From Lachnospiraceae bacterium (GTDB lineage: Bacteria; Bacillota; Clostridia; Lachnospirales; Lachnospiraceae): a DNA stretch of 61,840 nt. Position numbers and translations under genes: made by a program. A model generated the notes under the pieces. It made no database searches, was not told the DNA's origin, and was given only the letters and a program-made list of their open reading frames with translations. Where the stretch lies: positions 1 to 61,840 of the forward strand of contig JAFZOS010000004.1 of the NCBI GenBank assembly GCA_017550535.1. The letters are read 5' to 3'. Positions 1 through 61,840 of this stretch are shown here, in pieces (the first letter of the stretch is position 1; every line of letters starts with the position of its first letter).

Positions 1-349
1 AGTGTTCTTATGCGTTGCACTCCTTATCATGGTAAACGCAGGATACGGCGGCGGTTTCTCTAACGTGCCCACGCTGTTATCCGACCACTTCGGTATGAAG
101 AGCATTTCGGCTGTGCACGGCATGTGCTTATCCGCATGGGCAATGGCCGGACTTACCGGTAACCAGCTGGCCACTTACATCGTTAAGCATGTAGGTGAGT
201 TCAAGGATATGACTCTTTCGGACGGGACTGTTGTTTCGGTTAATACACAGGGCTACCAGACGGTACTGTATGTGACTCTTGCGCTTTATATCGTAGCCTG
301 CATCGTATGCTTCACGATGATCCCGAAGAAGAAAGCCGAGGAGAAATAG
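1..349 (+). CDS. MFS transporter, OFA (oxalate/formate antiporter-like) family, C-terminal fragment
   Basis: The 5' end lies outside the window; about 115 codons remain. The fragment shows the last membrane helices of a major facilitator transporter: a glycine-rich loop (GYGGGFSNVP), a helix with SAVHGMCLSAWAMAGLTGN, and a final hydrophobic helix before the basic tail IPKKKAEEK. The glycine-rich segment and the AWAMAG-type helix resemble the OFA subfamily, which exchanges small mono- and dicarboxylates across the cytoplasmic membrane. The substrate cannot be read from this part. The next gene has its own promoter, so this is probably the end of a transcript. Confidence 0.7.
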   Translation, partial: VFLCVALLIMVNAGYGGGFSNVPTLLSDHFGMKSISAVHGMCLSAWAMAGLTGNQLATYIVKHVGEFKDMTLSDGTVVSVNTQGYQTVLYVTLALYIVACIVCFTMIPKKKAEEK

Positions 350-378
350 ATCAAAATAAAATTAAACACAGTAAGCAG

Positions 379-410
379 CTGCCGCAGGTCAAGGTTTTGA
401 TTTGCGGCAG
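379..410 (+). terminator. Possible stem-loop after the MFS gene
   Basis: CTGCCGCA (379-386) and TGCGGCAG (403-410) are a perfect 8-bp inverted repeat with a 16-nt loop, 30 bp after the transporter stop. The following bases are only moderately T-rich (TTCTGTGTT). The right arm sits inside the spacer of the promoter at 397-424, so it may instead be a regulatory dyad or chance. Confidence 0.4.
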
Positions 411-424
411 TTCTGTGTTATAAT
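397..424 (+). promoter_or_regulatory. Sigma-A-type promoter for the YfhO-family gene
   Basis: TTGATT (397-402), a 16-bp spacer and a perfect TATAAT (419-424). The predicted start near 431 gives a leader of about 34 nt before the ATG at 465. Confidence 0.7.
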
Positions 425-464
425 ATATAAGTTAAGAATCAAACGATCCGGGATTTGTGAATAT

Positions 465-3400
465 ATGAAAAAAGACAGGATTAAATACATATATCCGCCG
501 CTCATCACTCTTGTTTTATACAGCGTGATCCTTGCGGTAAAGGGGATTTATCCTTTCGGCGGAAACACGATAGATTATTATGATATGGCGCAGCAGATAG
601 CGGCGTTTTATTATCATGTGTTTGATGCCCTTCATGGAACAAAAGGTTTCTTCTATGACTGGTACACAGCCCTCGGCACCAACATGGCGATGAGCACCTC
701 GGGCTGTTCCAATATTTCACCTTTTAATCTTTTTTTCCTTTTCATAAGAAGGTCGTCACTGCTTAAGAGCCTGTCCGTATTTAACGGCATTAAGCTTATG
801 TGCATGAGCCTTTCCATGTATTTCTACCTTGATAAAACGCACAGGGGATCACCGGCCTTCTTTAAGCTGGCCGCCTCCGTGGGCTATTCTTTCTGCGGAT
901 TTGTGCTTGTATTGTATATCACGAACCAGTGGGTCGATATAGCGGTGATGTTCCCGCTCATCATGTATTTTTACGATAAGCTCATAAAAACGGGTAAGAT
1001 GAAGGGTTATGTCATAACGCTTGCGGTTACCGTTATAGCAAGCTATTATCTGGGCTTCATGATCCTTATATTCCTGTTTTTGTATACGGGACTTAAGCTC
1101 CTTGAAGGTTACCTGTTTGATGCAGTCGGTATACCACTGCTTGAATGCAAGGATGAGCAGGGCGGGACTGTACAAAGCGCGGCTGATGAAAACTCCGGCA
1201 GTGAAAATGCAGTCATGGAAGATACAGGTAATGACAGTGCCGGCAGTGCGAAAATCGAAAAAAAGGGTATTAAGGATAAGCTGTCACGAAAGAAAGATAA
1301 GGTCCGTAAGGCAAGGACACATAAGGTAAGGAAATTCCCTGATCTGCACCTGGCACAGCTCGGGATCGGAACCCTGCTATCGCTTGCCCTTTCTTCGTTT
1401 ATCGTGATCCCGCAGCTTAAGCAGATGCTGTCGTCAGCACGCTTCAGTAACGGGAACAAGGCTGAAGGAGGCGGGATATTTGGTGCGTATTTTGCGATAC
1501 TTAAGCATGTGCGCGGTGATTACACGACGAGGTGGTGGACCCTGCTCGGTCTGTCTTTTGCGGCAGCACTTATCCTTACGGGGATCATAAGGTGCAGGAA
1601 GAACAGGCGGGCGGTGTTTATGTCCGTGTCCATGATCCTTATGATGGTACTTGAGCTGTTCTTTGAGAGCATAAACCTTATCTGGCATTTCGGATCATAC
1701 ATCCAGTATCCCATAAGGAACGGGTTTATCATCTATTTTGTTTTCGCATACTGGATGTGCTATTTCTCCGGCAGACTGTATGACGACGAAACGGCAAAAA
1801 CAAATGATAAGTTTTATTTAAGTTTTATATTTACGGTCATCGGATTCCTTGCCTTTGTTGCATTCTACAGGAACAGGTCCGGAATGCAGCTTAGGAATGT
1901 GTTCCATATAACGTCTGCGATAATGGCGGCAACATTTGTGTTCTATTTTATCCTTTTGAATTATGAAAGCCTTATGCGTCCCCTTCATATCGTACGGAAA
2001 AAGAGGAACGAGGAAGTTGAGCGTGCCGATGCCGACAGAAGGAGTAATGCAAGGTACAGGTATGCGGCGGGAGTGCTTGCCTGCGAACTGCTGTGCTTTG
2101 GCTTCCTGTTATTCGGAAAGCCCGATTTTATAACGGGTTATGCCGAGGAACCCGAGCAGGACGGTGAGTTTATCTATATCTGTGATCAGCTGCGGGAAGC
2201 GTTTGATCTTGAGCCGGGATTCATTAACAGGGTTAAGAATCCCGATGAGTCGCTTAATGCAAACTATGGATTTGTACTGATGCAGCCTGCGCTTTCTAAC
2301 TGGACTCATATGATCGCACCGCAGGAACAGTCTGCGGCGGTAAGGTGGGGTTACAGCATTCAGTTTATGAGGCTTCTTGATGCGGGTGGCACGGTTTTCT
2401 CAGATGCATTGCTCGGAGTTAAGAATGTTATAAGCTGCGTCCCTATGGATGAGGAGCTTTATGAGCCGGTGGATACAGCGGTAGTAACAGTCGACAGGAA
2501 GAGCGGTGAGACTGCGGAGTATACCCTGTATCATCCTAAGTACACGCTTCCGTTTGTAACCGTATCCGGCGGTGATTCGGTAAGTGAAAAAACCGATATT
2601 ACGGAAGAAGATATCATTTCTCTGCATAATAAAACATACCATGCGTTAACCGGCACGGATGAAGATATCGCATTCCGGTATATAGATGATGAAACCCCGG
2701 CCAAACATGACGCGAAATTCGGCAGTGCGGATATTGAAACCAGGGTAACGAGCGATATAAAAGAAGTGTACGTTAACATGGACATATCAGACGATGCCGC
2801 ATTGTACCTGTCGGGCGGAAAGGCTGACCGGGATTCGGGCAACTGTACTGTCGAAGTGAACGGAAACATAATACCCGTGCCCACAATAAAGGATGCGTAC
2901 AATACATCTTATCCGGCTCACTTTAACAATAATACTTTGTATCTCGGATGCTTTGGTGATGAGAAGGTCAGCGTGAAGGTGACAATGGATCTTACAAACG
3001 GTGATCCTTTTGATGTGGATATCGTAGGAATATCGCTTGATGCGATGGATAAGGTATGCGGTATGTATTCCGGCACGGCATATGATGATATCGTAGCGGG
3101 AAACCGTGAACTGTCATTCGTTGTTCCCAATGACGGATCCGCGGAGGGCAGCAGGGCGGCACTATTGCCGCTTACCTATGATAAGGGATGGAAGGTTAAG
3201 GTTAACGGAAAGAAAGTACGTGCATCTTCTTACGCGGGACTGTTCACCCGTATCCCGCTTAAGGAAGGCGAAAATACGGTGACGATGAAGTTCACGCCTC
3301 CGGGTATGCGCTTCGGCATCATAATATCGCTTGCGGCATTTGTGACCGCTGCCATATATATCACTGTGTCTTTTATAAAGAAGAAAGACTCTCTTGCCGG

Positions 3401-3518
3401 ATTTGCTGACGGAACTTATCCGGGACTTGCGAAGGTTTATGCGGTGGCAGTGTGTATAGTTGCGGTGTTTATGTATGCAGTACCGATAGTTTATGGGATA
3501 TGTACATTGTTATTTTGA
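465..3518 (+). CDS. YfhO-family polytopic membrane protein
   Basis: 1017 residues from the ATG at 465; an upstream in-frame TTG (402) is rejected because it lies in front of the -10 box. The N-terminal half carries many membrane helices beginning YIYPPLITLVLYSVILAV. It is interrupted near residues 225-290 by a charged, low-complexity loop, first acidic (ADENSGSENAV) then strongly basic (KDKLSRKKDKVRK). The C-terminal third is a beta-rich extracytoplasmic region that ends with the family hallmark LTYDKGWKVKVNGKKV, one more helix pair and a short tail. YfhO-family (PF09586) proteins are linked to transfer of sugars from lipid carriers to envelope polymers; the acceptor here is unknown. The next gene encodes another polytopic protein, which suggests a small envelope-glycan unit. 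Confidence 0.8.
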   Translation: MKKDRIKYIYPPLITLVLYSVILAVKGIYPFGGNTIDYYDMAQQIAAFYYHVFDALHGTKGFFYDWYTALGTNMAMSTSGCSNISPFNLFFLFIRRSSLLKSLSVFNGIKLMCMSLSMYFYLDKTHRGSPAFFKLAASVGYSFCGFVLVLYITNQWVDIAVMFPLIMYFYDKLIKTGKMKGYVITLAVTVIASYYLGFMILIFLFLYTGLKLLEGYLFDAVGIPLLECKDEQGGTVQSAADENSGSENAVMEDTGNDSAGSAKIEKKGIKDKLSRKKDKVRKARTHKVRKFPDLHLAQLGIGTLLSLALSSFIVIPQLKQMLSSARFSNGNKAEGGGIFGAYFAILKHVRGDYTTRWWTLLGLSFAAALILTGIIRCRKNRRAVFMSVSMILMMVLELFFESINLIWHFGSYIQYPIRNGFIIYFVFAYWMCYFSGRLYDDETAKTNDKFYLSFIFTVIGFLAFVAFYRNRSGMQLRNVFHITSAIMAATFVFYFILLNYESLMRPLHIVRKKRNEEVERADADRRSNARYRYAAGVLACELLCFGFLLFGKPDFITGYAEEPEQDGEFIYICDQLREAFDLEPGFINRVKNPDESLNANYGFVLMQPALSNWTHMIAPQEQSAAVRWGYSIQFMRLLDAGGTVFSDALLGVKNVISCVPMDEELYEPVDTAVVTVDRKSGETAEYTLYHPKYTLPFVTVSGGDSVSEKTDITEEDIISLHNKTYHALTGTDEDIAFRYIDDETPAKHDAKFGSADIETRVTSDIKEVYVNMDISDDAALYLSGGKADRDSGNCTVEVNGNIIPVPTIKDAYNTSYPAHFNNNTLYLGCFGDEKVSVKVTMDLTNGDPFDVDIVGISLDAMDKVCGMYSGTAYDDIVAGNRELSFVVPNDGSAEGSRAALLPLTYDKGWKVKVNGKKVRASSYAGLFTRIPLKEGENTVTMKFTPPGMRFGIIISLAAFVTAAIYITVSFIKKKDSLAGFADGTYPGLAKVYAVAVCIVAVFMYAVPIVYGICTLLF

Positions 3519-3560
3519 TGCGTCAATCTCGAAGTATTCCATATTAATATGGAGATTATA

Positions 3561-5327
3561 ATGAATAGTGACAGGAAAAGAACTCCAAAATATATAACGT
3601 TCGCACTCATCTTGAATACAGTCGCACTCGCTTTATCCCTTGTCGTCTACCGTCCGTTCTTTGAGACAAATGATGATGCTGTATTCTGCCTTATCGCGGA
3701 GGGTGTGCACGGGGTGCGCGAGCCGCATATTATCAGTGCCGATACGATACTCGGCCGTATCTATATGTTTCTGTATGGCATTATATCCGGCATACGATGG
3801 CACAGTGTGCTTCAGTATCTGTTCATGTTTGTCGGATATACGGCGCTTGCTTATCTTATCCAGGTGATATCTGACCCGAAAGGAGAGGGCGGCAAATGCC
3901 TGATGTGGGGAAGGATTGTTGCCGTACTCGTAAGCGCAATGACATTTTATGAATCTTATGTCTCACTCCAATTCAGTAAAACCGGTGCTATAGTATGTGC
4001 TGCCGGGTGTTTTATCCTGATGTATGTTTTAATATCGGGTAATAGGATACCATCCCGTACTTTGTATTTTATTGCCGTTATCCTGATCATATATGGCATG
4101 CTGCTTAGGTCGGCATCATTCAAACTGGTGCTTCTTTTGCTGTTTCCGGTGGGATTATATGAGATCATTGCCGTTTTCAAAAGGGAAAAACGAATATCCA
4201 AAAGCTTGCTCGGATTCGTGGTGACGGCGGTCAGCCTTTTTGCATTATCAGTGCTTTTTGGACGGTTAAACTTGATCTCTTACGATAATGATCCGGCATG
4301 GAAGGATTTCATGGCTTACCACAGTGCGGTTGTAAGGCTTGTAGATAAAAGATACGATTTTCTGGATCAAAGCAAATATGCAGATGAACTTGATAAGCTC
4401 GGAGTCAGCGCAAATGATTCTGTCATGATAATGACATGGCAGTTTGGCGATGACAATGTCTGGAGCCGGGATGAACTGCTTAAAATCGCCGGGAAAGCGC
4501 CCGAAAAGAGCTTCGGTATTGAGGATATTAAAGGACTCATACAAAGTATTTATGATGATGTGCTAATATTTAACCCATGCATTTTGGGAGTGCTCCTGTT
4601 AATGATATACAGCATTTATGTATATTTTAAGGGGAGAAGGTTCGGCAAAGCGGCTGTGATCATAAGCCAGGTTGTTGTTATTTCGGGTATATTCGTCTTT
4701 TATCGTTACAGCGGACGATGGAGTCACAGGATAGTATTTGCGGCTTTATTGGTTTTCCTGCTTGGTATGGTGTGGATGCTTGCAGAGGATAGAGGTTTAT
4801 TGCCGGTGGATGAGGCGCAAGGGGATATATCCGGCAGGGGAGATGATACCGGTGTCATTACAGGTATGATCGTATTGGTTTTAACAGCCTGCATTGCGGT
4901 TTTACTTGGCAACAGGTTTGATTATAACGACTATAAGAGGAGCGGTACGGATTATCCGGGGTTTTATGAAAGCATAAGCGGTGATAAGGAAACCCTGTAT
5001 GTTGCCGATACATTCACGTTTCAGGATGCGTATAAATATGATGTGTTCAAATCGTATGCCATGGGCAGCATGGACAATTTCGTGACTGTCGGGAGCTGGT
5101 ATCTTAATTCTCCGATAACCGATAAAATGCTTTCTGCTTACGGGTATGATAATCCGTTTGATGCTTTGGTAAAGGGAGCCGATACGGGCAATGTGATCCT
5201 TGTTGACAATATGTCTGCAAATGAGAAGCTTACTTACCTTAATGAGCATTACGGCGGGTATGAACTTGAAGAATTACCACAGAAGTTTGGATTTAAGATG
5301 TACCGTGTCGTAAATGCCGCAAAATAG
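3561..5327 (+). CDS. Polytopic membrane protein, GT-C glycosyltransferase-like
   Basis: 588 residues from the ATG at 3561, chosen because GGAG at 3551-3554 is spaced 6 nt from it; an ATG at 3549 lies upstream of that site. The protein has about ten membrane helices. A first-loop acidic motif, FFETNDDAVF (near residues 30-40), matches the position of the Asp/Glu motif of GT-C glycosyltransferases that use polyprenyl-phosphate sugars. The region after about residue 465 looks like a soluble extracytoplasmic domain (ETLYVADTFTFQDAYKYDVF). It starts 42 bp after the YfhO-family gene and probably shares its transcript. No named family is recognised with certainty; a role in envelope glycan assembly is inferred from architecture and neighbour. 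Confidence 0.55.
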   Translation: MNSDRKRTPKYITFALILNTVALALSLVVYRPFFETNDDAVFCLIAEGVHGVREPHIISADTILGRIYMFLYGIISGIRWHSVLQYLFMFVGYTALAYLIQVISDPKGEGGKCLMWGRIVAVLVSAMTFYESYVSLQFSKTGAIVCAAGCFILMYVLISGNRIPSRTLYFIAVILIIYGMLLRSASFKLVLLLLFPVGLYEIIAVFKREKRISKSLLGFVVTAVSLFALSVLFGRLNLISYDNDPAWKDFMAYHSAVVRLVDKRYDFLDQSKYADELDKLGVSANDSVMIMTWQFGDDNVWSRDELLKIAGKAPEKSFGIEDIKGLIQSIYDDVLIFNPCILGVLLLMIYSIYVYFKGRRFGKAAVIISQVVVISGIFVFYRYSGRWSHRIVFAALLVFLLGMVWMLAEDRGLLPVDEAQGDISGRGDDTGVITGMIVLVLTACIAVLLGNRFDYNDYKRSGTDYPGFYESISGDKETLYVADTFTFQDAYKYDVFKSYAMGSMDNFVTVGSWYLNSPITDKMLSAYGYDNPFDALVKGADTGNVILVDNMSANEKLTYLNEHYGGYELEELPQKFGFKMYRVVNAAK

Positions 5328-5350
5328 GGGTTTTGTATGTTTGCTGTGGT

Positions 5351-5379
5351 TTGCCGCGGTACAATTTATGTGATATAAT
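5351..5379 (+). promoter_or_regulatory. Promoter for the LRR surface protein gene
   Basis: TTGCCG (5351-5356), 17-bp spacer, TATAAT (5374-5379). Predicted start near 5386, giving a leader of about 98 nt. The leader contains a small inverted repeat, TCCGGT (5437-5442) and ACCGGA (5453-5458), before the GGAGGT ribosome site at 5471-5476. Confidence 0.7.
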
Positions 5380-5483
5380 ATATCATATGTGACACGAAAA
5401 TACGACTTATCAGTTTGTCTGTATAACATAACAAAATCCGGTGCATGGAAGTACCGGAAATGATCTAAACGGAGGTATATGTA

Positions 5484-8400
5484 ATGGAATTAAGGAGAAG
5501 GATAGCGGGAATAGTTGCATTTACGATGATCGCGACATCGGTATTCGGAAATATTACGACGGTTTATGCTGTGGAGGATATCGGAGAGATAGGCCTGTAT
5601 GCCGATGAAATAGCGTCTCCCGAAGCAGAACATACCGTAGATGAACTGACTGCATCCGAAACAGCTGATGTTATAGATGTTGTTACTGATGCAGATGATA
5701 TAAGTGTGACGGGTGAACTGATCGGCTCGGATGCCGAAGATGGATTACCTGTATTGGGGGATAGCGGGGTAGTTGAAAAACCGGCCGCAGGAGATAAGGT
5801 CCCCAAGGAAGATAGACCCTTGATAACGCTTGACGACGGCATTACCTACAGGATCGATGACGATACTTACAGTGCATCTGTAGTGAGCTGGAACGGAAAC
5901 GGTAAAGTTATCATCCCTGCGGTAATAGATCTTAAAGGAACAGGTTATGTTTCTTCATGGCCTACAGGGGAAGATGATTATAAGCGTAAAGTAGTTGAGA
6001 TAGAAGAGAAAGCCTTCATGGAGGAGGGTGAAGAACACCGTTTAAATGAGCTTGTTATTGAGGAGAGTGACAGTTCTGTAAAACTGAAGATTGATAGCGA
6101 GGCCTTTAGCGGATGTACAAAAATAAGCTCAGTTAAGTTTCCTGAAAGAATGGAATTGATAGGGAACAAAGCCTTTTCGGGATGTATATCATTAAGCAGT
6201 GTTTCGCTTCCTGATAAACTGGATGAATTTGGCCTTTCTGTTTTTGAGGGCTGCACAACCCTGTCGGGTATAAGCATCCCCAAAAATATGGAACTTAAAA
6301 AAATAGAACTGCCTTATGATGTGAGCAGCGGTCCGTTTTCCGGTGCGGAAAATCTCAAAAATATCAGTTTTGAGACCGGTATTACCGTTATCCCGGACAA
6401 ACTGTTTGCTGCCTGTGACTCGGTAGAGAGGATTGATTTTCCTTCGCAGATGACACAGATCGGTGTACGGTCATTTATGAACTGTACCAATCTTAAAACA
6501 ATCACTATGGAGGACAAGATTACCGGTATAGGGGAAAGCGCTTTTGAAGGCACGGGCCTTACATCGGTCGATCTTTCCAGTGATCTCAAGACTATAGGCA
6601 ACAGGGCGTTTTATAATTGTCAATCGCTTTCGTCGGCTACCATTCCTGACAGTGTAAGGACAATAGGTGATTCTGCATTCAGGATCTGTAAAACACTGGA
6701 AAAAGTTGAGTTTGTGGACGGAGATACAGGTAATTACATAGGCGGAGAGATCGGACCGAGTGCTTTTCAGGAGTGCGAATCACTTAAAGAGATCGTAATT
6801 CCGAACAGTATCAAAAAGATAGGCAACGCTTCGTTTTACAAGTGTATCAATCTCAAAGAAATGGCGATTAAGGACAGGATAGACTATTTTTCCGAAGATA
6901 TCGTTATCGGGGATGATGCGTTTAATGGTTGTGAAAAGCTGGGCAAGGTTTCCATACTGTCTAAGTCTGTTTATTCCATAGGAAAATCCGCTTTCTATGA
7001 ATGTACAGCGCTTAATGATGTGACTTTGTCATCAAATAACCTTGCGATAATCGATAATTCGGCGTTTGCGAAATGCTCAAGCCTTGAATCCATCCACATG
7101 CCGGACAGCGTTACGGATATTGGCGGCAGTGTATTTGAAAACTGTACATCTTTGCGTGATGTCGGGCTTTCAAAGGGGCTTACTAATGTAGGCGCAGCGG
7201 TATTCAGAGGTGACACGGCATTAAGGGCGATAAAACTGCCTGCAAATATCAAAAATGTATATGTTTCAAGGGCGGAGGAAGGAATCTTTGCCGGATGTAC
7301 TTATCTTTTTGATATTACATTTGAAGAGGGGATAACATCCATAGCGGCTAATCTCCTGTTCGGTACCGGTTCCATCGTAAATCTGGATATTCCGGATACG
7401 GTGACCGACATAGGTGCTTGTGCTTTCCACAGCTGTACCCGTCTGCGCAAGGTAAAGATACCCGGGAAAGTAATAAGTATTGGAAATGATGCGTTTAATA
7501 ATTGCGGTAATCTTGTAAATAAAGCCGATGACGGAAGTGAGGTCATTCTTATACCTGACAGTGTAAAAGAGATAGGGAGTAACGCATTTTGTGGATGTGG
7601 AGCTCTTACGAAGATGACGCTTCCGAACGGACTTGAAGATATAGGTGCTTCGGCATTTAAAGACTGTGTCGGAATAACCGAAATACATGTGCCCGACAGC
7701 GTTAAAAAGCTGGGCGAAGGATGTTTTGAAGGCTGTTCCAGCCTTACAAAGGCAAGGCTTCCCCAAAACCTTAATATCGTTCCCAAAAGATTGTTCAAGG
7801 ATTGTGTTAAGCTGACAACTGTAAACCTGTCGGCGGTTGATCTTACAACGATTGACGAATATGCATTTAACAACTGTGATGCGCTTGTTGAACTCGGTGG
7901 AGGTTTAGGTATTGTTGATTTTACAGCCTTTAAGGTTCTTAAGGAGATAAGAAAAGGCGCATTTGAAAACTGCGATCGGATCGCTAAGTTGAAATTGTCT
8001 GCAGCAACCGATACTTTGGGAGAATATGCATTTTATTATTGCTCTAACTTAAGTGAGATAGACCTTGGAACGGGTCTGGAAATTATACCATCCTACGCGT
8101 TTGCCACAATGGCATCGTTAAAGAAGATGATAATACCCCGTAATGTTACCGAGATAAAGGAGTATGCATTTGACAGTGATGCTTCGTTTGAGGAGATTCA
8201 TATTCCCAACACAGATATAAAGATAGATCCCAAGGCATTTTCATCCTGTAGGAAGCTTACATTCTATGTGGTGAAGGATAGTCCCGCTCATGAGCAGTTG
8301 GTGGCTCAGGGTAAGGCAGATAATTGCGTTTTTGAAGTTGTATATGTTGACAGCATCGATTACGCCGAGGATGTTATTGAGATAAACCGCGATCCCAATC

Positions 8401-11201
8401 CTGCTGATCCGGCAGTGGAAGGCCGCAAAACGAAACCGGTCATCAGCATACTTCCGGTGCATTATTCCGTGGATGTTAAATACCGGTCATCCAATCCGTC
8501 AATCTTTACAGTAGATAAGGATGGTAAGATCCTCGGTATCGCAAGCGGAGAAGCGACCTTAATAGCTGAGGCACAGGCGAATCTTGAAGGTAAAAAGGCA
8601 AGGGACAGTGTAAAGATCGTGGTAAGAGTGCCTGTTAACAGTGTGAACATTCAGGAGGGAGATGCGACGCTTTATGTTGGAGATAAGCTTAGTTATACTG
8701 CAGTAATAGATCCGTCAGACGCTACCCTTAAGGATGTCACATGGTCAAGCGATAAAAAGGATGTTGCTTATGTGGACAGTAAAGGTACCGTGTATGCTAA
8801 GGCTGAAGGCACGGCGAGGATCACGGTGACCACAAAAGACGGCAACCGTACGGCGTCCCGTACGGTAACGGTTATAAAGGGTGTTGACGATCCTCCCGAA
8901 GAATGGACAACGCTTCTTAAAAAGCCATATTTTGATGGGTATGAGGAAAAGCTGGTTCATGATGTATTGCCGGGAACCAGGGTAAAGCTTAAACACGAGA
9001 TTGCCGGGGCAAGTATTTATTATACTACGGACGGAAGCATACCGACAGCTGATTTCAGGGGAAGGACAGCAGGCACCACTAAGCTTTATTCGGGACCGAT
9101 AGTCCTTAACAGGGATACAACGATAAGGGCTTTTGCTATTTGTCCGGGATACAGATACAGTGAGGATATTGAGACCACGTTCAGTGTGCCGAATGGAGCC
9201 GGTGATGTTCCCGGTGAGTTGATAAAGAAGTTGTTCGGTGATGATGTTGACAGGATCCCTTCGGGTATATGGTTTGCCTTTGAAGGAGATAACCGGTATT
9301 ACGTAAGGAACGGTTCGGATGAGATAGTGACAACGGTGAGCAGGGAGTATACTGGTAAGCCCATCACTTTCGGCGGCGGACTGTATATCTTTGACGGCCT
9401 TGACAGGCTGGTTGAAGGGAGGGACTACTCGATATCATACCAAAACAATACTAAGTATGGTGAGGCATCATCGGAGAATCCTCCTTCGGTCACCTTAAAG
9501 GGCAGGGGCAATTACAGCGGCACCACTGTATTCAAGTTTGCGATCACCAGGCTGAGGATTGACAAGGCATATCTGCTTTCGGACGTAACGGCGGAAGTGT
9601 TTATCGGCGATGAACTTAAAACGGTTGCACCTACCGTTGTATATAATGACAGCATTCTTACCGCGGGTAAGGATTATGCTGTTACATATTATAAAGGTGC
9701 GGTTTCGGAAACAAATGTCGTAAAGGATACCGATAAAGCCGAAGAAGGAAGCTATATAGCGGTCATATCCGCCAAGGACGGAAGTGCATATACGGGAACC
9801 TTAAAAGATAAGATATATATTACTGCAGTGAGCAAGCCTGCAACGGCTCCGGTACAAATGAGCAGCGTTACGGTGACTCCCGATCCTATCTCGGTTTCCT
9901 GGAGCGCTAAGGGAGTCGATGTGACAAAGCTGTTTACGGTTTCATCAGGCAGTGCTGCACCGGGTAAAGCAACGCATGGCAGTGCGACTCTTACATATGG
10001 CAAGGATTTTACGGTTGATGCCGTTGATACGACTCTGTATCCTAACTTCCCGTCTGCGGGAACCTACGTGATCATATTAAGGGGTACCGGTAATTATGCA
10101 GGCACGATACCTGCCACGCTGAAGGTGACCGGCATTACAAGTGATCAGGTCAAGGTAGCCTGCTTTAACGATAAGCCCGAGTATGTGGGAAGGGTAATGA
10201 AGCTCTCCGATCTTTATAAGGCTGACAATACTTCTTATAAGGAAGTGACTCTGTACACATCGACCGGAAAGCTTACGAAGGGTACGGATTATGATGTTGA
10301 TATGTCCGATGCGATGGCGTACGGTAAGTTTAACGTGGTGTTCAGGCTGAAGGGTAATTATGAAGGTGAGATCGTAAAGACGGTCAGCACCAAGGCCCGG
10401 AACATGAAGAACGATCCGAAGCTTACAATAACACCGGGTGTGGCAGAATATTCAAAGAGCGGAGCCATACCGGATGTATTTGTAAATTATAACGGATTGT
10501 TATTAAAGGAAGGTGTTGACTATACGCTGGCGTATAAGAATAACGTAACGATCTCGGCCAAAAAGCAGCCGACGGTAACGGTTAAGTTCAAGGGTTACTT
10601 TAAGGGCAGCGCATCTAAGGCATTTACGGTTAAAAAGGCACCTGTGACCAATTTAACTCTGTTGCTAAACGACGTTAAATACTCGGAGAAAAAGAAGGCC
10701 AAGTCATATAAGGTGCTGCCGAAAGTATATGACGGTTTGAAACAGGTGGCCAAGAAGAAGGATATCGATGGTTTCACCATAAAGGACTGCACGTTTAAGA
10801 ATGCAAAGACCGGAGCTCTTATCGGAGATACGGACGTGCTTGAACCCGGCACCATGATAGAAGTGACTTTAAGAGTGAGCGCTGCTTCGGGTGGTATGTA
10901 TGAGGGTACAGCCGATATCAAGGGTACATACCGCGTGATGGATCCTGCGAAGCTTATAAAGACCGCCAAGATAGAACTTAGGAAGGATATTGAATATTCA
11001 GGCGGAAATGAGCTGGTGATCAAGCCGTCCGACTTAAGGGTTACACTGAAGGACGGATATGAGCTTAAGTCGAATGAGTTCTCTATCGTATCCGTTACAA
11101 ACAGCCGATTTACCGGATCATCCAAGATCACGATACGCGGCGCAGGTGATTTCGGCGGCACCAAGACGAAGTCTATAAAGGTAAAGGCGGCCGGGTTGTA
11201 G
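5484..11201 (+). CDS. BspA-like leucine-rich-repeat surface protein with Big_2 and chitobiase-like domains
   Basis: 1905 residues with a GGAGGT site 7 nt before the start. A signal peptide (about 1-30, ending TTVYA) precedes an acidic linker. From about residue 170 to 935 there are some 25-30 LRR_5 (BspA-type) repeats of about 23 residues with the pattern IGxxAFxxCxxLxxVxxP. Two bacterial Ig-like Big_2 domains follow (about 950-1135; SYTAVIDPSDATLKDVTWSS). A chitobiase C-terminal-like module comes next (about 1140-1235; SIYYTTDGSIPT). The rest (1280-1905) is a series of beta domains of about 80-100 residues with recurring 'GxDYxVxY' and 'KGxGNYxGT' signatures. BspA-type LRR proteins commonly bind host proteins or other cells. 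No LPXTG signal, C-terminal helix, SLH or choline-binding repeat is visible, so release or non-covalent wall attachment is likely. Confidence 0.85.
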   Translation: MELRRRIAGIVAFTMIATSVFGNITTVYAVEDIGEIGLYADEIASPEAEHTVDELTASETADVIDVVTDADDISVTGELIGSDAEDGLPVLGDSGVVEKPAAGDKVPKEDRPLITLDDGITYRIDDDTYSASVVSWNGNGKVIIPAVIDLKGTGYVSSWPTGEDDYKRKVVEIEEKAFMEEGEEHRLNELVIEESDSSVKLKIDSEAFSGCTKISSVKFPERMELIGNKAFSGCISLSSVSLPDKLDEFGLSVFEGCTTLSGISIPKNMELKKIELPYDVSSGPFSGAENLKNISFETGITVIPDKLFAACDSVERIDFPSQMTQIGVRSFMNCTNLKTITMEDKITGIGESAFEGTGLTSVDLSSDLKTIGNRAFYNCQSLSSATIPDSVRTIGDSAFRICKTLEKVEFVDGDTGNYIGGEIGPSAFQECESLKEIVIPNSIKKIGNASFYKCINLKEMAIKDRIDYFSEDIVIGDDAFNGCEKLGKVSILSKSVYSIGKSAFYECTALNDVTLSSNNLAIIDNSAFAKCSSLESIHMPDSVTDIGGSVFENCTSLRDVGLSKGLTNVGAAVFRGDTALRAIKLPANIKNVYVSRAEEGIFAGCTYLFDITFEEGITSIAANLLFGTGSIVNLDIPDTVTDIGACAFHSCTRLRKVKIPGKVISIGNDAFNNCGNLVNKADDGSEVILIPDSVKEIGSNAFCGCGALTKMTLPNGLEDIGASAFKDCVGITEIHVPDSVKKLGEGCFEGCSSLTKARLPQNLNIVPKRLFKDCVKLTTVNLSAVDLTTIDEYAFNNCDALVELGGGLGIVDFTAFKVLKEIRKGAFENCDRIAKLKLSAATDTLGEYAFYYCSNLSEIDLGTGLEIIPSYAFATMASLKKMIIPRNVTEIKEYAFDSDASFEEIHIPNTDIKIDPKAFSSCRKLTFYVVKDSPAHEQLVAQGKADNCVFEVVYVDSIDYAEDVIEINRDPNPADPAVEGRKTKPVISILPVHYSVDVKYRSSNPSIFTVDKDGKILGIASGEATLIAEAQANLEGKKARDSVKIVVRVPVNSVNIQEGDATLYVGDKLSYTAVIDPSDATLKDVTWSSDKKDVAYVDSKGTVYAKAEGTARITVTTKDGNRTASRTVTVIKGVDDPPEEWTTLLKKPYFDGYEEKLVHDVLPGTRVKLKHEIAGASIYYTTDGSIPTADFRGRTAGTTKLYSGPIVLNRDTTIRAFAICPGYRYSEDIETTFSVPNGAGDVPGELIKKLFGDDVDRIPSGIWFAFEGDNRYYVRNGSDEIVTTVSREYTGKPITFGGGLYIFDGLDRLVEGRDYSISYQNNTKYGEASSENPPSVTLKGRGNYSGTTVFKFAITRLRIDKAYLLSDVTAEVFIGDELKTVAPTVVYNDSILTAGKDYAVTYYKGAVSETNVVKDTDKAEEGSYIAVISAKDGSAYTGTLKDKIYITAVSKPATAPVQMSSVTVTPDPISVSWSAKGVDVTKLFTVSSGSAAPGKATHGSATLTYGKDFTVDAVDTTLYPNFPSAGTYVIILRGTGNYAGTIPATLKVTGITSDQVKVACFNDKPEYVGRVMKLSDLYKADNTSYKEVTLYTSTGKLTKGTDYDVDMSDAMAYGKFNVVFRLKGNYEGEIVKTVSTKARNMKNDPKLTITPGVAEYSKSGAIPDVFVNYNGLLLKEGVDYTLAYKNNVTISAKKQPTVTVKFKGYFKGSASKAFTVKKAPVTNLTLLLNDVKYSEKKKAKSYKVLPKVYDGLKQVAKKKDIDGFTIKDCTFKNAKTGALIGDTDVLEPGTMIEVTLRVSAASGGMYEGTADIKGTYRVMDPAKLIKTAKIELRKDIEYSGGNELVIKPSDLRVTLKDGYELKSNEFSIVSVTNSRFTGSSKITIRGAGDFGGTKTKSIKVKAAGL

Positions 11202-11356
11202 GACAGAGGCATGTAATAACATTGTGCAAATTAACCAAAAAAATAATGAAAAAATCGTAAAAATAGCTTGATGCACTACAAAATGTGTATAAATTCAAAA
11301 ACAAACACAAAATATTGATTTTGTTAAGTAACCTTCAAAGTCGCATAAATTCAGCA

Positions 11357-11387
11357 TTTGCGCCCCGTTGACCATCCGGGGCGCAAA
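11357..11387 (+). terminator. Probable terminator after the LRR protein gene
   Basis: TTTGCGCCCC (11357-11366) and GGGGCGCAAA (11378-11387) form a perfect 10-bp GC-rich stem with an 11-nt loop. The downstream tract is A-rich rather than T-rich on this strand, so termination may be partial or Rho-independent only in part. Confidence 0.55.
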
Positions 11388-11416
11388 AAATTGTTGAAAT
11401 TTACGGAGAAAACGGG

Positions 11417-11445
11417 TTGTCTTAAAAATGGATTTATTGTACAAT
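11417..11445 (+). promoter_or_regulatory. Promoter for the membrane-tailed surface protein gene
   Basis: TTGTCT (11417-11422), a 17-bp spacer and TACAAT (11440-11445). The predicted start is near 11452, leaving an unusually long leader of about 158 nt. The 11202-11588 gap otherwise holds the terminator at 11357-11387 and the leader structures listed next; no gene is seen in it. Confidence 0.6.
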
Positions 11446-11451
11446 AACCCA

Positions 11452-11609
11452 TAGTTAGGAGAAGTGCGTCTAGCCTTGTTTTTATGGGCATTTCATTGAC
11501 TGATTCAGTCATTTAAAAGACGCTGGATACCCTATAAAAGAACTGCTTATACAGTATTGGGGAGCGATAAGGGGTTGTATTTTATAGGATGAAAATGGAG
11601 GAAAGCAAA
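11452..11609 (+). promoter_or_regulatory. Structured 5' leader with nested inverted repeats
   Basis: Between the predicted transcription start and the ATG at 11610 there are several inverted repeats. TGACTGATTCAGTCA (11497-11511) is a perfect 15-bp palindrome, enclosed by GCGTCT (11466-11471) and AGACGC (11518-11523). CCTATAAAA (11531-11539) and TTTTATAGG (11580-11588) are a perfect 9-bp pair that encloses the imperfect dyad ACTGCTTATACAGT and ends just before the ribosome site GGAGG (11597-11601). No known riboswitch consensus was recognised. It could be an RNA regulator or, for the 15-bp palindrome, a protein operator. Confidence 0.45.
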
Positions 11610-13802
11610 ATGAGGATGCTAAAGAAGTTGTTGCTAGCTGCGAGTCTTGTCGGCGCCGTAGGGCTGCTCGGATTCGCAAGTGATGCAAAGGCAGCTACCG
11701 ATCCGGAAAGCGTAACACCTTCGGTTACCGATGATGAGCTGTCGATTGAATGGGATGAACCGGAAGGAACATTTAAAAGCCTGGCGGTAACGATCGGTGG
11801 AAGATCAGTATATATCCCCGAGGATGCCATTGATGAAGATGCCTGCACATGCGAGATCGAGAGCATTAAGGAACTTATCAATGATCCGTTGAATGTTGGT
11901 GCTTTTGCATCGAGCGAGACGCTGAAGGATCTGGAAATTAAGGTTAAGGTCACCACATCAAAGGGTTCGGTATCTTATCCTGGGAAGGAAGATGATCCGG
12001 TTATCGCGTTCGACAGTGAGAGCGATGAAGATCCGCTTTACAGGGTTTCGGTAAGCACGACAAGCGGTTTTTCACCGATAATTACATTGGACGGTACCGA
12101 TTATTCACAGAATTATGTTTATGCCTTTCCTGATGATGATGTTGAGATAAGCGTAAAAGAAAATGAAGAATATGGATTTACATGGACGATCAAGCCGAAG
12201 AGCGGCAGTGCTGAAAAGGAAACGGGATGGATTGTTGATTGGACGGTTGATCAGCCTGTTGCCTTTACGGGTACGGCAGTCAGGACTTCGCCGATAGTTA
12301 CACTGGCAGCATCAAAAACCAAAGTTACCGTTAAGTCCGGAAAGGCCGCAGAAGTAAAGCTCACATGGACAGTTAAGGGTGATCTTAAGATAAAATCAGG
12401 AACAAAGGTTCAGCTTCTTGTTGATGGAGCTGCACATTCACAGACATGGGAAACAGGTACTACGGGCGGTTCACATACGATCACGATCAGTGCGGCACGT
12501 ACCTATGTTCTCAGCATGACCGGTACATATGTCGATCCTATCGATGGCCTGGATAAGACATGGACATCTGAAAATGAGGTGACGATCGTTGCTTCCGAAG
12601 CGGGTGATGCAACGAAAGTAACGACAACAGATTTCCCCGAGTATTGCACACAGGGTGATTATACATTTAAGTTTACCGCGAAGGCTGAAAACGGATCTAC
12701 CGATTTTGAATGGATACCTGACAGCGATAGCGAGAAGTATGTTAAGGAAGTAAAGCAGGGAAGTACCGACAGCAAGGGTAATACAACATTTGAATTAAGG
12801 TTCAATACCGATAAGCTTGAAAACGGTAACAAATCGGCTACCATTAAGTTTACCTGTGAGGTTGACGGCGTTGAGGCTAATATAGACAGTACTTCATCAA
12901 CAACGAAATCCTTAACGCTTTACAGCACTCCTTCGTCTTCGTTCACTAAAACTGATTATTCGATCAAGTATGATATGCCCAAGGCTGTTAATACAGGTGA
13001 GACAGACGGTAAGGAATCTGACAGCAGCAGTTCAACAGCTACCAAAGTAAAGGAAGTTTCACAGGCATACATAAAGATCGGTGTTGATTCTTCTGAAGCT
13101 ACAGATGCAAAGAAGAGCGGACAGAGTTCAACCCTTGACGCTACTACTCTTCATAAGGTGCTTGACGACCTTTCGAGCAAAAAGAAGCTTACATCTGATT
13201 CTCATGATGTAACCTTCAGGATGTATCCGGCAGACAGCTCGGTTCATAACAAGAACGTTTACACCGAAGTAACCGAGAAGGTTTATAAGGTAGTTATAAG
13301 GTATACCGAGAGCAGTACAGGAAGCAGCAAGACAACAACCACTACATCCGATGATGAGGACAGCTCAAACAGCGGCCGCAGGTCAACAACGAGTGCAGCT
13401 TATGCTTTACCTGTAGCATCAATGAATCCTGCAGCTAACCTTGTTGCAACAGCAAGTACAACCACAACGGGTGCCGTTAAGGAGATAATCGTATACAGGT
13501 TTGAAGGCGAGAAGGTTAAGCTTTCGGATCTCGGTGTTACCGGAACATGGTCAACCCTTACCAACGGAACGGAAGATGTTGCTACAAAGGGTGAGCTCAC
13601 AGTAAGTTCTACCGCAAGCAGAAACGTTTACACAGGCGTACTCGGCGCAAGGTCATCAAGCGGCGGATCTGCAAGTGCAAATGATTCAAGCGTAGGTAAG
13701 TGGGGCCAGAACAACATGCCCGTTTACTTAATGATAGCTATCGTTGTTGCTACCGCAGTATTCGGAATGGCTGCATACGATAAGAAGAAAAAGAATTTCT
13801 AA
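11610..13802 (+). CDS. Secreted surface protein with C-terminal membrane anchor
   Basis: 730 residues. The ATG at 11610 is preferred over 11589 because GGAGG (11597-11601) is spaced 8 nt from it. A signal peptide (MRMLKKLLLAASLVGAVGLL, cleavage after DAKA) leads into a long Thr/Ser/Asp-rich, beta-like ectodomain with no certain named domain. A Ser/Thr-rich stretch (residues about 570-600) precedes the C-terminus. The tail consists of one hydrophobic segment (VYLMIAIVVATAVFGMAA) and a basic end (KKKKNF). That layout resembles a sorting signal, but no LPXTG or NPQTN-like motif precedes the helix; the residues there are GKWGQNNMP. A class B sortase follows 39 bp downstream. Confidence 0.7.
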   Translation: MRMLKKLLLAASLVGAVGLLGFASDAKAATDPESVTPSVTDDELSIEWDEPEGTFKSLAVTIGGRSVYIPEDAIDEDACTCEIESIKELINDPLNVGAFASSETLKDLEIKVKVTTSKGSVSYPGKEDDPVIAFDSESDEDPLYRVSVSTTSGFSPIITLDGTDYSQNYVYAFPDDDVEISVKENEEYGFTWTIKPKSGSAEKETGWIVDWTVDQPVAFTGTAVRTSPIVTLAASKTKVTVKSGKAAEVKLTWTVKGDLKIKSGTKVQLLVDGAAHSQTWETGTTGGSHTITISAARTYVLSMTGTYVDPIDGLDKTWTSENEVTIVASEAGDATKVTTTDFPEYCTQGDYTFKFTAKAENGSTDFEWIPDSDSEKYVKEVKQGSTDSKGNTTFELRFNTDKLENGNKSATIKFTCEVDGVEANIDSTSSTTKSLTLYSTPSSSFTKTDYSIKYDMPKAVNTGETDGKESDSSSSTATKVKEVSQAYIKIGVDSSEATDAKKSGQSSTLDATTLHKVLDDLSSKKKLTSDSHDVTFRMYPADSSVHNKNVYTEVTEKVYKVVIRYTESSTGSSKTTTTTSDDEDSSNSGRRSTTSAAYALPVASMNPAANLVATASTTTTGAVKEIIVYRFEGEKVKLSDLGVTGTWSTLTNGTEDVATKGELTVSSTASRNVYTGVLGARSSSGGSASANDSSVGKWGQNNMPVYLMIAIVVATAVFGMAAYDKKKKNF

Positions 13803-13841
13803 TCCTCAAAATTTGCTTAAAAATATATAAGAGTTATTGAT

Positions 13842-14741
13842 ATGGGTGATACTACCAACCGGGGTTTTTTAGGTGTAGTAAAACTGAATTTACCATTACG
13901 GGTGGAGCGAGTTGAACTTGCTCCACTCGTTTTTGTACCGGTATTTATTATCACAATATATATAATTGCGTTTTTTGCTTCATTGATACATGTCCCTTCT
14001 AAGTTCAAGGTGGAAACAAAAGCCGCACCGACAGGCATAAAGGTAAACAATACCGTAGCACAGGAAGTAAGTACCAAAGTCGGTGATGATGACTTTGTGT
14101 ATGATCTTAAAAATATTGAAGACATGCTTCCCGAAATGAGGGAGTGGTATCAAAAAAATAACGACTGCGTAGGCTGGCTTAAGATCGACGATATGAAGAT
14201 AGACTATCCCATACTGCAGCGTAAGAGTGACGGACTGTATTACGTTACCAGAAATATCGATGAAAACGAAGACAATATGGGATCTATAGTGCTTGATTCT
14301 GATTCGGAAATAGGAACCGGACTGAAAACGCGGCAGTATAAGGACGGAACAAAGCCGAGTACAAATCTAATAATAGGCGGCCATAATATGCGCAACGGTA
14401 CCATGTTCGGTGATCTGGATAAGTTCAGGGACAAGTCCTTTACGAGTAAGCACAACATCATAAAACTCTCTTCCCTGTATGAGGAACGTGAATATGAGAT
14501 AGTGAGCGTATTCCTTTCGCAGATCTATCCCGCAGATAAAACGGATGTATTTAAGTACTACAAGTTCTATGAAGCGGACACGCAGGAAGAATTTGATGAG
14601 TTTTACAATAATATAAAAAAGCTCCAGCTGTTTGATACCGGGGTTACGGCTAAGTACGGTGATGAATTTCTGACTCTGAATACCTGTACGTATCATGTAG
14701 AAGATGGCCGTATGGTAGTTGTCGCAAAGCGTATCAGGTAG
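13842..14741 (+). CDS. Class B sortase
   Basis: 299 residues. A single N-terminal membrane segment (PLVFVPVFIITIYIIAFFAS, about 27-47) anchors an extracellular sortase fold. The catalytic triad is visible: His181 in GGHN, Cys282 in LNTCTY and Arg297 near the end (VAKRIR). The stretch CVGWLKIDDMKIDYPILQ and the long insert with a helix before the catalytic Cys are typical of class B. Sortases cut a C-terminal sorting motif and join the protein to the peptidoglycan precursor. Its nearest candidate substrate is the preceding surface protein. No strong ribosome site precedes the ATG (only AAGAG), and a terminator-like hairpin lies within codons 20-31. Confidence 0.9.
   Translation: MGDTTNRGFLGVVKLNLPLRVERVELAPLVFVPVFIITIYIIAFFASLIHVPSKFKVETKAAPTGIKVNNTVAQEVSTKVGDDDFVYDLKNIEDMLPEMREWYQKNNDCVGWLKIDDMKIDYPILQRKSDGLYYVTRNIDENEDNMGSIVLDSDSEIGTGLKTRQYKDGTKPSTNLIIGGHNMRNGTMFGDLDKFRDKSFTSKHNIIKLSSLYEEREYEIVSVFLSQIYPADKTDVFKYYKFYEADTQEEFDEFYNNIKKLQLFDTGVTAKYGDEFLTLNTCTYHVEDGRMVVVAKRIR
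13899..13934 (+). terminator. Terminator-like hairpin inside the 5' end of the sortase gene
   Basis: Thirteen bases (13899-13911) pair fully with 13917-13929, counting two G-T pairs, around the loop TTGAA. Five T follow (13930-13934). The element has the form of an intrinsic terminator and lies in codons 20-31 of the sortase reading frame, encoding the beginning of its membrane segment. It may end most transcripts of the surface protein gene and let a fraction continue into the sortase. Confidence 0.55.
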
Positions 14742-14801
14742 GTATGTAAATGCTATGCAGAAGCGCAGCGGGATAAAGTATAAGTTTGGTAGAATATAAT
14801 A

Positions 14802-14830
14802 TTGACAAAAGATATTGCACATACTATGAT
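14802..14830 (+). promoter_or_regulatory. Promoter of the fatty-acid synthesis operon
   Basis: Perfect TTGACA (14802-14807), 17-bp spacer, TATGAT (14825-14830). Predicted start near 14837, giving a 53-nt leader before acpP. No FapR- or FabT-like contiguous operator could be recognised with confidence here. Confidence 0.75.
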
Positions 14831-14889
14831 TTCACTTAGTTGGTTTTTATGACTTAACTATTGTATCAATAAGGATAAGGAGAGAAGCA

Positions 14890-15120
14890 ATGTTAGAGAA
14901 GTTAACCGAAATGATAAGGGAGCAGTTAAATACAGACGCAGCGATCACGGAGGATACATCCTTCAAGGATGATCTCGGAGCTGATTCGCTTGATCTTTTC
15001 GAGCTTATAATGGGACTTGAGGAGGAGTTCGGTGTTGAGATACCCACCGATGACCTTGAGAATATCGCAACAGTAGGAGATGTTATCAAATACCTCAAGG
15101 AGCATGGTGCGGAGGAGTAA
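14890..15120 (+). CDS. acpP: Acyl carrier protein
   Basis: 76 residues, the usual ACP length. The phosphopantetheine attachment site is Ser33 in GADSLDLFE, in the conserved acidic context at the start of helix II. The ribosome site AAGGAGAG lies close to the ATG. ACP carries the growing acyl chain between the enzymes encoded downstream. It is the first gene of the operon and directly follows the strong promoter at 14802-14830. A 63-bp stem-loop repeat separates it from fabK, which could lower expression of the enzymes relative to the carrier. Confidence 0.96.
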
Positions 15121-15132
15121 ATAATGTTTGTG

Positions 15133-15195
15133 GGACACGGGGACGGTTCTTTTGTCCCACGTTTTTTGCAGGACAAAAGAACCGTCCCCATGTCC
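15133..15195. repeat. REP-like nested palindrome, copy A (acpP-fabK gap)
   Basis: Two 25-bp arms (15133-15157 and 15171-15195) with one G/A mismatch and a 13-nt loop containing TTTTTT. Each arm has the core GGGGACGGTTCTT and is itself bounded by a short inverted pair, GGACA at its outer end and TGTCC at its inner end. It belongs to the same family as the copies at 28731, 30786, 32951 and 42035. Confidence 0.9.
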
Positions 15196-15260
15196 TGTTG
15201 ATACTGATCAATAATGCGTTCATCATGATTGATGGGCGCATATATTATGAAAGGAAAGAA

Positions 15261-16190
15261 ATGAAAACAAGAGTGACCGAACTTCTCGGGATCGAATATC
15301 CTATAATCCAGGGCGGTATGGCATGGGTTGCGACCCATGAGCTTGCGAGCGCAGTGAGCAATGCGGGAGGCCTTGGCATCATCGGTGCGGGCGGAGCACC
15401 TGCTTCATGGGTAAGGGAGCAGATAAAGGCCTGCAAGGCTGAAACCGATAAGCCATTTGGCGTGAATTTAATGCTTATGAATGCCGAAGCGGATGAGATA
15501 GCAAAAGTGATCGCCGAGGAGAAAGTAAAGGTTGTAACTACGGGTGCCGGAAACCCGGGTAAGTATATCGAAATGTGGAAAGAAGCCGGCACGGTTATTA
15601 TCCCTGTTGTGGCCAGTGTCGCATTGGCGAAGCTTATGGAGCGCAGCGGCGTATCGGCCGTTGTGGCAGAGGGTACCGAATCCGGCGGCCATATAGGAGA
15701 GGCAACGACCATGACTCTCGTTCCGCAGGTTGTTGATGCGGTGAGCATTCCCGTTATTGCTGCAGGCGGCATTGCAGACGGACGCGGAATGGCCGCAGCC
15801 TTCATGCTGGGCGCCGAGGCAGTGCAGATGGGAACGCGTTTTGTAGCGGCGACAGAATCAATCGCCCATCAGAATTACAAGGACCGGATCGTTAAGGCAA
15901 AGGATATTGATTCTGAAGTGACCGGCCGTAGCTTTGGCCATCCCGTACGCGTGCTCCGGAACCAGATGACAAAAGAATATCTTCAGATGGAAAAAGACGG
16001 CGTACCTTTCGAGGAAGTTGAAAAGCTTACCCTCGGTTCACTCAAGGCTGCCGTAGTCGACGGAGACACAAAGATGGGCTCCATGATGGCCGGCCAAATC
16101 GCCGGACTTATATCCCGTAATGATATGTCGTGTGAAGAGATAATTCAGGAAATCGTGAAGGATGCCAGTAAGCTATTGAATCTTAGTTAG
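15261..16190 (+). CDS. fabK: Enoyl-[acyl-carrier-protein] reductase II, FMN-dependent
   Basis: 309 residues from the ATG at 15261, which has AAGGAAAG just upstream; the in-frame upstream extension crosses intergenic sequence and is rejected. FabK catalyses the last reduction of each elongation cycle (enoyl-ACP to acyl-ACP) with FMN and NAD(P)H. The TIM-barrel flavoprotein signatures are present: PIIQGGMAWV at the N-terminus, GVNLML, EGTESGGHIGE, and the phosphate-binding stretch AAGGIADGRGMAAAF followed by AVQMGTRF. It is the only enoyl reductase in the operon; no FabI is seen. The position after acpP and before fabD is the usual Firmicutes order. Confidence 0.95.
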   Translation: MKTRVTELLGIEYPIIQGGMAWVATHELASAVSNAGGLGIIGAGGAPASWVREQIKACKAETDKPFGVNLMLMNAEADEIAKVIAEEKVKVVTTGAGNPGKYIEMWKEAGTVIIPVVASVALAKLMERSGVSAVVAEGTESGGHIGEATTMTLVPQVVDAVSIPVIAAGGIADGRGMAAAFMLGAEAVQMGTRFVAATESIAHQNYKDRIVKAKDIDSEVTGRSFGHPVRVLRNQMTKEYLQMEKDGVPFEEVEKLTLGSLKAAVVDGDTKMGSMMAGQIAGLISRNDMSCEEIIQEIVKDASKLLNLS

Positions 16191-16355
16191 GATTTTTATG
16201 AGTGTAGCGGAATACATTATGGGCGAGAGGAACAGCATGTTTCGACCGGATGGAGAAACAAGGCGAACAGCGAGAATGGATTCGAGTTGTGAGCCGGTGC
16301 AGTGACGGATCGACCATGATCGTATTACGCGAAACGGAGTAAATAAGGAGACACT

Positions 16356-17279
16356 ATGAGTAAGATTATGTATATGTTCCCCGGCCAGGGCGCACAGTAC
16401 ATCGGCATGGGCAAGGCCATGTACGATGAGTTCGATAAGGCCAGGGAGATATTTGATAAGGCGAGCGCGGTAACGGGTCTTGACATCCCGGCACTGTGCT
16501 TTGAGGAAAATGATCGTATAAACATCACTGAGTACACCCAGATCGCGATGTTGGCCACCGAAGCAGCTATCTATGCAGTAATGGAGGAAAAGGGCCTTAA
16601 ATGCGATTATACGGCCGGATTGTCACTTGGCGAATACGGCGCCCTGATAGCAGCCGGAGTATTAAGCTATGAGGACGCCTTCAAGGTAGTTCGCAAAAGG
16701 GGCATCTTCATGCAGGAAGCTGTGCCGACGGGCGGAGCCATGGCGGCAGTGCTCGGAATGGATGCAGAAACGATCGAAAAGATATGCTCGCAGGCCGAAG
16801 GTTACGCAGCTATAGCAAATTACAACTGCCCCGGCCAGATAGTGATAACCGGTGAGCAGGCAGCAGTCGAAAAGGCATCGGAAGCCCTTAAGGAAGCCGG
16901 CGCAAAGAGGGTGGTTCCCCTTAATGTAAGCGGTCCGTTCCACTCAAAGATGCTCGTTCCCGCCGGTGAGAAACTGGGCGCGGTCATAGATGAAGTTACT
17001 ATAGGAGATGTCAGGGTTCCTTACGTTTCGAATGTCACGGCACAATTGGTGACTGATTCGGTCAATATCAAGGATCTTCTGGTAAAGCAGATATCTTCAT
17101 CCGTTCGCTGGCAGCAGACTATCGAACTCATGCTTGATGAAGGCGTTGATACCTTCGTTGAGATAGGCCCCGGAAAGACACTTACGGGCTTTATGAGAAA
17201 GATCAATAAAGAAGGTAAGGAAATACAGGTATATCATATAGAAAATCCCGAGGAGCTTAAAGCATATGTTGAAAGATAA
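16356..17279 (+). CDS. fabD: Malonyl-CoA:ACP transacylase
   Basis: 307 residues. It moves the malonyl group from CoA to ACP to supply the elongation steps. The opening MYMFPGQGAQYIGMG, the nucleophile Ser90 in GLSLGEY and His196 in SGPFHSKM are all family hallmarks; DTFVEIGPGKTLTGF lies near the end. AAGGAGACACT precedes the start. A 165-bp gap separates it from fabK; this gap holds only a 35-codon open frame with no clear support. The 3' end overlaps fabG by 14 bp, which indicates translational coupling. Confidence 0.97.
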   Translation: MSKIMYMFPGQGAQYIGMGKAMYDEFDKAREIFDKASAVTGLDIPALCFEENDRINITEYTQIAMLATEAAIYAVMEEKGLKCDYTAGLSLGEYGALIAAGVLSYEDAFKVVRKRGIFMQEAVPTGGAMAAVLGMDAETIEKICSQAEGYAAIANYNCPGQIVITGEQAAVEKASEALKEAGAKRVVPLNVSGPFHSKMLVPAGEKLGAVIDEVTIGDVRVPYVSNVTAQLVTDSVNIKDLLVKQISSSVRWQQTIELMLDEGVDTFVEIGPGKTLTGFMRKINKEGKEIQVYHIENPEELKAYVER

Positions 17280-18006
17280 GGTAGCCCTTGTAACAGGGGC
17301 ATCACGTGGAATCGGTGCCGAAGTGGCCAAAACACTTGCAGGACACGGAGCCTTTGTATATGTGAATTATAACGGATCGAAGTCACGCGCCGATGAGGTC
17401 GTTGACGAGATCGTTAAGGCAGGAGGCGCCGCAGAGGCTATACAGTGCGATGTGGCTGATTTTGATTCTTGCAAGGAAATGATCGATAAGATCATCGCTG
17501 ATAAGGGACGGCTTGATATACTCGTAAACAACGCAGGTATCACAAGGGACGATCTCCTTATGAAGATGAGCGAGGAAGCCTTTGACGCGGTCATAAGCAC
17601 GAACCTTAAGGGGTGCTTTAATACGATAAGGCATGCATCAAGGTATCTGCTCAAACAGAGAAGCGGTAAGATAATCAATATGTCGTCGGTATCGGGCGTG
17701 ATGGGTAATGCCGGACAGGCTAATTACTCTGCTGCAAAGGCGGGCGTTGTGGGCCTTACAAAGAGCGTTGCAAAGGAGCTTTCCAGCAGGGGCATTAACT
17801 GCAATGCGATAGCGCCCGGGTTTATTGAGACCGAGATGACTGCAGCCATGACCGACAAGGCTAAGGAAGCGACTATCGCTATGATACCGCTTGGCAGGAC
17901 CGGCAAGGTTTCGGACATTGCAGGCGCAGTACTTTTTCTTGCGTCGGATATGTCGGATTATATCACCGGCCAGGTGTTGAGTGTAGATGGTGGGATGTGT
18001 ATATAA
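17266..18006 (+). CDS. fabG: 3-oxoacyl-[acyl-carrier-protein] reductase
   Basis: 246 residues, an SDR-family NADPH-dependent reductase that converts 3-oxoacyl-ACP to 3-hydroxyacyl-ACP. Visible features are the nucleotide-binding GASRGIG, the NNAG motif, and the catalytic Ser141 (MSSVSG), Tyr154 and Lys158 (NYSAAK). The C-terminus ends GQVLSVDGGMCI, as is typical. It starts within the last codons of fabD. A 508-bp repeat-filled gap, unusual for this operon type, follows before fabF. Confidence 0.97.
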   Translation: MLKDKVALVTGASRGIGAEVAKTLAGHGAFVYVNYNGSKSRADEVVDEIVKAGGAAEAIQCDVADFDSCKEMIDKIIADKGRLDILVNNAGITRDDLLMKMSEEAFDAVISTNLKGCFNTIRHASRYLLKQRSGKIINMSSVSGVMGNAGQANYSAAKAGVVGLTKSVAKELSSRGINCNAIAPGFIETEMTAAMTDKAKEATIAMIPLGRTGKVSDIAGAVLFLASDMSDYITGQVLSVDGGMCI

Positions 18007-18022
18007 ACTCCGCCAAACGCGG

Positions 18023-18092
18023 CCCGGAAAACAAAGACTTGAAAACAAAGGCCTGAAAACAAAGCCCGGAAAACAAAGCCCTGAAAACACGG
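18023..18092 (+). repeat. Five tandem 14-bp repeats after fabG
   Basis: Units at 18023, 18037, 18051, 18065 and 18079, each close to CCCGGAAAACAAAG, with variation mostly in the first four bases (ACTT, GCCT, CCCT). The CCGGGAAAAACAAAG core recurs once in most units of the adjacent 63-bp array, which suggests that the two arrays are related. Confidence 0.85.
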
Positions 18093-18096
18093 CCCG

Positions 18097-18475
18097 GAGT
18101 CATACTAAAACGGGAAAAAGCCGTGTTTAGTATGACAAATCCGGGAAAAATAAAGGCCTGAGTCATACTAAAACGGGAAAAAGCCGGGTTTAGTATGAAA
18201 AATCCGGGAAAAACAAAGCGCGGAGTCATACTAAAACAGGAAAAAGCCGTGTTTAGTATCAAAATTTCGGGGAAAACGAAGCGCGGAGTCATACTAAAAC
18301 AAGAAAATACCGGGTTTAGTATGACAAATCCGGGGAAAACAAAGCGCGGAATCATACTAAAACGGGAAAAAGCCGGGTTTAGTATGAAAAATCCGGGAAA
18401 AACAAAGCGCGGAGTCATACTAAAACAGGAAAAAGCCGTGTTTAGTATGACAAATCCGGGAAAAACGAAATCTGG
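18097..18475 (+). repeat. Six 63-bp tandem units, each with a CATACTAAA/TTTAGTATG stem
   Basis: CATACTAAA occurs at 18101, 18164, 18227, 18290, 18353 and 18416, an exact 63-bp spacing. The matching TTTAGTATG occurs at 18126, 18189, 18252 (last base C), 18315, 18378 and 18441. Within a unit the arms are 16 nt apart. Between units, TTTAGTATGAC can also pair with the following GTCATACTAAA (11 bp in the first junction) over a loop of about 25 nt, so two mutually exclusive folds exist. Because 63 is a multiple of three, both strands show long open frames; these are taken as by-products. The units are not separated by unique spacers. Together with the 14-bp repeats this fills the 18007-18514 gap. 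Confidence 0.92.
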
Positions 18476-18514
18476 TAGGTAAAACCAGGAATAAAAGAAA
18501 GACGAGGAAATACG

Positions 18515-19756
18515 ATGAGTAAAAAGCGTGTAGTGGTTACCGGGATGGGGGCGATAACCCCGATCGGCAACAGTGTAAATGAGTTCTGGAGCTCGGTTAA
18601 GGAAGGAAAGCTGGGTTTCGGTCCTATAACCCAGTTTGACACTACTGATTTCAAGTGCCATATAGCGGCAGAGGTCAAGGACTTTGACGCAAAGAACTAT
18701 ATGGATTTTAAGGCCGCCAGGCGTATGGAACTGTTTTCGCAGTATGCAATGGCCGCATCAAAGGAAGCAATTGAGGATGCCGGCATAGATATGACGCAGG
18801 AGGATCCCTACCGTGTGGGATGTGCCATCGGCTCGGGTATCGGAAGTCTCCAAAGCGTTGAGCGTGAGCATTCAAGGCTCCTTGAGAAAGGCCCTGGTAA
18901 GATAAATCCGCTGTTTATCCCGATGCTTATCGGAAACATGGCCGCAGGCAATGTTTCCATTGCTTTCGGGCTTAAGGGAAAGAGCATAGATGTAGTTACC
19001 GCATGTGCGACCGGAACAAACAGTATCGGTGAGGCATTAAGGACCATCCAGTATGGGGATGCGGATATCATGGTGGCAGGAGGCTGCGAAGGATCGATAT
19101 CACCTACCGGTGTTGCAGGCTTTATCGCACTTACAGCACTCTCAACCGTTGACGATCCGGAGAAATGTTCACTGCCCTTTGATAAGAATCGCAGCGGTTT
19201 CGTAATGGGCGAGGGCGCCGGCATTGTGATCCTTGAGGAACTTGAACACGCAAAGGCAAGGGGGGCAAAGATTTATGCCGAACTTACCGGCTATGGATGC
19301 TCGTCGGATGCATTCCATATCACAAGCCCTGCCGAGGATGGTGCAGGCGCGTCGGCAGCGATGCTTAACGCTCTTAAGGACGGCGGTGTTTCCCCGGATG
19401 AGCTTACCTATATTAACGCGCACGGAACGGGCACCCATCATAACGACCTGTTCGAGACACGTGCCATAAAGCTTGCCTTCGGTGATCATGCGAAGGATAT
19501 AAAGGTAAATTCCACAAAATCAATGATAGGACACCTCCTCGGTGCCGCAGGCGCAGTAGAGTTCATCACCTGTGTCAAGGAGATCGAGGAAGGTTATATA
19601 CATAAGACGGCAGGCTATACGACGCCTGACGATGAAATGGATCTTGATTACTGTAAGGAAGCGTATGAGAACGTCGATCTTAAGCACGCACTGAGCAACT
19701 CGCTCGGCTTCGGCGGCCACAACGCATCCCTGCTTGTTTCAAAATATGAGGTTTAA
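18515..19756 (+). CDS. fabF: 3-oxoacyl-[acyl-carrier-protein] synthase II
   Basis: 413 residues. FabF condenses malonyl-ACP with acyl-ACP, extending the chain by two carbons. The catalytic Cys164 (TACATGTNS), His303 ([11 protein letters not shown]) and His340 (GHLLGAAGA) sit at the canonical positions, and [13 protein letters not shown] ends the protein. GAGGAAAT precedes the ATG. The gene lies immediately after the 63-bp repeat array, so its translation or mRNA level may depend on the folding of that array. The fabZ start is 2 bp past its stop. Confidence 0.97.
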
Positions 19757-19757
19757 T

Positions 19758-20192
19758 ATGTCAGATTTACTCACAGCTAAGGAAATCATGGAGATCATCC
19801 CGCACCGCCAGCCTTTCATGCTCATCGATGCGATCGAGGAGATGGAGGAAGGCAAGTCGGTAAGGGCAAGAAAATGCGTAAGTTATAACGAGCCGTTCTT
19901 TAACGGACATTTCCCGGGTGAACCGGTAATGCCGGGCGCACTCATCGTGGAAGCGATGGCGCAGGCAGGCGCAGTTGCGGTACTGTCGATGCCCGATATG
20001 AAGGGCCGTACAGCCTACTTCGCAGGCATAGACAAAGCCCGCTTTAAACGCAAGGTCGTTCCCGGCGACGTACTCATCCTCGAGATGGAGATCACGAAAT
20101 TAAAGGGCCCCATCGGAGTCGGACAGGGCAAGGCAACCGTTAATGGCGAGTTGGCTTGTTCTGCAGAGATAATGTTTGCTATCAGTAAATAA
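19758..20192 (+). CDS. fabZ: 3-hydroxyacyl-[acyl-carrier-protein] dehydratase FabZ
   Basis: 144 residues from the ATG at 19758, reading [20 protein letters not shown]; an upstream in-frame start inside fabF is rejected because the length from 19758 matches the family and GAGG lies just before it. FabZ removes water from 3-hydroxyacyl-ACP to give the enoyl form reduced by FabK. The hotdog-fold active site is visible: His51 in [11 protein letters not shown] and Glu65 in EAMAQAGA. Confidence 0.96.
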
Positions 20193-20218
20193 ATAAGCCA
20201 ATATACAAGGAGTATCAT

Positions 20219-21913
20219 ATGTGGCAGGGATTTAAAAACGTTAAAAACTACTTCCCCCTGGGCAAGAAAGCCCCGGCGGAGGACACCGTAACCTGTAAGC
20301 TGTGCGGTGCCGTTCTCCCCAAACAGGAGGCCAAGGCAAACCGGTATATCTGCACCAAATGCGGCTACTATTTCAGGGTAAGGACGCACAACAGGTTAAG
20401 GATGGTCGCAGATCCCGACTCCTTTGTGGAGTGGTTTGCAGATATCGAAGAATCAAACCCGCTTGACTTTCCCGGATACGAGGAAAAGTTAAAGGAGGTT
20501 CAGGAAAAAACAGGTCAGAAGGAAGGCGTCACCATCGGACGCGCGACCATAAACGGCATCCCCGTGGTCCTCGGCGTATGTGATTCAAGGTTTTTGATGG
20601 GCTCAATGGGCCATGTGTACGGCGAAAAGATAACGGCAGCTGTCGAGCGTGCGACTGAGGAAAAACTTCCGGTCGTTCTGTTCTGCTGTTCCGGCGGTGC
20701 CAGGATGCAGGAAGGCATCATGTCCCTTATGCAGATGGAAAAAACAAGTATGGCCCTTAAAAGGCATTCAGATGCGGGCCTTCTGTATATACCGGTGCTC
20801 ACCGATCCCACGACGGGCGGCGTTACCGCAAGTTTTGCGATGCTCGGTGACGTGATCCTTGCAGAGCCCGGTGCACTCATCGGATTCGCCGGCCCGAGGG
20901 TCATTGAAAAAACAATAGGCGAAAAGCTCCCGAGCGGCTTCCAGAGCGCGGAATTCCAGTTAAACCACGGATTTGTGGATGCTATCGTCGAGCGTAAAAA
21001 CCTTAAAAAGACTTTGTACAACATCATAAAACTCTACACCGGCACCAAGGGTTATGCCAACTTTATGTCAACCAACCCGGAATCAGCCGAGCCCGAGGAA
21101 GTGGCAAGGGAGCAGGCGATAAAGTCGCACCCGCTTACGGCCTGGGAGAAGGTCAAGGCGGCGCGAAGCGTGGACCGTCCTTCGACTACGGACTACATGG
21201 ATATCATATTTGATGATTTCTTTGAACTTCACGGCGACAGGCTGTTTAAGGACGATCATGCCGTGATAGGCGGAATCGCTTATCTTGACGGTCAGCCGGT
21301 CACAGTTATCGGGATACAGAAGGGTAAGGATTTTGAGGAGTGCGCATACAGGAATTACGGTATGTGCTCGCCCGAGGGCTACCGTAAGGCACTGCGCCTT
21401 ATGAAGCTCGCCGAGAAGTTTGGCATGCCGGTAGTCACTTTCGTAAACACCTCAGGTGCATATCCCGGAAAGGAAGCCGAGGAGAACGGCCAGGGTGAAG
21501 CGATCGCGCGAAACCTTTATGAAATGTCGGCACTTAAGGTTCCCGTTATCTGCCTTATGATAGGCGAGGGAGGCAGCGGCGGAGCACTCGGCCTTGCGGT
21601 CGGTAATGCTGTCTGGATGATGGAGAATGCAACTTATTCGATACTTTCGCCCGAGGGATTCTCATCGATATTATGGAAGTCGGGCGACCGCGTCGAAGAG
21701 GCGGCGGGAGTCATGAAGCTTACGGCTGAGGACTTAAAGGAACTCGGAATAATTGAGGAGATAATCCCCGAGTACGGCGGCGCGAATGAATGGACATTGC
21801 GCTCGATCGCTAAGTACATGAAGAAGAGTATAAAGGATTACCTTAAGGCTAACGCGGATAAGAGCGGTGAGGAGCTCGCGAATGAGCGTTACGAGAGGTT
21901 TAGGAAATTTTAG
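20219..21913 (+). CDS. accDA: Fused acetyl-CoA carboxylase carboxyltransferase, beta plus alpha subunits
   Basis: 564 residues in one open frame. Residues 1 to about 285 are the AccD (beta) half with the Zn ribbon Cys26/Cys29/Cys45/Cys48 and the crotonase-like core ([28 protein letters not shown]). From about 300 onward is the AccA (alpha) half ([55 protein letters not shown]). The enzyme transfers carboxyl from biotin to acetyl-CoA, making malonyl-CoA for FabD. In many Firmicutes these are two adjacent genes. The biotin carrier (accB) and biotin carboxylase (accC) genes often found in this operon are absent and must lie elsewhere. The AccA half has a shorter leading helical region than the free subunit. 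Confidence 0.93.
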
Positions 21914-21930
21914 GTATTCAGGAGAAAAAT

Positions 21931-22893
21931 ATGCAGGCAAGAATCATAGGCACGGGAATGGCACTTCCCGAATTGGTGGTAACTAACGACGATCTGGCTA
22001 AGATCATGGATACATCCGATGAGTGGATAACCGAAAGAACAGGTGTTAAAACGAGGCATCTGGCTGTAAAAGAAGGTACAAGTTCACTTGCGATCGAGGC
22101 TGCAAAAAAGGCGCTCGAAAACGCGGGAATGGATGCACATGAACTTGACCTTATAATAGCTGCGACGGTTACGCCCGACCGCCTCCTTCCTTTCCTTTCG
22201 GGAGAGATACAGGCAGGCATAGATGCCATGCAGGCAGCTGCATTTGACATGGTAGTCGGATGCTCGGGATATCTGTATGCCATAAGTGTTGCAAACGCAT
22301 ACGTTCAGGCGGGAATGTATAAAAACATCCTTATAGTCGGAGCCGAGACTCTTTCCCGTATAATGAACTGGGAGGATCGCAAGTCCTGCATCCTGTTCGG
22401 CGACGGAGCGGGAGCAACAGTGATAAAGGCCGATGAAGTGGGAGTCATCCGTTCGATACTTGGAACCGACGGAAAGGCAGGCCCGGCGCTCGGCTGCGAG
22501 GCAAGGCCCCTGCAGAATCCATATGTTCATAATGAGTGGGATTACCCTTACGTTGTCATGGCCGGCCAGGAGGTATACAAATTTGCGGTGCGTACGGTTC
22601 CTAAATGCATAAACGAGGTGCTCGATGCCGAAGGCATATCCGCAGATGAGATAAAGTATTTCGTGATCCATCAGGCAAACCTGCGCATGATCGAGGCGAT
22701 CGCAAAAAGGTTAGGGCAGTCCATGGATAAGTTCCCGGCATGCATTCAGGAAACGGGCAACGTATCCGCGGCAAGTATCCCGATGGTACTTGACAGGATC
22801 AACAGGGCTGGTAAGCTTAATAGAGGAGACAAGCTTGTGTTCGCCGGCTTCGGTGCCGGACTTACATGGGGCGCAAGCGTGCTTACCTGGTAA
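21931..22893 (+). CDS. fabH: 3-oxoacyl-[acyl-carrier-protein] synthase III
   Basis: 320 residues. FabH starts chains by condensing an acyl-CoA with malonyl-ACP. The catalytic triad is Cys111 (VVGCSGYLYA), His247 (VIHQANLRMIEAI) and Asn277 (ETGNVSAAS). The N-terminal DTSDEWITERTGVKTRH and the C-terminal FAGFGAGLTWGA are typical. AGGAGA precedes the start, 17 bp after accDA. It closes the operon here, whereas in many relatives fabH comes first. No clear terminator follows, so transcription may continue into the glycosyltransferase genes. Confidence 0.96.
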   Translation: MQARIIGTGMALPELVVTNDDLAKIMDTSDEWITERTGVKTRHLAVKEGTSSLAIEAAKKALENAGMDAHELDLIIAATVTPDRLLPFLSGEIQAGIDAMQAAAFDMVVGCSGYLYAISVANAYVQAGMYKNILIVGAETLSRIMNWEDRKSCILFGDGAGATVIKADEVGVIRSILGTDGKAGPALGCEARPLQNPYVHNEWDYPYVVMAGQEVYKFAVRTVPKCINEVLDAEGISADEIKYFVIHQANLRMIEAIAKRLGQSMDKFPACIQETGNVSAASIPMVLDRINRAGKLNRGDKLVFAGFGAGLTWGASVLTW

Positions 22894-22918
22894 TAAACGA
22901 TTCTTTACGGGAGTTATG

Positions 22919-23863
22919 ATGGACAGGATAGCGATTCTTATTCCTTGTTATAATGAGGAGCTGTCGGTGGCAAAAGTGGTAAGCGATGCCCATAAATACC
23001 TGCCTGAGGCTGCTGTATATGTTTATGATAACAATTCTACCGATGCTACCGTTGCGCGTGCTGTTGAAGCGGGAGCCATCGTGCGTTACGAGCATATGCA
23101 GGGTAAGGGCAACGTTATCCGCAGGATGTTTCGGGAAGTCGATGCGCAGTGCTACATCATGGTTGACGGTGATGACACATATGATTTAAGCTCCGTGCGC
23201 GAGCTTGCGGATCTTATCCTTGAAAAACAGGCGGATATGGTTGTCGGCGACCGCCTGTCATCCACATATTATTCCGAAAACAAAAGGCCTTTCCATAACT
23301 TCGGCAATTCGCTGGTAAAGGCATCCATAAATAAACTCTTTGACTGTAAGATAAACGATATCATGACAGGATATCGTGCTTTTTCATATCAGTTTGTAAA
23401 GTCGTTTCCGGTCATGTCCCGGGGGTTTGAAATTGAAACCGAGATGACGATATTCGCCGTCAATAACAACATGCAGGTTGAGAATGTCGTCATAGGTTAT
23501 AAGGACAGGCAGGAAGGCAGCTATTCCAAGCTTGACACATATTCGGACGGGTTTAAGGTTATAGGAACGATAATACGGCTTTACCGCGAATACAGGCCGC
23601 TTAAGTTCTTTACGATCATTTCAGCTACCCTTGCCCTGCTGTCGGTATTGTTTGTTATCCCGGTACTTATAGATTATGCGAACACCGGACTGGTACTTCG
23701 TTTTCCGACCCTGATCGTCTGCGGCTTCGTTTTTATTGCGGCGATCCAGTCCCTGTTTGCGGGCATGATCCTTAATAATGTCGCTCAGCGCAACCGTATG
23801 GAAACGGAACTCCGTCTGTATGATATAAGTGACAGGCTTCATGATCTTGAGGAGGCTCCATGA
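22919..23863 (+). CDS. Family 2 glycosyltransferase, dolichyl-phosphate-mannose-synthase-like
   Basis: 314 residues from the ATG at 22919, spaced 5 nt from GGGAG; the ATG at 22916 is too close to that site and the longer frame runs back into fabH. A GT-A domain opens with IAILIPCYNEELSVAKVV and contains the metal/nucleotide motif DGDDTYDLSS near residue 82. A C-terminal pair of membrane helices (FTIISATLALLSVLFVIPVL and the following one) fits DPM1/GtrB-like enzymes that load a sugar onto polyprenyl phosphate. The next gene overlaps it by 4 bp and looks like the kind of membrane transferase that could use such a lipid-linked sugar. Confidence 0.85.
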   Translation: MDRIAILIPCYNEELSVAKVVSDAHKYLPEAAVYVYDNNSTDATVARAVEAGAIVRYEHMQGKGNVIRRMFREVDAQCYIMVDGDDTYDLSSVRELADLILEKQADMVVGDRLSSTYYSENKRPFHNFGNSLVKASINKLFDCKINDIMTGYRAFSYQFVKSFPVMSRGFEIETEMTIFAVNNNMQVENVVIGYKDRQEGSYSKLDTYSDGFKVIGTIIRLYREYRPLKFFTIISATLALLSVLFVIPVLIDYANTGLVLRFPTLIVCGFVFIAAIQSLFAGMILNNVAQRNRMETELRLYDISDRLHDLEEAP

Positions 23864-25581
23864 TAATCATATGCCTTGACTGGCTTTACATCTTCGCAAC
23901 CTGTTATATCACGGGCCACGCGATACTTTGCAGGGTAAAAAGTACGCCCGGATACAGTTATCCATGCCTGTTTGAATTGATGACCGGATTTGCCTTTGTT
24001 ACGGCATATTCCGGTTATTTCAGCGTTTTTTGTAAAGTGGGTCTGGCCGCGAATATTCTTCTTGTCGTATTATGCATTGTCGGCCTTATCGTCGATAAGG
24101 ATCATTATCTGACTCTTTCCGGGAAAATTATAAAAGGCTTTAAGGCACGGGTACATATTCCCTTTATCATTGTTTCGTTCGTTGCTTTTTTTGCGATCGT
24201 TTTCATGACCTGTTACGGCATGTTCCATTCCGATTCGGGACTGTATCATGCCCAGTCGATCCGCTGGATTGAGGAATACGGCGTTGTAAAGGGACTTGCC
24301 CTTGTACAGAATCGCTTCGGCTACAACAGTGCATTTTTCAGCGTGAGTGCTTTGTACGGCTTTTCATTTCTGGGGCAGTCTCTCCACGGGGTCAACGGGT
24401 TTATGGCATTTGTCGTGACCGGGCATGCACTTTACCGTATCATTCTTGCCGTAAACGATAAAAAGCCCGGCAGGCTTTCGGCGATAGTATCTTTGGCACC
24501 TGTTATTTACACGGTGATCGGAGGCATCGAGCTTATATCGCCAACCACCGATCCTATTCTTTTATACCTTGTATTCGGTATCATGATATGCTGGTGTGAG
24601 CTTATTGATAAAAGGGTATCACAGCCCATGCCGTATGCGGTTTTATGTGTGCTGACGGTATTTCTGGTATCGGTAAAGTTGTCAGTGGGAGTGCTTGTCC
24701 TGCTTACGATCCATCCCGCGGTAAGGCTTGTTAAGGAGAAAAAGTACGGTACCGTTTTTAAGTGTGTGATAACGGGCTTTCTGTCTATACTTCCGTACTT
24801 TATAAGGAATGTCATCATTTCGGGATGGCTTATCTATCCCTTCACTGCAATAGATCTGTTTAACGTACCGTGGAAGCTGCCGCTTGAGAGCGCGCGTCAT
24901 GATGCCGACGAGATCACCACGTGGGCGCGTTACGTACGTGATGCTTCAAAGATAGACCAAAGCGTTTTTGAATGGGCACCCGTCTGGTGGAACGGGCAGA
25001 CGAATATTGACCGTTTCTTTTCCGGCGCAGCTATAGTATCATTGATCATAGGGATAGTATGGTGTGTTAGCGTGATCATCCGTCTTATGAAAAATAAGTC
25101 CGGGAATAAGGAAGGCATTTTAGGACAGCTTGTGTTTGTTGAAGTCGTCTTGATAATGGGCTTTTTATTCTGGTTTTTCTCGGCACCGCTTATACGTTAC
25201 GGATATCTGTATCTTCTTATGATGCCTCTTTTGACGGCAGCTGTTATAATAAATGATATGGGAACGGGCAGGATCATTAAATGCACGGTTGCGGCATTGT
25301 TTGCATGCATTCTTATTTATCCCGTGACCTTTCTCCTTATTGAGGATATACAGTATATACACCACAACTGGAGCAGGGCATATGCGGTCCGGCAAAAGGA
25401 TTATCCCGAGGCATCAGTTAAGGAGCGTGAATTTTGCGGGGTAACTTTCTACTATCCTGAGGAACCCGGAACGCCGGTATGGTATGATGCATTTCCGTCC
25501 GTGCTTTACGAGGATAATTTTTCGTTCATGGAGCCGGTTGACGGAACTGTTAAGGGCGGGTTCAAAATATCAGGAAAATAA
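23860..25581 (+). CDS. Polytopic membrane protein, LIC_10190-like / GT-C-like
   Basis: 573 residues, start overlapping the previous stop (ATGA). About ten to twelve membrane helices. The loop with FHSDSGLYHAQSIRWIEEYG and then NRFGYNSAFF resembles the conserved region of LIC_10190-type membrane proteins; the acidic residues there may mark a GT-C active site. The final 60 residues (YYPEEPGTPVWYDAFPSVLY) look extracytoplasmic. Paired with the GT2 enzyme upstream, it probably moves a lipid-linked sugar to an envelope acceptor, but the acceptor cannot be told from the sequence. Confidence 0.6.
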   Translation: MIIICLDWLYIFATCYITGHAILCRVKSTPGYSYPCLFELMTGFAFVTAYSGYFSVFCKVGLAANILLVVLCIVGLIVDKDHYLTLSGKIIKGFKARVHIPFIIVSFVAFFAIVFMTCYGMFHSDSGLYHAQSIRWIEEYGVVKGLALVQNRFGYNSAFFSVSALYGFSFLGQSLHGVNGFMAFVVTGHALYRIILAVNDKKPGRLSAIVSLAPVIYTVIGGIELISPTTDPILLYLVFGIMICWCELIDKRVSQPMPYAVLCVLTVFLVSVKLSVGVLVLLTIHPAVRLVKEKKYGTVFKCVITGFLSILPYFIRNVIISGWLIYPFTAIDLFNVPWKLPLESARHDADEITTWARYVRDASKIDQSVFEWAPVWWNGQTNIDRFFSGAAIVSLIIGIVWCVSVIIRLMKNKSGNKEGILGQLVFVEVVLIMGFLFWFFSAPLIRYGYLYLLMMPLLTAAVIINDMGTGRIIKCTVAALFACILIYPVTFLLIEDIQYIHHNWSRAYAVRQKDYPEASVKEREFCGVTFYYPEEPGTPVWYDAFPSVLYEDNFSFMEPVDGTVKGGFKISGK

Positions 25582-25596
25582 ATTGGGGGATTTATA

Positions 25597-28500
25597 ATGA
25601 TCAATAATCTCAGGCCGCTTGAGTTCGGCCATCTTATGCGTTGGATATTAAATGAGCAGAAAAAGTCGGGCTCGATATTCGGCGTGCGTGATTTTTACCA
25701 GGCAAATCCGTTTAAGACTCTCAATGTATTTGATGAAAAACTGGAGACTCCGTTCGGGCCGGCGTCGGGGCCGCATACCCAGTATGCGCAGAGCCTGATC
25801 GCGGCTTATGTGGCAGGCTGCCGTTTTTTTGAACTTCGTACGGTTTGCCCGAGGGAGCTTAAGCAGGATCCCGAGATCGCGGCGGACAGCGAAGGATATA
25901 ATGTTGAGGGCGCGGTAAACCTTACGATCCGGCAGTCTTTTGACGAATATGTCAAGGCATGGATCGCGATAAAGGTTTTGAGCGTTGAGTACGAGATGGG
26001 CGGCATGGACGGCTTTGTATTCAATGAATCCGCGGGATATACTCTCAGCGATTATAAGTCGCCTGCGATGACGGAATTTTTGAACAACATGCGGGATGCT
26101 TCCGATACGCCCATATTTAAGGAATGCATCGCCTTTCTTAAAGATAATATAGATCTGTTCCAGAACCTTACACTTGAAGATATAGATGACATATCGCCAA
26201 AGATAAGCACTTCGGTATCGGTGTGCACACCTTTTGACTGTCCCTTGAGTGAGATCGAAAGCATCGCAAAATACCTTATGATCGACTGCGGATTGAACAT
26301 AGGCATCAGGCTTGACACGACTCTGCTCGGTTACGATTACTGCCGTTCGACGCTTGATTCCATGGGGTATTTTGATATCGAGATAAATAAGGATGTCATA
26401 GCAAAATGCGTAAGGTACCATGATATGATACCGCTCATCAACAGGCTTTTGGGCATCGCCAACAAGGAGGGCAGGCTGTTCGGTGTTAAGATAACCGGAG
26501 TGTTCCCCGTTGTTGATAAGGGAGACCGTTCACGTTCGCTTAAGCTGTCGGGGAAGGCACTTTTCCCGCTTTCGGTGGCACTTGCCGCACGTTTAAGCGA
26601 TGATTTTGAGGGCAGGTTAAGGATAGGATTCTCGGGCGGCGCGGATGCCAATAACGTTGAGGATATTTTCGAGGCAGGCGTATGGCCCATAACGATGAAC
26701 ACGACTATATTAAAGCCGGGTGGTTTTAACCGCTTCAAGCAGTTCTCGTATACATTCAATGAATGGTCGTACAACGAATACTACGGAACACAGACAGGAC
26801 TCCTTAAGCGTATGGCGGAGCGCGTGCGCCTTAACAACCATTACACCAAGCCGCTTAAATCGGATGTTCCCACGAAGCGCAAGGGCAGGATACCCAAGAC
26901 AAACTGCTTCATCGCACCCTGTGTTGACGGCTGTCCGATAGGCCAGGACATCACAACGTGCTTAAGCTTTATCGATGAGGAAAACTATATCGAAGCGCTG
27001 CGAGTTATGCTTGAAAAGAACCCGCTTCCTTTTACTACGGGTTCGATCTGTACGCATGAGTGTATGACCAACTGCACCAGGATATATTATGAAAAGTCCG
27101 TCAAGATACGTGAGGCCAACCTTATAGCCGCACAGAACGGATACGAAACGGTGATCGGCGAGCTGCGTCCGAAGGTTCCCGTGGGAAGGAGCTTAAAGAT
27201 CGCGATCGTGGGCGGAGGCCCCGCAGGAATGGCTGCCGCATTTTTCCTTGCTCATGAGGGGCACAGGGTAACGATGTTCTGTGCAAGGGAGCATTTGGGC
27301 GGCGTTGCGAGGCATCTTATCCCCGATTTCCGTATGCCGATCGACCGGTCGGAAAAGGATGCATCATTCTTAAAGGCACTGAATGTTGAAGTCCGTTCGG
27401 GAGTACTTGTTAAGAACCTAAGTGAGATACAGGGTTATGACAAGACGATCCTTGCGATCGGAGCGCCATGTGCTTATGACCTTGATATACCCGGGATAAA
27501 TGTTGTTTCCGCGATCTCCTTCCTTGAGGATTACAAGGAGCGAAAGGGAAGGCCGGATCTTGGAAAGAACGTTGCGGTGATAGGCGGAAACGATACCGCG
27601 GTCGATGCGGCAAGGGCAGCAAAGAGGATAAAAGGCGTCGAGAACGTTTACATAATATACAGGCGCAACCGCCGTTTCATGAAAGCAAACGATGAGGAAC
27701 TGCAGACTGCGATCACCGAGGGTATAGAGCTGATGGAACTCATGAATCCCTTTGAGTATGTAGACGGGTATCTTAAGTGCCACATCACGGAGCTTAAGGA
27801 ACCGGGCGATGACGGAAGGCTTATGCCATATGATACGGATGAGGTGATGGCTGTTCCCGCGGATACGGTGATAGCGGCGATCGGTGTTCATGTTGATTCT
27901 GATTTTTACAGGAACAACGGCATTAATGTGGGTGATAACGGACTGCCTGTCGTTGATCCGGATACATATGAAAGCAATATACCGAATGTTTTCATCGCAG
28001 GTGACGGCCGTGTCGGCTCGGCTTCTGTCGTGGAAGCCATAGCAGATGCGCGTAAGGTTGCCGATGCTATCCTTAAGGAATTTGAGAACATGGTGCCTGA
28101 AGATAACGGCGAATACCATACACCGGACGGTTACGTTCTTCCGGGATTTGCAAATACGAGGACGGCACCTGCGAAACGGGTACCAAGCCGCAGGAGTGCA
28201 GATAACAAGTTAAGCGGCCTGTACGCAAAGAAGGGTATCCTGCGTGAGCCGCATTACAGGAATGACGGCGGGCGCTGCCTTGACTGCTCGCGCCTTTGCG
28301 AGAACTGTATAGACGTGTGTCCGAACCGTGCAAATGTTGAGATCAAGGTTCCGGGCAATCCGACGCCCCAGGTGCTCCATATCGACAGGCTGTGCAACGA
28401 ATGCGGCAACTGTGATACGTTCTGTCCTTATGAGGGCGCTCCGTATAAGGAGAAATTCACGCTTTTCGATACGATCGAGGATTTTGAAGCCGGAACGAAC

Positions 28501-28731
28501 GAGGGACTTGTGTTCACACACGACGGCTCCGCTTTCACGATACGCTTAAAGAAAAAGAAAAGGAAAAGATACGGGGATAACATGATGGGAGAATCACTCC
28601 CCGCGCAGGAAGAGGAAATTCAGGTGTTCCGTGTAAGCCGCATAGAAGCTGCCGAATTCAACGGCATCAGCACGGACCTTTGCAACCTGATAGCAACTAT
28701 CTATCAAGATTATCGTTACCTGATAATTTAG
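25597..28731 (+). CDS. ygfK: YgfK-type FAD/Fe-S oxidoreductase (putative selenate reductase subunit family)
   Basis: 1044 residues, close to the family length. Residues 1-400 are a TIM-barrel, dihydroorotate-dehydrogenase-like domain (TPFGPASGPHTQYAQSLIAA; FSGGADANNVEDIFEAG). Then comes a glutamate-synthase-like cluster region (CVDGCPIGQDITTC near 441; ICTHECMTNC near 481), an FAD domain (GGGPAGMAA near 537) and an NAD(P) site (GGNDTAVDAARA near 662). Two C-terminal 4Fe-4S motifs follow (CLDCSRLCENCIDVCP, CNECGNCDTFCP near 893 and 934). The E. coli homologue sits among purine and molybdo-hydroxylase genes. None of those are nearby here, so the physiological partner is open. GGGGG is spaced 7 nt from the ATG. 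Confidence 0.88.
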   Translation: MINNLRPLEFGHLMRWILNEQKKSGSIFGVRDFYQANPFKTLNVFDEKLETPFGPASGPHTQYAQSLIAAYVAGCRFFELRTVCPRELKQDPEIAADSEGYNVEGAVNLTIRQSFDEYVKAWIAIKVLSVEYEMGGMDGFVFNESAGYTLSDYKSPAMTEFLNNMRDASDTPIFKECIAFLKDNIDLFQNLTLEDIDDISPKISTSVSVCTPFDCPLSEIESIAKYLMIDCGLNIGIRLDTTLLGYDYCRSTLDSMGYFDIEINKDVIAKCVRYHDMIPLINRLLGIANKEGRLFGVKITGVFPVVDKGDRSRSLKLSGKALFPLSVALAARLSDDFEGRLRIGFSGGADANNVEDIFEAGVWPITMNTTILKPGGFNRFKQFSYTFNEWSYNEYYGTQTGLLKRMAERVRLNNHYTKPLKSDVPTKRKGRIPKTNCFIAPCVDGCPIGQDITTCLSFIDEENYIEALRVMLEKNPLPFTTGSICTHECMTNCTRIYYEKSVKIREANLIAAQNGYETVIGELRPKVPVGRSLKIAIVGGGPAGMAAAFFLAHEGHRVTMFCAREHLGGVARHLIPDFRMPIDRSEKDASFLKALNVEVRSGVLVKNLSEIQGYDKTILAIGAPCAYDLDIPGINVVSAISFLEDYKERKGRPDLGKNVAVIGGNDTAVDAARAAKRIKGVENVYIIYRRNRRFMKANDEELQTAITEGIELMELMNPFEYVDGYLKCHITELKEPGDDGRLMPYDTDEVMAVPADTVIAAIGVHVDSDFYRNNGINVGDNGLPVVDPDTYESNIPNVFIAGDGRVGSASVVEAIADARKVADAILKEFENMVPEDNGEYHTPDGYVLPGFANTRTAPAKRVPSRRSADNKLSGLYAKKGILREPHYRNDGGRCLDCSRLCENCIDVCPNRANVEIKVPGNPTPQVLHIDRLCNECGNCDTFCPYEGAPYKEKFTLFDTIEDFEAGTNEGLVFTHDGSAFTIRLKKKKRKRYGDNMMGESLPAQEEEIQVFRVSRIEAAEFNGISTDLCNLIATIYQDYRYLII

Positions 28732-28800
28732 CAGACACGGGGACGGTTCTTCCGTCTGGTCTTTGCAAAAACCAGACGGAAGAACCGTCCCCGTGTCTGC
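28731..28800. repeat. REP-like nested palindrome, copy B (convergent gene junction)
   Basis: Perfect 30-bp arms (28731-28760 and 28771-28800) around a 10-nt loop. The arm contains GGGGACGGTTCTTCC and is bounded by CAGAC outside and GTCTG inside. It begins at the last base of the ygfK stop codon and ends 2 bp before the convergent lipoprotein gene, where it can serve as a two-way terminator. Confidence 0.93.
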
Positions 28801-28801
28801 T

Positions 28802-29593
28802 TTAGTAACTCAACGTGAATCCAGCGATAAAATAACTCCCCGTCACGAACCATGAAGCGCCGACCTGCTTATAATCATCGTTAAGCAGGATATTGCGGGC
28901 TTCCCTTATTTCCATGAGCCCTTCAACGACAAGGTTCGGTGTATAAGTGTATTCGGCATAGGTGGGACTTGGATTTGTCCACGTTCCCTTTGAAGAATCC
29001 CATTTAGGGGTTACCGAATTCCTTGAAGGAATGATAAAATATTCGTTTTTGATATAGCCCTGAGGACTTACGCTTTCAAAGGAACGTCCGTCGGGGCGTT
29101 GTTTATATACGGGATAAACGGCATATTCACGTGCACGTACATCGGCGGCAACGCACATGCTGTAGTTTTTCGACAGCGTACCGACACCGAAATTGGTCCT
29201 CCGTGCGTTTAACTCCTTTATCAGCTGATCGCACATATCGTTGTCACAGTACCCCATGATGGGTTCGAGGGGATCCTCGACATCAAAGAACTGCGGCGGG
29301 GCTTCATCGGGATCGGCGGGATCAAATTGCGGTGAAGAATACGCGGGATCCGGAGTGACCGATTCGCCCGTCTGAGAGTCATCGGTTATCTCATACGGAC
29401 TCCTTATGAAATTGATCACCCTGCCGTTTCCGGCTGTACCGCTTACGGAAATCGTGTTATTCTCAGGTGCCTGCTGTGTGCCTGTGTCGGCTTCGGCAGC
29501 CTCCCCGGCATCGGCACCTGCATTCCTGTTGCATCCCGTCATCACGAGGGATATCGTGAGCAGGATGATTGTAAACATTCCCCTTTTTCTCAT
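28802..29593 (-). CDS. CAP/SCP-domain lipoprotein
   Basis: 263 residues from the ATG at 29593, preceded by GGTGGAGAG at suitable spacing; an ATG 21 bp further upstream is rejected. A lipoprotein signal (MRKRGMFTIILLTISLVMTG then Cys) gives membrane attachment by lipidation. An Ala/Glu/Pro-rich linker follows. From about residue 125 the sequence fits a CAP domain: CDQLIKELNARRTNFGVG, the central ADVRAREYAVYPVYKQRPDG, and near the end EARNILLNDDYKQVGASWF. These correspond to the RAKEL, RPDG and 'RxxILxxxxxxxGxG' parts of bacterial SCP proteins. The function of these proteins in bacteria is mostly unknown. Confidence 0.75.
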   Translation of the reverse strand: MRKRGMFTIILLTISLVMTGCNRNAGADAGEAAEADTGTQQAPENNTISVSGTAGNGRVINFIRSPYEITDDSQTGESVTPDPAYSSPQFDPADPDEAPPQFFDVEDPLEPIMGYCDNDMCDQLIKELNARRTNFGVGTLSKNYSMCVAADVRAREYAVYPVYKQRPDGRSFESVSPQGYIKNEYFIIPSRNSVTPKWDSSKGTWTNPSPTYAEYTYTPNLVVEGLMEIREARNILLNDDYKQVGASWFVTGSYFIAGFTLSY

Positions 29594-29610
29594 TTTCTCT
29601 CCACCGATCA

Positions 29611-30771
29611 TCACATTCTTGAATAGAAAAAAGCAGCTATCTTAAATATCGGATTCTCAAACCTTCGCTTTACCGCCTTTAATGAACTCCTTATCGGGAT
29701 CCCCTGAGGACAATGCTGCTCGCATCGGCCGCATTCTTTGCACAGTGACGCCATGCTCTTTTGATTCTTAAGGGCAGTGCACATTAAGTACTCCCTGATC
29801 CCCACGATATAACTGTCGGAGTAAGATGTGTTAAGGCAGTAAAACGATCCCGGTATGTCCACACCGAACGGACACGGCATGCAGTAGCCGCAGCCCGTGC
29901 ACGGGACCTTGACTTTATTTATTATCGCCTTTTTGGCTTTTTCTATCGTTTTAAAGTCATCCGGGCCAAAGTCACCCGGCTTTACATCCGATGCGATCCG
30001 TATGTTTTCCTCAAGCATCTGCATCGAGTTCATGCCTGAGAGTACAACCGATACCGCGGGCTGATCCCACAGCCATCTTAAGCCCCATTCGGCGGGAGAA
30101 TAGCTGTGTTCCGATTTGTTAAATGCTTCTGTCGCTTCCTTTGGCAGGTTGTTTACCAGACGACCTCCGCGAAGCGGTTCCATTATTATAACGGGAATGC
30201 CCTTTTCGTATGCCGCTTCAACGCCCTTCCTGCCTGCCTGTGAGAATTCATCGAGATAATTGTACTGGACCTGACAGAAATCCCAGTCATATGCATTCAG
30301 CAGCTCAATGAAAAGCGGTGTGCTGCCGTGGAAGGAGAATCCAAGCTTACGGATCCTGCCATCGGCCTTAAGCCTGTTAAGCCAATCGAGTGCACCGCGT
30401 TCAATAAGAGCGTTCCAGGTCTTTAAGTCGGGTAGCATATGCATGAGATAGTAATCCACATGATCCGTACGGAGGCGCTTAAGCTGCTCGTCGAAGTTTT
30501 TATGCATCTCGGCAACATCTTTCATCATGTAGTGCGGCAGTTTGGTCGCGATATTTACCTTATCGCGGAAGCCGCATTTTTCCATGACGCGCCCGAATGC
30601 ATCCTCGATACCGGAATAAGTATATGCCATATCGAAGTAGTTTATTCCGTTATCTATAGCATACAAAAGCTCACGCTCTATTTCCTCAAAATCAAAGGAA
30701 TTCCCCTTTTTGGGAAAGCGCATGCACCCGAACCCCAATATCGACAAGTTGTCATCTGTTCTGAAATTCAT
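29611..30771 (-). CDS. Aldo/keto reductase with C-terminal 4Fe-4S clusters
   Basis: 386 residues; AAGGAGAT precedes the ATG. Residues 1-270 form an aldo/keto reductase barrel: LGFGCMRFP, the catalytic Tyr in NYFDMAYTYSG, Lys in IATKLP and His in YYLMHML. After about residue 290 there are two ferredoxin-like motifs (CTGCGYCMPCP and CKECGRCEQHCP). This architecture is common in anaerobes. The clusters suggest electron exchange with ferredoxin or a flavin rather than simple NADPH chemistry. The substrate is unknown. The lipoprotein gene follows 17 bp downstream on the same strand. Confidence 0.88.
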   Translation of the reverse strand: MNFRTDDNLSILGFGCMRFPKKGNSFDFEEIERELLYAIDNGINYFDMAYTYSGIEDAFGRVMEKCGFRDKVNIATKLPHYMMKDVAEMHKNFDEQLKRLRTDHVDYYLMHMLPDLKTWNALIERGALDWLNRLKADGRIRKLGFSFHGSTPLFIELLNAYDWDFCQVQYNYLDEFSQAGRKGVEAAYEKGIPVIIMEPLRGGRLVNNLPKEATEAFNKSEHSYSPAEWGLRWLWDQPAVSVVLSGMNSMQMLEENIRIASDVKPGDFGPDDFKTIEKAKKAIINKVKVPCTGCGYCMPCPFGVDIPGSFYCLNTSYSDSYIVGIREYLMCTALKNQKSMASLCKECGRCEQHCPQGIPIRSSLKAVKRRFENPIFKIAAFFYSRM

Positions 30772-30785
30772 GTATTATCTCCTTG

Positions 30786-30848
30786 GGACATGGGGACGGT
30801 TCTTCCGTCTCGCGTTTTTTGCAAGACGGAAGAACCGTCCCCGTGTCC
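30786..30848. repeat. REP-like nested palindrome, copy C
   Basis: 25-bp arms (30786-30810 and 30824-30848) with one mismatch and a 13-nt loop containing TTTTTT. It lies between two minus-strand genes, the decapeptide-repeat protein and the aldo/keto reductase. The arm begins GGACATGGGG and ends CCGTCT, so its outer and inner ends match less well than in the other copies. Confidence 0.9.
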
Positions 30849-30856
30849 TGGTTTAT

Positions 30857-31402
30857 TTACCTGGGATAAGGAGCCTGTCCGTGGTAATATGCGCTGTAAG
30901 CAGCAACATTTGCCAGGTCAACCGCATATGCGCCGTTTGTCGCGAGCACCGCGTTGTAAGCCGCCTGGTTCACAAGGTGCGAGTTGTATATCGCCTGATT
31001 GTTGAGTGCCGTTGCATAGATCGATTTGTTGGCATAAAGCGCTGCGTATACAGGCTCGTTTATTACGGTTGATACGTAAGTGGAAGTTACCGGGAAAGAA
31101 GATGACTGTGTCAGCTGATAGGATACCAGTGAATTCAGCTGAGCCAGCTTCACGGATGCATTGGTGAGAGCGGTTTCGGCCGCAGATATGTCACTTGCGG
31201 GAGCCCCGTCCCTTTTGAGCTGTTCAAGATAGTTGTATTTATCCGCAAAATCCTTCTCATATGCCGGTACGTTATAAAATGAGCGAAGCATCTCGGCATG
31301 AGCCCCTGCAGACAGACTGTTGTATGCGGCCTTAACTTCCTTTGCAGGCGCAAAAACAGTTGCGATGGCGACCGCAAATAGTGCAATGATAAGCTTTTTC
31401 AT
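30857..31402 (-). CDS. Small secreted protein with six C-terminal decapeptide repeats
   Basis: 181 residues. Signal peptide MKKLIIALFAVAIATVFAPA with likely cleavage after EVKA. The middle section (about 27-100) is predicted helical. The C-terminus consists of six consecutive 10-residue units: NEPVYAALYA, NKSIYATALN, NQAIYNSHLV, NQAAYNAVLA, TNGAYAVDLA and NVAAYSAYYH, with Tyr always at position 5 and usually Asn at position 1. No family is recognised. A GGAGAG ribosome site is present. There is no membrane anchor or sorting motif, so it is presumably released or wall-associated. Confidence 0.75.
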   Translation of the reverse strand: MKKLIIALFAVAIATVFAPAKEVKAAYNSLSAGAHAEMLRSFYNVPAYEKDFADKYNYLEQLKRDGAPASDISAAETALTNASVKLAQLNSLVSYQLTQSSSFPVTSTYVSTVINEPVYAALYANKSIYATALNNQAIYNSHLVNQAAYNAVLATNGAYAVDLANVAAYSAYYHGQAPYPR

Positions 31403-31537
31403 CTTTATACTCTCCTTCGTATTGATAATATTATCCTGAAGGGCATACTACACCCTTGGCCTGTTTACATAATTTATCGGCACAATTATATCATGAGTTT
31501 AGCCTTAATTCACTAAAATTCGCATTTTTGTTTGCGA

Positions 31538-31566
31538 TTGACCGCAAATTGTATTTACGGTATAAT
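31538..31566 (+). promoter_or_regulatory. Promoter predicting a leaderless mRNA
   Basis: TTGACC (31538-31543), 17-bp spacer, perfect TATAAT (31561-31566). The expected start at 31572-31574 coincides with the ATG at 31574. No Shine-Dalgarno sequence lies between the -10 box and the ATG. Confidence 0.75.
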
Positions 31567-31573
31567 TTTCTGT

Positions 31574-32929
31574 ATGAAAAAGAGGATGATATGTGCGATC
31601 CTTGTGATGTCCCTTATCGTGGCCGGAGTGCATTTAAGCCCCAGGGCCGATGTTACGGATCTGCTTTCGGACAACACGGATATGCTTGAACTTAATATGG
31701 ATGATATGGGAAATGACGATGAGGACCTTGATTCTCAGGACGATGTCCTTGAATTATCGGATGATGATGAGGATGGCCCGATCGACCTTGGCGGCAGCAT
31801 GAGTGTTGATGTTACAGGGGATCTTGACGGATTGTCCGATGAATTTCTTGATGATGAGGAAGTCATTGAGGAGATAGTTCCCGACGAACCGGATAATGTC
31901 GTTGATACCGGGGAGGATGATTATTACGAGATCCCGAAGGAATATGTGTATGACGACAGGCCGTTTGATGCTTCTTATATAACGGGTGAAGGTGTGGACC
32001 GTATCCGCAAGGTCATTGTGGCATATGCGAATTCGCTCGGCGGAACCTTCTACAGTCCGTATTACAAGGGCGGCCAGGCTGTCAGCATACAGTGCTGCGC
32101 CTATGTAAATCAGGTTTGGAAGCACGTATTCGGCAAGGATATCTATGATCAGGGTGTCATGACGACGACAAGCCACGAAGGCGAAACGATATACGGGTTC
32201 CTTGAGCGCACGGGCGCCAGGGCGGGCGACATCCTGTATGTGCGTTACTGGAAGGTTAAGAAAAACGATTGGTCATCGCATTTTATGATCCTGCTTGACT
32301 ATGATAAGACAGGTGTGTACGTTACCGATGGTTACGAGACCGACGACGGCAGGTTCGTAGTATGGCGTATCGATAAAAAAGCTGTTTATGCAGAATCAAA
32401 CTTCTTTAAGATAACGGGAAGCGATAAGCAAAAACCCGGCAGTAAGCACTGGACCGGCAAAAACGGAAGCTTCTTCAAGCTGTACCGCATGAGGCAGGAG
32501 GAATGGTGCAACGTGGCAAACTCAAGCTACGATGAGTATGCTTCCGATCCCATGGTGCGCTCGGTTATGACTCGGACTAATCTTGCCGAGGGAACGTATA
32601 CGGTAAATGCAGTTATATATTCGAGCAATGGTCTTGACAGGGTGCAGTTCCCTGTTTGGACGGCCGCTGACGGCCAGGATGACCTTGCGGCAAATTATGA
32701 GACAGACGAAACGTTATCCGGTGAGATCGAGGAACTGGATGACGACCTGTATTCAGTGACTCATACGGTCAATATTTCCGATCATAACAATGAGATCGGG
32801 AATTACATGGGCGAAATGTATATGTATGACAACATGGGAGTCCTTATGACATACCGTCTTGATGCCGTTAACATGGACGGCGCCGCCGGCGGTGTGTGCG
32901 TAGATTTCATTCCCTGGAGCCTGGAGTAG
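31574..32929 (+). CDS. Secreted Cys/His hydrolase-like protein with GBS_Bsp-like domain
   Basis: 451 residues from the ATG at 31574. Signal sequence MKKRMICAILVMSLIVAGVH, then a strongly acidic Asp/Glu-rich stretch (about 30-125). Residues about 135-300 resemble an NlpC/P60- or CHAP-type papain-like fold: Cys in SIQCCAYVNQVW, His in SSHFMILLDY, and VTDG further on. Such enzymes cut peptide bonds in peptidoglycan. The C-terminal 120 residues match the GBS_Bsp-like repeat pattern (VQFPVWTAADGQDDL ... ISDHNNEIGNYMGEMYMYD), often found in secreted wall hydrolases. The exact catalytic partner of the Cys was not aligned and activity is inferred. The following small gene begins 2 bp after the stop. 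Confidence 0.7.
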   Translation: MKKRMICAILVMSLIVAGVHLSPRADVTDLLSDNTDMLELNMDDMGNDDEDLDSQDDVLELSDDDEDGPIDLGGSMSVDVTGDLDGLSDEFLDDEEVIEEIVPDEPDNVVDTGEDDYYEIPKEYVYDDRPFDASYITGEGVDRIRKVIVAYANSLGGTFYSPYYKGGQAVSIQCCAYVNQVWKHVFGKDIYDQGVMTTTSHEGETIYGFLERTGARAGDILYVRYWKVKKNDWSSHFMILLDYDKTGVYVTDGYETDDGRFVVWRIDKKAVYAESNFFKITGSDKQKPGSKHWTGKNGSFFKLYRMRQEEWCNVANSSYDEYASDPMVRSVMTRTNLAEGTYTVNAVIYSSNGLDRVQFPVWTAADGQDDLAANYETDETLSGEIEELDDDLYSVTHTVNISDHNNEIGNYMGEMYMYDNMGVLMTYRLDAVNMDGAAGGVCVDFIPWSLE

Positions 32930-32931
32930 AT

Positions 32932-33387
32932 ATGAGTACTATGGTGAATAAATCAGACACGGGGACGGTTCTTCCGTCTGGTTTTGCTGGACAAAACCAG
33001 ACGGAAGAACCGTCCCCGTGTCTGATTTTTGCGAAAGAACTGTGCAAATACGCGGGAAAAGACGATGAATTCCTTAATGCATTTTTAAAAAAGCTAAATG
33101 ATTCTCCCGCCCTTTTAAAGGAATTTTCTTATTACCTTGACCATCAGGACTTCCTGTGTGAAATGAACATTCAGGGCATCACGATCCCCGATATCCTTGT
33201 GTGGCAGGTCGATAAGTTCAAGGCGGGTATCGACGAAGGGCGTTTCGAGCTTAAGTATAACGCCGATGCGATGCTGCTCATGGCCTTTGATACCATGTAC
33301 GATGTGGAACGGGATCCGTCTAAATATCTTGAAAATTTCCGCACTGTCACGGGCTCGGATTACGAGGACAAGATCAAGGGCTATTAG
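32932..33387 (+). CDS. Small conserved-looking protein with a REP-like element in its N-terminal codons
   Basis: 151 residues from the ATG at 32932, where GGAG from the end of the previous gene serves as ribosome site. Codons 7-32 are the 77-bp palindrome copy D, read as DTGTVLPSGFAGQNQTEEPS. The body (AKELCKYAGKDDEFLNAFLK onward) is an acidic, mainly helical globular protein ending DYEDKIKGY, with no recognised family or signal peptide. No ATG lies between the repeat and residue about 77, so the repeat is either translated or the gene is impaired. Confidence 0.6.
   Translation: MSTMVNKSDTGTVLPSGFAGQNQTEEPSPCLIFAKELCKYAGKDDEFLNAFLKKLNDSPALLKEFSYYLDHQDFLCEMNIQGITIPDILVWQVDKFKAGIDEGRFELKYNADAMLLMAFDTMYDVERDPSKYLENFRTVTGSDYEDKIKGY
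32951..33027. repeat. REP-like nested palindrome, copy D (inside a coding sequence)
   Basis: Perfect 35-bp arms (32951-32985 and 32993-33027), the longest in the window, with a 7-nt loop. The outer CAGAC and inner GTCTG words match copy B. The element is read in frame in the N-terminal part of the 32932-33387 gene. Confidence 0.93.
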
Positions 33388-33433
33388 GAGGTCATAAATC
33401 CCACATCAAACACTATATATCGCCCCAAATCTC

Positions 33434-33462
33434 TTGCGCCATACCACATAATGTGTTACTAT
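33434..33462 (+). promoter_or_regulatory. Promoter of the Mrp antiporter operon
   Basis: TTGCGC (33434-33439), 17-bp spacer, TACTAT (33457-33462). Predicted start near 33469, and GAGGT at 33472-33476 precedes the mrpE ATG at 33484. No other promoter is obvious before 50107. Confidence 0.55.
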
Positions 33463-33483
33463 TATCGGGTATGAGGTGCAGGC

Positions 33484-33957
33484 ATGTACGCAGCGTTATT
33501 TGCTTTATGGATAATTTTTAACGGAAGGTTTACGCCGGAGGTGGCTGTTATCGGTCTCATCGTTTCGGCTGTGATCTTCCTATTTATTTGTCGTTTTATG
33601 GATTACAGCATCCGCAAGGAGAAGATGTTTTACATCCTTATCCCGTGGATGCTTAAGTATTTTATGATCCTTTTGGCCGAGATAGTTAAGGCAAATATCA
33701 AAACGGCCTCGATCATCTTAAATCCAAAGATGGTTCCGGAGCCCAAGATAGTGACTTTCAAGCCCGATATCAGGTACGGCTTTTTAAAGGTCGTGCTGGC
33801 CAATTCGATAACGCTGACTCCCGGTACCATAACGATAAACGTTGAGGACGGGTTGTATACGGTACACTGCCTTGACATGGAGCTTGCCAGCGATATAGGC
33901 GATTCTGTGTTCGTACGCGAGATATTAAAGGCCCAGGACAGGCTTGACCGGGTATAG
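33484..33957 (+). CDS. mrpE: Mrp Na+/H+ antiporter subunit E
   Basis: 157 residues with membrane helices near the N-terminus (ALFALWIIFNGRFTPEVAVI; AVIFLFICRF; IPWMLKYFMILLAEIVKANI) and a cytosolic C-terminal part. The segment LANSITLTPGTITINVEDGL is the MNHE family signature. First gene of the antiporter operon, which exchanges Na+ (or K+) for H+ across the membrane. In Bacillus the order is A-B-C-D-E-F-G; here E comes first. Confidence 0.92.
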   Translation: MYAALFALWIIFNGRFTPEVAVIGLIVSAVIFLFICRFMDYSIRKEKMFYILIPWMLKYFMILLAEIVKANIKTASIILNPKMVPEPKIVTFKPDIRYGFLKVVLANSITLTPGTITINVEDGLYTVHCLDMELASDIGDSVFVREILKAQDRLDRV

Positions 33958-33974
33958 GAAATAAGGAGGAACTC

Positions 33975-34352
33975 ATGGCCGTAACCGAAACGGCAGCAGG
34001 AGCACTGCTGCTTGGGATAATGGTGATATATGCGATTCTTGTCGTGCTGGCGCTCGTAAGGGCCGTATCCGGTCCGAGGGTTGCCGACCGCCTCATGGCG
34101 ATAAACATGGTCGGCACGATAGGCATCTTTCTTATGGCAGTGACGGCGGTAAAGTTAGGTGAGGATTATCTCCTTGACATCTGCATCATCTACGCGATGA
34201 TCAGCTTTCTGTCAGTCTCGATCCTTACCAAGGTGTACATGGGAGTCCATGAAGAAAACATGCTTAAGCGGAAGAAGATCGAGATGCAGCGTAAGGAAAC
34301 GGAGGAGTCCGGCGACAGCTCGGAATGGGATGAACTGTTAAGGGGACTTTGA
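33975..34352 (+). CDS. mrpF: Mrp antiporter subunit F
   Basis: 125 residues, three membrane helices. Family signature VRAVSGPRVADRLMAINMVG near residues 27-46. The final 30 residues are charged and cytosolic, longer than in minimal MrpF proteins. AAGGAGGA precedes the start; 17 bp after mrpE. Confidence 0.9.
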   Translation: MAVTETAAGALLLGIMVIYAILVVLALVRAVSGPRVADRLMAINMVGTIGIFLMAVTAVKLGEDYLLDICIIYAMISFLSVSILTKVYMGVHEENMLKRKKIEMQRKETEESGDSSEWDELLRGL

Positions 34353-34368
34353 TAAGCGGAGGTAAGTC

Positions 34369-34686
34369 ATGGAATGGGTCAGGTTTATAGCAGCCGTCAT
34401 ATGCCTTGCATTTGCGGCGATCATGGAGATCATAGCGATATACGGCGTGTATAGATTCCGGTTCGTGATGAACCGTATGCATGCCGCGGCAATAGGCGAT
34501 ACACTGGCGCTTTTGCTCGGCGCGCTGGGACTTGTGATACTTAAGGGATTATCGTGGTTTTCCCTTAAGATGATCCTTGTCGTGATCCTTTTGTGGATGA
34601 CATCATCGATATCCTCGCATGTCATCATGAGGATGGAACTTTGCATCGACGAGGAAAGCATTGACCTTGAACGTATAGATATGTAA
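34369..34686 (+). CDS. mrpG: Mrp antiporter subunit G
   Basis: 105 residues with three membrane helices and the family pattern YGVYRFRFVMNRMHAAAIGD followed by LALLLGALGL. Ends with an acidic cytosolic tail (ELCIDEESIDLERIDM). The ribosome site GGAGG precedes the ATG. Confidence 0.9.
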   Translation: MEWVRFIAAVICLAFAAIMEIIAIYGVYRFRFVMNRMHAAAIGDTLALLLGALGLVILKGLSWFSLKMILVVILLWMTSSISSHVIMRMELCIDEESIDLERIDM

Positions 34687-34697
34687 GGGAGGATCTT

Positions 34698-35006
34698 ATG
34701 AACCTTTTTATACTGATGCTTACTGTATTTCTCATAGTGTGCGCAGTGGCAACCTGCCTGCATAAAACGCTGCTTACGTCCATCATCATCTTCATGGCGT
34801 ACAGCACGATAATGAGTATTGTCTGGGCCCTGTTAGAATCACCCGACTTAGCGATCACGGAAGCAGCCGTGGGCGCCGGCGTTACCTCGATCCTGTTCTT
34901 TGTTACCCTGAAAAAGATACGCGCGGTCGAGACGATGGATATCTCCGATGACAGCAGTGATAAAGAGGTTGCAAAGGACGAAGGCATAGGAGCGGAGCAG
35001 TTATAG
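34698..35006 (+). CDS. DUF4040/MbhD-like antiporter subunit (N-terminal MrpB-type domain)
   Basis: 102 residues, three membrane helices. SPDLAITEAAVGAGVTSILF matches the DUF4040 (MbhD) signature, a domain that is fused to MrpA in Bacillus but separate in Mbh/Mrp-like complexes of many anaerobes. A short charged tail follows (AVETMDISDDSSDKEVAKDE). It sits between mrpG and the MnhB-domain gene with gaps of 11 and 6 bp. Confidence 0.82.
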   Translation: MNLFILMLTVFLIVCAVATCLHKTLLTSIIIFMAYSTIMSIVWALLESPDLAITEAAVGAGVTSILFFVTLKKIRAVETMDISDDSSDKEVAKDEGIGAEQL

Positions 35007-35012
35007 GAAACG

Positions 35013-35978
35013 ATGAAAAAACGCAGTGATTACAGAAGTACGTTTTACAGCAGAATAGAGAACTTCGTTAACGGCAGGGAGGAATTCCTCCTGTATAAGC
35101 CCAAGGGTGACCTGGAGGCAAAGCAGCTTGAATCACTTGAGGCTGAGCTTACCGAGGCGGCCGACCTTCTTGAAAAGCGTGAGGCCAGGCAGCGGCTGCA
35201 GGATATGACCGAACCTCTCGATTTCCTTAAAAAGTTCCACAGGCATTACGGTAAGATAGCGGCGATCATCTGCGTGATGCTTTTGATACTGCTCCTGGTA
35301 GCCGTATCATGGCTGCCGCCTTTCGGCCATCCGGACAATCCGGCTGAGAACGAAGTTATAAAGCGGTACATCGAAAAGGGCGAAGAGGAAACGGGTGCCG
35401 TAAACATCGTTACCGGATTGATCCTTAACTACAGGGGCTTTGATACGATGGGTGAGACTCACGTGCTTTTCATTGCGGCGAGCTGCGTTATGATCCTGCT
35501 CCTTATCGCCGAAGGCGAGGAAAAGAAGTCAAGCTATGCCTTTGACAGATACCTTGAACCAAAGAACGATATCATTGTCCAGAAGGTGGCAAATTTCCTT
35601 GTTCCGGTCGTTTTCGTATTCGGAATATATGTGATATTAAACGGACACTTATCTCCGGGCGGCGGATTCTCGGGCGGCGCTATCATAGGAGCGGGCCTTA
35701 TACTTTATGTATCCGCATTCGGGTTTAAGAAAACGGGCAGGTTCTTTAACGAGCATGTGTACAAGGTGGCCAAGGTCAGTGCACTGTGCTTTTATGTATC
35801 CTGTTTAAGTTACTACTTCTACATGGGCGCGCACGGGCTTGACAATCACATCCCGCTCGGCACTCCCGGCAATATCATAAGCAGCGGGCTTATCCTGTTT
35901 ATCAATATCTTTGTCGGCACCGAGGTCGCATGCACGATGTATGCGTTCTATGCGCTGTTCAGAAAGGGGGGCTTGTGA
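35013..35978 (+). CDS. mrpB: MnhB-domain antiporter subunit with N-terminal extension
   Basis: 321 residues, about twice the usual MrpB length. Residues 1-80 are hydrophilic and partly helical (EAKQLESLEAELTEAADLLE). They are followed by a membrane helix (IAAIICVMLLILLLVAVSWL), an extracytoplasmic section, and a second helix (VLFIAASCVMILLLIA). This region resembles the MbhE segment that leads into MnhB in other complexes. The MnhB domain proper is at about 190-321 (NGHLSPGGGFSGGAIIGAG). The stop codon overlaps the mrpC ATG by one base. Confidence 0.85.
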   Translation: MKKRSDYRSTFYSRIENFVNGREEFLLYKPKGDLEAKQLESLEAELTEAADLLEKREARQRLQDMTEPLDFLKKFHRHYGKIAAIICVMLLILLLVAVSWLPPFGHPDNPAENEVIKRYIEKGEEETGAVNIVTGLILNYRGFDTMGETHVLFIAASCVMILLLIAEGEEKKSSYAFDRYLEPKNDIIVQKVANFLVPVVFVFGIYVILNGHLSPGGGFSGGAIIGAGLILYVSAFGFKKTGRFFNEHVYKVAKVSALCFYVSCLSYYFYMGAHGLDNHIPLGTPGNIISSGLILFINIFVGTEVACTMYAFYALFRKGGL

Positions 35979-36400
35979 TGTTCGGTCCCAACCTTGTTTA
36001 CAATGTTTATTCGATCGTATCCGTGATCATATTCTCGGTTGGGTTCACCACCCTTATGCTGCATAGGAATATGATCAAAAAGATAATAGGTTTTAACATA
36101 ATGGACACGGCCGTGTATCTGTTCCTTGCGAGCAAGGGCTACGTGTTCGGCCGTAAGGCGCCCATTATCGTTGATAACGTACAAAGCGTCGAAGCCTATA
36201 TTAATCCGATCCCTGCGGGCCTGGTGCTTACCGGTATCGTGGTTTCGGTTTCGGTTACCGCGCTTATGCTTGCGATCACGATAAGGCTTTATGAGCGTTA
36301 CCATACGCTTGATATTGATGAGATATCTCTGCGCAGCAAAAAGGATACACCGGGCCGCAACAAGTATTACAAGGATCTGGAAGGGGAGGATAATGAATGA
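35978..36400 (+). CDS. mrpC: Mrp antiporter subunit C (NuoK-like)
   Basis: 140 residues from the ATG at 35978 (TGATG overlap with mrpB), with AAAGGGGGG in front. Three helices with NuoK-like composition: the second is around IIGFNIMDTAVYLFL and the third around PIPAGLVLTGIVVSVSVTAL. The C-terminal tail is charged. Overlaps the next gene by 4 bp. Confidence 0.9.
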   Translation: MFGPNLVYNVYSIVSVIIFSVGFTTLMLHRNMIKKIIGFNIMDTAVYLFLASKGYVFGRKAPIIVDNVQSVEAYINPIPAGLVLTGIVVSVSVTALMLAITIRLYERYHTLDIDEISLRSKKDTPGRNKYYKDLEGEDNE

Positions 36401-37890
36401 GTTTTATTGAGAATTTCGTTCCCTTCAGCATAATAATCTGTCTTGGCGGCGGCATCATAAGTTCGGCGCTTAAGGGTAAAACAGCCAGGGTATTTACGGT
36501 ATGGCTTCTGCTCGCGGTTTCTATAATGAATGCCTGCGTGCTCGGATATACTGTAAGCATTGGCCATGAATTCGTTTATGTCATGGGCAGGTTCCCGGCA
36601 CCGTGGGGCAACGAGCTTCGGGCGGGCTGTCTCGAGGGCCTTATCGGCACCTTCTTTTCGGTTGTCATGTTCCTTTCGGTAGTCGGCGGTATCCGCGGCC
36701 AGAATGATGACATCCCGGTCGATAAGATGAACCTTTATTTCATCATGATCAATCTCATGATGAGTTCCCTGCTGGCGCTCGTGTATACGAACGACCTGTT
36801 CACGGCCTATGTGTTCGTCGAGATAAACACGATGGCCGCATGCGCTCTTATAATGATCAGGAATAACGGCCACACACTGGTGGCCGCGACCAAATATATG
36901 ATAATGAGCCTCCTTGGTTCCGGCCTTTTACTCATAGGTATCAGCATGCTGTATACGATCACCGGCCAGCTCCTGATGCCGGATATAAAGAATGCGGTCG
37001 AGGAGCTTGCACGCACGGGAGAATATGCGATCCCCCTTACGGCCGTCATCGGACTTATAAGTGTTGCCCTTGCCATTAAGAGTGCACTGTACCCGTTCCA
37101 CAGCTGGCTGCCGGAAGCCTACGGTTATGCCACCGCTTCGTCATCGGCCATCTTAAGCTCGCTTGTGAGCAAGGGTTACATCTTCCTGCTTATAAAGATA
37201 TTCTACCGCGTCATCGGGATGCATGTTATGGTCGGGCACAAGATCACAAACATCCTGTTTGTTTTCGGCATAATCGGCATGATAATGGGTTCCGTTACCG
37301 CCATAAGGCAGAATGATATAAGGCACCTTATCGCCTATTCGTCGATAGCCCAGATAGGGTATATCTACATGGGTATCGGACTCGGGAGCACGGCGGGCAT
37401 GGTAGCGGCTATATTCCATATAATGTCGCACGGCGCGACCAAGTCGATGCTCTTTATCGCGCAGCGTGCCCTTGTCGAGGTATCGCGGGGCAGCAAGAAC
37501 TTCAGCGATCTTAAGGGCTCGGGCTTCCGCCATAAGCTGGCCGGTATCGCATTCACTGTCGGCGCATTTTCGATGGTCGGCATACCTCTCCTTGCGGGAT
37601 TTACATCAAAGGTTTATTTTGCCGAGGCATCCGTCACGGCCGTGCATTCCAAGATGTGGATCGCGATGATAACCCTGGCGATAAGTACGATCCTTAATGC
37701 GGTTTATTTTATACGCGCGACGATATCGATCTATACTCCGAGGAACATGAACTATCTCCTTCCCGGGTACAGGCCGAGCCGCAACACCGCAGTCGCGCTT
37801 GTATGCTTTATAGCACTTAATTTCTTCTTAGGTATCCTGTCATACCCGATCGCCTATACGATCCAGACAGGCCTTACTGTGTTTGGGTAA
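36397..37890 (+). CDS. mrpD: Antiporter-type membrane subunit 1 (MrpD/NuoN-like)
   Basis: 497 residues, about 14 helices. The proton-channel residues of this superfamily are visible: Glu in FVEINTMAACALI (TM5), Lys in AIKSALYPFHSWLPEAY (TM7) and Lys in HIMSHGATKSMLFI. It exchanges or pumps H+/Na+ with the other large subunits. Four paralogous large subunits follow each other in this operon; this is the first. Confidence 0.88.
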   Translation: MSFIENFVPFSIIICLGGGIISSALKGKTARVFTVWLLLAVSIMNACVLGYTVSIGHEFVYVMGRFPAPWGNELRAGCLEGLIGTFFSVVMFLSVVGGIRGQNDDIPVDKMNLYFIMINLMMSSLLALVYTNDLFTAYVFVEINTMAACALIMIRNNGHTLVAATKYMIMSLLGSGLLLIGISMLYTITGQLLMPDIKNAVEELARTGEYAIPLTAVIGLISVALAIKSALYPFHSWLPEAYGYATASSSAILSSLVSKGYIFLLIKIFYRVIGMHVMVGHKITNILFVFGIIGMIMGSVTAIRQNDIRHLIAYSSIAQIGYIYMGIGLGSTAGMVAAIFHIMSHGATKSMLFIAQRALVEVSRGSKNFSDLKGSGFRHKLAGIAFTVGAFSMVGIPLLAGFTSKVYFAEASVTAVHSKMWIAMITLAISTILNAVYFIRATISIYTPRNMNYLLPGYRPSRNTAVALVCFIALNFFLGILSYPIAYTIQTGLTVFG

Positions 37891-37894
37891 AAAA

Positions 37895-39190
37895 ATGTAT
37901 ATAACCAAAGACATCCCGATCCTCTTTCGCGCGGATGCGCTGGGCCTTTTGTTCCTGACGCTGACCGCCTTTATGTGGGTCATGGATCTTATCTTTTCAA
38001 TCGAATATATGAAGGATCAGGCGCATAAGCGCAGGTATTATTTCTTTTACGCGCTTACGCTTGTTTCCATGCTCGGAGTATGTCTGGCCGGCAACCTTAT
38101 AACCATGTACGTCTGTTACGAGTTCATGTCACTTGTGTCGCTGCCGCTCGTACTCCATGAACAGGACCCTGAAGCGATCGCAGCCGGAAGGAAATATATC
38201 TTCTACTCGATAGGCGGTGCATTCCTGGGGCTTTCGGGATTCTTCTTCATCTATACCTACGGCACGACGCTTACGTTTACGCCGGGCGGAGTACTTGACT
38301 CCGGGCTTCTTGCGGGGCATGAGGGAGCAATGCTTTTGGTCACCATGCTTGTCATTATAGGTTTCGGCTCGAAAGCCGGCATGTTCCCGCTGCATGCGTG
38401 GCTGCCTACGGCACATCCGGTGGCGCCGTCGCCCGCATCTGCCTATCTTTCGGGAAACATAACCAAGATGGGCGTTCTTGTGATCATAAGGTTTGTCTAT
38501 TACCTTGTGGGAGCCGATTTTATAAGGGGTACATGGGTACAGTACACATTCCTCGTACTTACGATGCTTACGATACTCATGGGCTCTATGATGGCGTATA
38601 AGGAGCAGGGATTTAAGAAACGGCTTGCCTATTCCACGGTAAGTCAGGTAAGCTACGCTCTGTTCGGCATCGCATTGCTTAATCCGATCGGTCTTGTGGG
38701 CGGACTTATGCATGTGATCTTTCATTCGTTTGCCAAGAATACATTGTTTGAAGTGGCCGGCGCGGTCATACATATGACGGGATTTAAAAAGGTTTCGGAT
38801 TATAAGGATTTAGCCCGTAAGATGCCTGTAACGATGTGGTGTTACACACTTGCATCGCTTACCCTTGTGGGGGTTCCCCCGACAAGCGCATTCTTAAGCA
38901 AGTGGTATCTGGCCTCGGGTTCGCTGAATGAAGGGATCCCGGTCATTTCATGGCTCGGCCCCGCAGTGCTCATACTGAGTGCTCTGCTTACCGCGGGATA
39001 TCTTATAAGCATCGTCCTTAAAGCCTTTTTCCCGGGCGATGAGTATGATTATCCGTGCCTTAACAAAAAAGAACCTAACCTGTATATGCTGATACCCATG
39101 ATCATAATGACTTCACTTGCGGTACTTACCGGCGTATGGGCGGGACCGCTTATCAGGTTTGTGACGGGTATAGCCGAAGGTGTGTTATGA
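37895..39190 (+). CDS. Antiporter-type membrane subunit 2 (NuoM/MrpD-like)
   Basis: 431 residues from the ATG at 37895; a TTG at 37883 overlapping the previous gene is possible. Superfamily residues: Glu in CYEFMSLVSLPLVLHE, Lys in GFGSKAGMFPLHAWLPTAHP and HVIFHSFAKNTLFEV. The N-terminus is shorter than usual and lacks the first two helices of a full NuoM-like subunit. Overlaps the next gene by ATGA. Confidence 0.85.
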   Translation: MYITKDIPILFRADALGLLFLTLTAFMWVMDLIFSIEYMKDQAHKRRYYFFYALTLVSMLGVCLAGNLITMYVCYEFMSLVSLPLVLHEQDPEAIAAGRKYIFYSIGGAFLGLSGFFFIYTYGTTLTFTPGGVLDSGLLAGHEGAMLLVTMLVIIGFGSKAGMFPLHAWLPTAHPVAPSPASAYLSGNITKMGVLVIIRFVYYLVGADFIRGTWVQYTFLVLTMLTILMGSMMAYKEQGFKKRLAYSTVSQVSYALFGIALLNPIGLVGGLMHVIFHSFAKNTLFEVAGAVIHMTGFKKVSDYKDLARKMPVTMWCYTLASLTLVGVPPTSAFLSKWYLASGSLNEGIPVISWLGPAVLILSALLTAGYLISIVLKAFFPGDEYDYPCLNKKEPNLYMLIPMIIMTSLAVLTGVWAGPLIRFVTGIAEGVL

Positions 39191-40659
39191 ACAGATGGAT
39201 GATGTTGATTCCGATATTGTTTCCTATACTTGCAGGGGCAGTGCTGCCGCTGTTCAGGTTCAGTACGCGAAAAGGCAGGAACATTTACACCGAGGCGGTG
39301 ACCATACTTAATTCGGTGTTTGTATGGATGCTGCTTATTAATTCTCCTGACGGGACCTTCCGTGCCCTTAACCTTGCGGGTGATCTTGAGATAACCTTTG
39401 GTGTTGACGGACTCGGGGCGGTGTTTGCCGGGCTTATCTCGGTGTTGTGGCCGCTTGCGACCCTGTATGCATTTGAGTATATGGAGCATGAGGGCAAGGA
39501 AGATACTTTCTTTGCGTTTTATACGATGACTTTCGGCATCACGGTGGGCATAGCGTTTGCCGCAAACCTTATGACCCTGTATATGTTTTACGAGATCCTG
39601 ACTCTTGTGACTCTTCCCCTTGTAATGGCAGGGATGAGCAGGGAGGCCGTAATGGCCGGCCGCAAATACATACTGTATTCGATGGGCGGCGCGGCATTTG
39701 CGTTTATCGGTTTCATTTTCATATTCACTTACGGAACTACCATTGATTTCACTCCGGGCGGCGTACTCGCGGGCGCAAATATCTATGGAAAGGAAACCCT
39801 TCTTAGGTCGGTATATGTGCTTGCGGTGCTTGGCTTCGGTGTTAAGGCGGCGATCTTCCCGTTCCACGGCTGGCTGCCGTCTGCGTCCATCGCGCCAACT
39901 CCGGTAACCGCACTGCTCCATGCCGTTGCGGTTGTAAAGGCCGGTGCCTTTGCCATTATAAGGATCACTTATTACAGCTTCGGAACTGATTTCCTTAAGG
40001 GGACTTTTGCCCAGGACATAGTCATGTGTTTTGCGATGGTCACCATTATCTACGGCTCTGCGAGGGCGGTAAAGGAGCCTCATTTTAAGAGACGGCTTGC
40101 GTATTCAACGGTCAGCAACCTTTCCTACATAATATTCGGCGCGTCTCTAATGACTCCGCTCGGCCTTACGGCCGCATTAAGCCATCTTATATACCATGCG
40201 GTCATAAAGATCACGATGTTCTTCTGCGCCGGCGCGGTACTGCATAAAACCCGCAGGGAATATGTTCGTGAACTTGACGGGATGGGATCAAAGATGCCGG
40301 TTACGTTTGCCGCATTTACGGTAGGCGCCCTTGCCCTTATAGGCATACCGCCGCTTCCGGGTTTCATAAGCAAGTGGAACCTGTGCACCGCGGCAGCCGA
40401 TGCCGGTACGATTCTTTCATATACAGGCATCGCAGTGCTGCTTGTATCGGCTTTCCTTACAGCCGTTTACATGATCACAATACTCCTTCGGGCATATTTT
40501 CCGAAGAAGGAGTTTGACTTTTCAAGCCTTAAGGGAGTTAAGGATCCGGGATGGAAGATGTGTGTTCCGTTTGCGGTATTTACGGCATTCATGATAATTA
40601 TGAGCTTCAATGCCCCGTGGATCATGTCCCATTTGGATAAGATAGCAGGTTTATTCTGA
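39187..40659 (+). CDS. Antiporter-type membrane subunit 3 (NuoM/MrpD-like)
   Basis: 490 residues from the ATG at 39187, overlapping the previous stop. Full-length, about 14 helices. Conserved Glu in FYEILTLVTLPLVM, Lys in FGVKAAIFPFHGWLPSA and SHLIYHAVIKITMFF. It is the closest paralogue of subunit 2 (shared YGTTxxFTPGGVL and FKRLAYSTVS-type segments), which suggests a local duplication. Confidence 0.87.
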   Translation: MNRWMMLIPILFPILAGAVLPLFRFSTRKGRNIYTEAVTILNSVFVWMLLINSPDGTFRALNLAGDLEITFGVDGLGAVFAGLISVLWPLATLYAFEYMEHEGKEDTFFAFYTMTFGITVGIAFAANLMTLYMFYEILTLVTLPLVMAGMSREAVMAGRKYILYSMGGAAFAFIGFIFIFTYGTTIDFTPGGVLAGANIYGKETLLRSVYVLAVLGFGVKAAIFPFHGWLPSASIAPTPVTALLHAVAVVKAGAFAIIRITYYSFGTDFLKGTFAQDIVMCFAMVTIIYGSARAVKEPHFKRRLAYSTVSNLSYIIFGASLMTPLGLTAALSHLIYHAVIKITMFFCAGAVLHKTRREYVRELDGMGSKMPVTFAAFTVGALALIGIPPLPGFISKWNLCTAAADAGTILSYTGIAVLLVSAFLTAVYMITILLRAYFPKKEFDFSSLKGVKDPGWKMCVPFAVFTAFMIIMSFNAPWIMSHLDKIAGLF

Positions 40660-40672
40660 CGAGGTATAAAAA

Positions 40673-42787
40673 ATGCTGTTGGCATTAACGACCGGCCCCA
40701 TGGCCGCAGGCATAATCGCATATGTGCTCGGACATTACAGCAAAAAAGCAAGGGACTTTTTTGCTGATGCCGTGACTCTTTTGGAGATAGGACTGCTCAT
40801 ATACCTGTCGGTTAAGTTTATGGGCGGAAGTGATGTGTCCTTCTATGCTCCCGATCTGTGCGGGCTCGGCATAAGCCTTACGCTTGACGGCTTCCGTGTG
40901 ATCTACGGTATCGTCGGGGCTTTCATGTGGCTGTGCACCACGGTATTTTCGCGGGAATACATGGCGCATTATCCGAGGACGAACAGGTACTATATGTTCT
41001 TCCTTATGACGCTTGGCGCTACGGTCGGGGTTTTTCTGTCGGCTGACCTTTTCACAACATTTTTATTCTTTGAGATAATGTCCTTTACTTCGTACACATG
41101 GGTCGCGCACGATGAAACGAAGGAAGCTCTGCGCGCGGCTGAAACATATATTGCGGTCGCGGTGATAGGGGGCATGGTGCTCCTTATGGGACTGTTCCTT
41201 TTATACAGTATAACGGGAACACTGAGTATCGATATGCTGCCCTCGATATTGGGGATAGCAAGACAGGTCGATCCTTCCGCCGGGGTAAGGCTGTACGCCG
41301 CAGGTGCATGCATGCTTGTCGGATTCGGCGCCAAGGCCGGCATGTTCCCGCTGCATATATGGCTTCCCAAGGCCCATCCAGTTGCACCCGCACCCGCATC
41401 GGCACTGTTGTCGGGAATACTCACAAAATCGGGCATATTCGGTGTGCTGGTGATAAGCTGCGGTATGTTCACTTATGATCCCGCCTGGGGATTCCTTATA
41501 CTGATACTCGGCGTCATCACGATGTTCGGCGGGGCACTGCTCGGCATCTTTTCGATAAACATAAAAAGGACGCTTGCCTGCTCATCAATGTCGCAGATCG
41601 GATTTATCCTGACCGGCATAGGCATGCAGGGGCTGCTCGGAAGTCAGAACTGCCTTGCGGTGCGCGGTACGATCCTGCACATGGTGAATCATTCGCTCAT
41701 AAAGCTTGTGCTGTTCATGGCAGCAGGCGTGATCTACATGAACCTTCACGAGCTCGACCTTAATAAGATACGCGGCTTCGGACGCGGCAAGATACTGCTT
41801 ACGGCTGCTTTCCTTACAGGCGGACTGTCAATAAGCGGTATCCCGGGTTTTTCGGGTTACGTCAGCAAGACACTGCTCCATGAATCTATCGTCGAATACA
41901 TGCATGAAGCCGGCGAGGCAGCCGGAACATTCAGGTTTATTGAGGCGGTATTTTTGTTTACCGGAGGTATGACTCTTGCATATATGCTTAAGATATTCGT
42001 GGCGGTATTTGTTGAAAAACCGGAAGACCTTTCAGGACACGGGGACGGTTCTTCCGTCCGGTTTTCCGGGCAAGAACCGCAAGAACCGGACGGAAGAACC
42101 GTCCCCATGTCCGGAGGGTCCGCGGCAGCGCTTTCGCTTTCCGCAGCGGCACTTCTCATATTGGGCTTTGGTCCGTACAGGTTCATGGACAGGATCGCGG
42201 AAATGTCGATCCCGTTTATGCATGGCAGCGGATTCAGGGAAAACGTGAATTATTTTGCATTCTCAAATATCAAGGGAGGACTTATATCGATAGCCCTTGG
42301 CCTGTTTATGTATTTTGTATTTATAAGAAAGCTTCTTATGGTTGACGGTAAATATATCGATGCATGGCCGGGCTGGCTCGATGTGGAAGACCTTATCTAC
42401 CGTCCGTTACTGCAGTATATAATACCTTTCCTGCTTGCGTTTGTACTCAGGATATTTGACAGAATGACGGACCACATCGTTTCGCTTACGGAAAGGACCC
42501 TTCTTAAGGAGGTTGAGCCCAGGCGGCCGCTCCTTTTCGGCAATGCATTTACGCATGCTTTGGGTATATTCATGAACCGGATTGTGTTATTATTGAATAA
42601 GACGGTAAGGAGGAAGGAACCGAAGCAGATAAACTACGAGGAGAAGCTTGCATTCAGCCTTGAAACGATAGTGAAGACCTCGCGGCTGACATCAAGGAGC
42701 GTGTCCTTCGGACTTATGATGTTCAGTTTCGGATGTATGTTCACTCTTGTATACCTGATGGTCGTGTTATTGCTCCACGTAGGGTAG
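40673..42787 (+). CDS. Antiporter-type membrane subunit 4 (NuoL/MrpA/HyfB-like) carrying a REP-like insertion
   Basis: 704 residues. The first 430 residues are a NuoL/HyfB-like channel with Glu in FFEIMSFTSYTWVAHDE, Lys in GFGAKAGMFPLHIWLPKAHP and HMVNHSLIKLVLFM. The remaining C-terminal part adds helices and a basic cytosolic section ending with a last helix (SFGLMMFSFGCMFTLVYLMV). Codons 455-480 consist of the palindrome copy E, read in frame as a hydrophilic loop (GHGDGSSVRFSGQEPQ) between two predicted membrane segments. The reading frame stays open. No hydrogenase or NADH-binding subunits are encoded nearby, so an Mrp antiporter complex is favoured over an Ech/Mbh hydrogenase. Confidence 0.85.
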   Translation: MLLALTTGPMAAGIIAYVLGHYSKKARDFFADAVTLLEIGLLIYLSVKFMGGSDVSFYAPDLCGLGISLTLDGFRVIYGIVGAFMWLCTTVFSREYMAHYPRTNRYYMFFLMTLGATVGVFLSADLFTTFLFFEIMSFTSYTWVAHDETKEALRAAETYIAVAVIGGMVLLMGLFLLYSITGTLSIDMLPSILGIARQVDPSAGVRLYAAGACMLVGFGAKAGMFPLHIWLPKAHPVAPAPASALLSGILTKSGIFGVLVISCGMFTYDPAWGFLILILGVITMFGGALLGIFSINIKRTLACSSMSQIGFILTGIGMQGLLGSQNCLAVRGTILHMVNHSLIKLVLFMAAGVIYMNLHELDLNKIRGFGRGKILLTAAFLTGGLSISGIPGFSGYVSKTLLHESIVEYMHEAGEAAGTFRFIEAVFLFTGGMTLAYMLKIFVAVFVEKPEDLSGHGDGSSVRFSGQEPQEPDGRTVPMSGGSAAALSLSAAALLILGFGPYRFMDRIAEMSIPFMHGSGFRENVNYFAFSNIKGGLISIALGLFMYFVFIRKLLMVDGKYIDAWPGWLDVEDLIYRPLLQYIIPFLLAFVLRIFDRMTDHIVSLTERTLLKEVEPRRPLLFGNAFTHALGIFMNRIVLLLNKTVRRKEPKQINYEEKLAFSLETIVKTSRLTSRSVSFGLMMFSFGCMFTLVYLMVVLLLHVG
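42035..42112. repeat. REP-like nested palindrome, copy E (inside an antiporter gene)
   Basis: 29-bp arms (42035-42063 and 42084-42112) with one mismatch and a 20-nt loop. Outer GGAC and inner GTCC words pair within each arm. At 78 bp it is a multiple of three and keeps the antiporter frame open. Confidence 0.9.
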
Positions 42788-42804
42788 GAAAGGGCGACAC
42801 AAAG

Positions 42805-44559
42805 ATGGATATAAATGAAGTACTTAAGGAACTCGATTCCCTTCCCGGCGGGGAGGATGTCGGTAAGACCGGTGAATTCCTTGATGAAAAGATAAGGCTT
42901 GCACGTGATGAGGGCGACTGTGCCTCCGAGCTTACCCTCCTTAACGAGATGATAGGTTACCTGCGTTATACGGGCAGGTATGATGATGCATACAGGTACG
43001 GTGATGAAGCGCTTAAGCTGTGCGGTGATAAGGTAAGGGACGAACTGTCATATGCGACCACTCTTCTTAATGTTGCAACGGCCGAGCGCGCGGGCGGAAG
43101 ATATGATGATTCGCTTACGCATTACACGATGGCTGAGCGGATATATGACAGGCTCCTTGAAAAGAACGATTATCTTTATGCCGCTTTATATAATAATCTA
43201 AGCCTCCTTTGTCAGGCGCGCGGTGATCATGAAGAGTCGGCGCAAAACCTTGAGAAGGCGCTTGAAATAATAAGCGGGATCGATGAACGCAGGATCGAAC
43301 AGGCCATAACCAGGACCAATCTCGCGCAGGCATATATAAGGCTCGGACGCCTCGACGACGCGATGGGGCAGCTTGTCTCTGCTGATGATATATTTGAAAA
43401 AGAGGGCGGTGATGATTTTCATTATCCGGGATGCTTAAATGCAATGGCCGAACTTTACAGGATAAAAAAGGACAATGAAACCGCTGTCAGATACTACAGG
43501 AAGGCTCTTGACCTTTTAAAGGTCCATGTGGGTGAGGAGAATCCGACTTACCTCGCAGTTAAGGAAAGCCTTAATGAGGCTAAGCAGGCCGTAACGGCAG
43601 AGGGCGGTATGGCGGATGATCCGGACCCGACCGGCATGAAGGGGATGGAGCTTGGACGCCGGTTTTATGAAGAATACGGCCGCAGCATGATACATGAGCG
43701 TTTTCCCGAATATGAGGACAGGATCACGGTAGGCCTTGTGGGCAGGGGGTCTGAATGTTACGGCTTTGACGATGAATTGTCAAGGGATCATGATTACGGT
43801 CCCGATTTCTGCATGTGGCTTGATGATGATGTTTATGATGAGATAGGTGAGGCGCTGCAGAAAGCTTATGAGGAGCTGCCTGGTAAGTTCATGGGACTTA
43901 CGCGGGTGCGCATACTTCCGCCGGACGGCCGGAGGGTGGGAGTACTGAGGACTAAGGAATTCTACTCACGGATACTCGGGATAAGCGAAGAGCTTCTCTT
44001 AAGATATGTAAATGGCGAAGACGATACGGGGATATTTGCGCTCGTAAGGGAGGAAGACTTATCCCAGTGTACAAACGGTGAGATATTCAGGGAAGCATCG
44101 GGTGATTTTATAAGGACAAGGAACAAACTGTCCTATTATCCGGACATTATATGGAAGCGCCGTATTGCGGAGGAACTGCACTACAGCGCACAGATGGGAC
44201 AGTACAATTACATACGCATGTTAAAGCGCGGCGAAAAGGTGGCAAGCGAGATCGCGCTCGCTGGTTACATGGAACATACCATGAAACTGGTATATCTAAT
44301 AAACAGGAAATACGCACCTTATTACAAGTGGCTTCACCGCGGCATGGCGCAGCTTGAGAAGGCAGCGGTCATAATGGATATCTTCAATGCGGTTTACGAT
44401 ATGCCAAAGGGTGATGAAAGGATAAGGATGACCACGGAGATAGTTGCATCGATCATCGTGGAGGAGCTTGAAAAGATCGGAATGGCAGGAGGCGTACCCG
44501 GAAGTGAGAAGTACCTGGATGTGTATTCGCAGGTCCTTAATAACAGCCTTATGGCCTGA
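42805..44559 (+). CDS. TPR protein with DUF4037 nucleotidyltransferase-like domain
   Basis: 584 residues from the ATG at 42805, preceded by AGGAAAGGG. The N-terminal 280 residues contain tetratricopeptide repeats (YDDAYRYGDEALKLCGD; HEESAQNLEKALEIISG; ETAVRYYRKALDLLKVH). The C-terminal 300 residues match DUF4037: GLVGRGSECYGFDDELSRDH has the Gly-rich strand plus acidic residues of a nucleotidyltransferase fold, followed by DYGPDFCMWLDDD. No substrate or target is known for the family. The DUF4125 gene that follows is its usual companion. It begins 17 bp after the last antiporter gene, so it is probably co-transcribed with it. Confidence 0.8.
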   Translation: MDINEVLKELDSLPGGEDVGKTGEFLDEKIRLARDEGDCASELTLLNEMIGYLRYTGRYDDAYRYGDEALKLCGDKVRDELSYATTLLNVATAERAGGRYDDSLTHYTMAERIYDRLLEKNDYLYAALYNNLSLLCQARGDHEESAQNLEKALEIISGIDERRIEQAITRTNLAQAYIRLGRLDDAMGQLVSADDIFEKEGGDDFHYPGCLNAMAELYRIKKDNETAVRYYRKALDLLKVHVGEENPTYLAVKESLNEAKQAVTAEGGMADDPDPTGMKGMELGRRFYEEYGRSMIHERFPEYEDRITVGLVGRGSECYGFDDELSRDHDYGPDFCMWLDDDVYDEIGEALQKAYEELPGKFMGLTRVRILPPDGRRVGVLRTKEFYSRILGISEELLLRYVNGEDDTGIFALVREEDLSQCTNGEIFREASGDFIRTRNKLSYYPDIIWKRRIAEELHYSAQMGQYNYIRMLKRGEKVASEIALAGYMEHTMKLVYLINRKYAPYYKWLHRGMAQLEKAAVIMDIFNAVYDMPKGDERIRMTTEIVASIIVEELEKIGMAGGVPGSEKYLDVYSQVLNNSLMA

Positions 44560-44590
44560 AAAGTGTCTTATACAAAAGGAGGAGCAGAAT

Positions 44591-45277
44591 ATGTCTGAAA
44601 TAAGCTTGAATACTGACATAAGTTCGTGTATCATAAGCAACGTCGGAGGTAAAGGCAATGCGGCAGGTATCAGTGACCGCGAGGCTGTTAACGAACTCAT
44701 TATGCTTGAGTGGCAGGCCTTCGATAAGGTGATAAATGAAGGCGGCCGGGCATCCTGTCAGGATGACTATGCCACTTTTTCGATAATGAGAAGGAGTCAG
44801 TATGATACGTGGACCGATGAGATGCTTGACTCTTTTATAGATGACTTTTACAGCGCCAACGAACGGGGCTGGAACCTGATCACCGAAAAGTATGCACGCA
44901 TGGAACAGAGCACCGCTCCCGAGGAATATGCGAAGTTGAAGGATGAACTTCCGCCCGTGAGTGAGGCAAAGGCAGCGATAGTCGATCAGATAGTTGACAT
45001 ACAGGTCGGATGGATGGAGGAATTTGCATCGCGCTATCCCAAGGCGGCGGCAAGGTCAAGGAGCATCCGCTCCTCCGAAGATACAAAGGATAATACGTCA
45101 TACGAAACGTATTTGAGGGGTGAGCTGCTTACATATTCCGACCGTACTCTCGCACTTTACGGTCAATTTATAGTAAAGCTTGCCGGAAACAGGGAAAATC
45201 TCGCCTTCATGATAATGGAAAATACCGCGAAAGCGTACGGCTATTCAGGTCTTGATGATATGGAAGCCGGGATATAA
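44591..45277 (+). CDS. DUF4125 family protein
   Basis: 228 residues from the ATG at 44591, with AAGGAGGAGC in front; the longer frame runs back into the previous gene. Soluble, acidic and mainly helical. Family features: LIMLEWQAFDKVINEGGRAS, DDYATFSIMRRSQYDTW and the closing MIMENTAKAYGYSGLDDMEA. Known only by its frequent pairing with DUF4037 proteins, as here. No catalytic motif is recognised. Confidence 0.8.
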   Translation: MSEISLNTDISSCIISNVGGKGNAAGISDREAVNELIMLEWQAFDKVINEGGRASCQDDYATFSIMRRSQYDTWTDEMLDSFIDDFYSANERGWNLITEKYARMEQSTAPEEYAKLKDELPPVSEAKAAIVDQIVDIQVGWMEEFASRYPKAAARSRSIRSSEDTKDNTSYETYLRGELLTYSDRTLALYGQFIVKLAGNRENLAFMIMENTAKAYGYSGLDDMEAGI

Positions 45278-45305
45278 GGTCAAGGGGACAGATTAAAGGG
45301 GCCAG

Positions 45306-47465
45306 ATGAGCAAAGAATCAGCGGATAGTACCAAAAAGACAATCGATAAGGAAAAGATCGTCAAAAAGCGCGCAGCAAGGAGTATAGTCGCGCCCAGGAT
45401 TGATGAGGAGAAGTACAATGTCAAGTCATCGTCCAAGGAGACGGTCTTCATTCCGGGAACGCCGAAGCCGGTAAAAGAGAAGCCATCAAAGGTAGTGGCT
45501 TCTCCGGTTAGTATGTCACGAACACCGGTAAAAAAGCGTGAAGCCCGCGTCATTAAGGCTCCAAGCATGATGATGATGAATGAAGATGCCGGACCGGCTT
45601 CTTCTCCGCGGTCGACAGTTGTGACGACCGGAGGAACGGGATGGCCCGACAGGCCGCCGCAGCCGAGGGTAAACCGTCAGCATGACGATGCAAAGCTGTC
45701 AAGGGAACTGACAAGTGCGGTACGAAGTGACAGGATCAAGGCCGAGGTAAGGGAGCAGGTCAAGGCTGAGGTGCGGGAGCGCGCACAGGTCAAGGCTGAA
45801 ACTGTTAAAAAGGCTGAGCCTGAAGTGAAGGCACAGGAAAAAACGGATATTCCAAAGCTAAATGTCCCGCCTGTAAATGCGCCGACTGTAAAAAAGCCGG
45901 ATTTAGGTACACCGCCGGCAGATGCGCCTGTAAATACGACTGTTGTGAGTACTGCCGTGCCGGATAAACCGGTTGAAAATGTCAGCACTCCCGGGAACAA
46001 ACCCCGCAAGCTTGTAAAAACAGTAGTTACGACCACTACGACCACATATGAATCCGTAACCGATGAGGAACTTAAGGAGATCACGGGGGCGGTAAACGGT
46101 GAGCCAAACATAAGCCGCAGTACAACGATAATACAGGAGGAACCGGCTGACAATAAAACTCCCATGCAGGCTCCCGCACCCAAGCCTGTGATCAGGCAGC
46201 CGCAGCCGGCTGCGATACCACAACCGCGTGTTGCACCACAGCCGCAGGTACCGCAGCAGACAGCACCACCGTCGCGGGCAGCACAACCGCAGGTGGCACC
46301 ACCGCGGGTGGCACAGCAGCAGCAGCCGCAGCCGATACAGTCACCACAGCAGGCAGTTCAGCAGCCGCAGCCGGCTACGATACCGGTTCGGCAGGCTCAG
46401 CAGGCCCAGCGTATGCAGCCGCAGCCTGTACCGATACCACAACCGCAGGTTGTACAACCGCGTGTTGCACCGCAGCCGCAGGTACCGCAGCAGCCTATAC
46501 AACCACTACCTCAGGCAGTTCAGCAGCCTGAATCCATTATAGATATGCTTCCTATCCCGACAACAACAGCGCCGGCACCGAATAAGCCGATGACACAGAT
46601 GGACAGGCAGCTTATGGAGATCGAAAAGGCACTGGGTATATCTCAGGATCCCGTGACCGGTCAGCCCGTACAGGCCGCCGTACCACCTGCAGCAGTACCT
46701 GTTCAGGCAAATGTTGCGCCGCTGCAGGGTCAGCAGAGCGGACAGGCCGCTCCCATACAGGGCGGATCGCCCGGCAACACACCGATAATGGATGAGCAGA
46801 CAAAAAAGGCTACCGAATATCTTATGCTCGGCGTCATGGGCCTTGTTTTTATTATAGTTTTGTGTGTACTGATAACTTTGCTGCAGAAGATCAAAAAGCT
46901 GGATCACGATACGGGAGAACCGACATCGGAATTTGCCGCTGAATCTGAAGGGGATGATTCTTACGAAGACGACGGAAGCGGCACGGAATCCTTTGATGTA
47001 GAACAGGCCGGATCCGAAGACGAGATCCCGACAGACGATCTGGAAATGCTTGATGACATCGGCGGAGGGGACAGTATGTCCGATGCTCCGTCAGGTTCCG
47101 TGGATGTTGACAACGATAACTTTACACTGCGTTGTACAAACGTCACTGTCAAGCTTGATACGGAGGGAAATCCGGCGGCGCTCATATTCTTTACATTCAC
47201 GAATAAAACGAGCAAGCAGCTGTCAATGTCCGATGTATTCCCGCCGAGTGTAACGCAGAACGGTGAACCGTGTGAAACATATGCTTCACTTGAAGAGTAT
47301 CCGGATGAGTTTTATAATAAGGATATGCAGATATCCGACGGATCCACGATCGACTGTTGTTATTCCGTATCGCTTAAGGATGCCGTATCGCCGATAAGGC
47401 TTACGATACATGATAATTACGAATCGTTTTCCGACATAGGTACTACGGAAATTGCAATACAATGA
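45306..47465 (+). CDS. Single-pass membrane protein with Pro/Gln-rich cytosolic region and DUF5067-like ectodomain
   Basis: 719 residues. The basic N-terminal 100 residues and a Lys/Glu-rich stretch lead to a Pro/Gln-rich low-complexity region (about 290-415; QPQVAPPRVAQQQQPQP). One membrane helix follows at about 507-530 (LMLGVMGLVFIIVLCVLITL) and then an acidic linker. The C-terminal 120 residues (VTVKLDTEGNPAALIFFTFT ... YSVSLKDAVSPIRLTIHDNY) resemble the Ig-like DUF5067 domain. With no signal peptide and positive residues after the helix, orientation is uncertain; N-in is inferred from the acidic outer linker. Function unknown. Confidence 0.6.
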   Translation: MSKESADSTKKTIDKEKIVKKRAARSIVAPRIDEEKYNVKSSSKETVFIPGTPKPVKEKPSKVVASPVSMSRTPVKKREARVIKAPSMMMMNEDAGPASSPRSTVVTTGGTGWPDRPPQPRVNRQHDDAKLSRELTSAVRSDRIKAEVREQVKAEVRERAQVKAETVKKAEPEVKAQEKTDIPKLNVPPVNAPTVKKPDLGTPPADAPVNTTVVSTAVPDKPVENVSTPGNKPRKLVKTVVTTTTTTYESVTDEELKEITGAVNGEPNISRSTTIIQEEPADNKTPMQAPAPKPVIRQPQPAAIPQPRVAPQPQVPQQTAPPSRAAQPQVAPPRVAQQQQPQPIQSPQQAVQQPQPATIPVRQAQQAQRMQPQPVPIPQPQVVQPRVAPQPQVPQQPIQPLPQAVQQPESIIDMLPIPTTTAPAPNKPMTQMDRQLMEIEKALGISQDPVTGQPVQAAVPPAAVPVQANVAPLQGQQSGQAAPIQGGSPGNTPIMDEQTKKATEYLMLGVMGLVFIIVLCVLITLLQKIKKLDHDTGEPTSEFAAESEGDDSYEDDGSGTESFDVEQAGSEDEIPTDDLEMLDDIGGGDSMSDAPSGSVDVDNDNFTLRCTNVTVKLDTEGNPAALIFFTFTNKTSKQLSMSDVFPPSVTQNGEPCETYASLEEYPDEFYNKDMQISDGSTIDCCYSVSLKDAVSPIRLTIHDNYESFSDIGTTEIAIQ

Positions 47466-47504
47466 TGTTACTGTTAACCAATAATGAGAAAGGGGAGTGT
47501 AAGT

Positions 47505-48590
47505 ATGAGCAGAAGAAGGATGAAAAGGAGGGCAACGCAGATACTTGTGATCGCGGCTTCGGTATTTGTGGTTGTATTAATAGTCGCGGCGGTAGCCATA
47601 GGGCTTAAGTCCATAAAGACACTTAAGTCCATAACTCTTACTCCTACGTTTGCCGAGACCGAACTTGACGTTGATACGGATTATCAGTTCAAGATAAAGG
47701 GTAATCCCGCAAAGGCTAACCTTAAGTCACTGGAATACGTAGTTGATGATGCGACCGCTACCTTTGATAAAGATGCGGATTCCGATAAGGAGATGGCAAT
47801 TCTCCATACAGGCGCGGAAGGATCGATAACGGTATATGTTAAGAAGGGTAAGGTGGTAAGCAACAAGATAACCCTGCAGGTTGTCGATCAGGTAAAGAAA
47901 GCCGAGGAGGAGGCCGAGGCGCAGGCAGCAAAGGAAGCCGAAGCAGCAGCAGCAGCCGAAGCAGCAGCCCAGGTTGAAGAGGAGACAGCAGCGGCGGAGC
48001 CCACACTTGTGATGGTAACCGGTGACAATGTCAGGATGAGGGCTGAGCCGAATACGGACTGCGATATAGTAAAGACATGTAAAAAGGGCGAAACATTTAC
48101 GAAGATCGAAGTTGTGGATGACTGGACCAAGCTTGATTACGAAGGCCGTGAGTGCTATATCAAAACCGAATTCTTAAAGGAAGTGACACAGGAGGAAGCT
48201 GATCAGGCCAAGGCTGATACATCAAATACCGAGGAAGCCAAGAAGGACGAGAAGAAAGCCGAAGAGAAGAAGCCGGAGGAACAGAAGCCGGCTGATCCTG
48301 CAGCGGATGAGGCGGCGAAGAAAGCAGCCGAGGAAGCTGCTAAAAAGGCAGCCGAAGACGAAGCGGCAAAGAAAGCAGCCGAAGATGCGGCAGCAGCTGC
48401 AGCGGCAGCACAGGCAGCGGCTGCAAGCGCGGGAACAGTCACGATCAACTGCTCGGACGGCCCCGCCCAGTTTACTAAGGCCGAGTATGATTATTTTGTG
48501 GCAACATGGAGTTACACCGGCATGGCTGATGAGATGATGGGGCATCATTCCGCTGCCGAACTCCACACATTATATAACAATACACATTAA
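47505..48590 (+). CDS. Membrane-anchored protein with SH3b domain and Ala/Glu/Lys-rich region
   Basis: 361 residues from the ATG at 47505 (GGGGAG spaced 7 nt). Basic N-terminus and one helix ([20 protein letters not shown]), then a small beta domain that resembles Big_2 ([20 protein letters not shown]). At about 172-230 there is an SH3b domain ([33 protein letters not shown]), a module that usually binds peptidoglycan. An Ala/Glu/Lys-rich helical stretch follows ([18 protein letters not shown]), then a short C-terminal domain ([20 protein letters not shown]). Likely an extracytoplasmic, wall-contacting protein. Confidence 0.65.
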
Positions 48591-48619
48591 CAGCTTTACT
48601 ATTTGAATGGAGAGGGTTT

Positions 48620-50107
48620 ATGGGAAACGGGAAAACTGAAGGATCAAACGAAGCATACGTAAACAAAAATGCGCTCATACTGTTCACGATACTTACTTCT
48701 ATAATAGGGCTTGCGTATTTGGTTCAGCTTGCCAAAGGCGAACTGGAACCATACAAGGTGGCACTTGTTGAGTTGTTTTCGCTTGGCCCGATGATCGCGT
48801 CATGGGTTGCATACAGGATGAATCCGGATACGGGGATCATAAGGCATATCATGGCGATCGGCTACGGCGTGTTTTATCTTATTGTTTGCCTTATAACGAC
48901 AAACACGATCCTGGTGTTCGTATATGCGATCCCCACGGTAATGCTGGTTTCACTGTACAGCGATTTCAAGCTGTCGATAACATCAAGCATCGGAGTTTCG
49001 GTCATCGCCATCATGCATGCTGTTAAGTTTGCATCTTCAAAAAACTGGGAAGGATCAGCGGTCGCAGACCTTGAGATCGAAGTTCTCATCATGATCCTTG
49101 TTTCGGTTTATTCCATTGTTATCAACAGGGTCATAGGGCAGCTCAATGCATCAAAGGTACGCGTTATCAATGCTTCGAGTGAAAAGACAGCAAAGATGCT
49201 TGAATCCATAATGGAAGTGTCGGGGCTTCTTGCGGAGGATGTCGAAAAGGTTTCGGAAATGATGGGAAGGCTGGCAGAATCAAGCAGCGAGACCTTATAT
49301 GCAATGCAGGAAGTACAGACCGGAACGAATGATTCTGCGGAATCGATCCAGAACCAGCTTGTAAAGACCGAGGAGATCCAGCAGCAGATCGAGTACGTAA
49401 CGAAGACTTCCGAGAGCATAGGTGTCAACGTAAACGATACGGTCGAAGCTATAAATGAAGGCCGCGACAATATCGAAAAGCTCATGGAGCAGTCGTCGAT
49501 ATCGGAACAGGCCGGCAGCGAGGTTGTCGAGGTGGTTGAAAGCCTCAGGGAATCAACCCGGCAGATGGAGACCATCATACAGATCATCAACAATATTGCT
49601 TCGCAGACATCGCTTCTGGCACTCAATGCAAGTATCGAGGCAGCCCGCGCGGGCGAGGCCGGCCGCGGATTTGCCGTAGTTGCGACCGAGATATCAAACC
49701 TTGCGAACCAGACGCAGGATGCGACCGGAAACATAAGCTCGCTGATAGAGGGTATATCAAACGAGATCGGCAAGGTTGTAAATGCCATAAATTCGCTTGT
49801 TGAAAGCAACCACATACAGAACGAATCCGCTCAGGTTACTTCGCAGAGCTTTGACAGGATAGTCGAAAGCGCACGCAGGATAAGCACGGATTCCGGCGAA
49901 CTGTCAAATATCGTTGGCAGGCTTGTGACCGCCAATAATGAGATAGTTGAGAGCATCCAGACGATATCGGCCATAACCGAGGAGGTTTCGGCTCATTCGA
50001 CCACGACATGCAGCGCCACCGAGGATAATCAGCGTACGGTAGGCGATGTACAGGAGCTTGTGAGTGAGATGCTGGGTGCAGCTGAGAAACTTAAGAATTA
50101 TGAGTAA
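48620..50107 (+). CDS. Methyl-accepting chemotaxis protein with six-helix membrane domain
   Basis: 495 residues. The first 175 residues hold six predicted helices and only short loops, with no periplasmic sensor domain and no recognisable HAMP. The rest is the cytoplasmic coiled-coil signalling domain with the conserved hairpin tip [20 protein letters not shown] followed by [16 protein letters not shown]. Such receptors control the CheA kinase. The membrane-embedded input resembles 7TM/MASE-type sensors that respond to membrane or energy state. It is the last gene of the long antiporter run and ends directly before a strong terminator. Confidence 0.9.
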
Positions 50108-50149
50108 ATAAATTAACGGGGTGGGACATGTCCCACCCCGATTTATTTA
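50105..50149. terminator. Bidirectional terminator between the chemoreceptor and pyrophosphatase genes
   Basis: A perfect 24-bp palindrome (50117-50140) with core GGGGTGGGACATGTCCCACC is flanked by TAAATAAAT on the left and ATTTATTTA on the right. The A/T flanks provide a T-run on both strands, so it can end both converging transcripts. Confidence 0.9.
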
Positions 50150-52366
50150 GAACAACCTATACGAATAAAACATCGGTGCCAGCGTATTACTTACCGTTGA
50201 CATCATCTTTATAAAGATATCAAGTGCAACTCCGACAACGTCCTTTCTCGTATCACCGACCGTATCACCGGTAACCGCTGCCTTATGAGCAGGGGTACCT
50301 TTTCCGATCACGATGTTCTCACCGTTTTCGTTCACGACAGGTTCGCCGTCCTCGCCAAGTTCATATAGCATTCCGCATTCGATGAATTTCTTGGCATTGT
50401 CGAAGGCGCCGCCCGAATTGCCCATAAAGATCGCACGTCCTATGGCAACGATCGTTGATCCGATAAGCAGTCCCAGGATGAATACGGGACCGAACAGGAA
50501 TCCAAGTACTACGGGAACCGCAAGTGCGAGTGTTGCGGGGATCAGCATATGTCCCAGCGCATCATCCGAAGCTTTCTTGATGATGGATTCGTAATCCGGC
50601 CGCTGTTTTCCTGCCAGGATGTCGGGATTATCGTTAAGCTGCTTGGCACCCGCTTCTGCCAGGTCCTTGGCTGCGGTTATCGTATTATCCGTAAGTATGG
50701 AAGCAAAGTACTCGATAAGTGCACCGCCTATGATCATGCCGCCTATCATCATGACCCAGGTCATGGGATCCGTAAAATCAGGCGACGGGAACGAGCCGAT
50801 AAATGACATGATCAGCGCGACCGTTGCAAACGCTGCCGCACCTATGGCATTGCCTTTGCCGATCGCAGCCGTTGTGTTACCTACTGCATCGAGTTCGTCG
50901 GTTATCACCCTTACTTCGGGATCAAGGTGGCAGGATTCCGCTATACCTCCCGCATTGTCGGCAACAGGACCGAAAGCATCTATCGAAACTGTGGTACCAA
51001 CGAAGCTGAGCATACCGAGTGCCGCGATGGCGATACCGTATGAACCGCAAAGGGAACCAGAGATTATCATTGATATAACTATCACCGAACAGGGTGCGAG
51101 TATCGACCTTGAGCCGATAGCATCACCCTTGGTGACAACGAAGGCTTCGCCCTCGGTAGCCATGTATGCGAGCTGCTTTACATGATTTGACTTAAGGCTT
51201 GTATAGAACTCGGTCAGCTTGCCGACAGCGACCGAACTTATCATTCCGAGTACCGCCGCGATCCATGGTGACAGCCATCCTGCCCTGAATACAGCAGGAA
51301 GAGTCACATTTCCGAAAGCAGCTTTTGCGGCAAACAGTCCCAGAACAGCAACGGCTATCGCAGAAACCAGGGTCGCGTTGTTAAGCTCCTCCTCGGGATC
51401 AACGCCTTCGCGGGAAACCTCGGTCTCCACTCCCTTAATGACCTTTATACGCTTGCGATTCTTAAGTATTATGTAGTTAACGCCGACAACACTTGCCAGC
51501 AGTCCGCCGCCCGCAAGGATGAAGGGATATACGGCAGCAGAATTAAGCAGCGCCGAATTATCCTTAAAAGCCTGTGCGGCTATCAGGACGGATGCGACAG
51601 GAGTTGCAACGAATGATTCTAAAAGATCGGAAACGTTGCCTGCGATATCGTTGACACAGTCGCCGATGAAATCGGCTATGGTATTGGGCATCCTTGAATC
51701 GTCTTCGGGAAGGTTTAATACGTTTTTGCCGACGATATCAGCCGAGATATCCGCAGCTTTTGTATAATTGCCGCCTGCCACGCGGTTGAACATTGCAACC
51801 AGTGAACAGCCGAGCGAATAAGTGGTAAGTCTCATCGTAAGCGGATTCACAACCTTGCCGAAGCCGATGCCCGGTATCAGTCCCAAAAGGCTGTGCCCAG
51901 TATAGTCGAAATTGATCCCGCCTGAGGTGATCCATACGATGCAGGCACCGAAGATACCGAAAGCAGGTACCGCGAACCCGCTGATGCTGCCGCTCATAAG
52001 GGCGATCCTTATGGTCCTGCTCATATGCCTTGTAACCCTTGCGGCATTAGTAGTACGTACATTTCCGTAGGTACCGCCGCTCATACCGATAAGGCAGGCG
52101 CACGAGCTCATCATGGCACCCAGTATAAAGGTAAGCCCCGATACCATCTCCATGAATATCATGTAGATGACCGCTACGATCACAACCGTCGGTACGATGA
52201 TGCGGTATTCCCTTGTAAGGAAGGTTTTGGCACCGTCGCGGATTATCTTGGCGAGGTCCTTCATATCGTCGGTACCCTCGTCGTGATTCTTAAGATCGAT
52301 GAAGTTCCGGGCCAGAGCTCCGAAAGTCAGCATCGCGATAACAATAACCACATAAAAAACACCCAT
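50147..52366 (-). CDS. hppA: Membrane-bound pyrophosphatase, divergent K+-dependent type
   Basis: 739 residues, about 16 helices. Pyrophosphate hydrolysis drives H+ or Na+ pumping. Core motifs are present in altered form. YTKAADISADIVGK (201-214) stands where most enzymes read TKAADVGADLVGK. ADFIGDCVNDIAGN (231-244) stands where IADNVGDNVGDVAG is usual: the three Asp remain but Asn is lost. TGDTVGDTRKDVVG near the C-terminus keeps its Asp and Lys residues. GNTTAAIGKG has the Ala that marks K+-dependent enzymes. AAGGAGG precedes the start, with a TATAAT at 52384-52389 (minus) upstream. Confidence 0.88.
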   Translation of the reverse strand: MGVFYVVIVIAMLTFGALARNFIDLKNHDEGTDDMKDLAKIIRDGAKTFLTREYRIIVPTVVIVAVIYMIFMEMVSGLTFILGAMMSSCACLIGMSGGTYGNVRTTNAARVTRHMSRTIRIALMSGSISGFAVPAFGIFGACIVWITSGGINFDYTGHSLLGLIPGIGFGKVVNPLTMRLTTYSLGCSLVAMFNRVAGGNYTKAADISADIVGKNVLNLPEDDSRMPNTIADFIGDCVNDIAGNVSDLLESFVATPVASVLIAAQAFKDNSALLNSAAVYPFILAGGGLLASVVGVNYIILKNRKRIKVIKGVETEVSREGVDPEEELNNATLVSAIAVAVLGLFAAKAAFGNVTLPAVFRAGWLSPWIAAVLGMISSVAVGKLTEFYTSLKSNHVKQLAYMATEGEAFVVTKGDAIGSRSILAPCSVIVISMIISGSLCGSYGIAIAALGMLSFVGTTVSIDAFGPVADNAGGIAESCHLDPEVRVITDELDAVGNTTAAIGKGNAIGAAAFATVALIMSFIGSFPSPDFTDPMTWVMMIGGMIIGGALIEYFASILTDNTITAAKDLAEAGAKQLNDNPDILAGKQRPDYESIIKKASDDALGHMLIPATLALAVPVVLGFLFGPVFILGLLIGSTIVAIGRAIFMGNSGGAFDNAKKFIECGMLYELGEDGEPVVNENGENIVIGKGTPAHKAAVTGDTVGDTRKDVVGVALDIFIKMMSTVSNTLAPMFYSYRLF

Positions 52367-52430
52367 AAAAATACCTCCTTCGTATTATAAGGTAATCCCC
52401 TTAGAATACTGTCCCTCTTATGATGCACAA

Positions 52431-52446
52431 TCAAGTATATACTTGA
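52431..52446. promoter_or_regulatory. Palindromic operator candidate
   Basis: TCAAGTATATACTTGA is a perfect 16-bp palindrome whose right half overlaps the likely -35 box (TTGAAA, 52443-52448) of the radical SAM gene, in the divergent region with hppA. The position suits a repressor site. Confidence 0.5.
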
Positions 52447-52473
52447 AATGACCTAACTTCAATATGATATAAT
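52443..52473 (+). promoter_or_regulatory. Promoter predicting a leaderless radical SAM mRNA
   Basis: TATAAT at 52468-52473 places the start at about 52480, the A of the ATG. The -35 candidate TTGAAA (52443-52448) has a 19-bp spacer, longer than ideal. No Shine-Dalgarno sequence precedes the ATG. Confidence 0.55.
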
Positions 52474-52479
52474 AAAACC

Positions 52480-53769
52480 ATGAAAATACTGATAATCCTT
52501 ACATGGCCGAAACAGGATAAAAGCTACAGGAGCCGCCTGTCATCATGGCTTTCGTACGCGCCGATCACGCTCGGAAGTCTGGCGGCGATCATAAAGGGAG
52601 CAAGGCCCGGGTGGGAGATCGATACTCTGGATGAGATGTCGGATAAGGTCGTGTATGATAAAAAATACGATATTGTGATGATATCCTCGACAACACCTGC
52701 GGTCAGGCGCGGATACGAGATAGCAGAAATGTTTCGCAAAAAGGGGGCCTATATATGTATGGGCGGATATCATGTGAGTTATAACCCCTATGAAGCGCTT
52801 GCTCATGCGGATACCGTGATCGTAGGCCCGGGTGAGTATGCGCTGAAAAGCTTTATCGATGATTTCGAGGCAGGTACCCCGAAACGCATTTATTCACAGC
52901 CCGATGTTAAGGGTGAGGACATACCCGCGCCGATAAGGAGCGCGATAAAGCTTAAGCATTATTATAAATGGCCGGCTGTGACCGCAAACAACGGCTGCAT
53001 AAACCGGTGCACATACTGTACGATAAGCGAGATGTGGCGGTGTGCGACTCCGCGTCCGGTGGAAAATGTAATAAATGAGATAAAGGCACTTAACAAGCGG
53101 GTCGTTATTTTCTTCGATCCGAATTTCTTTGGTAACAGAGCCTATTCAATTGAGCTTATGAAGGAGCTTAAAAAGCTTAAGATAAGGTGGGCCGGAAGTG
53201 CGGTGATAAGCATAGGATTTGATGAGGAACTGCTTACCCTTGCCAGGGACAGTGGCTGCGCAGGGCTCCTTTTCGGGTTGGAATCAATGAATAAACAGGC
53301 CCTTGATGCGACAGGAAAGCTGTTCAATGATCCCGGGAATTACCGGCAGGCCATTATAAACATTCAGAGTCACGGCATCATGGTAAACGGCTGCTTTATC
53401 GTGGGAATGGACGGTGACAGCGAGCAGGAGCTTAAGGCCATCCCCGACCAGGTCGATTATCTTGGCCTTAACCTTGCACGCTTTGCGGTACTGACACCCG
53501 TTCCGGGGTCTTTGCTTTATAAGGAGCTTGATGCAAAGGGACGCATAATTGACAGGGACTGGGATCATTATACCCAACACAAGGCAGTATTTAAGCCCGT
53601 CGGAATGTCGCCCGACAGGCTCGAGGAGATATACCGTTATATCTGGAAGGAAACCTACAGTTTAAAGCGGATCGTAAGGCGTGTCAGAAGGATCAAAAAC
53701 GCCGGCATCATATCCCGTATTGCATGCTTTACAGTCAATATCGGATTCAAATATCTTGGAATATCATAA
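52480..53769 (+). CDS. B12-binding-domain radical SAM protein
   Basis: 429 residues. The N-terminal 140 residues have the Rossmann-like pattern of a cobalamin-binding domain (YDIVMISSTTPAVRRGYEIA; GGYHVSYNPYEALAHADTVI), though the base-on Dx HxxG motif is not seen. The radical SAM cluster site is Cys173-x3-Cys177-x2-Cys180 (NGCINRCTYC). A typical barrel follows (ALNKRVVIFFDPNFFGNRAY; GLLFGLESMNKQALDATGK). These enzymes often methylate or rearrange unactivated carbons; the substrate here is unknown. The C-terminal 60 residues are strongly basic. The gene stands alone and faces the GGDEF gene. Confidence 0.85.
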   Translation: MKILIILTWPKQDKSYRSRLSSWLSYAPITLGSLAAIIKGARPGWEIDTLDEMSDKVVYDKKYDIVMISSTTPAVRRGYEIAEMFRKKGAYICMGGYHVSYNPYEALAHADTVIVGPGEYALKSFIDDFEAGTPKRIYSQPDVKGEDIPAPIRSAIKLKHYYKWPAVTANNGCINRCTYCTISEMWRCATPRPVENVINEIKALNKRVVIFFDPNFFGNRAYSIELMKELKKLKIRWAGSAVISIGFDEELLTLARDSGCAGLLFGLESMNKQALDATGKLFNDPGNYRQAIINIQSHGIMVNGCFIVGMDGDSEQELKAIPDQVDYLGLNLARFAVLTPVPGSLLYKELDAKGRIIDRDWDHYTQHKAVFKPVGMSPDRLEEIYRYIWKETYSLKRIVRRVRRIKNAGIISRIACFTVNIGFKYLGIS

Positions 53770-53770
53770 G

Positions 53771-55099
53771 CTAAAATGATATCGTGGATGTCATATGATC
53801 GATACTTACCCTGTCGCTGTATTCGGTATTATTCCATTCATCCCTGATGCGTTCGATCACGGAATCGGTATCCTGCTCCTTAAGGTTTGGAAGCACTGCA
53901 AAATACCTGCCTGAGCCGCATTGGAAAACGAGGTCGCTTTTCCTTAAATGATCCTTTAATACCCCTCCGAATTCTGCAGCCATCTCGGAAAAGATTACGC
54001 CTTTTTCATTTGAAGATAATGAAAACATTATCTGATTTAAGAGGCCGCCGTAACGTTCCATAAATCTTACAAGATAACGGTAATTCAAACAGAAGGCCTC
54101 CTGACCGAGAAGCATCGCGCCCGTTCTTTCGCCGCGCTCGGTAACGATCTTTACAACGCGTGAAAATTCATGATCCGGGTCATCTGATCCGGGGATTTCA
54201 ACTCCGGTGTCATCATATATATCATATCCGTGTTTTCCGTTTTTCTTTACTTTATAAAGGACGCTGTCTGCATAGCGGAACAGTATCTGATAATCAATTG
54301 AATGCGTGGGAGCAAATGCCACCCCTGCAGAAATCCCAAGTGGGATGCCGTGATCCTTACCCATGAGAGCTTCCGCTTCGCCTGCAAGCTGTTCATTAAG
54401 CCTGCTTACAAGAGAAGCCACGGCGTCTTGTCCGGTCACGTTTGCAAAGAACCCCATAAACTCGTCGCCGCCTATCCTGCATACCACATCCGTTTCCCTT
54501 ATGTTGTGCTTAATTATGCCTGCAAATGCAACAAGCATCCGGTCACCCATATCATGCCCGAACAGGTCGTTTACCAGCTTGAAGTTGTCAAGGTCGAGTA
54601 CCATGAGCGCGCCGGTGCTGTTCCGGCACATGGCGGCAATCCTGTCGGTTCCGCTTGACTTGTTAAGAAATCCGGTCAGCCTGTCGATCGTGGCCTCCTC
54701 GGTAAGGCGCTCGATTATCTTGGAGTTTGTTATGGTGTTGTTTATGCGCTTTAGAAGGATATCCCTGTCAAAAGGCTTGCATATATAATCGGAAGCGCCC
54801 GCCTTAAGACCGCGGCGTTCGGTTTCGCTGTTGTTTTCGCCTGTAAGGAAGATGACAGGTGTATTTGCCCTGCCTGCGCTTTCTTCAAAAAGCCTTAAAG
54901 CACGGTACGTTTCAAAACCGTCCATCTGCGGCATGAGTATATCAAGCAGGATAAGATCCGGCTCGTGTTTTTTCATGAAATTTAAAAGATTACGGCCTGA
55001 ACCCAGGCAGGTCACACGCATATCGTATTCGCTCAGTATTGATTTTGCATTTTCGATACTTTGAGGATCGTCATCCACTACAACTATCCAATAACCCAT
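53771..55099 (-). CDS. Response regulator with active GGDEF and a second degenerate GGDEF domain
   Basis: 442 residues. Receiver domain 1-120 with the acidic pocket VVVDDD and phosphoacceptor Asp53 (LLDILMPQMDG). An intact diguanylate cyclase domain follows (about 135-295) with GGDEF at 210-214 and an inhibitory-site RETD at 201-204. Residues about 310-430 resemble a second GGDEF fold in which the active site is replaced by GSGRY (395-399), while an RKSD (386-389) keeps the exact five-residue I-site spacing. Output is expected to be cyclic di-GMP made on phosphorylation. No histidine kinase is adjacent. The stop is 1 bp from the convergent radical SAM gene. GGGAG lies 10 nt before the ATG, and TATAAT (55141-55146, minus) lies upstream. 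Confidence 0.88.
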   Translation of the reverse strand: MGYWIVVVDDDPQSIENAKSILSEYDMRVTCLGSGRNLLNFMKKHEPDLILLDILMPQMDGFETYRALRLFEESAGRANTPVIFLTGENNSETERRGLKAGASDYICKPFDRDILLKRINNTITNSKIIERLTEEATIDRLTGFLNKSSGTDRIAAMCRNSTGALMVLDLDNFKLVNDLFGHDMGDRMLVAFAGIIKHNIRETDVVCRIGGDEFMGFFANVTGQDAVASLVSRLNEQLAGEAEALMGKDHGIPLGISAGVAFAPTHSIDYQILFRYADSVLYKVKKNGKHGYDIYDDTGVEIPGSDDPDHEFSRVVKIVTERGERTGAMLLGQEAFCLNYRYLVRFMERYGGLLNQIMFSLSSNEKGVIFSEMAAEFGGVLKDHLRKSDLVFQCGSGRYFAVLPNLKEQDTDSVIERIRDEWNNTEYSDRVSIDHMTSTISF

Positions 55100-55143
55100 C
55101 AGCTGTTAACTCCCGATAATAAATGATCGACGCTAAATATATT

Positions 55144-55182
55144 ATAAAGATAGGGCTTCCGTTTTGGAAGCCCTATCTTTAT
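55144..55182. terminator. Strong terminator after tRNA-Trp
   Basis: A 17-bp perfect stem (55144-55160 with 55166-55182; core AAAGATAGGGCTTCC) around a 5-nt loop. On the minus strand it follows the tRNA and is succeeded by TTTATAAT-type sequence. The -10 box for the GGDEF gene abuts it. Confidence 0.88.
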
Positions 55183-55202
55183 TATGTGATACGTATGTTA
55201 AC

Positions 55203-55273
55203 CAGGGGATGAGAGAATCGAACTCCCGCTAAAGGTTTTGGAGACCCTTGTCATACCATTTGACCAATCCCCT
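55203..55273 (-). tRNA. tRNA-Trp (CCA)
   Basis: 71 nt on the minus strand. Acceptor AGGGGAT/ATCCCCT, D arm GTCAAATGGTATGAC, anticodon arm AGGGT-CTCCAAA-ACCTT with anticodon CCA, variable loop TAGC, T arm GGGAG-TTCGATT-CTCTC and discriminator G, as expected for bacterial tRNA-Trp. The 3' CCA is not encoded. It is a single-gene transcript between its own promoter and terminator. Confidence 0.96.
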
Positions 55274-55294
55274 GTGCGGTAAACCGACTAAATA

Positions 55295-55324
55295 TTTATA
55301 TCATAGTAGAAAGCGCTTTGTCAA
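55295..55324 (-). promoter_or_regulatory. Promoter of tRNA-Trp
   Basis: On the minus strand, TTGACA (plus 55319-55324), 18-bp spacer and TATAAA (plus 55295-55300). Predicted start near 55288, about 15 nt before the mature tRNA 5' end. Confidence 0.7.
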
Positions 55325-55341
55325 TTGATTTCGGGCGTCAT

Positions 55342-55370
55342 TTGTTTTTTTGATGGTCCGCTGTTATACT
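55342..55370 (+). promoter_or_regulatory. Promoter predicting a leaderless mRNA
   Basis: TTGTTT (55342-55347), 17-bp spacer, TATACT (55365-55370). The start is expected at 55377 plus or minus one, next to the ATG at 55378, which lacks a Shine-Dalgarno sequence. Confidence 0.6.
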
Positions 55371-55377
55371 AGTTAGC

Positions 55378-56172
55378 ATGAACAGGGAACAGAGAAGGAA
55401 ACGCCGTAAGATAATACGGCTGTGCACAACTGTAATAATGATGCTGCTTACCGCTGTGGTACTTGTGGCGGTTCTGCGATTAAGGGCTCTTAATGCATTT
55501 AAGGGTGACTATTATTATACGATCGATTTAGCGGATCAGGCGGCTGCGGAAGCGGCCTTGTGGCTTTCGGATGTTGAGGGGGCCGATATAGACACGGAAT
55601 GGGTAAGGAGCAGGATGCCTGAAGATATGTCGGTAAAGGTTATCTTAAGCTTTGAGAGGGAAGGGCTTAAGAAAGGAACTTATTCAGAGTCACTTGATAA
55701 GGGTTCATATGAAAAATGCCGTGACATGGCCTATGCTGCGCTGTCATCATGTTTAAGGGAACTTATCATAGACAGGCTTGTTTATGTGGGATATGCCGAG
55801 TCGGTTTCGGAAACTGAGGCGGATGCGCTCATAAACGAGGCGCTCGGAATGACAATGGATGATTATCTTAAGAATATAAATGTCACGGTGCTTCCCGATT
55901 ACGATACGCTTGCGGGGCCCATTAACCGTGAGGGAGATTATAAAATTAAGAAAAAGACGATCACATGGGAGCGTGACGGTGCTTCCGTTACCGAGCGCTT
56001 TGTTTCGGGAAAAGGGACTCTGTCGTTTCCGGATTCCGGTGATTCGGGGTATGTTTTCAGGAGTGATATCGTAAATGCCGCCGGGCAGGACGCCGGGGAA
56101 GCCGGAACGGATGAGAGTGTGGAAGATGTTAAGGAAGATACGGGGGGAGTCATAAATGTTATTGGGGAATAG
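55378..56172 (+). CDS. Single-pass membrane protein of unknown function
   Basis: 264 residues. A very basic N-terminus (MNREQRRKRRKIIRL) and one helix (TVIMMLLTAVVLVAVLRLRA) anchor an extracytoplasmic domain of about 220 residues. That domain is acidic and mixed helical and beta (DLADQAAAEAALWLSDVEGA; LINEALGMTMDDYLKNINVT), with an Asp/Glu-rich C-terminus. No family is recognised. It overlaps the D,D-carboxypeptidase gene by 17 bp, so a role in wall maturation is likely but inferred only from this coupling. Confidence 0.65.
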   Translation: MNREQRRKRRKIIRLCTTVIMMLLTAVVLVAVLRLRALNAFKGDYYYTIDLADQAAAEAALWLSDVEGADIDTEWVRSRMPEDMSVKVILSFEREGLKKGTYSESLDKGSYEKCRDMAYAALSSCLRELIIDRLVYVGYAESVSETEADALINEALGMTMDDYLKNINVTVLPDYDTLAGPINREGDYKIKKKTITWERDGASVTERFVSGKGTLSFPDSGDSGYVFRSDIVNAAGQDAGEAGTDESVEDVKEDTGGVINVIGE

Positions 56173-57631
56173 TATAAGGCGAAGGTGGATAAGCATTTTG
56201 GCCGCCGCGATTCTTACGCTTTTAATGATATTTGATACCGGGGTTTTAACACATGCGGATACAATGATACCCGATAATCTGCAGATGACTGTCGACGGAG
56301 AACGCTCAGGGACGGTCCGTGCGATAAACGCATCGTATCTTAATAACTGTTATATTTCACTGCGTGATGCAGCGGTGCTGTTATCGGGCACATCATGTCA
56401 GTTTAACGTTGATATAACGGGAGGTACGATCGCGATAAAGACGGGCGAGGGGTATTCTGATGAGTATTCGCACTCGGGCTTTTCGGAAGAAGCCCTTTCG
56501 CAGTATTCGGGCGCCGATCCGGCTACGAACCCGCTTACCGTAAATGAGGAGGAGAAGCGGTATTTTACCATGCTCGTTAATCTTGGCGATCATTTTGACT
56601 GCTTTATCAGCCCGATGGTCCTGGCAATGATCCTTGATGTCGGTTTTGATATGGACGAAAATGGTATTATTGTCAACACTTCCGAAGGATTTAACATCAA
56701 TCCCGCAAAGATGGAAAGCTACGGTTTTTTTGACGGAGTCAATTCGGTAATTGCCGGGGATGCGACTACCGGCGAGATATTCTACGGCCACAATCCGGAT
56801 GAGGCGCAGCCGATAGCCAGCACGACCAAGCTTATGACTTATTTACTGACCATGGATGCGGTAAGTGCAGGTAAGATAACCCTTGATGATAAGGTGACGA
56901 TATCGGCGGAGGCGGCAAGGCTGTCGGCAACCCAGGACGGTACGGTCCCGCTTGCGCAGGGATGGGAGATTCCCGTGTCCGAGCTCATTTTGGGAGCCCT
57001 CCTTCCGTCGAGCAATGAATGCGCCCTCTCGCTTGCAGAGTATGTTGGCGGCAGCGAGGAGGAGTTCGTAAATATGATGAACGATAAGGCAAAGGAGTTA
57101 TCAATGACAACGGCGGAATTTTATAATTCCAACGGACTTCCGATATATACTGATACCATAATTCCCGCAAAAAAGCAGAATAAGATGAGCGGGCGGGATA
57201 TGTTTAAGCTTTGCTCGCACATCGTAAACACATATCCTCAGGTTAAGGAAATAACTTCACTTAAAAGGGCAAGGATGGAAACGCTTAATAAAGAACTTAA
57301 GAATACGAACGGCTTACTGTACAATCTTTCCGAAGTAAGCGGCCTTAAGACGGGAACCACGGATAAATCAAGAGCCTGCCTCGTTACATCGGTAAGCGCT
57401 CAGGCCGGTGATGGCATGCATGACCTTATAGTTGTTACTCTTGGAGCCGAGAACTCACAATCGAGGCTTGAGGTATCCGAACTTATGGCAAGATATGCGA
57501 TGAATGTGATAAACGGCAGGGCAGCTAAGGTAAGCTATGCCTTAAACGGCGAGGAAGAAGAAACGGATAATAAGATAACCGCGGAGTCGATCATAAAGAT
57601 GGTTGTGGACCATGCGCTTGATTCTAAATAG
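56156..57631 (+). CDS. D-alanyl-D-alanine carboxypeptidase (S11) with N-terminal copper-amine-oxidase-like domain
   Basis: 491 residues; GGGGGGAG lies 6 nt before the ATG. A signal segment (ISILAAAILTLLMIFDTGVL) precedes a small domain (about 40-100; NCYISLRDAAVLLSGT) of the copper amine oxidase N-terminal type, a non-enzymatic module common in secreted Firmicutes proteins. The penicillin-binding core has Ser222-x-x-Lys225 (ASTTKLMTY), Ser285-x-Asn287 (PSSNECAL) and Lys398-Thr-Gly (GLKTGTTDKS). It trims the terminal D-Ala of peptidoglycan stem peptides outside the membrane. No amphipathic C-terminal anchor is obvious. Confidence 0.9.
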   Translation: MLLGNSIRRRWISILAAAILTLLMIFDTGVLTHADTMIPDNLQMTVDGERSGTVRAINASYLNNCYISLRDAAVLLSGTSCQFNVDITGGTIAIKTGEGYSDEYSHSGFSEEALSQYSGADPATNPLTVNEEEKRYFTMLVNLGDHFDCFISPMVLAMILDVGFDMDENGIIVNTSEGFNINPAKMESYGFFDGVNSVIAGDATTGEIFYGHNPDEAQPIASTTKLMTYLLTMDAVSAGKITLDDKVTISAEAARLSATQDGTVPLAQGWEIPVSELILGALLPSSNECALSLAEYVGGSEEEFVNMMNDKAKELSMTTAEFYNSNGLPIYTDTIIPAKKQNKMSGRDMFKLCSHIVNTYPQVKEITSLKRARMETLNKELKNTNGLLYNLSEVSGLKTGTTDKSRACLVTSVSAQAGDGMHDLIVVTLGAENSQSRLEVSELMARYAMNVINGRAAKVSYALNGEEEETDNKITAESIIKMVVDHALDSK

Positions 57632-57657
57632 GGGCGGATGATTTTTGGCGGGATTTA

Positions 57658-57666
57658 TGATACAAT
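57658..57666 (+). promoter_or_regulatory. Extended -10 promoter predicting a leaderless mRNA
   Basis: TGATACAAT (57658-57666) is an extended -10 box. No good -35 box is present, as is common with this type. The start is expected near 57673, next to the ATG at 57674, which lacks a Shine-Dalgarno sequence. Confidence 0.5.
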
Positions 57667-57673
57667 GAAATTT

Positions 57674-58963
57674 ATGAGAAAATCGAGGAGACATTCTAAA
57701 CGAAAAGTACATAAGTTTTTCTCAGGCATATACGGCAGGCTTCCTGAAAGGCTGCAGCGTTTTTTGTACAATAAATACGTTGTGGGTGCCCTTGCTTTGC
57801 TGGTTGTGATAATAGTTGTCGTTCTGGTGGCACTCGTGCCTTCGGCGGCCGGACAGATGGCGGTTGAGAAACCCGCTAAGGACGGCTCCGGCGAGGTTAT
57901 CTATGTATTTGACGAGATGGGTAACAAGGTGGCCGTTACCGAACCGACGGAAGATGATTCTATCGTTATGCAGAATGAGAAGGAAATCGAGGATCCGGTC
58001 ATACTGGCATATAACCCGGATACCCGTGAAGGATATATGAACAACTGCCTGTTCCTCGGGGATTCGAGAACCGTTGCGATGGTAAGCTACGGAGTGGTAT
58101 CTGATTCCAATGTACTTGCCAAGATAGGAATATCGCATATGCAGGTAGCATCCACTACCTTTATGCAGAATTCGGGAAGTAAGTTTACACTTAACGATTT
58201 CCTGCGTGCGAAAAGCGAATCGGTCATTTATGTATGCTACGGTGTTAACGGGATGAACGGCATTTCGGAGGAAAAGTACGAGCAGGCATATACGGATCTT
58301 GTCGATAAGATAATAAGCCTTGCGGGCGGCAGGCATATAGTTCTCATGTCGATATGGCCGGTTAACGATAACGGTCCGTATAAGGGCAAGGTCAAAAACG
58401 AATGGATCAACAAATACAATGATTTTCTTTGCAAAATGGCCGAGGAGAAGGGCCTTCACTATCTTGATGTGGCTTCGATCCTTAAGGATGAGAATGGGAG
58501 TATAAAAAAAGAATATGATTCCGGAGACGGCCTTCATTACAGGGCTTCTGCATATAAGGATATCATCGATTACGTCATCCATCATCCCGTACCCGGTGTT
58601 TCGGATGAGGGTGAGTTTGTAGTCCACTATGTAAAGCCAAGGGGTGAGTATAAGGAGATAATGACTGAGACTCCCATACTGCCGGAGAATATCCAGCTCA
58701 TTGATGGCACCATACCCGGTATCACAGCTCCTGCGGACGGGACAGAAATAACTCCGACTCCAACGCCGGAGCCCGAGCCCACACCCACACCCACACCCAC
58801 ACCCGAGCCCACACCTACGCCGGCACCTACCAAGGATCCTGAGCCCACCGTGCCTCCGGAACCCGAACCGACGCCGGAACCTGAGCCTACGCCTACACCG
58901 GCTCCTACAGAAGCCCCGGTACCGGTAGAACCCGAGGAACCTGAACCGGAACCGGCTGAATAG
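57674..58963 (+). CDS. Membrane-anchored SGNH/GDSL hydrolase with Pro/Thr/Glu-rich tail
   Basis: 429 residues from the ATG at 57674; an upstream in-frame ATG (57638) is less likely because it precedes the -10 box. Basic N-terminus, one helix (YVVGALALLVVIIVVVLVAL), then an extracytoplasmic SGNH domain. The nucleophile Ser is in FLGDSRTVAM and the Asp-x-x-His pair is in GDGLHYRASAYK. An oxyanion-type Asn lies in CYGVNGMNG. The final 70 residues are a Pro/Thr/Glu repeat (TPTPEPEPTPTPTP), typical of wall-spanning linkers. Enzymes of this type often deacylate wall polysaccharides; the substrate here is unknown. Confidence 0.78.
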   Translation: MRKSRRHSKRKVHKFFSGIYGRLPERLQRFLYNKYVVGALALLVVIIVVVLVALVPSAAGQMAVEKPAKDGSGEVIYVFDEMGNKVAVTEPTEDDSIVMQNEKEIEDPVILAYNPDTREGYMNNCLFLGDSRTVAMVSYGVVSDSNVLAKIGISHMQVASTTFMQNSGSKFTLNDFLRAKSESVIYVCYGVNGMNGISEEKYEQAYTDLVDKIISLAGGRHIVLMSIWPVNDNGPYKGKVKNEWINKYNDFLCKMAEEKGLHYLDVASILKDENGSIKKEYDSGDGLHYRASAYKDIIDYVIHHPVPGVSDEGEFVVHYVKPRGEYKEIMTETPILPENIQLIDGTIPGITAPADGTEITPTPTPEPEPTPTPTPTPEPTPTPAPTKDPEPTVPPEPEPTPEPEPTPTPAPTEAPVPVEPEEPEPEPAE

Positions 58964-58986
58964 CTGGTGATCGTCTATAAGTTATC

Positions 58987-60189
58987 ATGAACAGAGCATA
59001 CGAAACGAGGAGTTATCTAAAGGAAATAAGCACCGTCGTTACCGCGGCGGGCATCGATGAAAAGGGATTTAATTACGCCGAATTTGAAGATACGGTCTTT
59101 TTCCCGAATGAAGGCGGACAGAATGCCGATACCGGAACCGTAACTGTACTTTATGAAGATGGCGATAAGGGATCCGATGCCCGTGAGTTAAGGGTACTTG
59201 ACGGTGCCCTTTTAAACGGCGGCATCCGCTATACGGTAAGCGGAGAACTCATGCCGGGCATGAAGGTTAAGCTCGCTCTTGATTGGGGAAAACGCTATGA
59301 CAGGATGCAGAATCACAGTGGTGAGCATATTTTAACCGGCGTTATACATAACAGATACGGTTATGATAACGTGGGATTTCACTTAAGCGATACCGGATTC
59401 GTAACACTTGACCTAAGCGGCCCCCTGACCTATGAACAGGTTATCGAATGCGAGGACGAGGCAAACGGGATCATATACAGGAACCTGCCGATAAAGGACA
59501 GCTATCCGTCAACTGAGGAACTTAAGTCCATCGACTACAGGAGTAAGATCGATATTGACGGACAGGTGCGCCTCATAACGATCGGGGATGAGGGCGGTGC
59601 GGTTGATATCTGCGCGTGCTGTGCTCCGCATGTTGCCCGTACGGGTGAGGTGGGTATCATAAAGGTGTTCTCCGCCATAAACTGGAAGGGCGGCGTACGG
59701 ATATCCATCCTGTGCGGTAGACGGGCGCTCGAATACATAAACAGGGAGCATGACATACTTACTTCTGTTGCAAGGAGCCTTTCGACTGAAGCGGTCAACG
59801 TGCCGGAACTGGTTGATCAGTATAGGACCCAGGCGCTTGATCTTAAGGCAAAGCTGGCCAAGGCCCGGGAGGATGCCGTGACGGAAAAGATCGAGGCTGC
59901 CGGAGCAAGGGGGCCCTTATGTGTTTTTGTTGATGATGATTTTCCTGCTGCATCTATGAAAAACGTGTACAATGCGCTGCGTGCAGTACATGAAAAGTAC
60001 GTCGGTGTTTTTGCGGGCAGCGATGAAGAAGGCTACCGATATAATGCAGGCGGGAAAGAGTCACGTAAGCTGGCGGCATTGCTTACCGGGAAGTTCGGTG
60101 CAAAGGGCGGCGGCAGTGACGAGATGATACAGGGTAAGCTTGCGGCTTCGCGTGGACAGATAGAGGAGTTTTTTAATGAGCAGGTTTGA
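58987..60189 (+). CDS. Alanyl-tRNA editing protein, AlaX-L type
   Basis: 400 residues. It hydrolyses mischarged Ser- or Gly-tRNA(Ala). The zinc-binding editing residues are His110 and His114 (NHSGEHIL) and Cys211/His215 (CCAPHVARTG), as in the editing domain of AlaRS. The N-terminal beta barrel reads FEDTVFFPNEGGQNADTG. A coiled-coil segment and a DHHA1-like C-terminal domain (AKGGGSDEMIQGKLAA) indicate the long AlaX form. The only -10-like box, TATAAG (58976-58981), lies 5 nt before the ATG, and there is no Shine-Dalgarno sequence. It overlaps the HAD gene by 14 bp. Confidence 0.9.
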   Translation: MNRAYETRSYLKEISTVVTAAGIDEKGFNYAEFEDTVFFPNEGGQNADTGTVTVLYEDGDKGSDARELRVLDGALLNGGIRYTVSGELMPGMKVKLALDWGKRYDRMQNHSGEHILTGVIHNRYGYDNVGFHLSDTGFVTLDLSGPLTYEQVIECEDEANGIIYRNLPIKDSYPSTEELKSIDYRSKIDIDGQVRLITIGDEGGAVDICACCAPHVARTGEVGIIKVFSAINWKGGVRISILCGRRALEYINREHDILTSVARSLSTEAVNVPELVDQYRTQALDLKAKLAKAREDAVTEKIEAAGARGPLCVFVDDDFPAASMKNVYNALRAVHEKYVGVFAGSDEEGYRYNAGGKESRKLAALLTGKFGAKGGGSDEMIQGKLAASRGQIEEFFNEQV

Positions 60190-60772
60190 TACGGTGATCC
60201 TTGACATAGGTAATGTCCTTGTTGATTTTTGCTGGAAGGAGCATATCGACAGCTTCGGTTTTGATAAAGATATTAAGGAGCGGATCGCTAAGGCCAGCGT
60301 TTTAAGCGATGACTGGAATGAGTTTGACCGCGGAGCGATCTCGGAAGATGAGATAATAGAAAGGTTTGTCGCAAACGACCCCGGGATCGAAGCTGAGATA
60401 CGAAGGACGTATGCGGATATCACAACCCTGCTTAAGCAGTATGAGGGGGCAAAACCTTTTATAAACAAGCTTAAAAGCATGGGACTGAAGGTATTGTATC
60501 TGTCGAATTTTTCCGAGAAGGCTGAGCGCGAATGCGCAAAGGAGCTTGATTTCCTGCCGCTTACCGACGGCGGGATATTATCATGGAATGTTAAGCTTAT
60601 AAAGCCGGATCCAAAGATTTATAAGATGCTTATCGATATGTATGATCTTGAGCCTTCGCGCTGTATCTTTTTTGACGATACGCCGCGCAATGTCGAAGGG
60701 GCCCGCAAATGCGGCTTTAGTGCCGAAGTGTTTGTAAGTTATGACGAAGCGCTTAAGCTAATCACGCAGTAA
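60176..60772 (+). CDS. HAD-family hydrolase, YihX-like
   Basis: 198 residues; GAGGAG at the end of the previous gene is the ribosome site. Haloacid-dehalogenase motifs: I, nucleophile Asp10 in LDIGNVLVDF (Gly instead of the second Asp, as in YihX-type sugar phosphatases); II, YLSNFSEKA; III, Lys in KPDPKIY; IV, FFDDTPRNVEGA. A helical cap lies between residues about 15 and 90. Probable small phosphatase of unknown substrate. Its 3' end overlaps the convergent membrane-protein gene by 15 bp. Confidence 0.87.
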   Translation: MSRFDTVILDIGNVLVDFCWKEHIDSFGFDKDIKERIAKASVLSDDWNEFDRGAISEDEIIERFVANDPGIEAEIRRTYADITTLLKQYEGAKPFINKLKSMGLKVLYLSNFSEKAERECAKELDFLPLTDGGILSWNVKLIKPDPKIYKMLIDMYDLEPSRCIFFDDTPRNVEGARKCGFSAEVFVSYDEALKLITQ

Positions 60773-61840
60773 GTAAACAAGTCCCACATCCGTTGAGTAC
60801 AGACAGTCATATTTTTCGTTAACGATCTCGTTCATCTGCGGAAGATAGTCGCCTAATGTGTTGCTGCAGATCATCCATTTTGGAGGGGTTTTTTCAAAGA
60901 AATCAAACAGCTCCTGTTCGATCGGCGGTTCAAGCGCGATGAAATACTGCAGGTTCACCATATATCTGTTGCAGGGCATTATATTGTTTATCTCATACCA
61001 TTGCATGTCTATATCAAACGAGAACACGCTGTTTCGGTCAAACGGCGGTATAAGGGCCGCCATATTGACGCTGTCTCTGTAGTACTGTTCCTGAAATGAA
61101 TCGTCTTCCCTGTTTAAAAACGTTTTCACCGTTCCCATGCTTTCGTGTGTGTAATTAAAAACAAAGATAAACAGAAACAGAAAGCACAGGCTCTGTTTTA
61201 AGTTCTTGAAAAGTATGAGCGGATCATAGTTCTTAAGGAACAGTATCAGTGCCGCGATAAGGCACGGCATCCCGGTTATGAAATAATAAATGAACGAATC
61301 CCCCAGGTGCAGCACAAGGTACGTGATCACACACATCGGAAGCAGCAGAGCTCTGTATTTTTTCTCATGAGTTACAAAAAACACGATCGCAAACGTTACC
61401 CCCGACAGCCTTGCTTCGGTAGACCACGAAAAAGCACCCGATAAATCCGATGATCGTTTGAACCCGAATATAAATGTACAGTAGAGCATTTTAAGTATGC
61501 ATCCGTTTATGCCGTAGTATATAAACAGCGGTACCAGTCCTATGACAGCGCCGAGTATAAGATACAGTATATAAAACAGCAGTTTTCGGTAGTCCCTGCG
61601 GTATAAATGAAGTATCATCACACCCAGGATAAGCCCGGCTATAGGTGCGCCTGCGGTTATCTTTGAAAACGCGGTTATCGTAAAGCACAGCCCGGTTATG
61701 GTGGCTACGATATTGCCCTTATCGTCCGTGTCATCCTTGACAGCAGTACTAACATCACCCGCATCGGCTGTATTGCATCCCGACCCGTAATACTTCATCG
61801 TCAGATACAAAACCAGCATGTTAAGCGGCAGCATGAATTC
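60758..61840 (-). CDS. Polytopic membrane protein, N-terminus outside the window
   Basis: About 358 codons are visible; the frame is open to the edge, and the ATG at 61834 is probably internal. Eight or so helices (ITGLCFTITAFSKITAGAPI; LLFYILYLILGAVIGLVPLF; CFLFLFIFVFNYTHESMG) are followed by a soluble C-terminal domain of about 120 residues (NRYMVNLQYFIALEPPIEQE; PPKWMICSNTLGDYLPQMNE). That layout resembles GT-C-type mannosyl- or arabinosyltransferases of the envelope, but the catalytic N-terminal loop is missing here, so the class is only inferred. Confidence 0.6.
   Translation of the reverse strand, partial: EFMLPLNMLVLYLTMKYYGSGCNTADAGDVSTAVKDDTDDKGNIVATITGLCFTITAFSKITAGAPIAGLILGVMILHLYRRDYRKLLFYILYLILGAVIGLVPLFIYYGINGCILKMLYCTFIFGFKRSSDLSGAFSWSTEARLSGVTFAIVFFVTHEKKYRALLLPMCVITYLVLHLGDSFIYYFITGMPCLIAALILFLKNYDPLILFKNLKQSLCFLFLFIFVFNYTHESMGTVKTFLNREDDSFQEQYYRDSVNMAALIPPFDRNSVFSFDIDMQWYEINNIMPCNRYMVNLQYFIALEPPIEQELFDFFEKTPPKWMICSNTLGDYLPQMNEIVNEKYDCLYSTDVGLVYLLRD

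Follow-up and report, generated by a model that had tools for sequence, protein, structure and literature searches.

A tandem hairpin array at a 63-bp period between fabG and fabF, and its relatives in Lachnospiraceae

The DNA analysed here (the window, 61,840 nucleotides of a Lachnospiraceae contig) carries, between the fatty-acid synthesis genes fabG and fabF, six tandem hairpin units at an exact 63-bp period, and this array belongs to a family of such arrays that is dispersed in genomes and restricted to one clade. The family combines a fixed spacing with covarying arms, unpaired parts that are purine-rich along the direction of transcription of the flanking genes, and a preference for gene ends and operon junctions. 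Because similar arrays adjoin many unrelated genes in gut and rumen relatives, a general, probably transcribed, hairpin element is more likely than a fatty-acid switch. The explanation that we favour, tentatively and from sequence comparison, is a transcribed REP/BIME-like hairpin array that may cap or insulate mRNA segments.

The array and its operon

The array lies in a run of genes comprising acpP, fabK-like, fabD, fabG, fabF, fabZ, accDA and fabH (names from Pfam matches and gene order). The features of the fabG-fabF junction are as follows.

17266-18006, plus strand: fabG, 5' neighbour of the array (Pfam match)
18022-18089, plus strand: 14-bp tandem repeat GCCCTGAAAACAAA, immediately 5' of the array (TRF)
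18084-18466, plus strand: tandem hairpin array, period 63, six units (TRF and repeat search)
18099-18136, plus strand: hairpin unit 1, 11 of 11 positions pair
18162-18199, plus strand: hairpin unit 2, minus one outer pair
18225-18262, plus strand: hairpin unit 3, minus two outer pairs, right arm TTTAGTATC..
18288-18325, plus strand: hairpin unit 4, 11 of 11 positions pair
18351-18388, plus strand: hairpin unit 5, minus one outer pair
18414-18451, plus strand: hairpin unit 6, 11 of 11 positions pair
18471-18481, plus strand: TCTGGTAGGTA, like the right arm of TACCTACTAAA-type arrays in relatives (by eye)
18515-19756, plus strand: fabF, 3' neighbour of the array (Pfam match)

TRF gave 6.1 copies with 88% matches and 0% indels, and a repeat search of the window gave five successive spacings, each exactly 63. 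Each unit consists of an 11-nt arm, at which the unit coordinates above begin, a 16-nt loop and an 11-nt inverted arm (GTCATACTAAA/TTTAGTATGAC, with minor variation between units). The 11 occurrences of CATACTAAA over both strands of the window all fall inside 18101-18449, and shuffles expect 0.48. A sequence-only reading of the same DNA had described six units with invariant 63-bp spacing, inverted arms and 16-nt loops in the fabG-fabF gap, all of which is borne out by TRF, the repeat search and unit-by-unit pairing. The adjoining 14-bp repeat looks, by eye, like the linker of the 63-bp unit, and TCTGGTAGGTA is possibly a remnant of an older array, or a chance resemblance.

Folded as RNA, the array has a z-score of -11.75, and none of 100 shuffles was equally stable. 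Since its arms are identical and inverted, pairing within a unit and pairing with the neighbouring unit are both geometrically possible, and to this extent the earlier proposal of two exclusive folds follows; computed sense-strand ensembles give within-unit stems a mean probability of 0.54 and neighbour-unit stems only 0.10 (antisense, 0.71 and 0.05). Nothing beyond the identity of the arms favours the alternative-fold mRNA switch that had been suggested on this basis.

Between 17900 and 18600 we found no promoter-like sites and no sense-strand terminator-like sites. A Rho-independent terminator (GC-rich stem plus T-tract on the sense strand) was rejected, as the two terminator-like sites in this region are both on the minus strand. 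Six weak Rfam 15 matches in the same region reach 18.3 bits at best against a gathering score of 90, and thus no known RNA family matches there at gathering score. Upstream of the operon, the window encodes a sortase (Pfam; 13842-14741) and, at 5484-11201, a large protein whose repeats look leucine-rich-like by eye.

Related arrays in the genus and the family

The DNA of the array matches three further places in its own genome. Elsewhere in this genome, arrays that share its arms and its period are found at thl-crt, beside a PPDK-like gene, beside a MATE-like gene and at other sites (genes named by eye). A two-unit covariance model was built from 29 segments chosen from 31; one array from G003 with unlike arms and one from G028 whose second unit is aberrant were left out of the alignment. 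At E 0.001 it matches 11 of 37 genus genomes, the window's own included, with no match in the other 26; the match in G035 is its only one, and a one-unit model finds nothing there at E 0.01. We examined 46 array regions with their flanks, the window included, recognising flanking genes by eye from translations of ORFs taken by a simple longest-ORF picker and setting array limits by hand. The neighbours include thiolase, crotonase, EF-Tu, alanyl-tRNA synthetase, PPDK-like, MATE-like and many other genes. Arm types are mostly species-specific (mixed in G002, G003 and G036), and solitary hairpin units are also present. The fatty-acid-specific role first proposed for the array does not survive the recurrence of the same arms and period at unrelated loci, here and in relatives. 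Unit copies scattered at random sites had been named as evidence against that proposal; the copies are indeed scattered, but their sites do not look random, being mostly gene ends and operon junctions.

Placed by hand, 33 of the 46 regions are co-directional or have one visible flank, 10 lie between convergent ORFs, two between divergent ORFs and one is unclear. Three convergent-ORF regions in G003 each contain two arrays in opposite orientation; both ORFs end near the array in L224 (79 and 88 nt), and in L222 and L223 the distance to the left ORF is 304 and 508 nt. By eye, these three regions and L227, also in G003, are bordered by a second repeated element rich in GGGACCACAGAACCGTCCCC, and similar sequence occurs 3' of fabF in G014 (L074). 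Another kind of 63-bp tandem repeat (TACTAAAGGTCAGGGG...) is present at three places in the single genome G239 (L049, L058, L062).

The orthologous junction was compared in relatives. Of the 37 genus genomes 12 yielded a FabF match, and 10 of these had a readable fabG-fabF gap (G021 and G032 did not). Besides the array of the window's own genome, G026 has a full four-unit array of unlike sequence and TACCTACTAAA arm type, G003 has two degenerate units, and the remaining seven (G009, G011, G012, G013, G014, G027 and G036) have no array. These last include the nearest relative by FabF, G014 (91% identity; genome 88% complete), whose FabF match (L074) contains one internal TGA, perhaps an assembly error. 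Arrays at thl-crt are common to four species (the window's own genome, G009, G026 and G036), the number of units ranging from 2 to 11 and the arms differing. The site of an array can thus be the same between genomes while arms, linkers and copy number differ. In the G026 operon (L240) a solitary unit lies between the fabZ-like and accDA genes (5097-5133), and another array separates accDA from fabH (6869-7098). The sequence-only reading had looked to this gap for copy-number variation and arm covariation; copy number and sequence do vary, and arms covary across the array family, but 7 of 10 readable gaps lack an array altogether.

Among 45 arrays of the genus with a measurable interval the modal period is 63 in 38, 64 in three, and 61, 62, 70 and 74 in one each; the value of 70 stems from one spurious unit in an array otherwise spaced at 63, and the interval counts contain a few spurious values (59, 60, 70, 71). 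The period is constant although loop size differs, 18 of the period-63 arrays having loops of 15 nt and 20 having loops of 16 nt.

The inner arm core TACTAAA is largely kept and the outer pairs covary. One outer pair, over 58 units, is C-G in 36, A-U in 10, G-U in nine, G-C in three and unpaired in none. Cells changed on both sides number 65 in the 29 two-unit segments, against 25.8 in shuffles, and 72 in the 58 units, against 28.0, with none of 500 shuffles as high in either case; these shuffles ignore the relatedness of the sequences. A count of the pairs that show any both-sided change is less distinctive, 60 of 500 shuffles (29 segments) and 65 of 500 (58 units) reaching as high a value. 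Shifting the partner strand by 1-3 columns reduces pairing in the 58 units from 86.7% to 28-44%, percentages that lean towards structure because the units were selected partly for pairing (by a pairing-inclusive score, and only where 6 or more of the 11 pairs were Watson-Crick).

Beyond the genus, an exact TACTAAA triple at period 63 occurs in 101 stretches of an 84,980-species collection. Among 80 of these, 63-bp repeats containing TACTAAA/TTTAGTA hairpins (loop size about 15-17 nt) were seen in Lachnospiraceae records only, several other Lachnospiraceae records being without them. Records from other phyla (L093 from Nostoc, L133, L136, L157) have other 8-12-nt palindromes in a 63-bp repeat; hairpin-bearing 63-bp repeats as such extend outside Lachnospiraceae. 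With stricter filters the two-unit model matches 12 of 397 family genomes, including the window's own. Six other genera (G294, G138, G100, G284, G450, G370) have between them nine arrays at a 53-bp period, and further periods in the family are 55 (G459), 62 (G147), 64 (G350, detected by the scan described next) and 65 (three G370 arrays), with arms of other sequence. A scan at periods 48-78 gave matches in 37 of the 397 genomes; its single rows are mostly chance, because a backward control matches many too. Among the matches listed, those that are palindromic arrays by eye come from G294, G138 and G450 (53), G370 (53 and 65), G000 and G466 (63) and G350 (64), with none at periods between 54 and 62, a gap that suggests a one-turn step, although common descent could look identical. 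Several other matches listed are CRISPR-like by eye. CRISPR-like arrays with TACTAAA in the repeat were also seen (L048, L296, L301 and L315, in G262, G355 and G349), the repeat of G262 being, by eye, presumably Cas12a-like.

Strand asymmetry and candidate roles

On the strand of the flanking genes, purines make up 69% of loops and 70% of linkers, but 53% of arms, compared with 53% in 178 ORFs and 54% in 35 co-directional gaps without arrays. This purine richness is seen in 31 of the 32 arrays whose sense strand was assigned (binomial 1.5e-8, treating arrays as independent though many are related); the assignments were made manually, in nine cases from a single visible flank. Most arrays examined in other genera show the same sense purine tendency, opposed by G100 and slightly by G350 and G138:C4. 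The asymmetry points to selection tied to transcription. Folding is neutral by comparison: over the 32 arrays mean stem probability is 0.39 sense and 0.38 antisense (Wilcoxon p 0.90), and folding energies do not separate the strands (p 0.14). On the sense strand G-U changes show a weak excess over A-C changes, 40 to 25 (p 0.08), or 56 to 36 with inner pairs included (p 0.047).

We suggest that the array is transcribed together with its upstream gene, which, like each functional step that follows, we infer from these patterns. Of the roles raised in the sequence-only reading, the mRNA stability block is the one closest to this account. The transcript would be a string of ~11-bp stems with purine-rich loops and linkers. 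Such stems could block the run-back of 3'-5' exonucleases at operon junctions and gene ends, and perhaps the entry of Rho or RNase too, so that the stability of the upstream segment (here acpP-fabG) would be kept separate from that of the downstream segment (fabF-fabH). Excerpts of PMC5927463 report that internal 3' hairpins protect operon segments in E. coli. An RNA-level reading is attractive because the unpaired parts are strand-asymmetric along transcription, the stems covary and the arrays are mostly at gene ends. It is open to doubt because the folding test is neutral and because a purely RNA role leaves the constant period unexplained; the stems of the fabG-fabF array itself, moreover, are stronger antisense (0.71) than sense (0.54).

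That the arrays are selfish or neutral palindromes of MITE or REP kind, growing by tandem duplication and tolerated by the host at gene ends without benefiting it, seems to us somewhat unlikely, albeit with several observations in favour. The distribution is patchy (11 of 37 genus genomes match and 26 are without a match at E 0.001), presence and copy number vary at orthologous gaps, arm types are largely species-specific apart from the mixtures already mentioned, and solitary units occur. No mobilising enzyme emerges: the Y1 transposase domain, a search for which pools IS200 with RAYT, occurs in 7 of the 11 carrier genomes and in 11 of the 26 non-carriers (Fisher p 0.30), and 14 stretches around 11 Y1 genes, six of these genes in carriers, contain no unit. 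Arrays at thl-crt that are common to four species also count against it, and covariation and spacing kept despite divergence suggest constraint.

The fixed period would find a natural place in a DNA-level element, in which phased sites for binding or supercoiling (by a nucleoid protein, gyrase or cruciform formation) depend on helical spacing, with orientation secondary; on balance we consider this unlikely. The period is close to 6 x 10.5 bp and is modal in 38 of 45 genus arrays with loops of either 15 or 16 nt, and other spacings are near whole turns as well (73-74 in L221 and one interval of 73 in L237; 105-106 in L243, L244 and L246; 116 in L245; 53 bp in the nine arrays of six other genera). 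Periods of 55, 62, 64 and 65 bp also occur, though, with a few of 61, 62 and 64 within the genus, and the facing arrays of G003 are 81-82 bp apart. An exploratory Rayleigh test on six hand-picked intervals, 81.5 included, gave p 0.015 at 10.5 bp, 0.009 at 11 and 0.17 at 10, and genus-level vector lengths are alike (0.79-0.86) from 9.5 to 11.5 bp. The few period classes could come from common descent, arm centres ~2.5 turns apart are unlike an ordinary dimer operator, and the strand asymmetry is left unexplained.

A site or titration array for a fatty-acid-responsive, FapR-like regulator, as the sequence-only reading had also proposed, is very improbable. Its appeal lay in the half-sites TTAGTA/TACTAA, which we take to resemble FapR operators, but the inverted half-sites are 16 nt apart, arm types change between species and the arrays adjoin many unrelated genes. 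A FapR profile search of the 37 genus genomes gave none above cut-off (weak sub-threshold matches in G013, G015 and G019; 1 of 14 control genomes above cut-off) and no match whatever in the window's own genome, and the operator reading was rejected on this absence of FapR. A protein-coding 21-residue repeat (63 = 3 x 21), such as the open 232-codon antisense frame at 17963-18661, can be dismissed, as that frame has no Pfam match, open frames in 31 arrays (sense in 7, antisense in 19) are spread over all frames, and stop codons are scarce on pyrimidine-rich strands.

Comparison with known repeats and significance

The transcribed hairpin array that we favour would act in the manner of REP/BIME elements or of the hairpins that protect operon segments, yet it lacks defining features of RAYT-associated REPs. 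Like these, judging from the portion of PMC2817692 available, the arrays are short extragenic palindromes, clustered, dispersed in the genome and species-specific in sequence. They differ in their 15-16-nt loops and AT-rich stems and in running head-to-tail at a fixed period, REPs alternating in orientation according to the same partial text. The GT(A/G)G head described there lies outside the stem, whereas in the consensus AAATACCTACTAAA..TTTAGTAGGTAAA GTAG falls within it, and GTAG is absent from the arms of the window's own genome. Association with RAYT was likewise rejected on the Y1_Tnp distribution and the absence of units near the Y1 genes searched.

The CGTC-tagged REPs of PMC3733652, as excerpted, are also palindromic repeats without a dedicated transposase, but they carry a CGTC tag, have loops of 4-5 and mostly form HH dimers. 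The malE-malF type of E. coli hairpin (PMC5927463, in part) resembles the action proposed here, in which a boundary hairpin shields upstream mRNA; it was seen by RNA sequencing, whereas the present array is tandem and known from genome sequence. CRISPR arrays have a similar period and an inverted-repeat element, but this assignment was rejected, as there are no unique spacers and the whole 63-bp unit repeats with 88% matches. The words Firmicutes, Clostridi and Lachnospir do not appear in the partial text of PMC3733652, nor Lachnospir in that of PMC12306157, and the open-access literature searched yielded no description of such arrays.

A bolder proposal, which we regard as doubtful, is that these arrays form a Lachnospiraceae class of palindromic arrays in which the arms drift by lineage while the stem, the loop size and a period quantised by helical turns (~53, 63 and 73.5 bp) are kept. 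Such a pattern would imply that a factor evolving along with the arrays recognises the phased units at operon junctions, whether on DNA, on RNA as it leaves the polymerase, or on both. Work on REPs, to judge from the partial texts at hand, mainly concerns RAYT transposases and Proteobacteria. If a common gut family has a class of its own, with fixed spacing and covarying arms, this would be a second, independent system for asking what such palindromes do, and one that would bear on butyrate and fatty-acid operons. The natural presence and absence of arrays at orthologous junctions makes an effect on expression testable by comparison.
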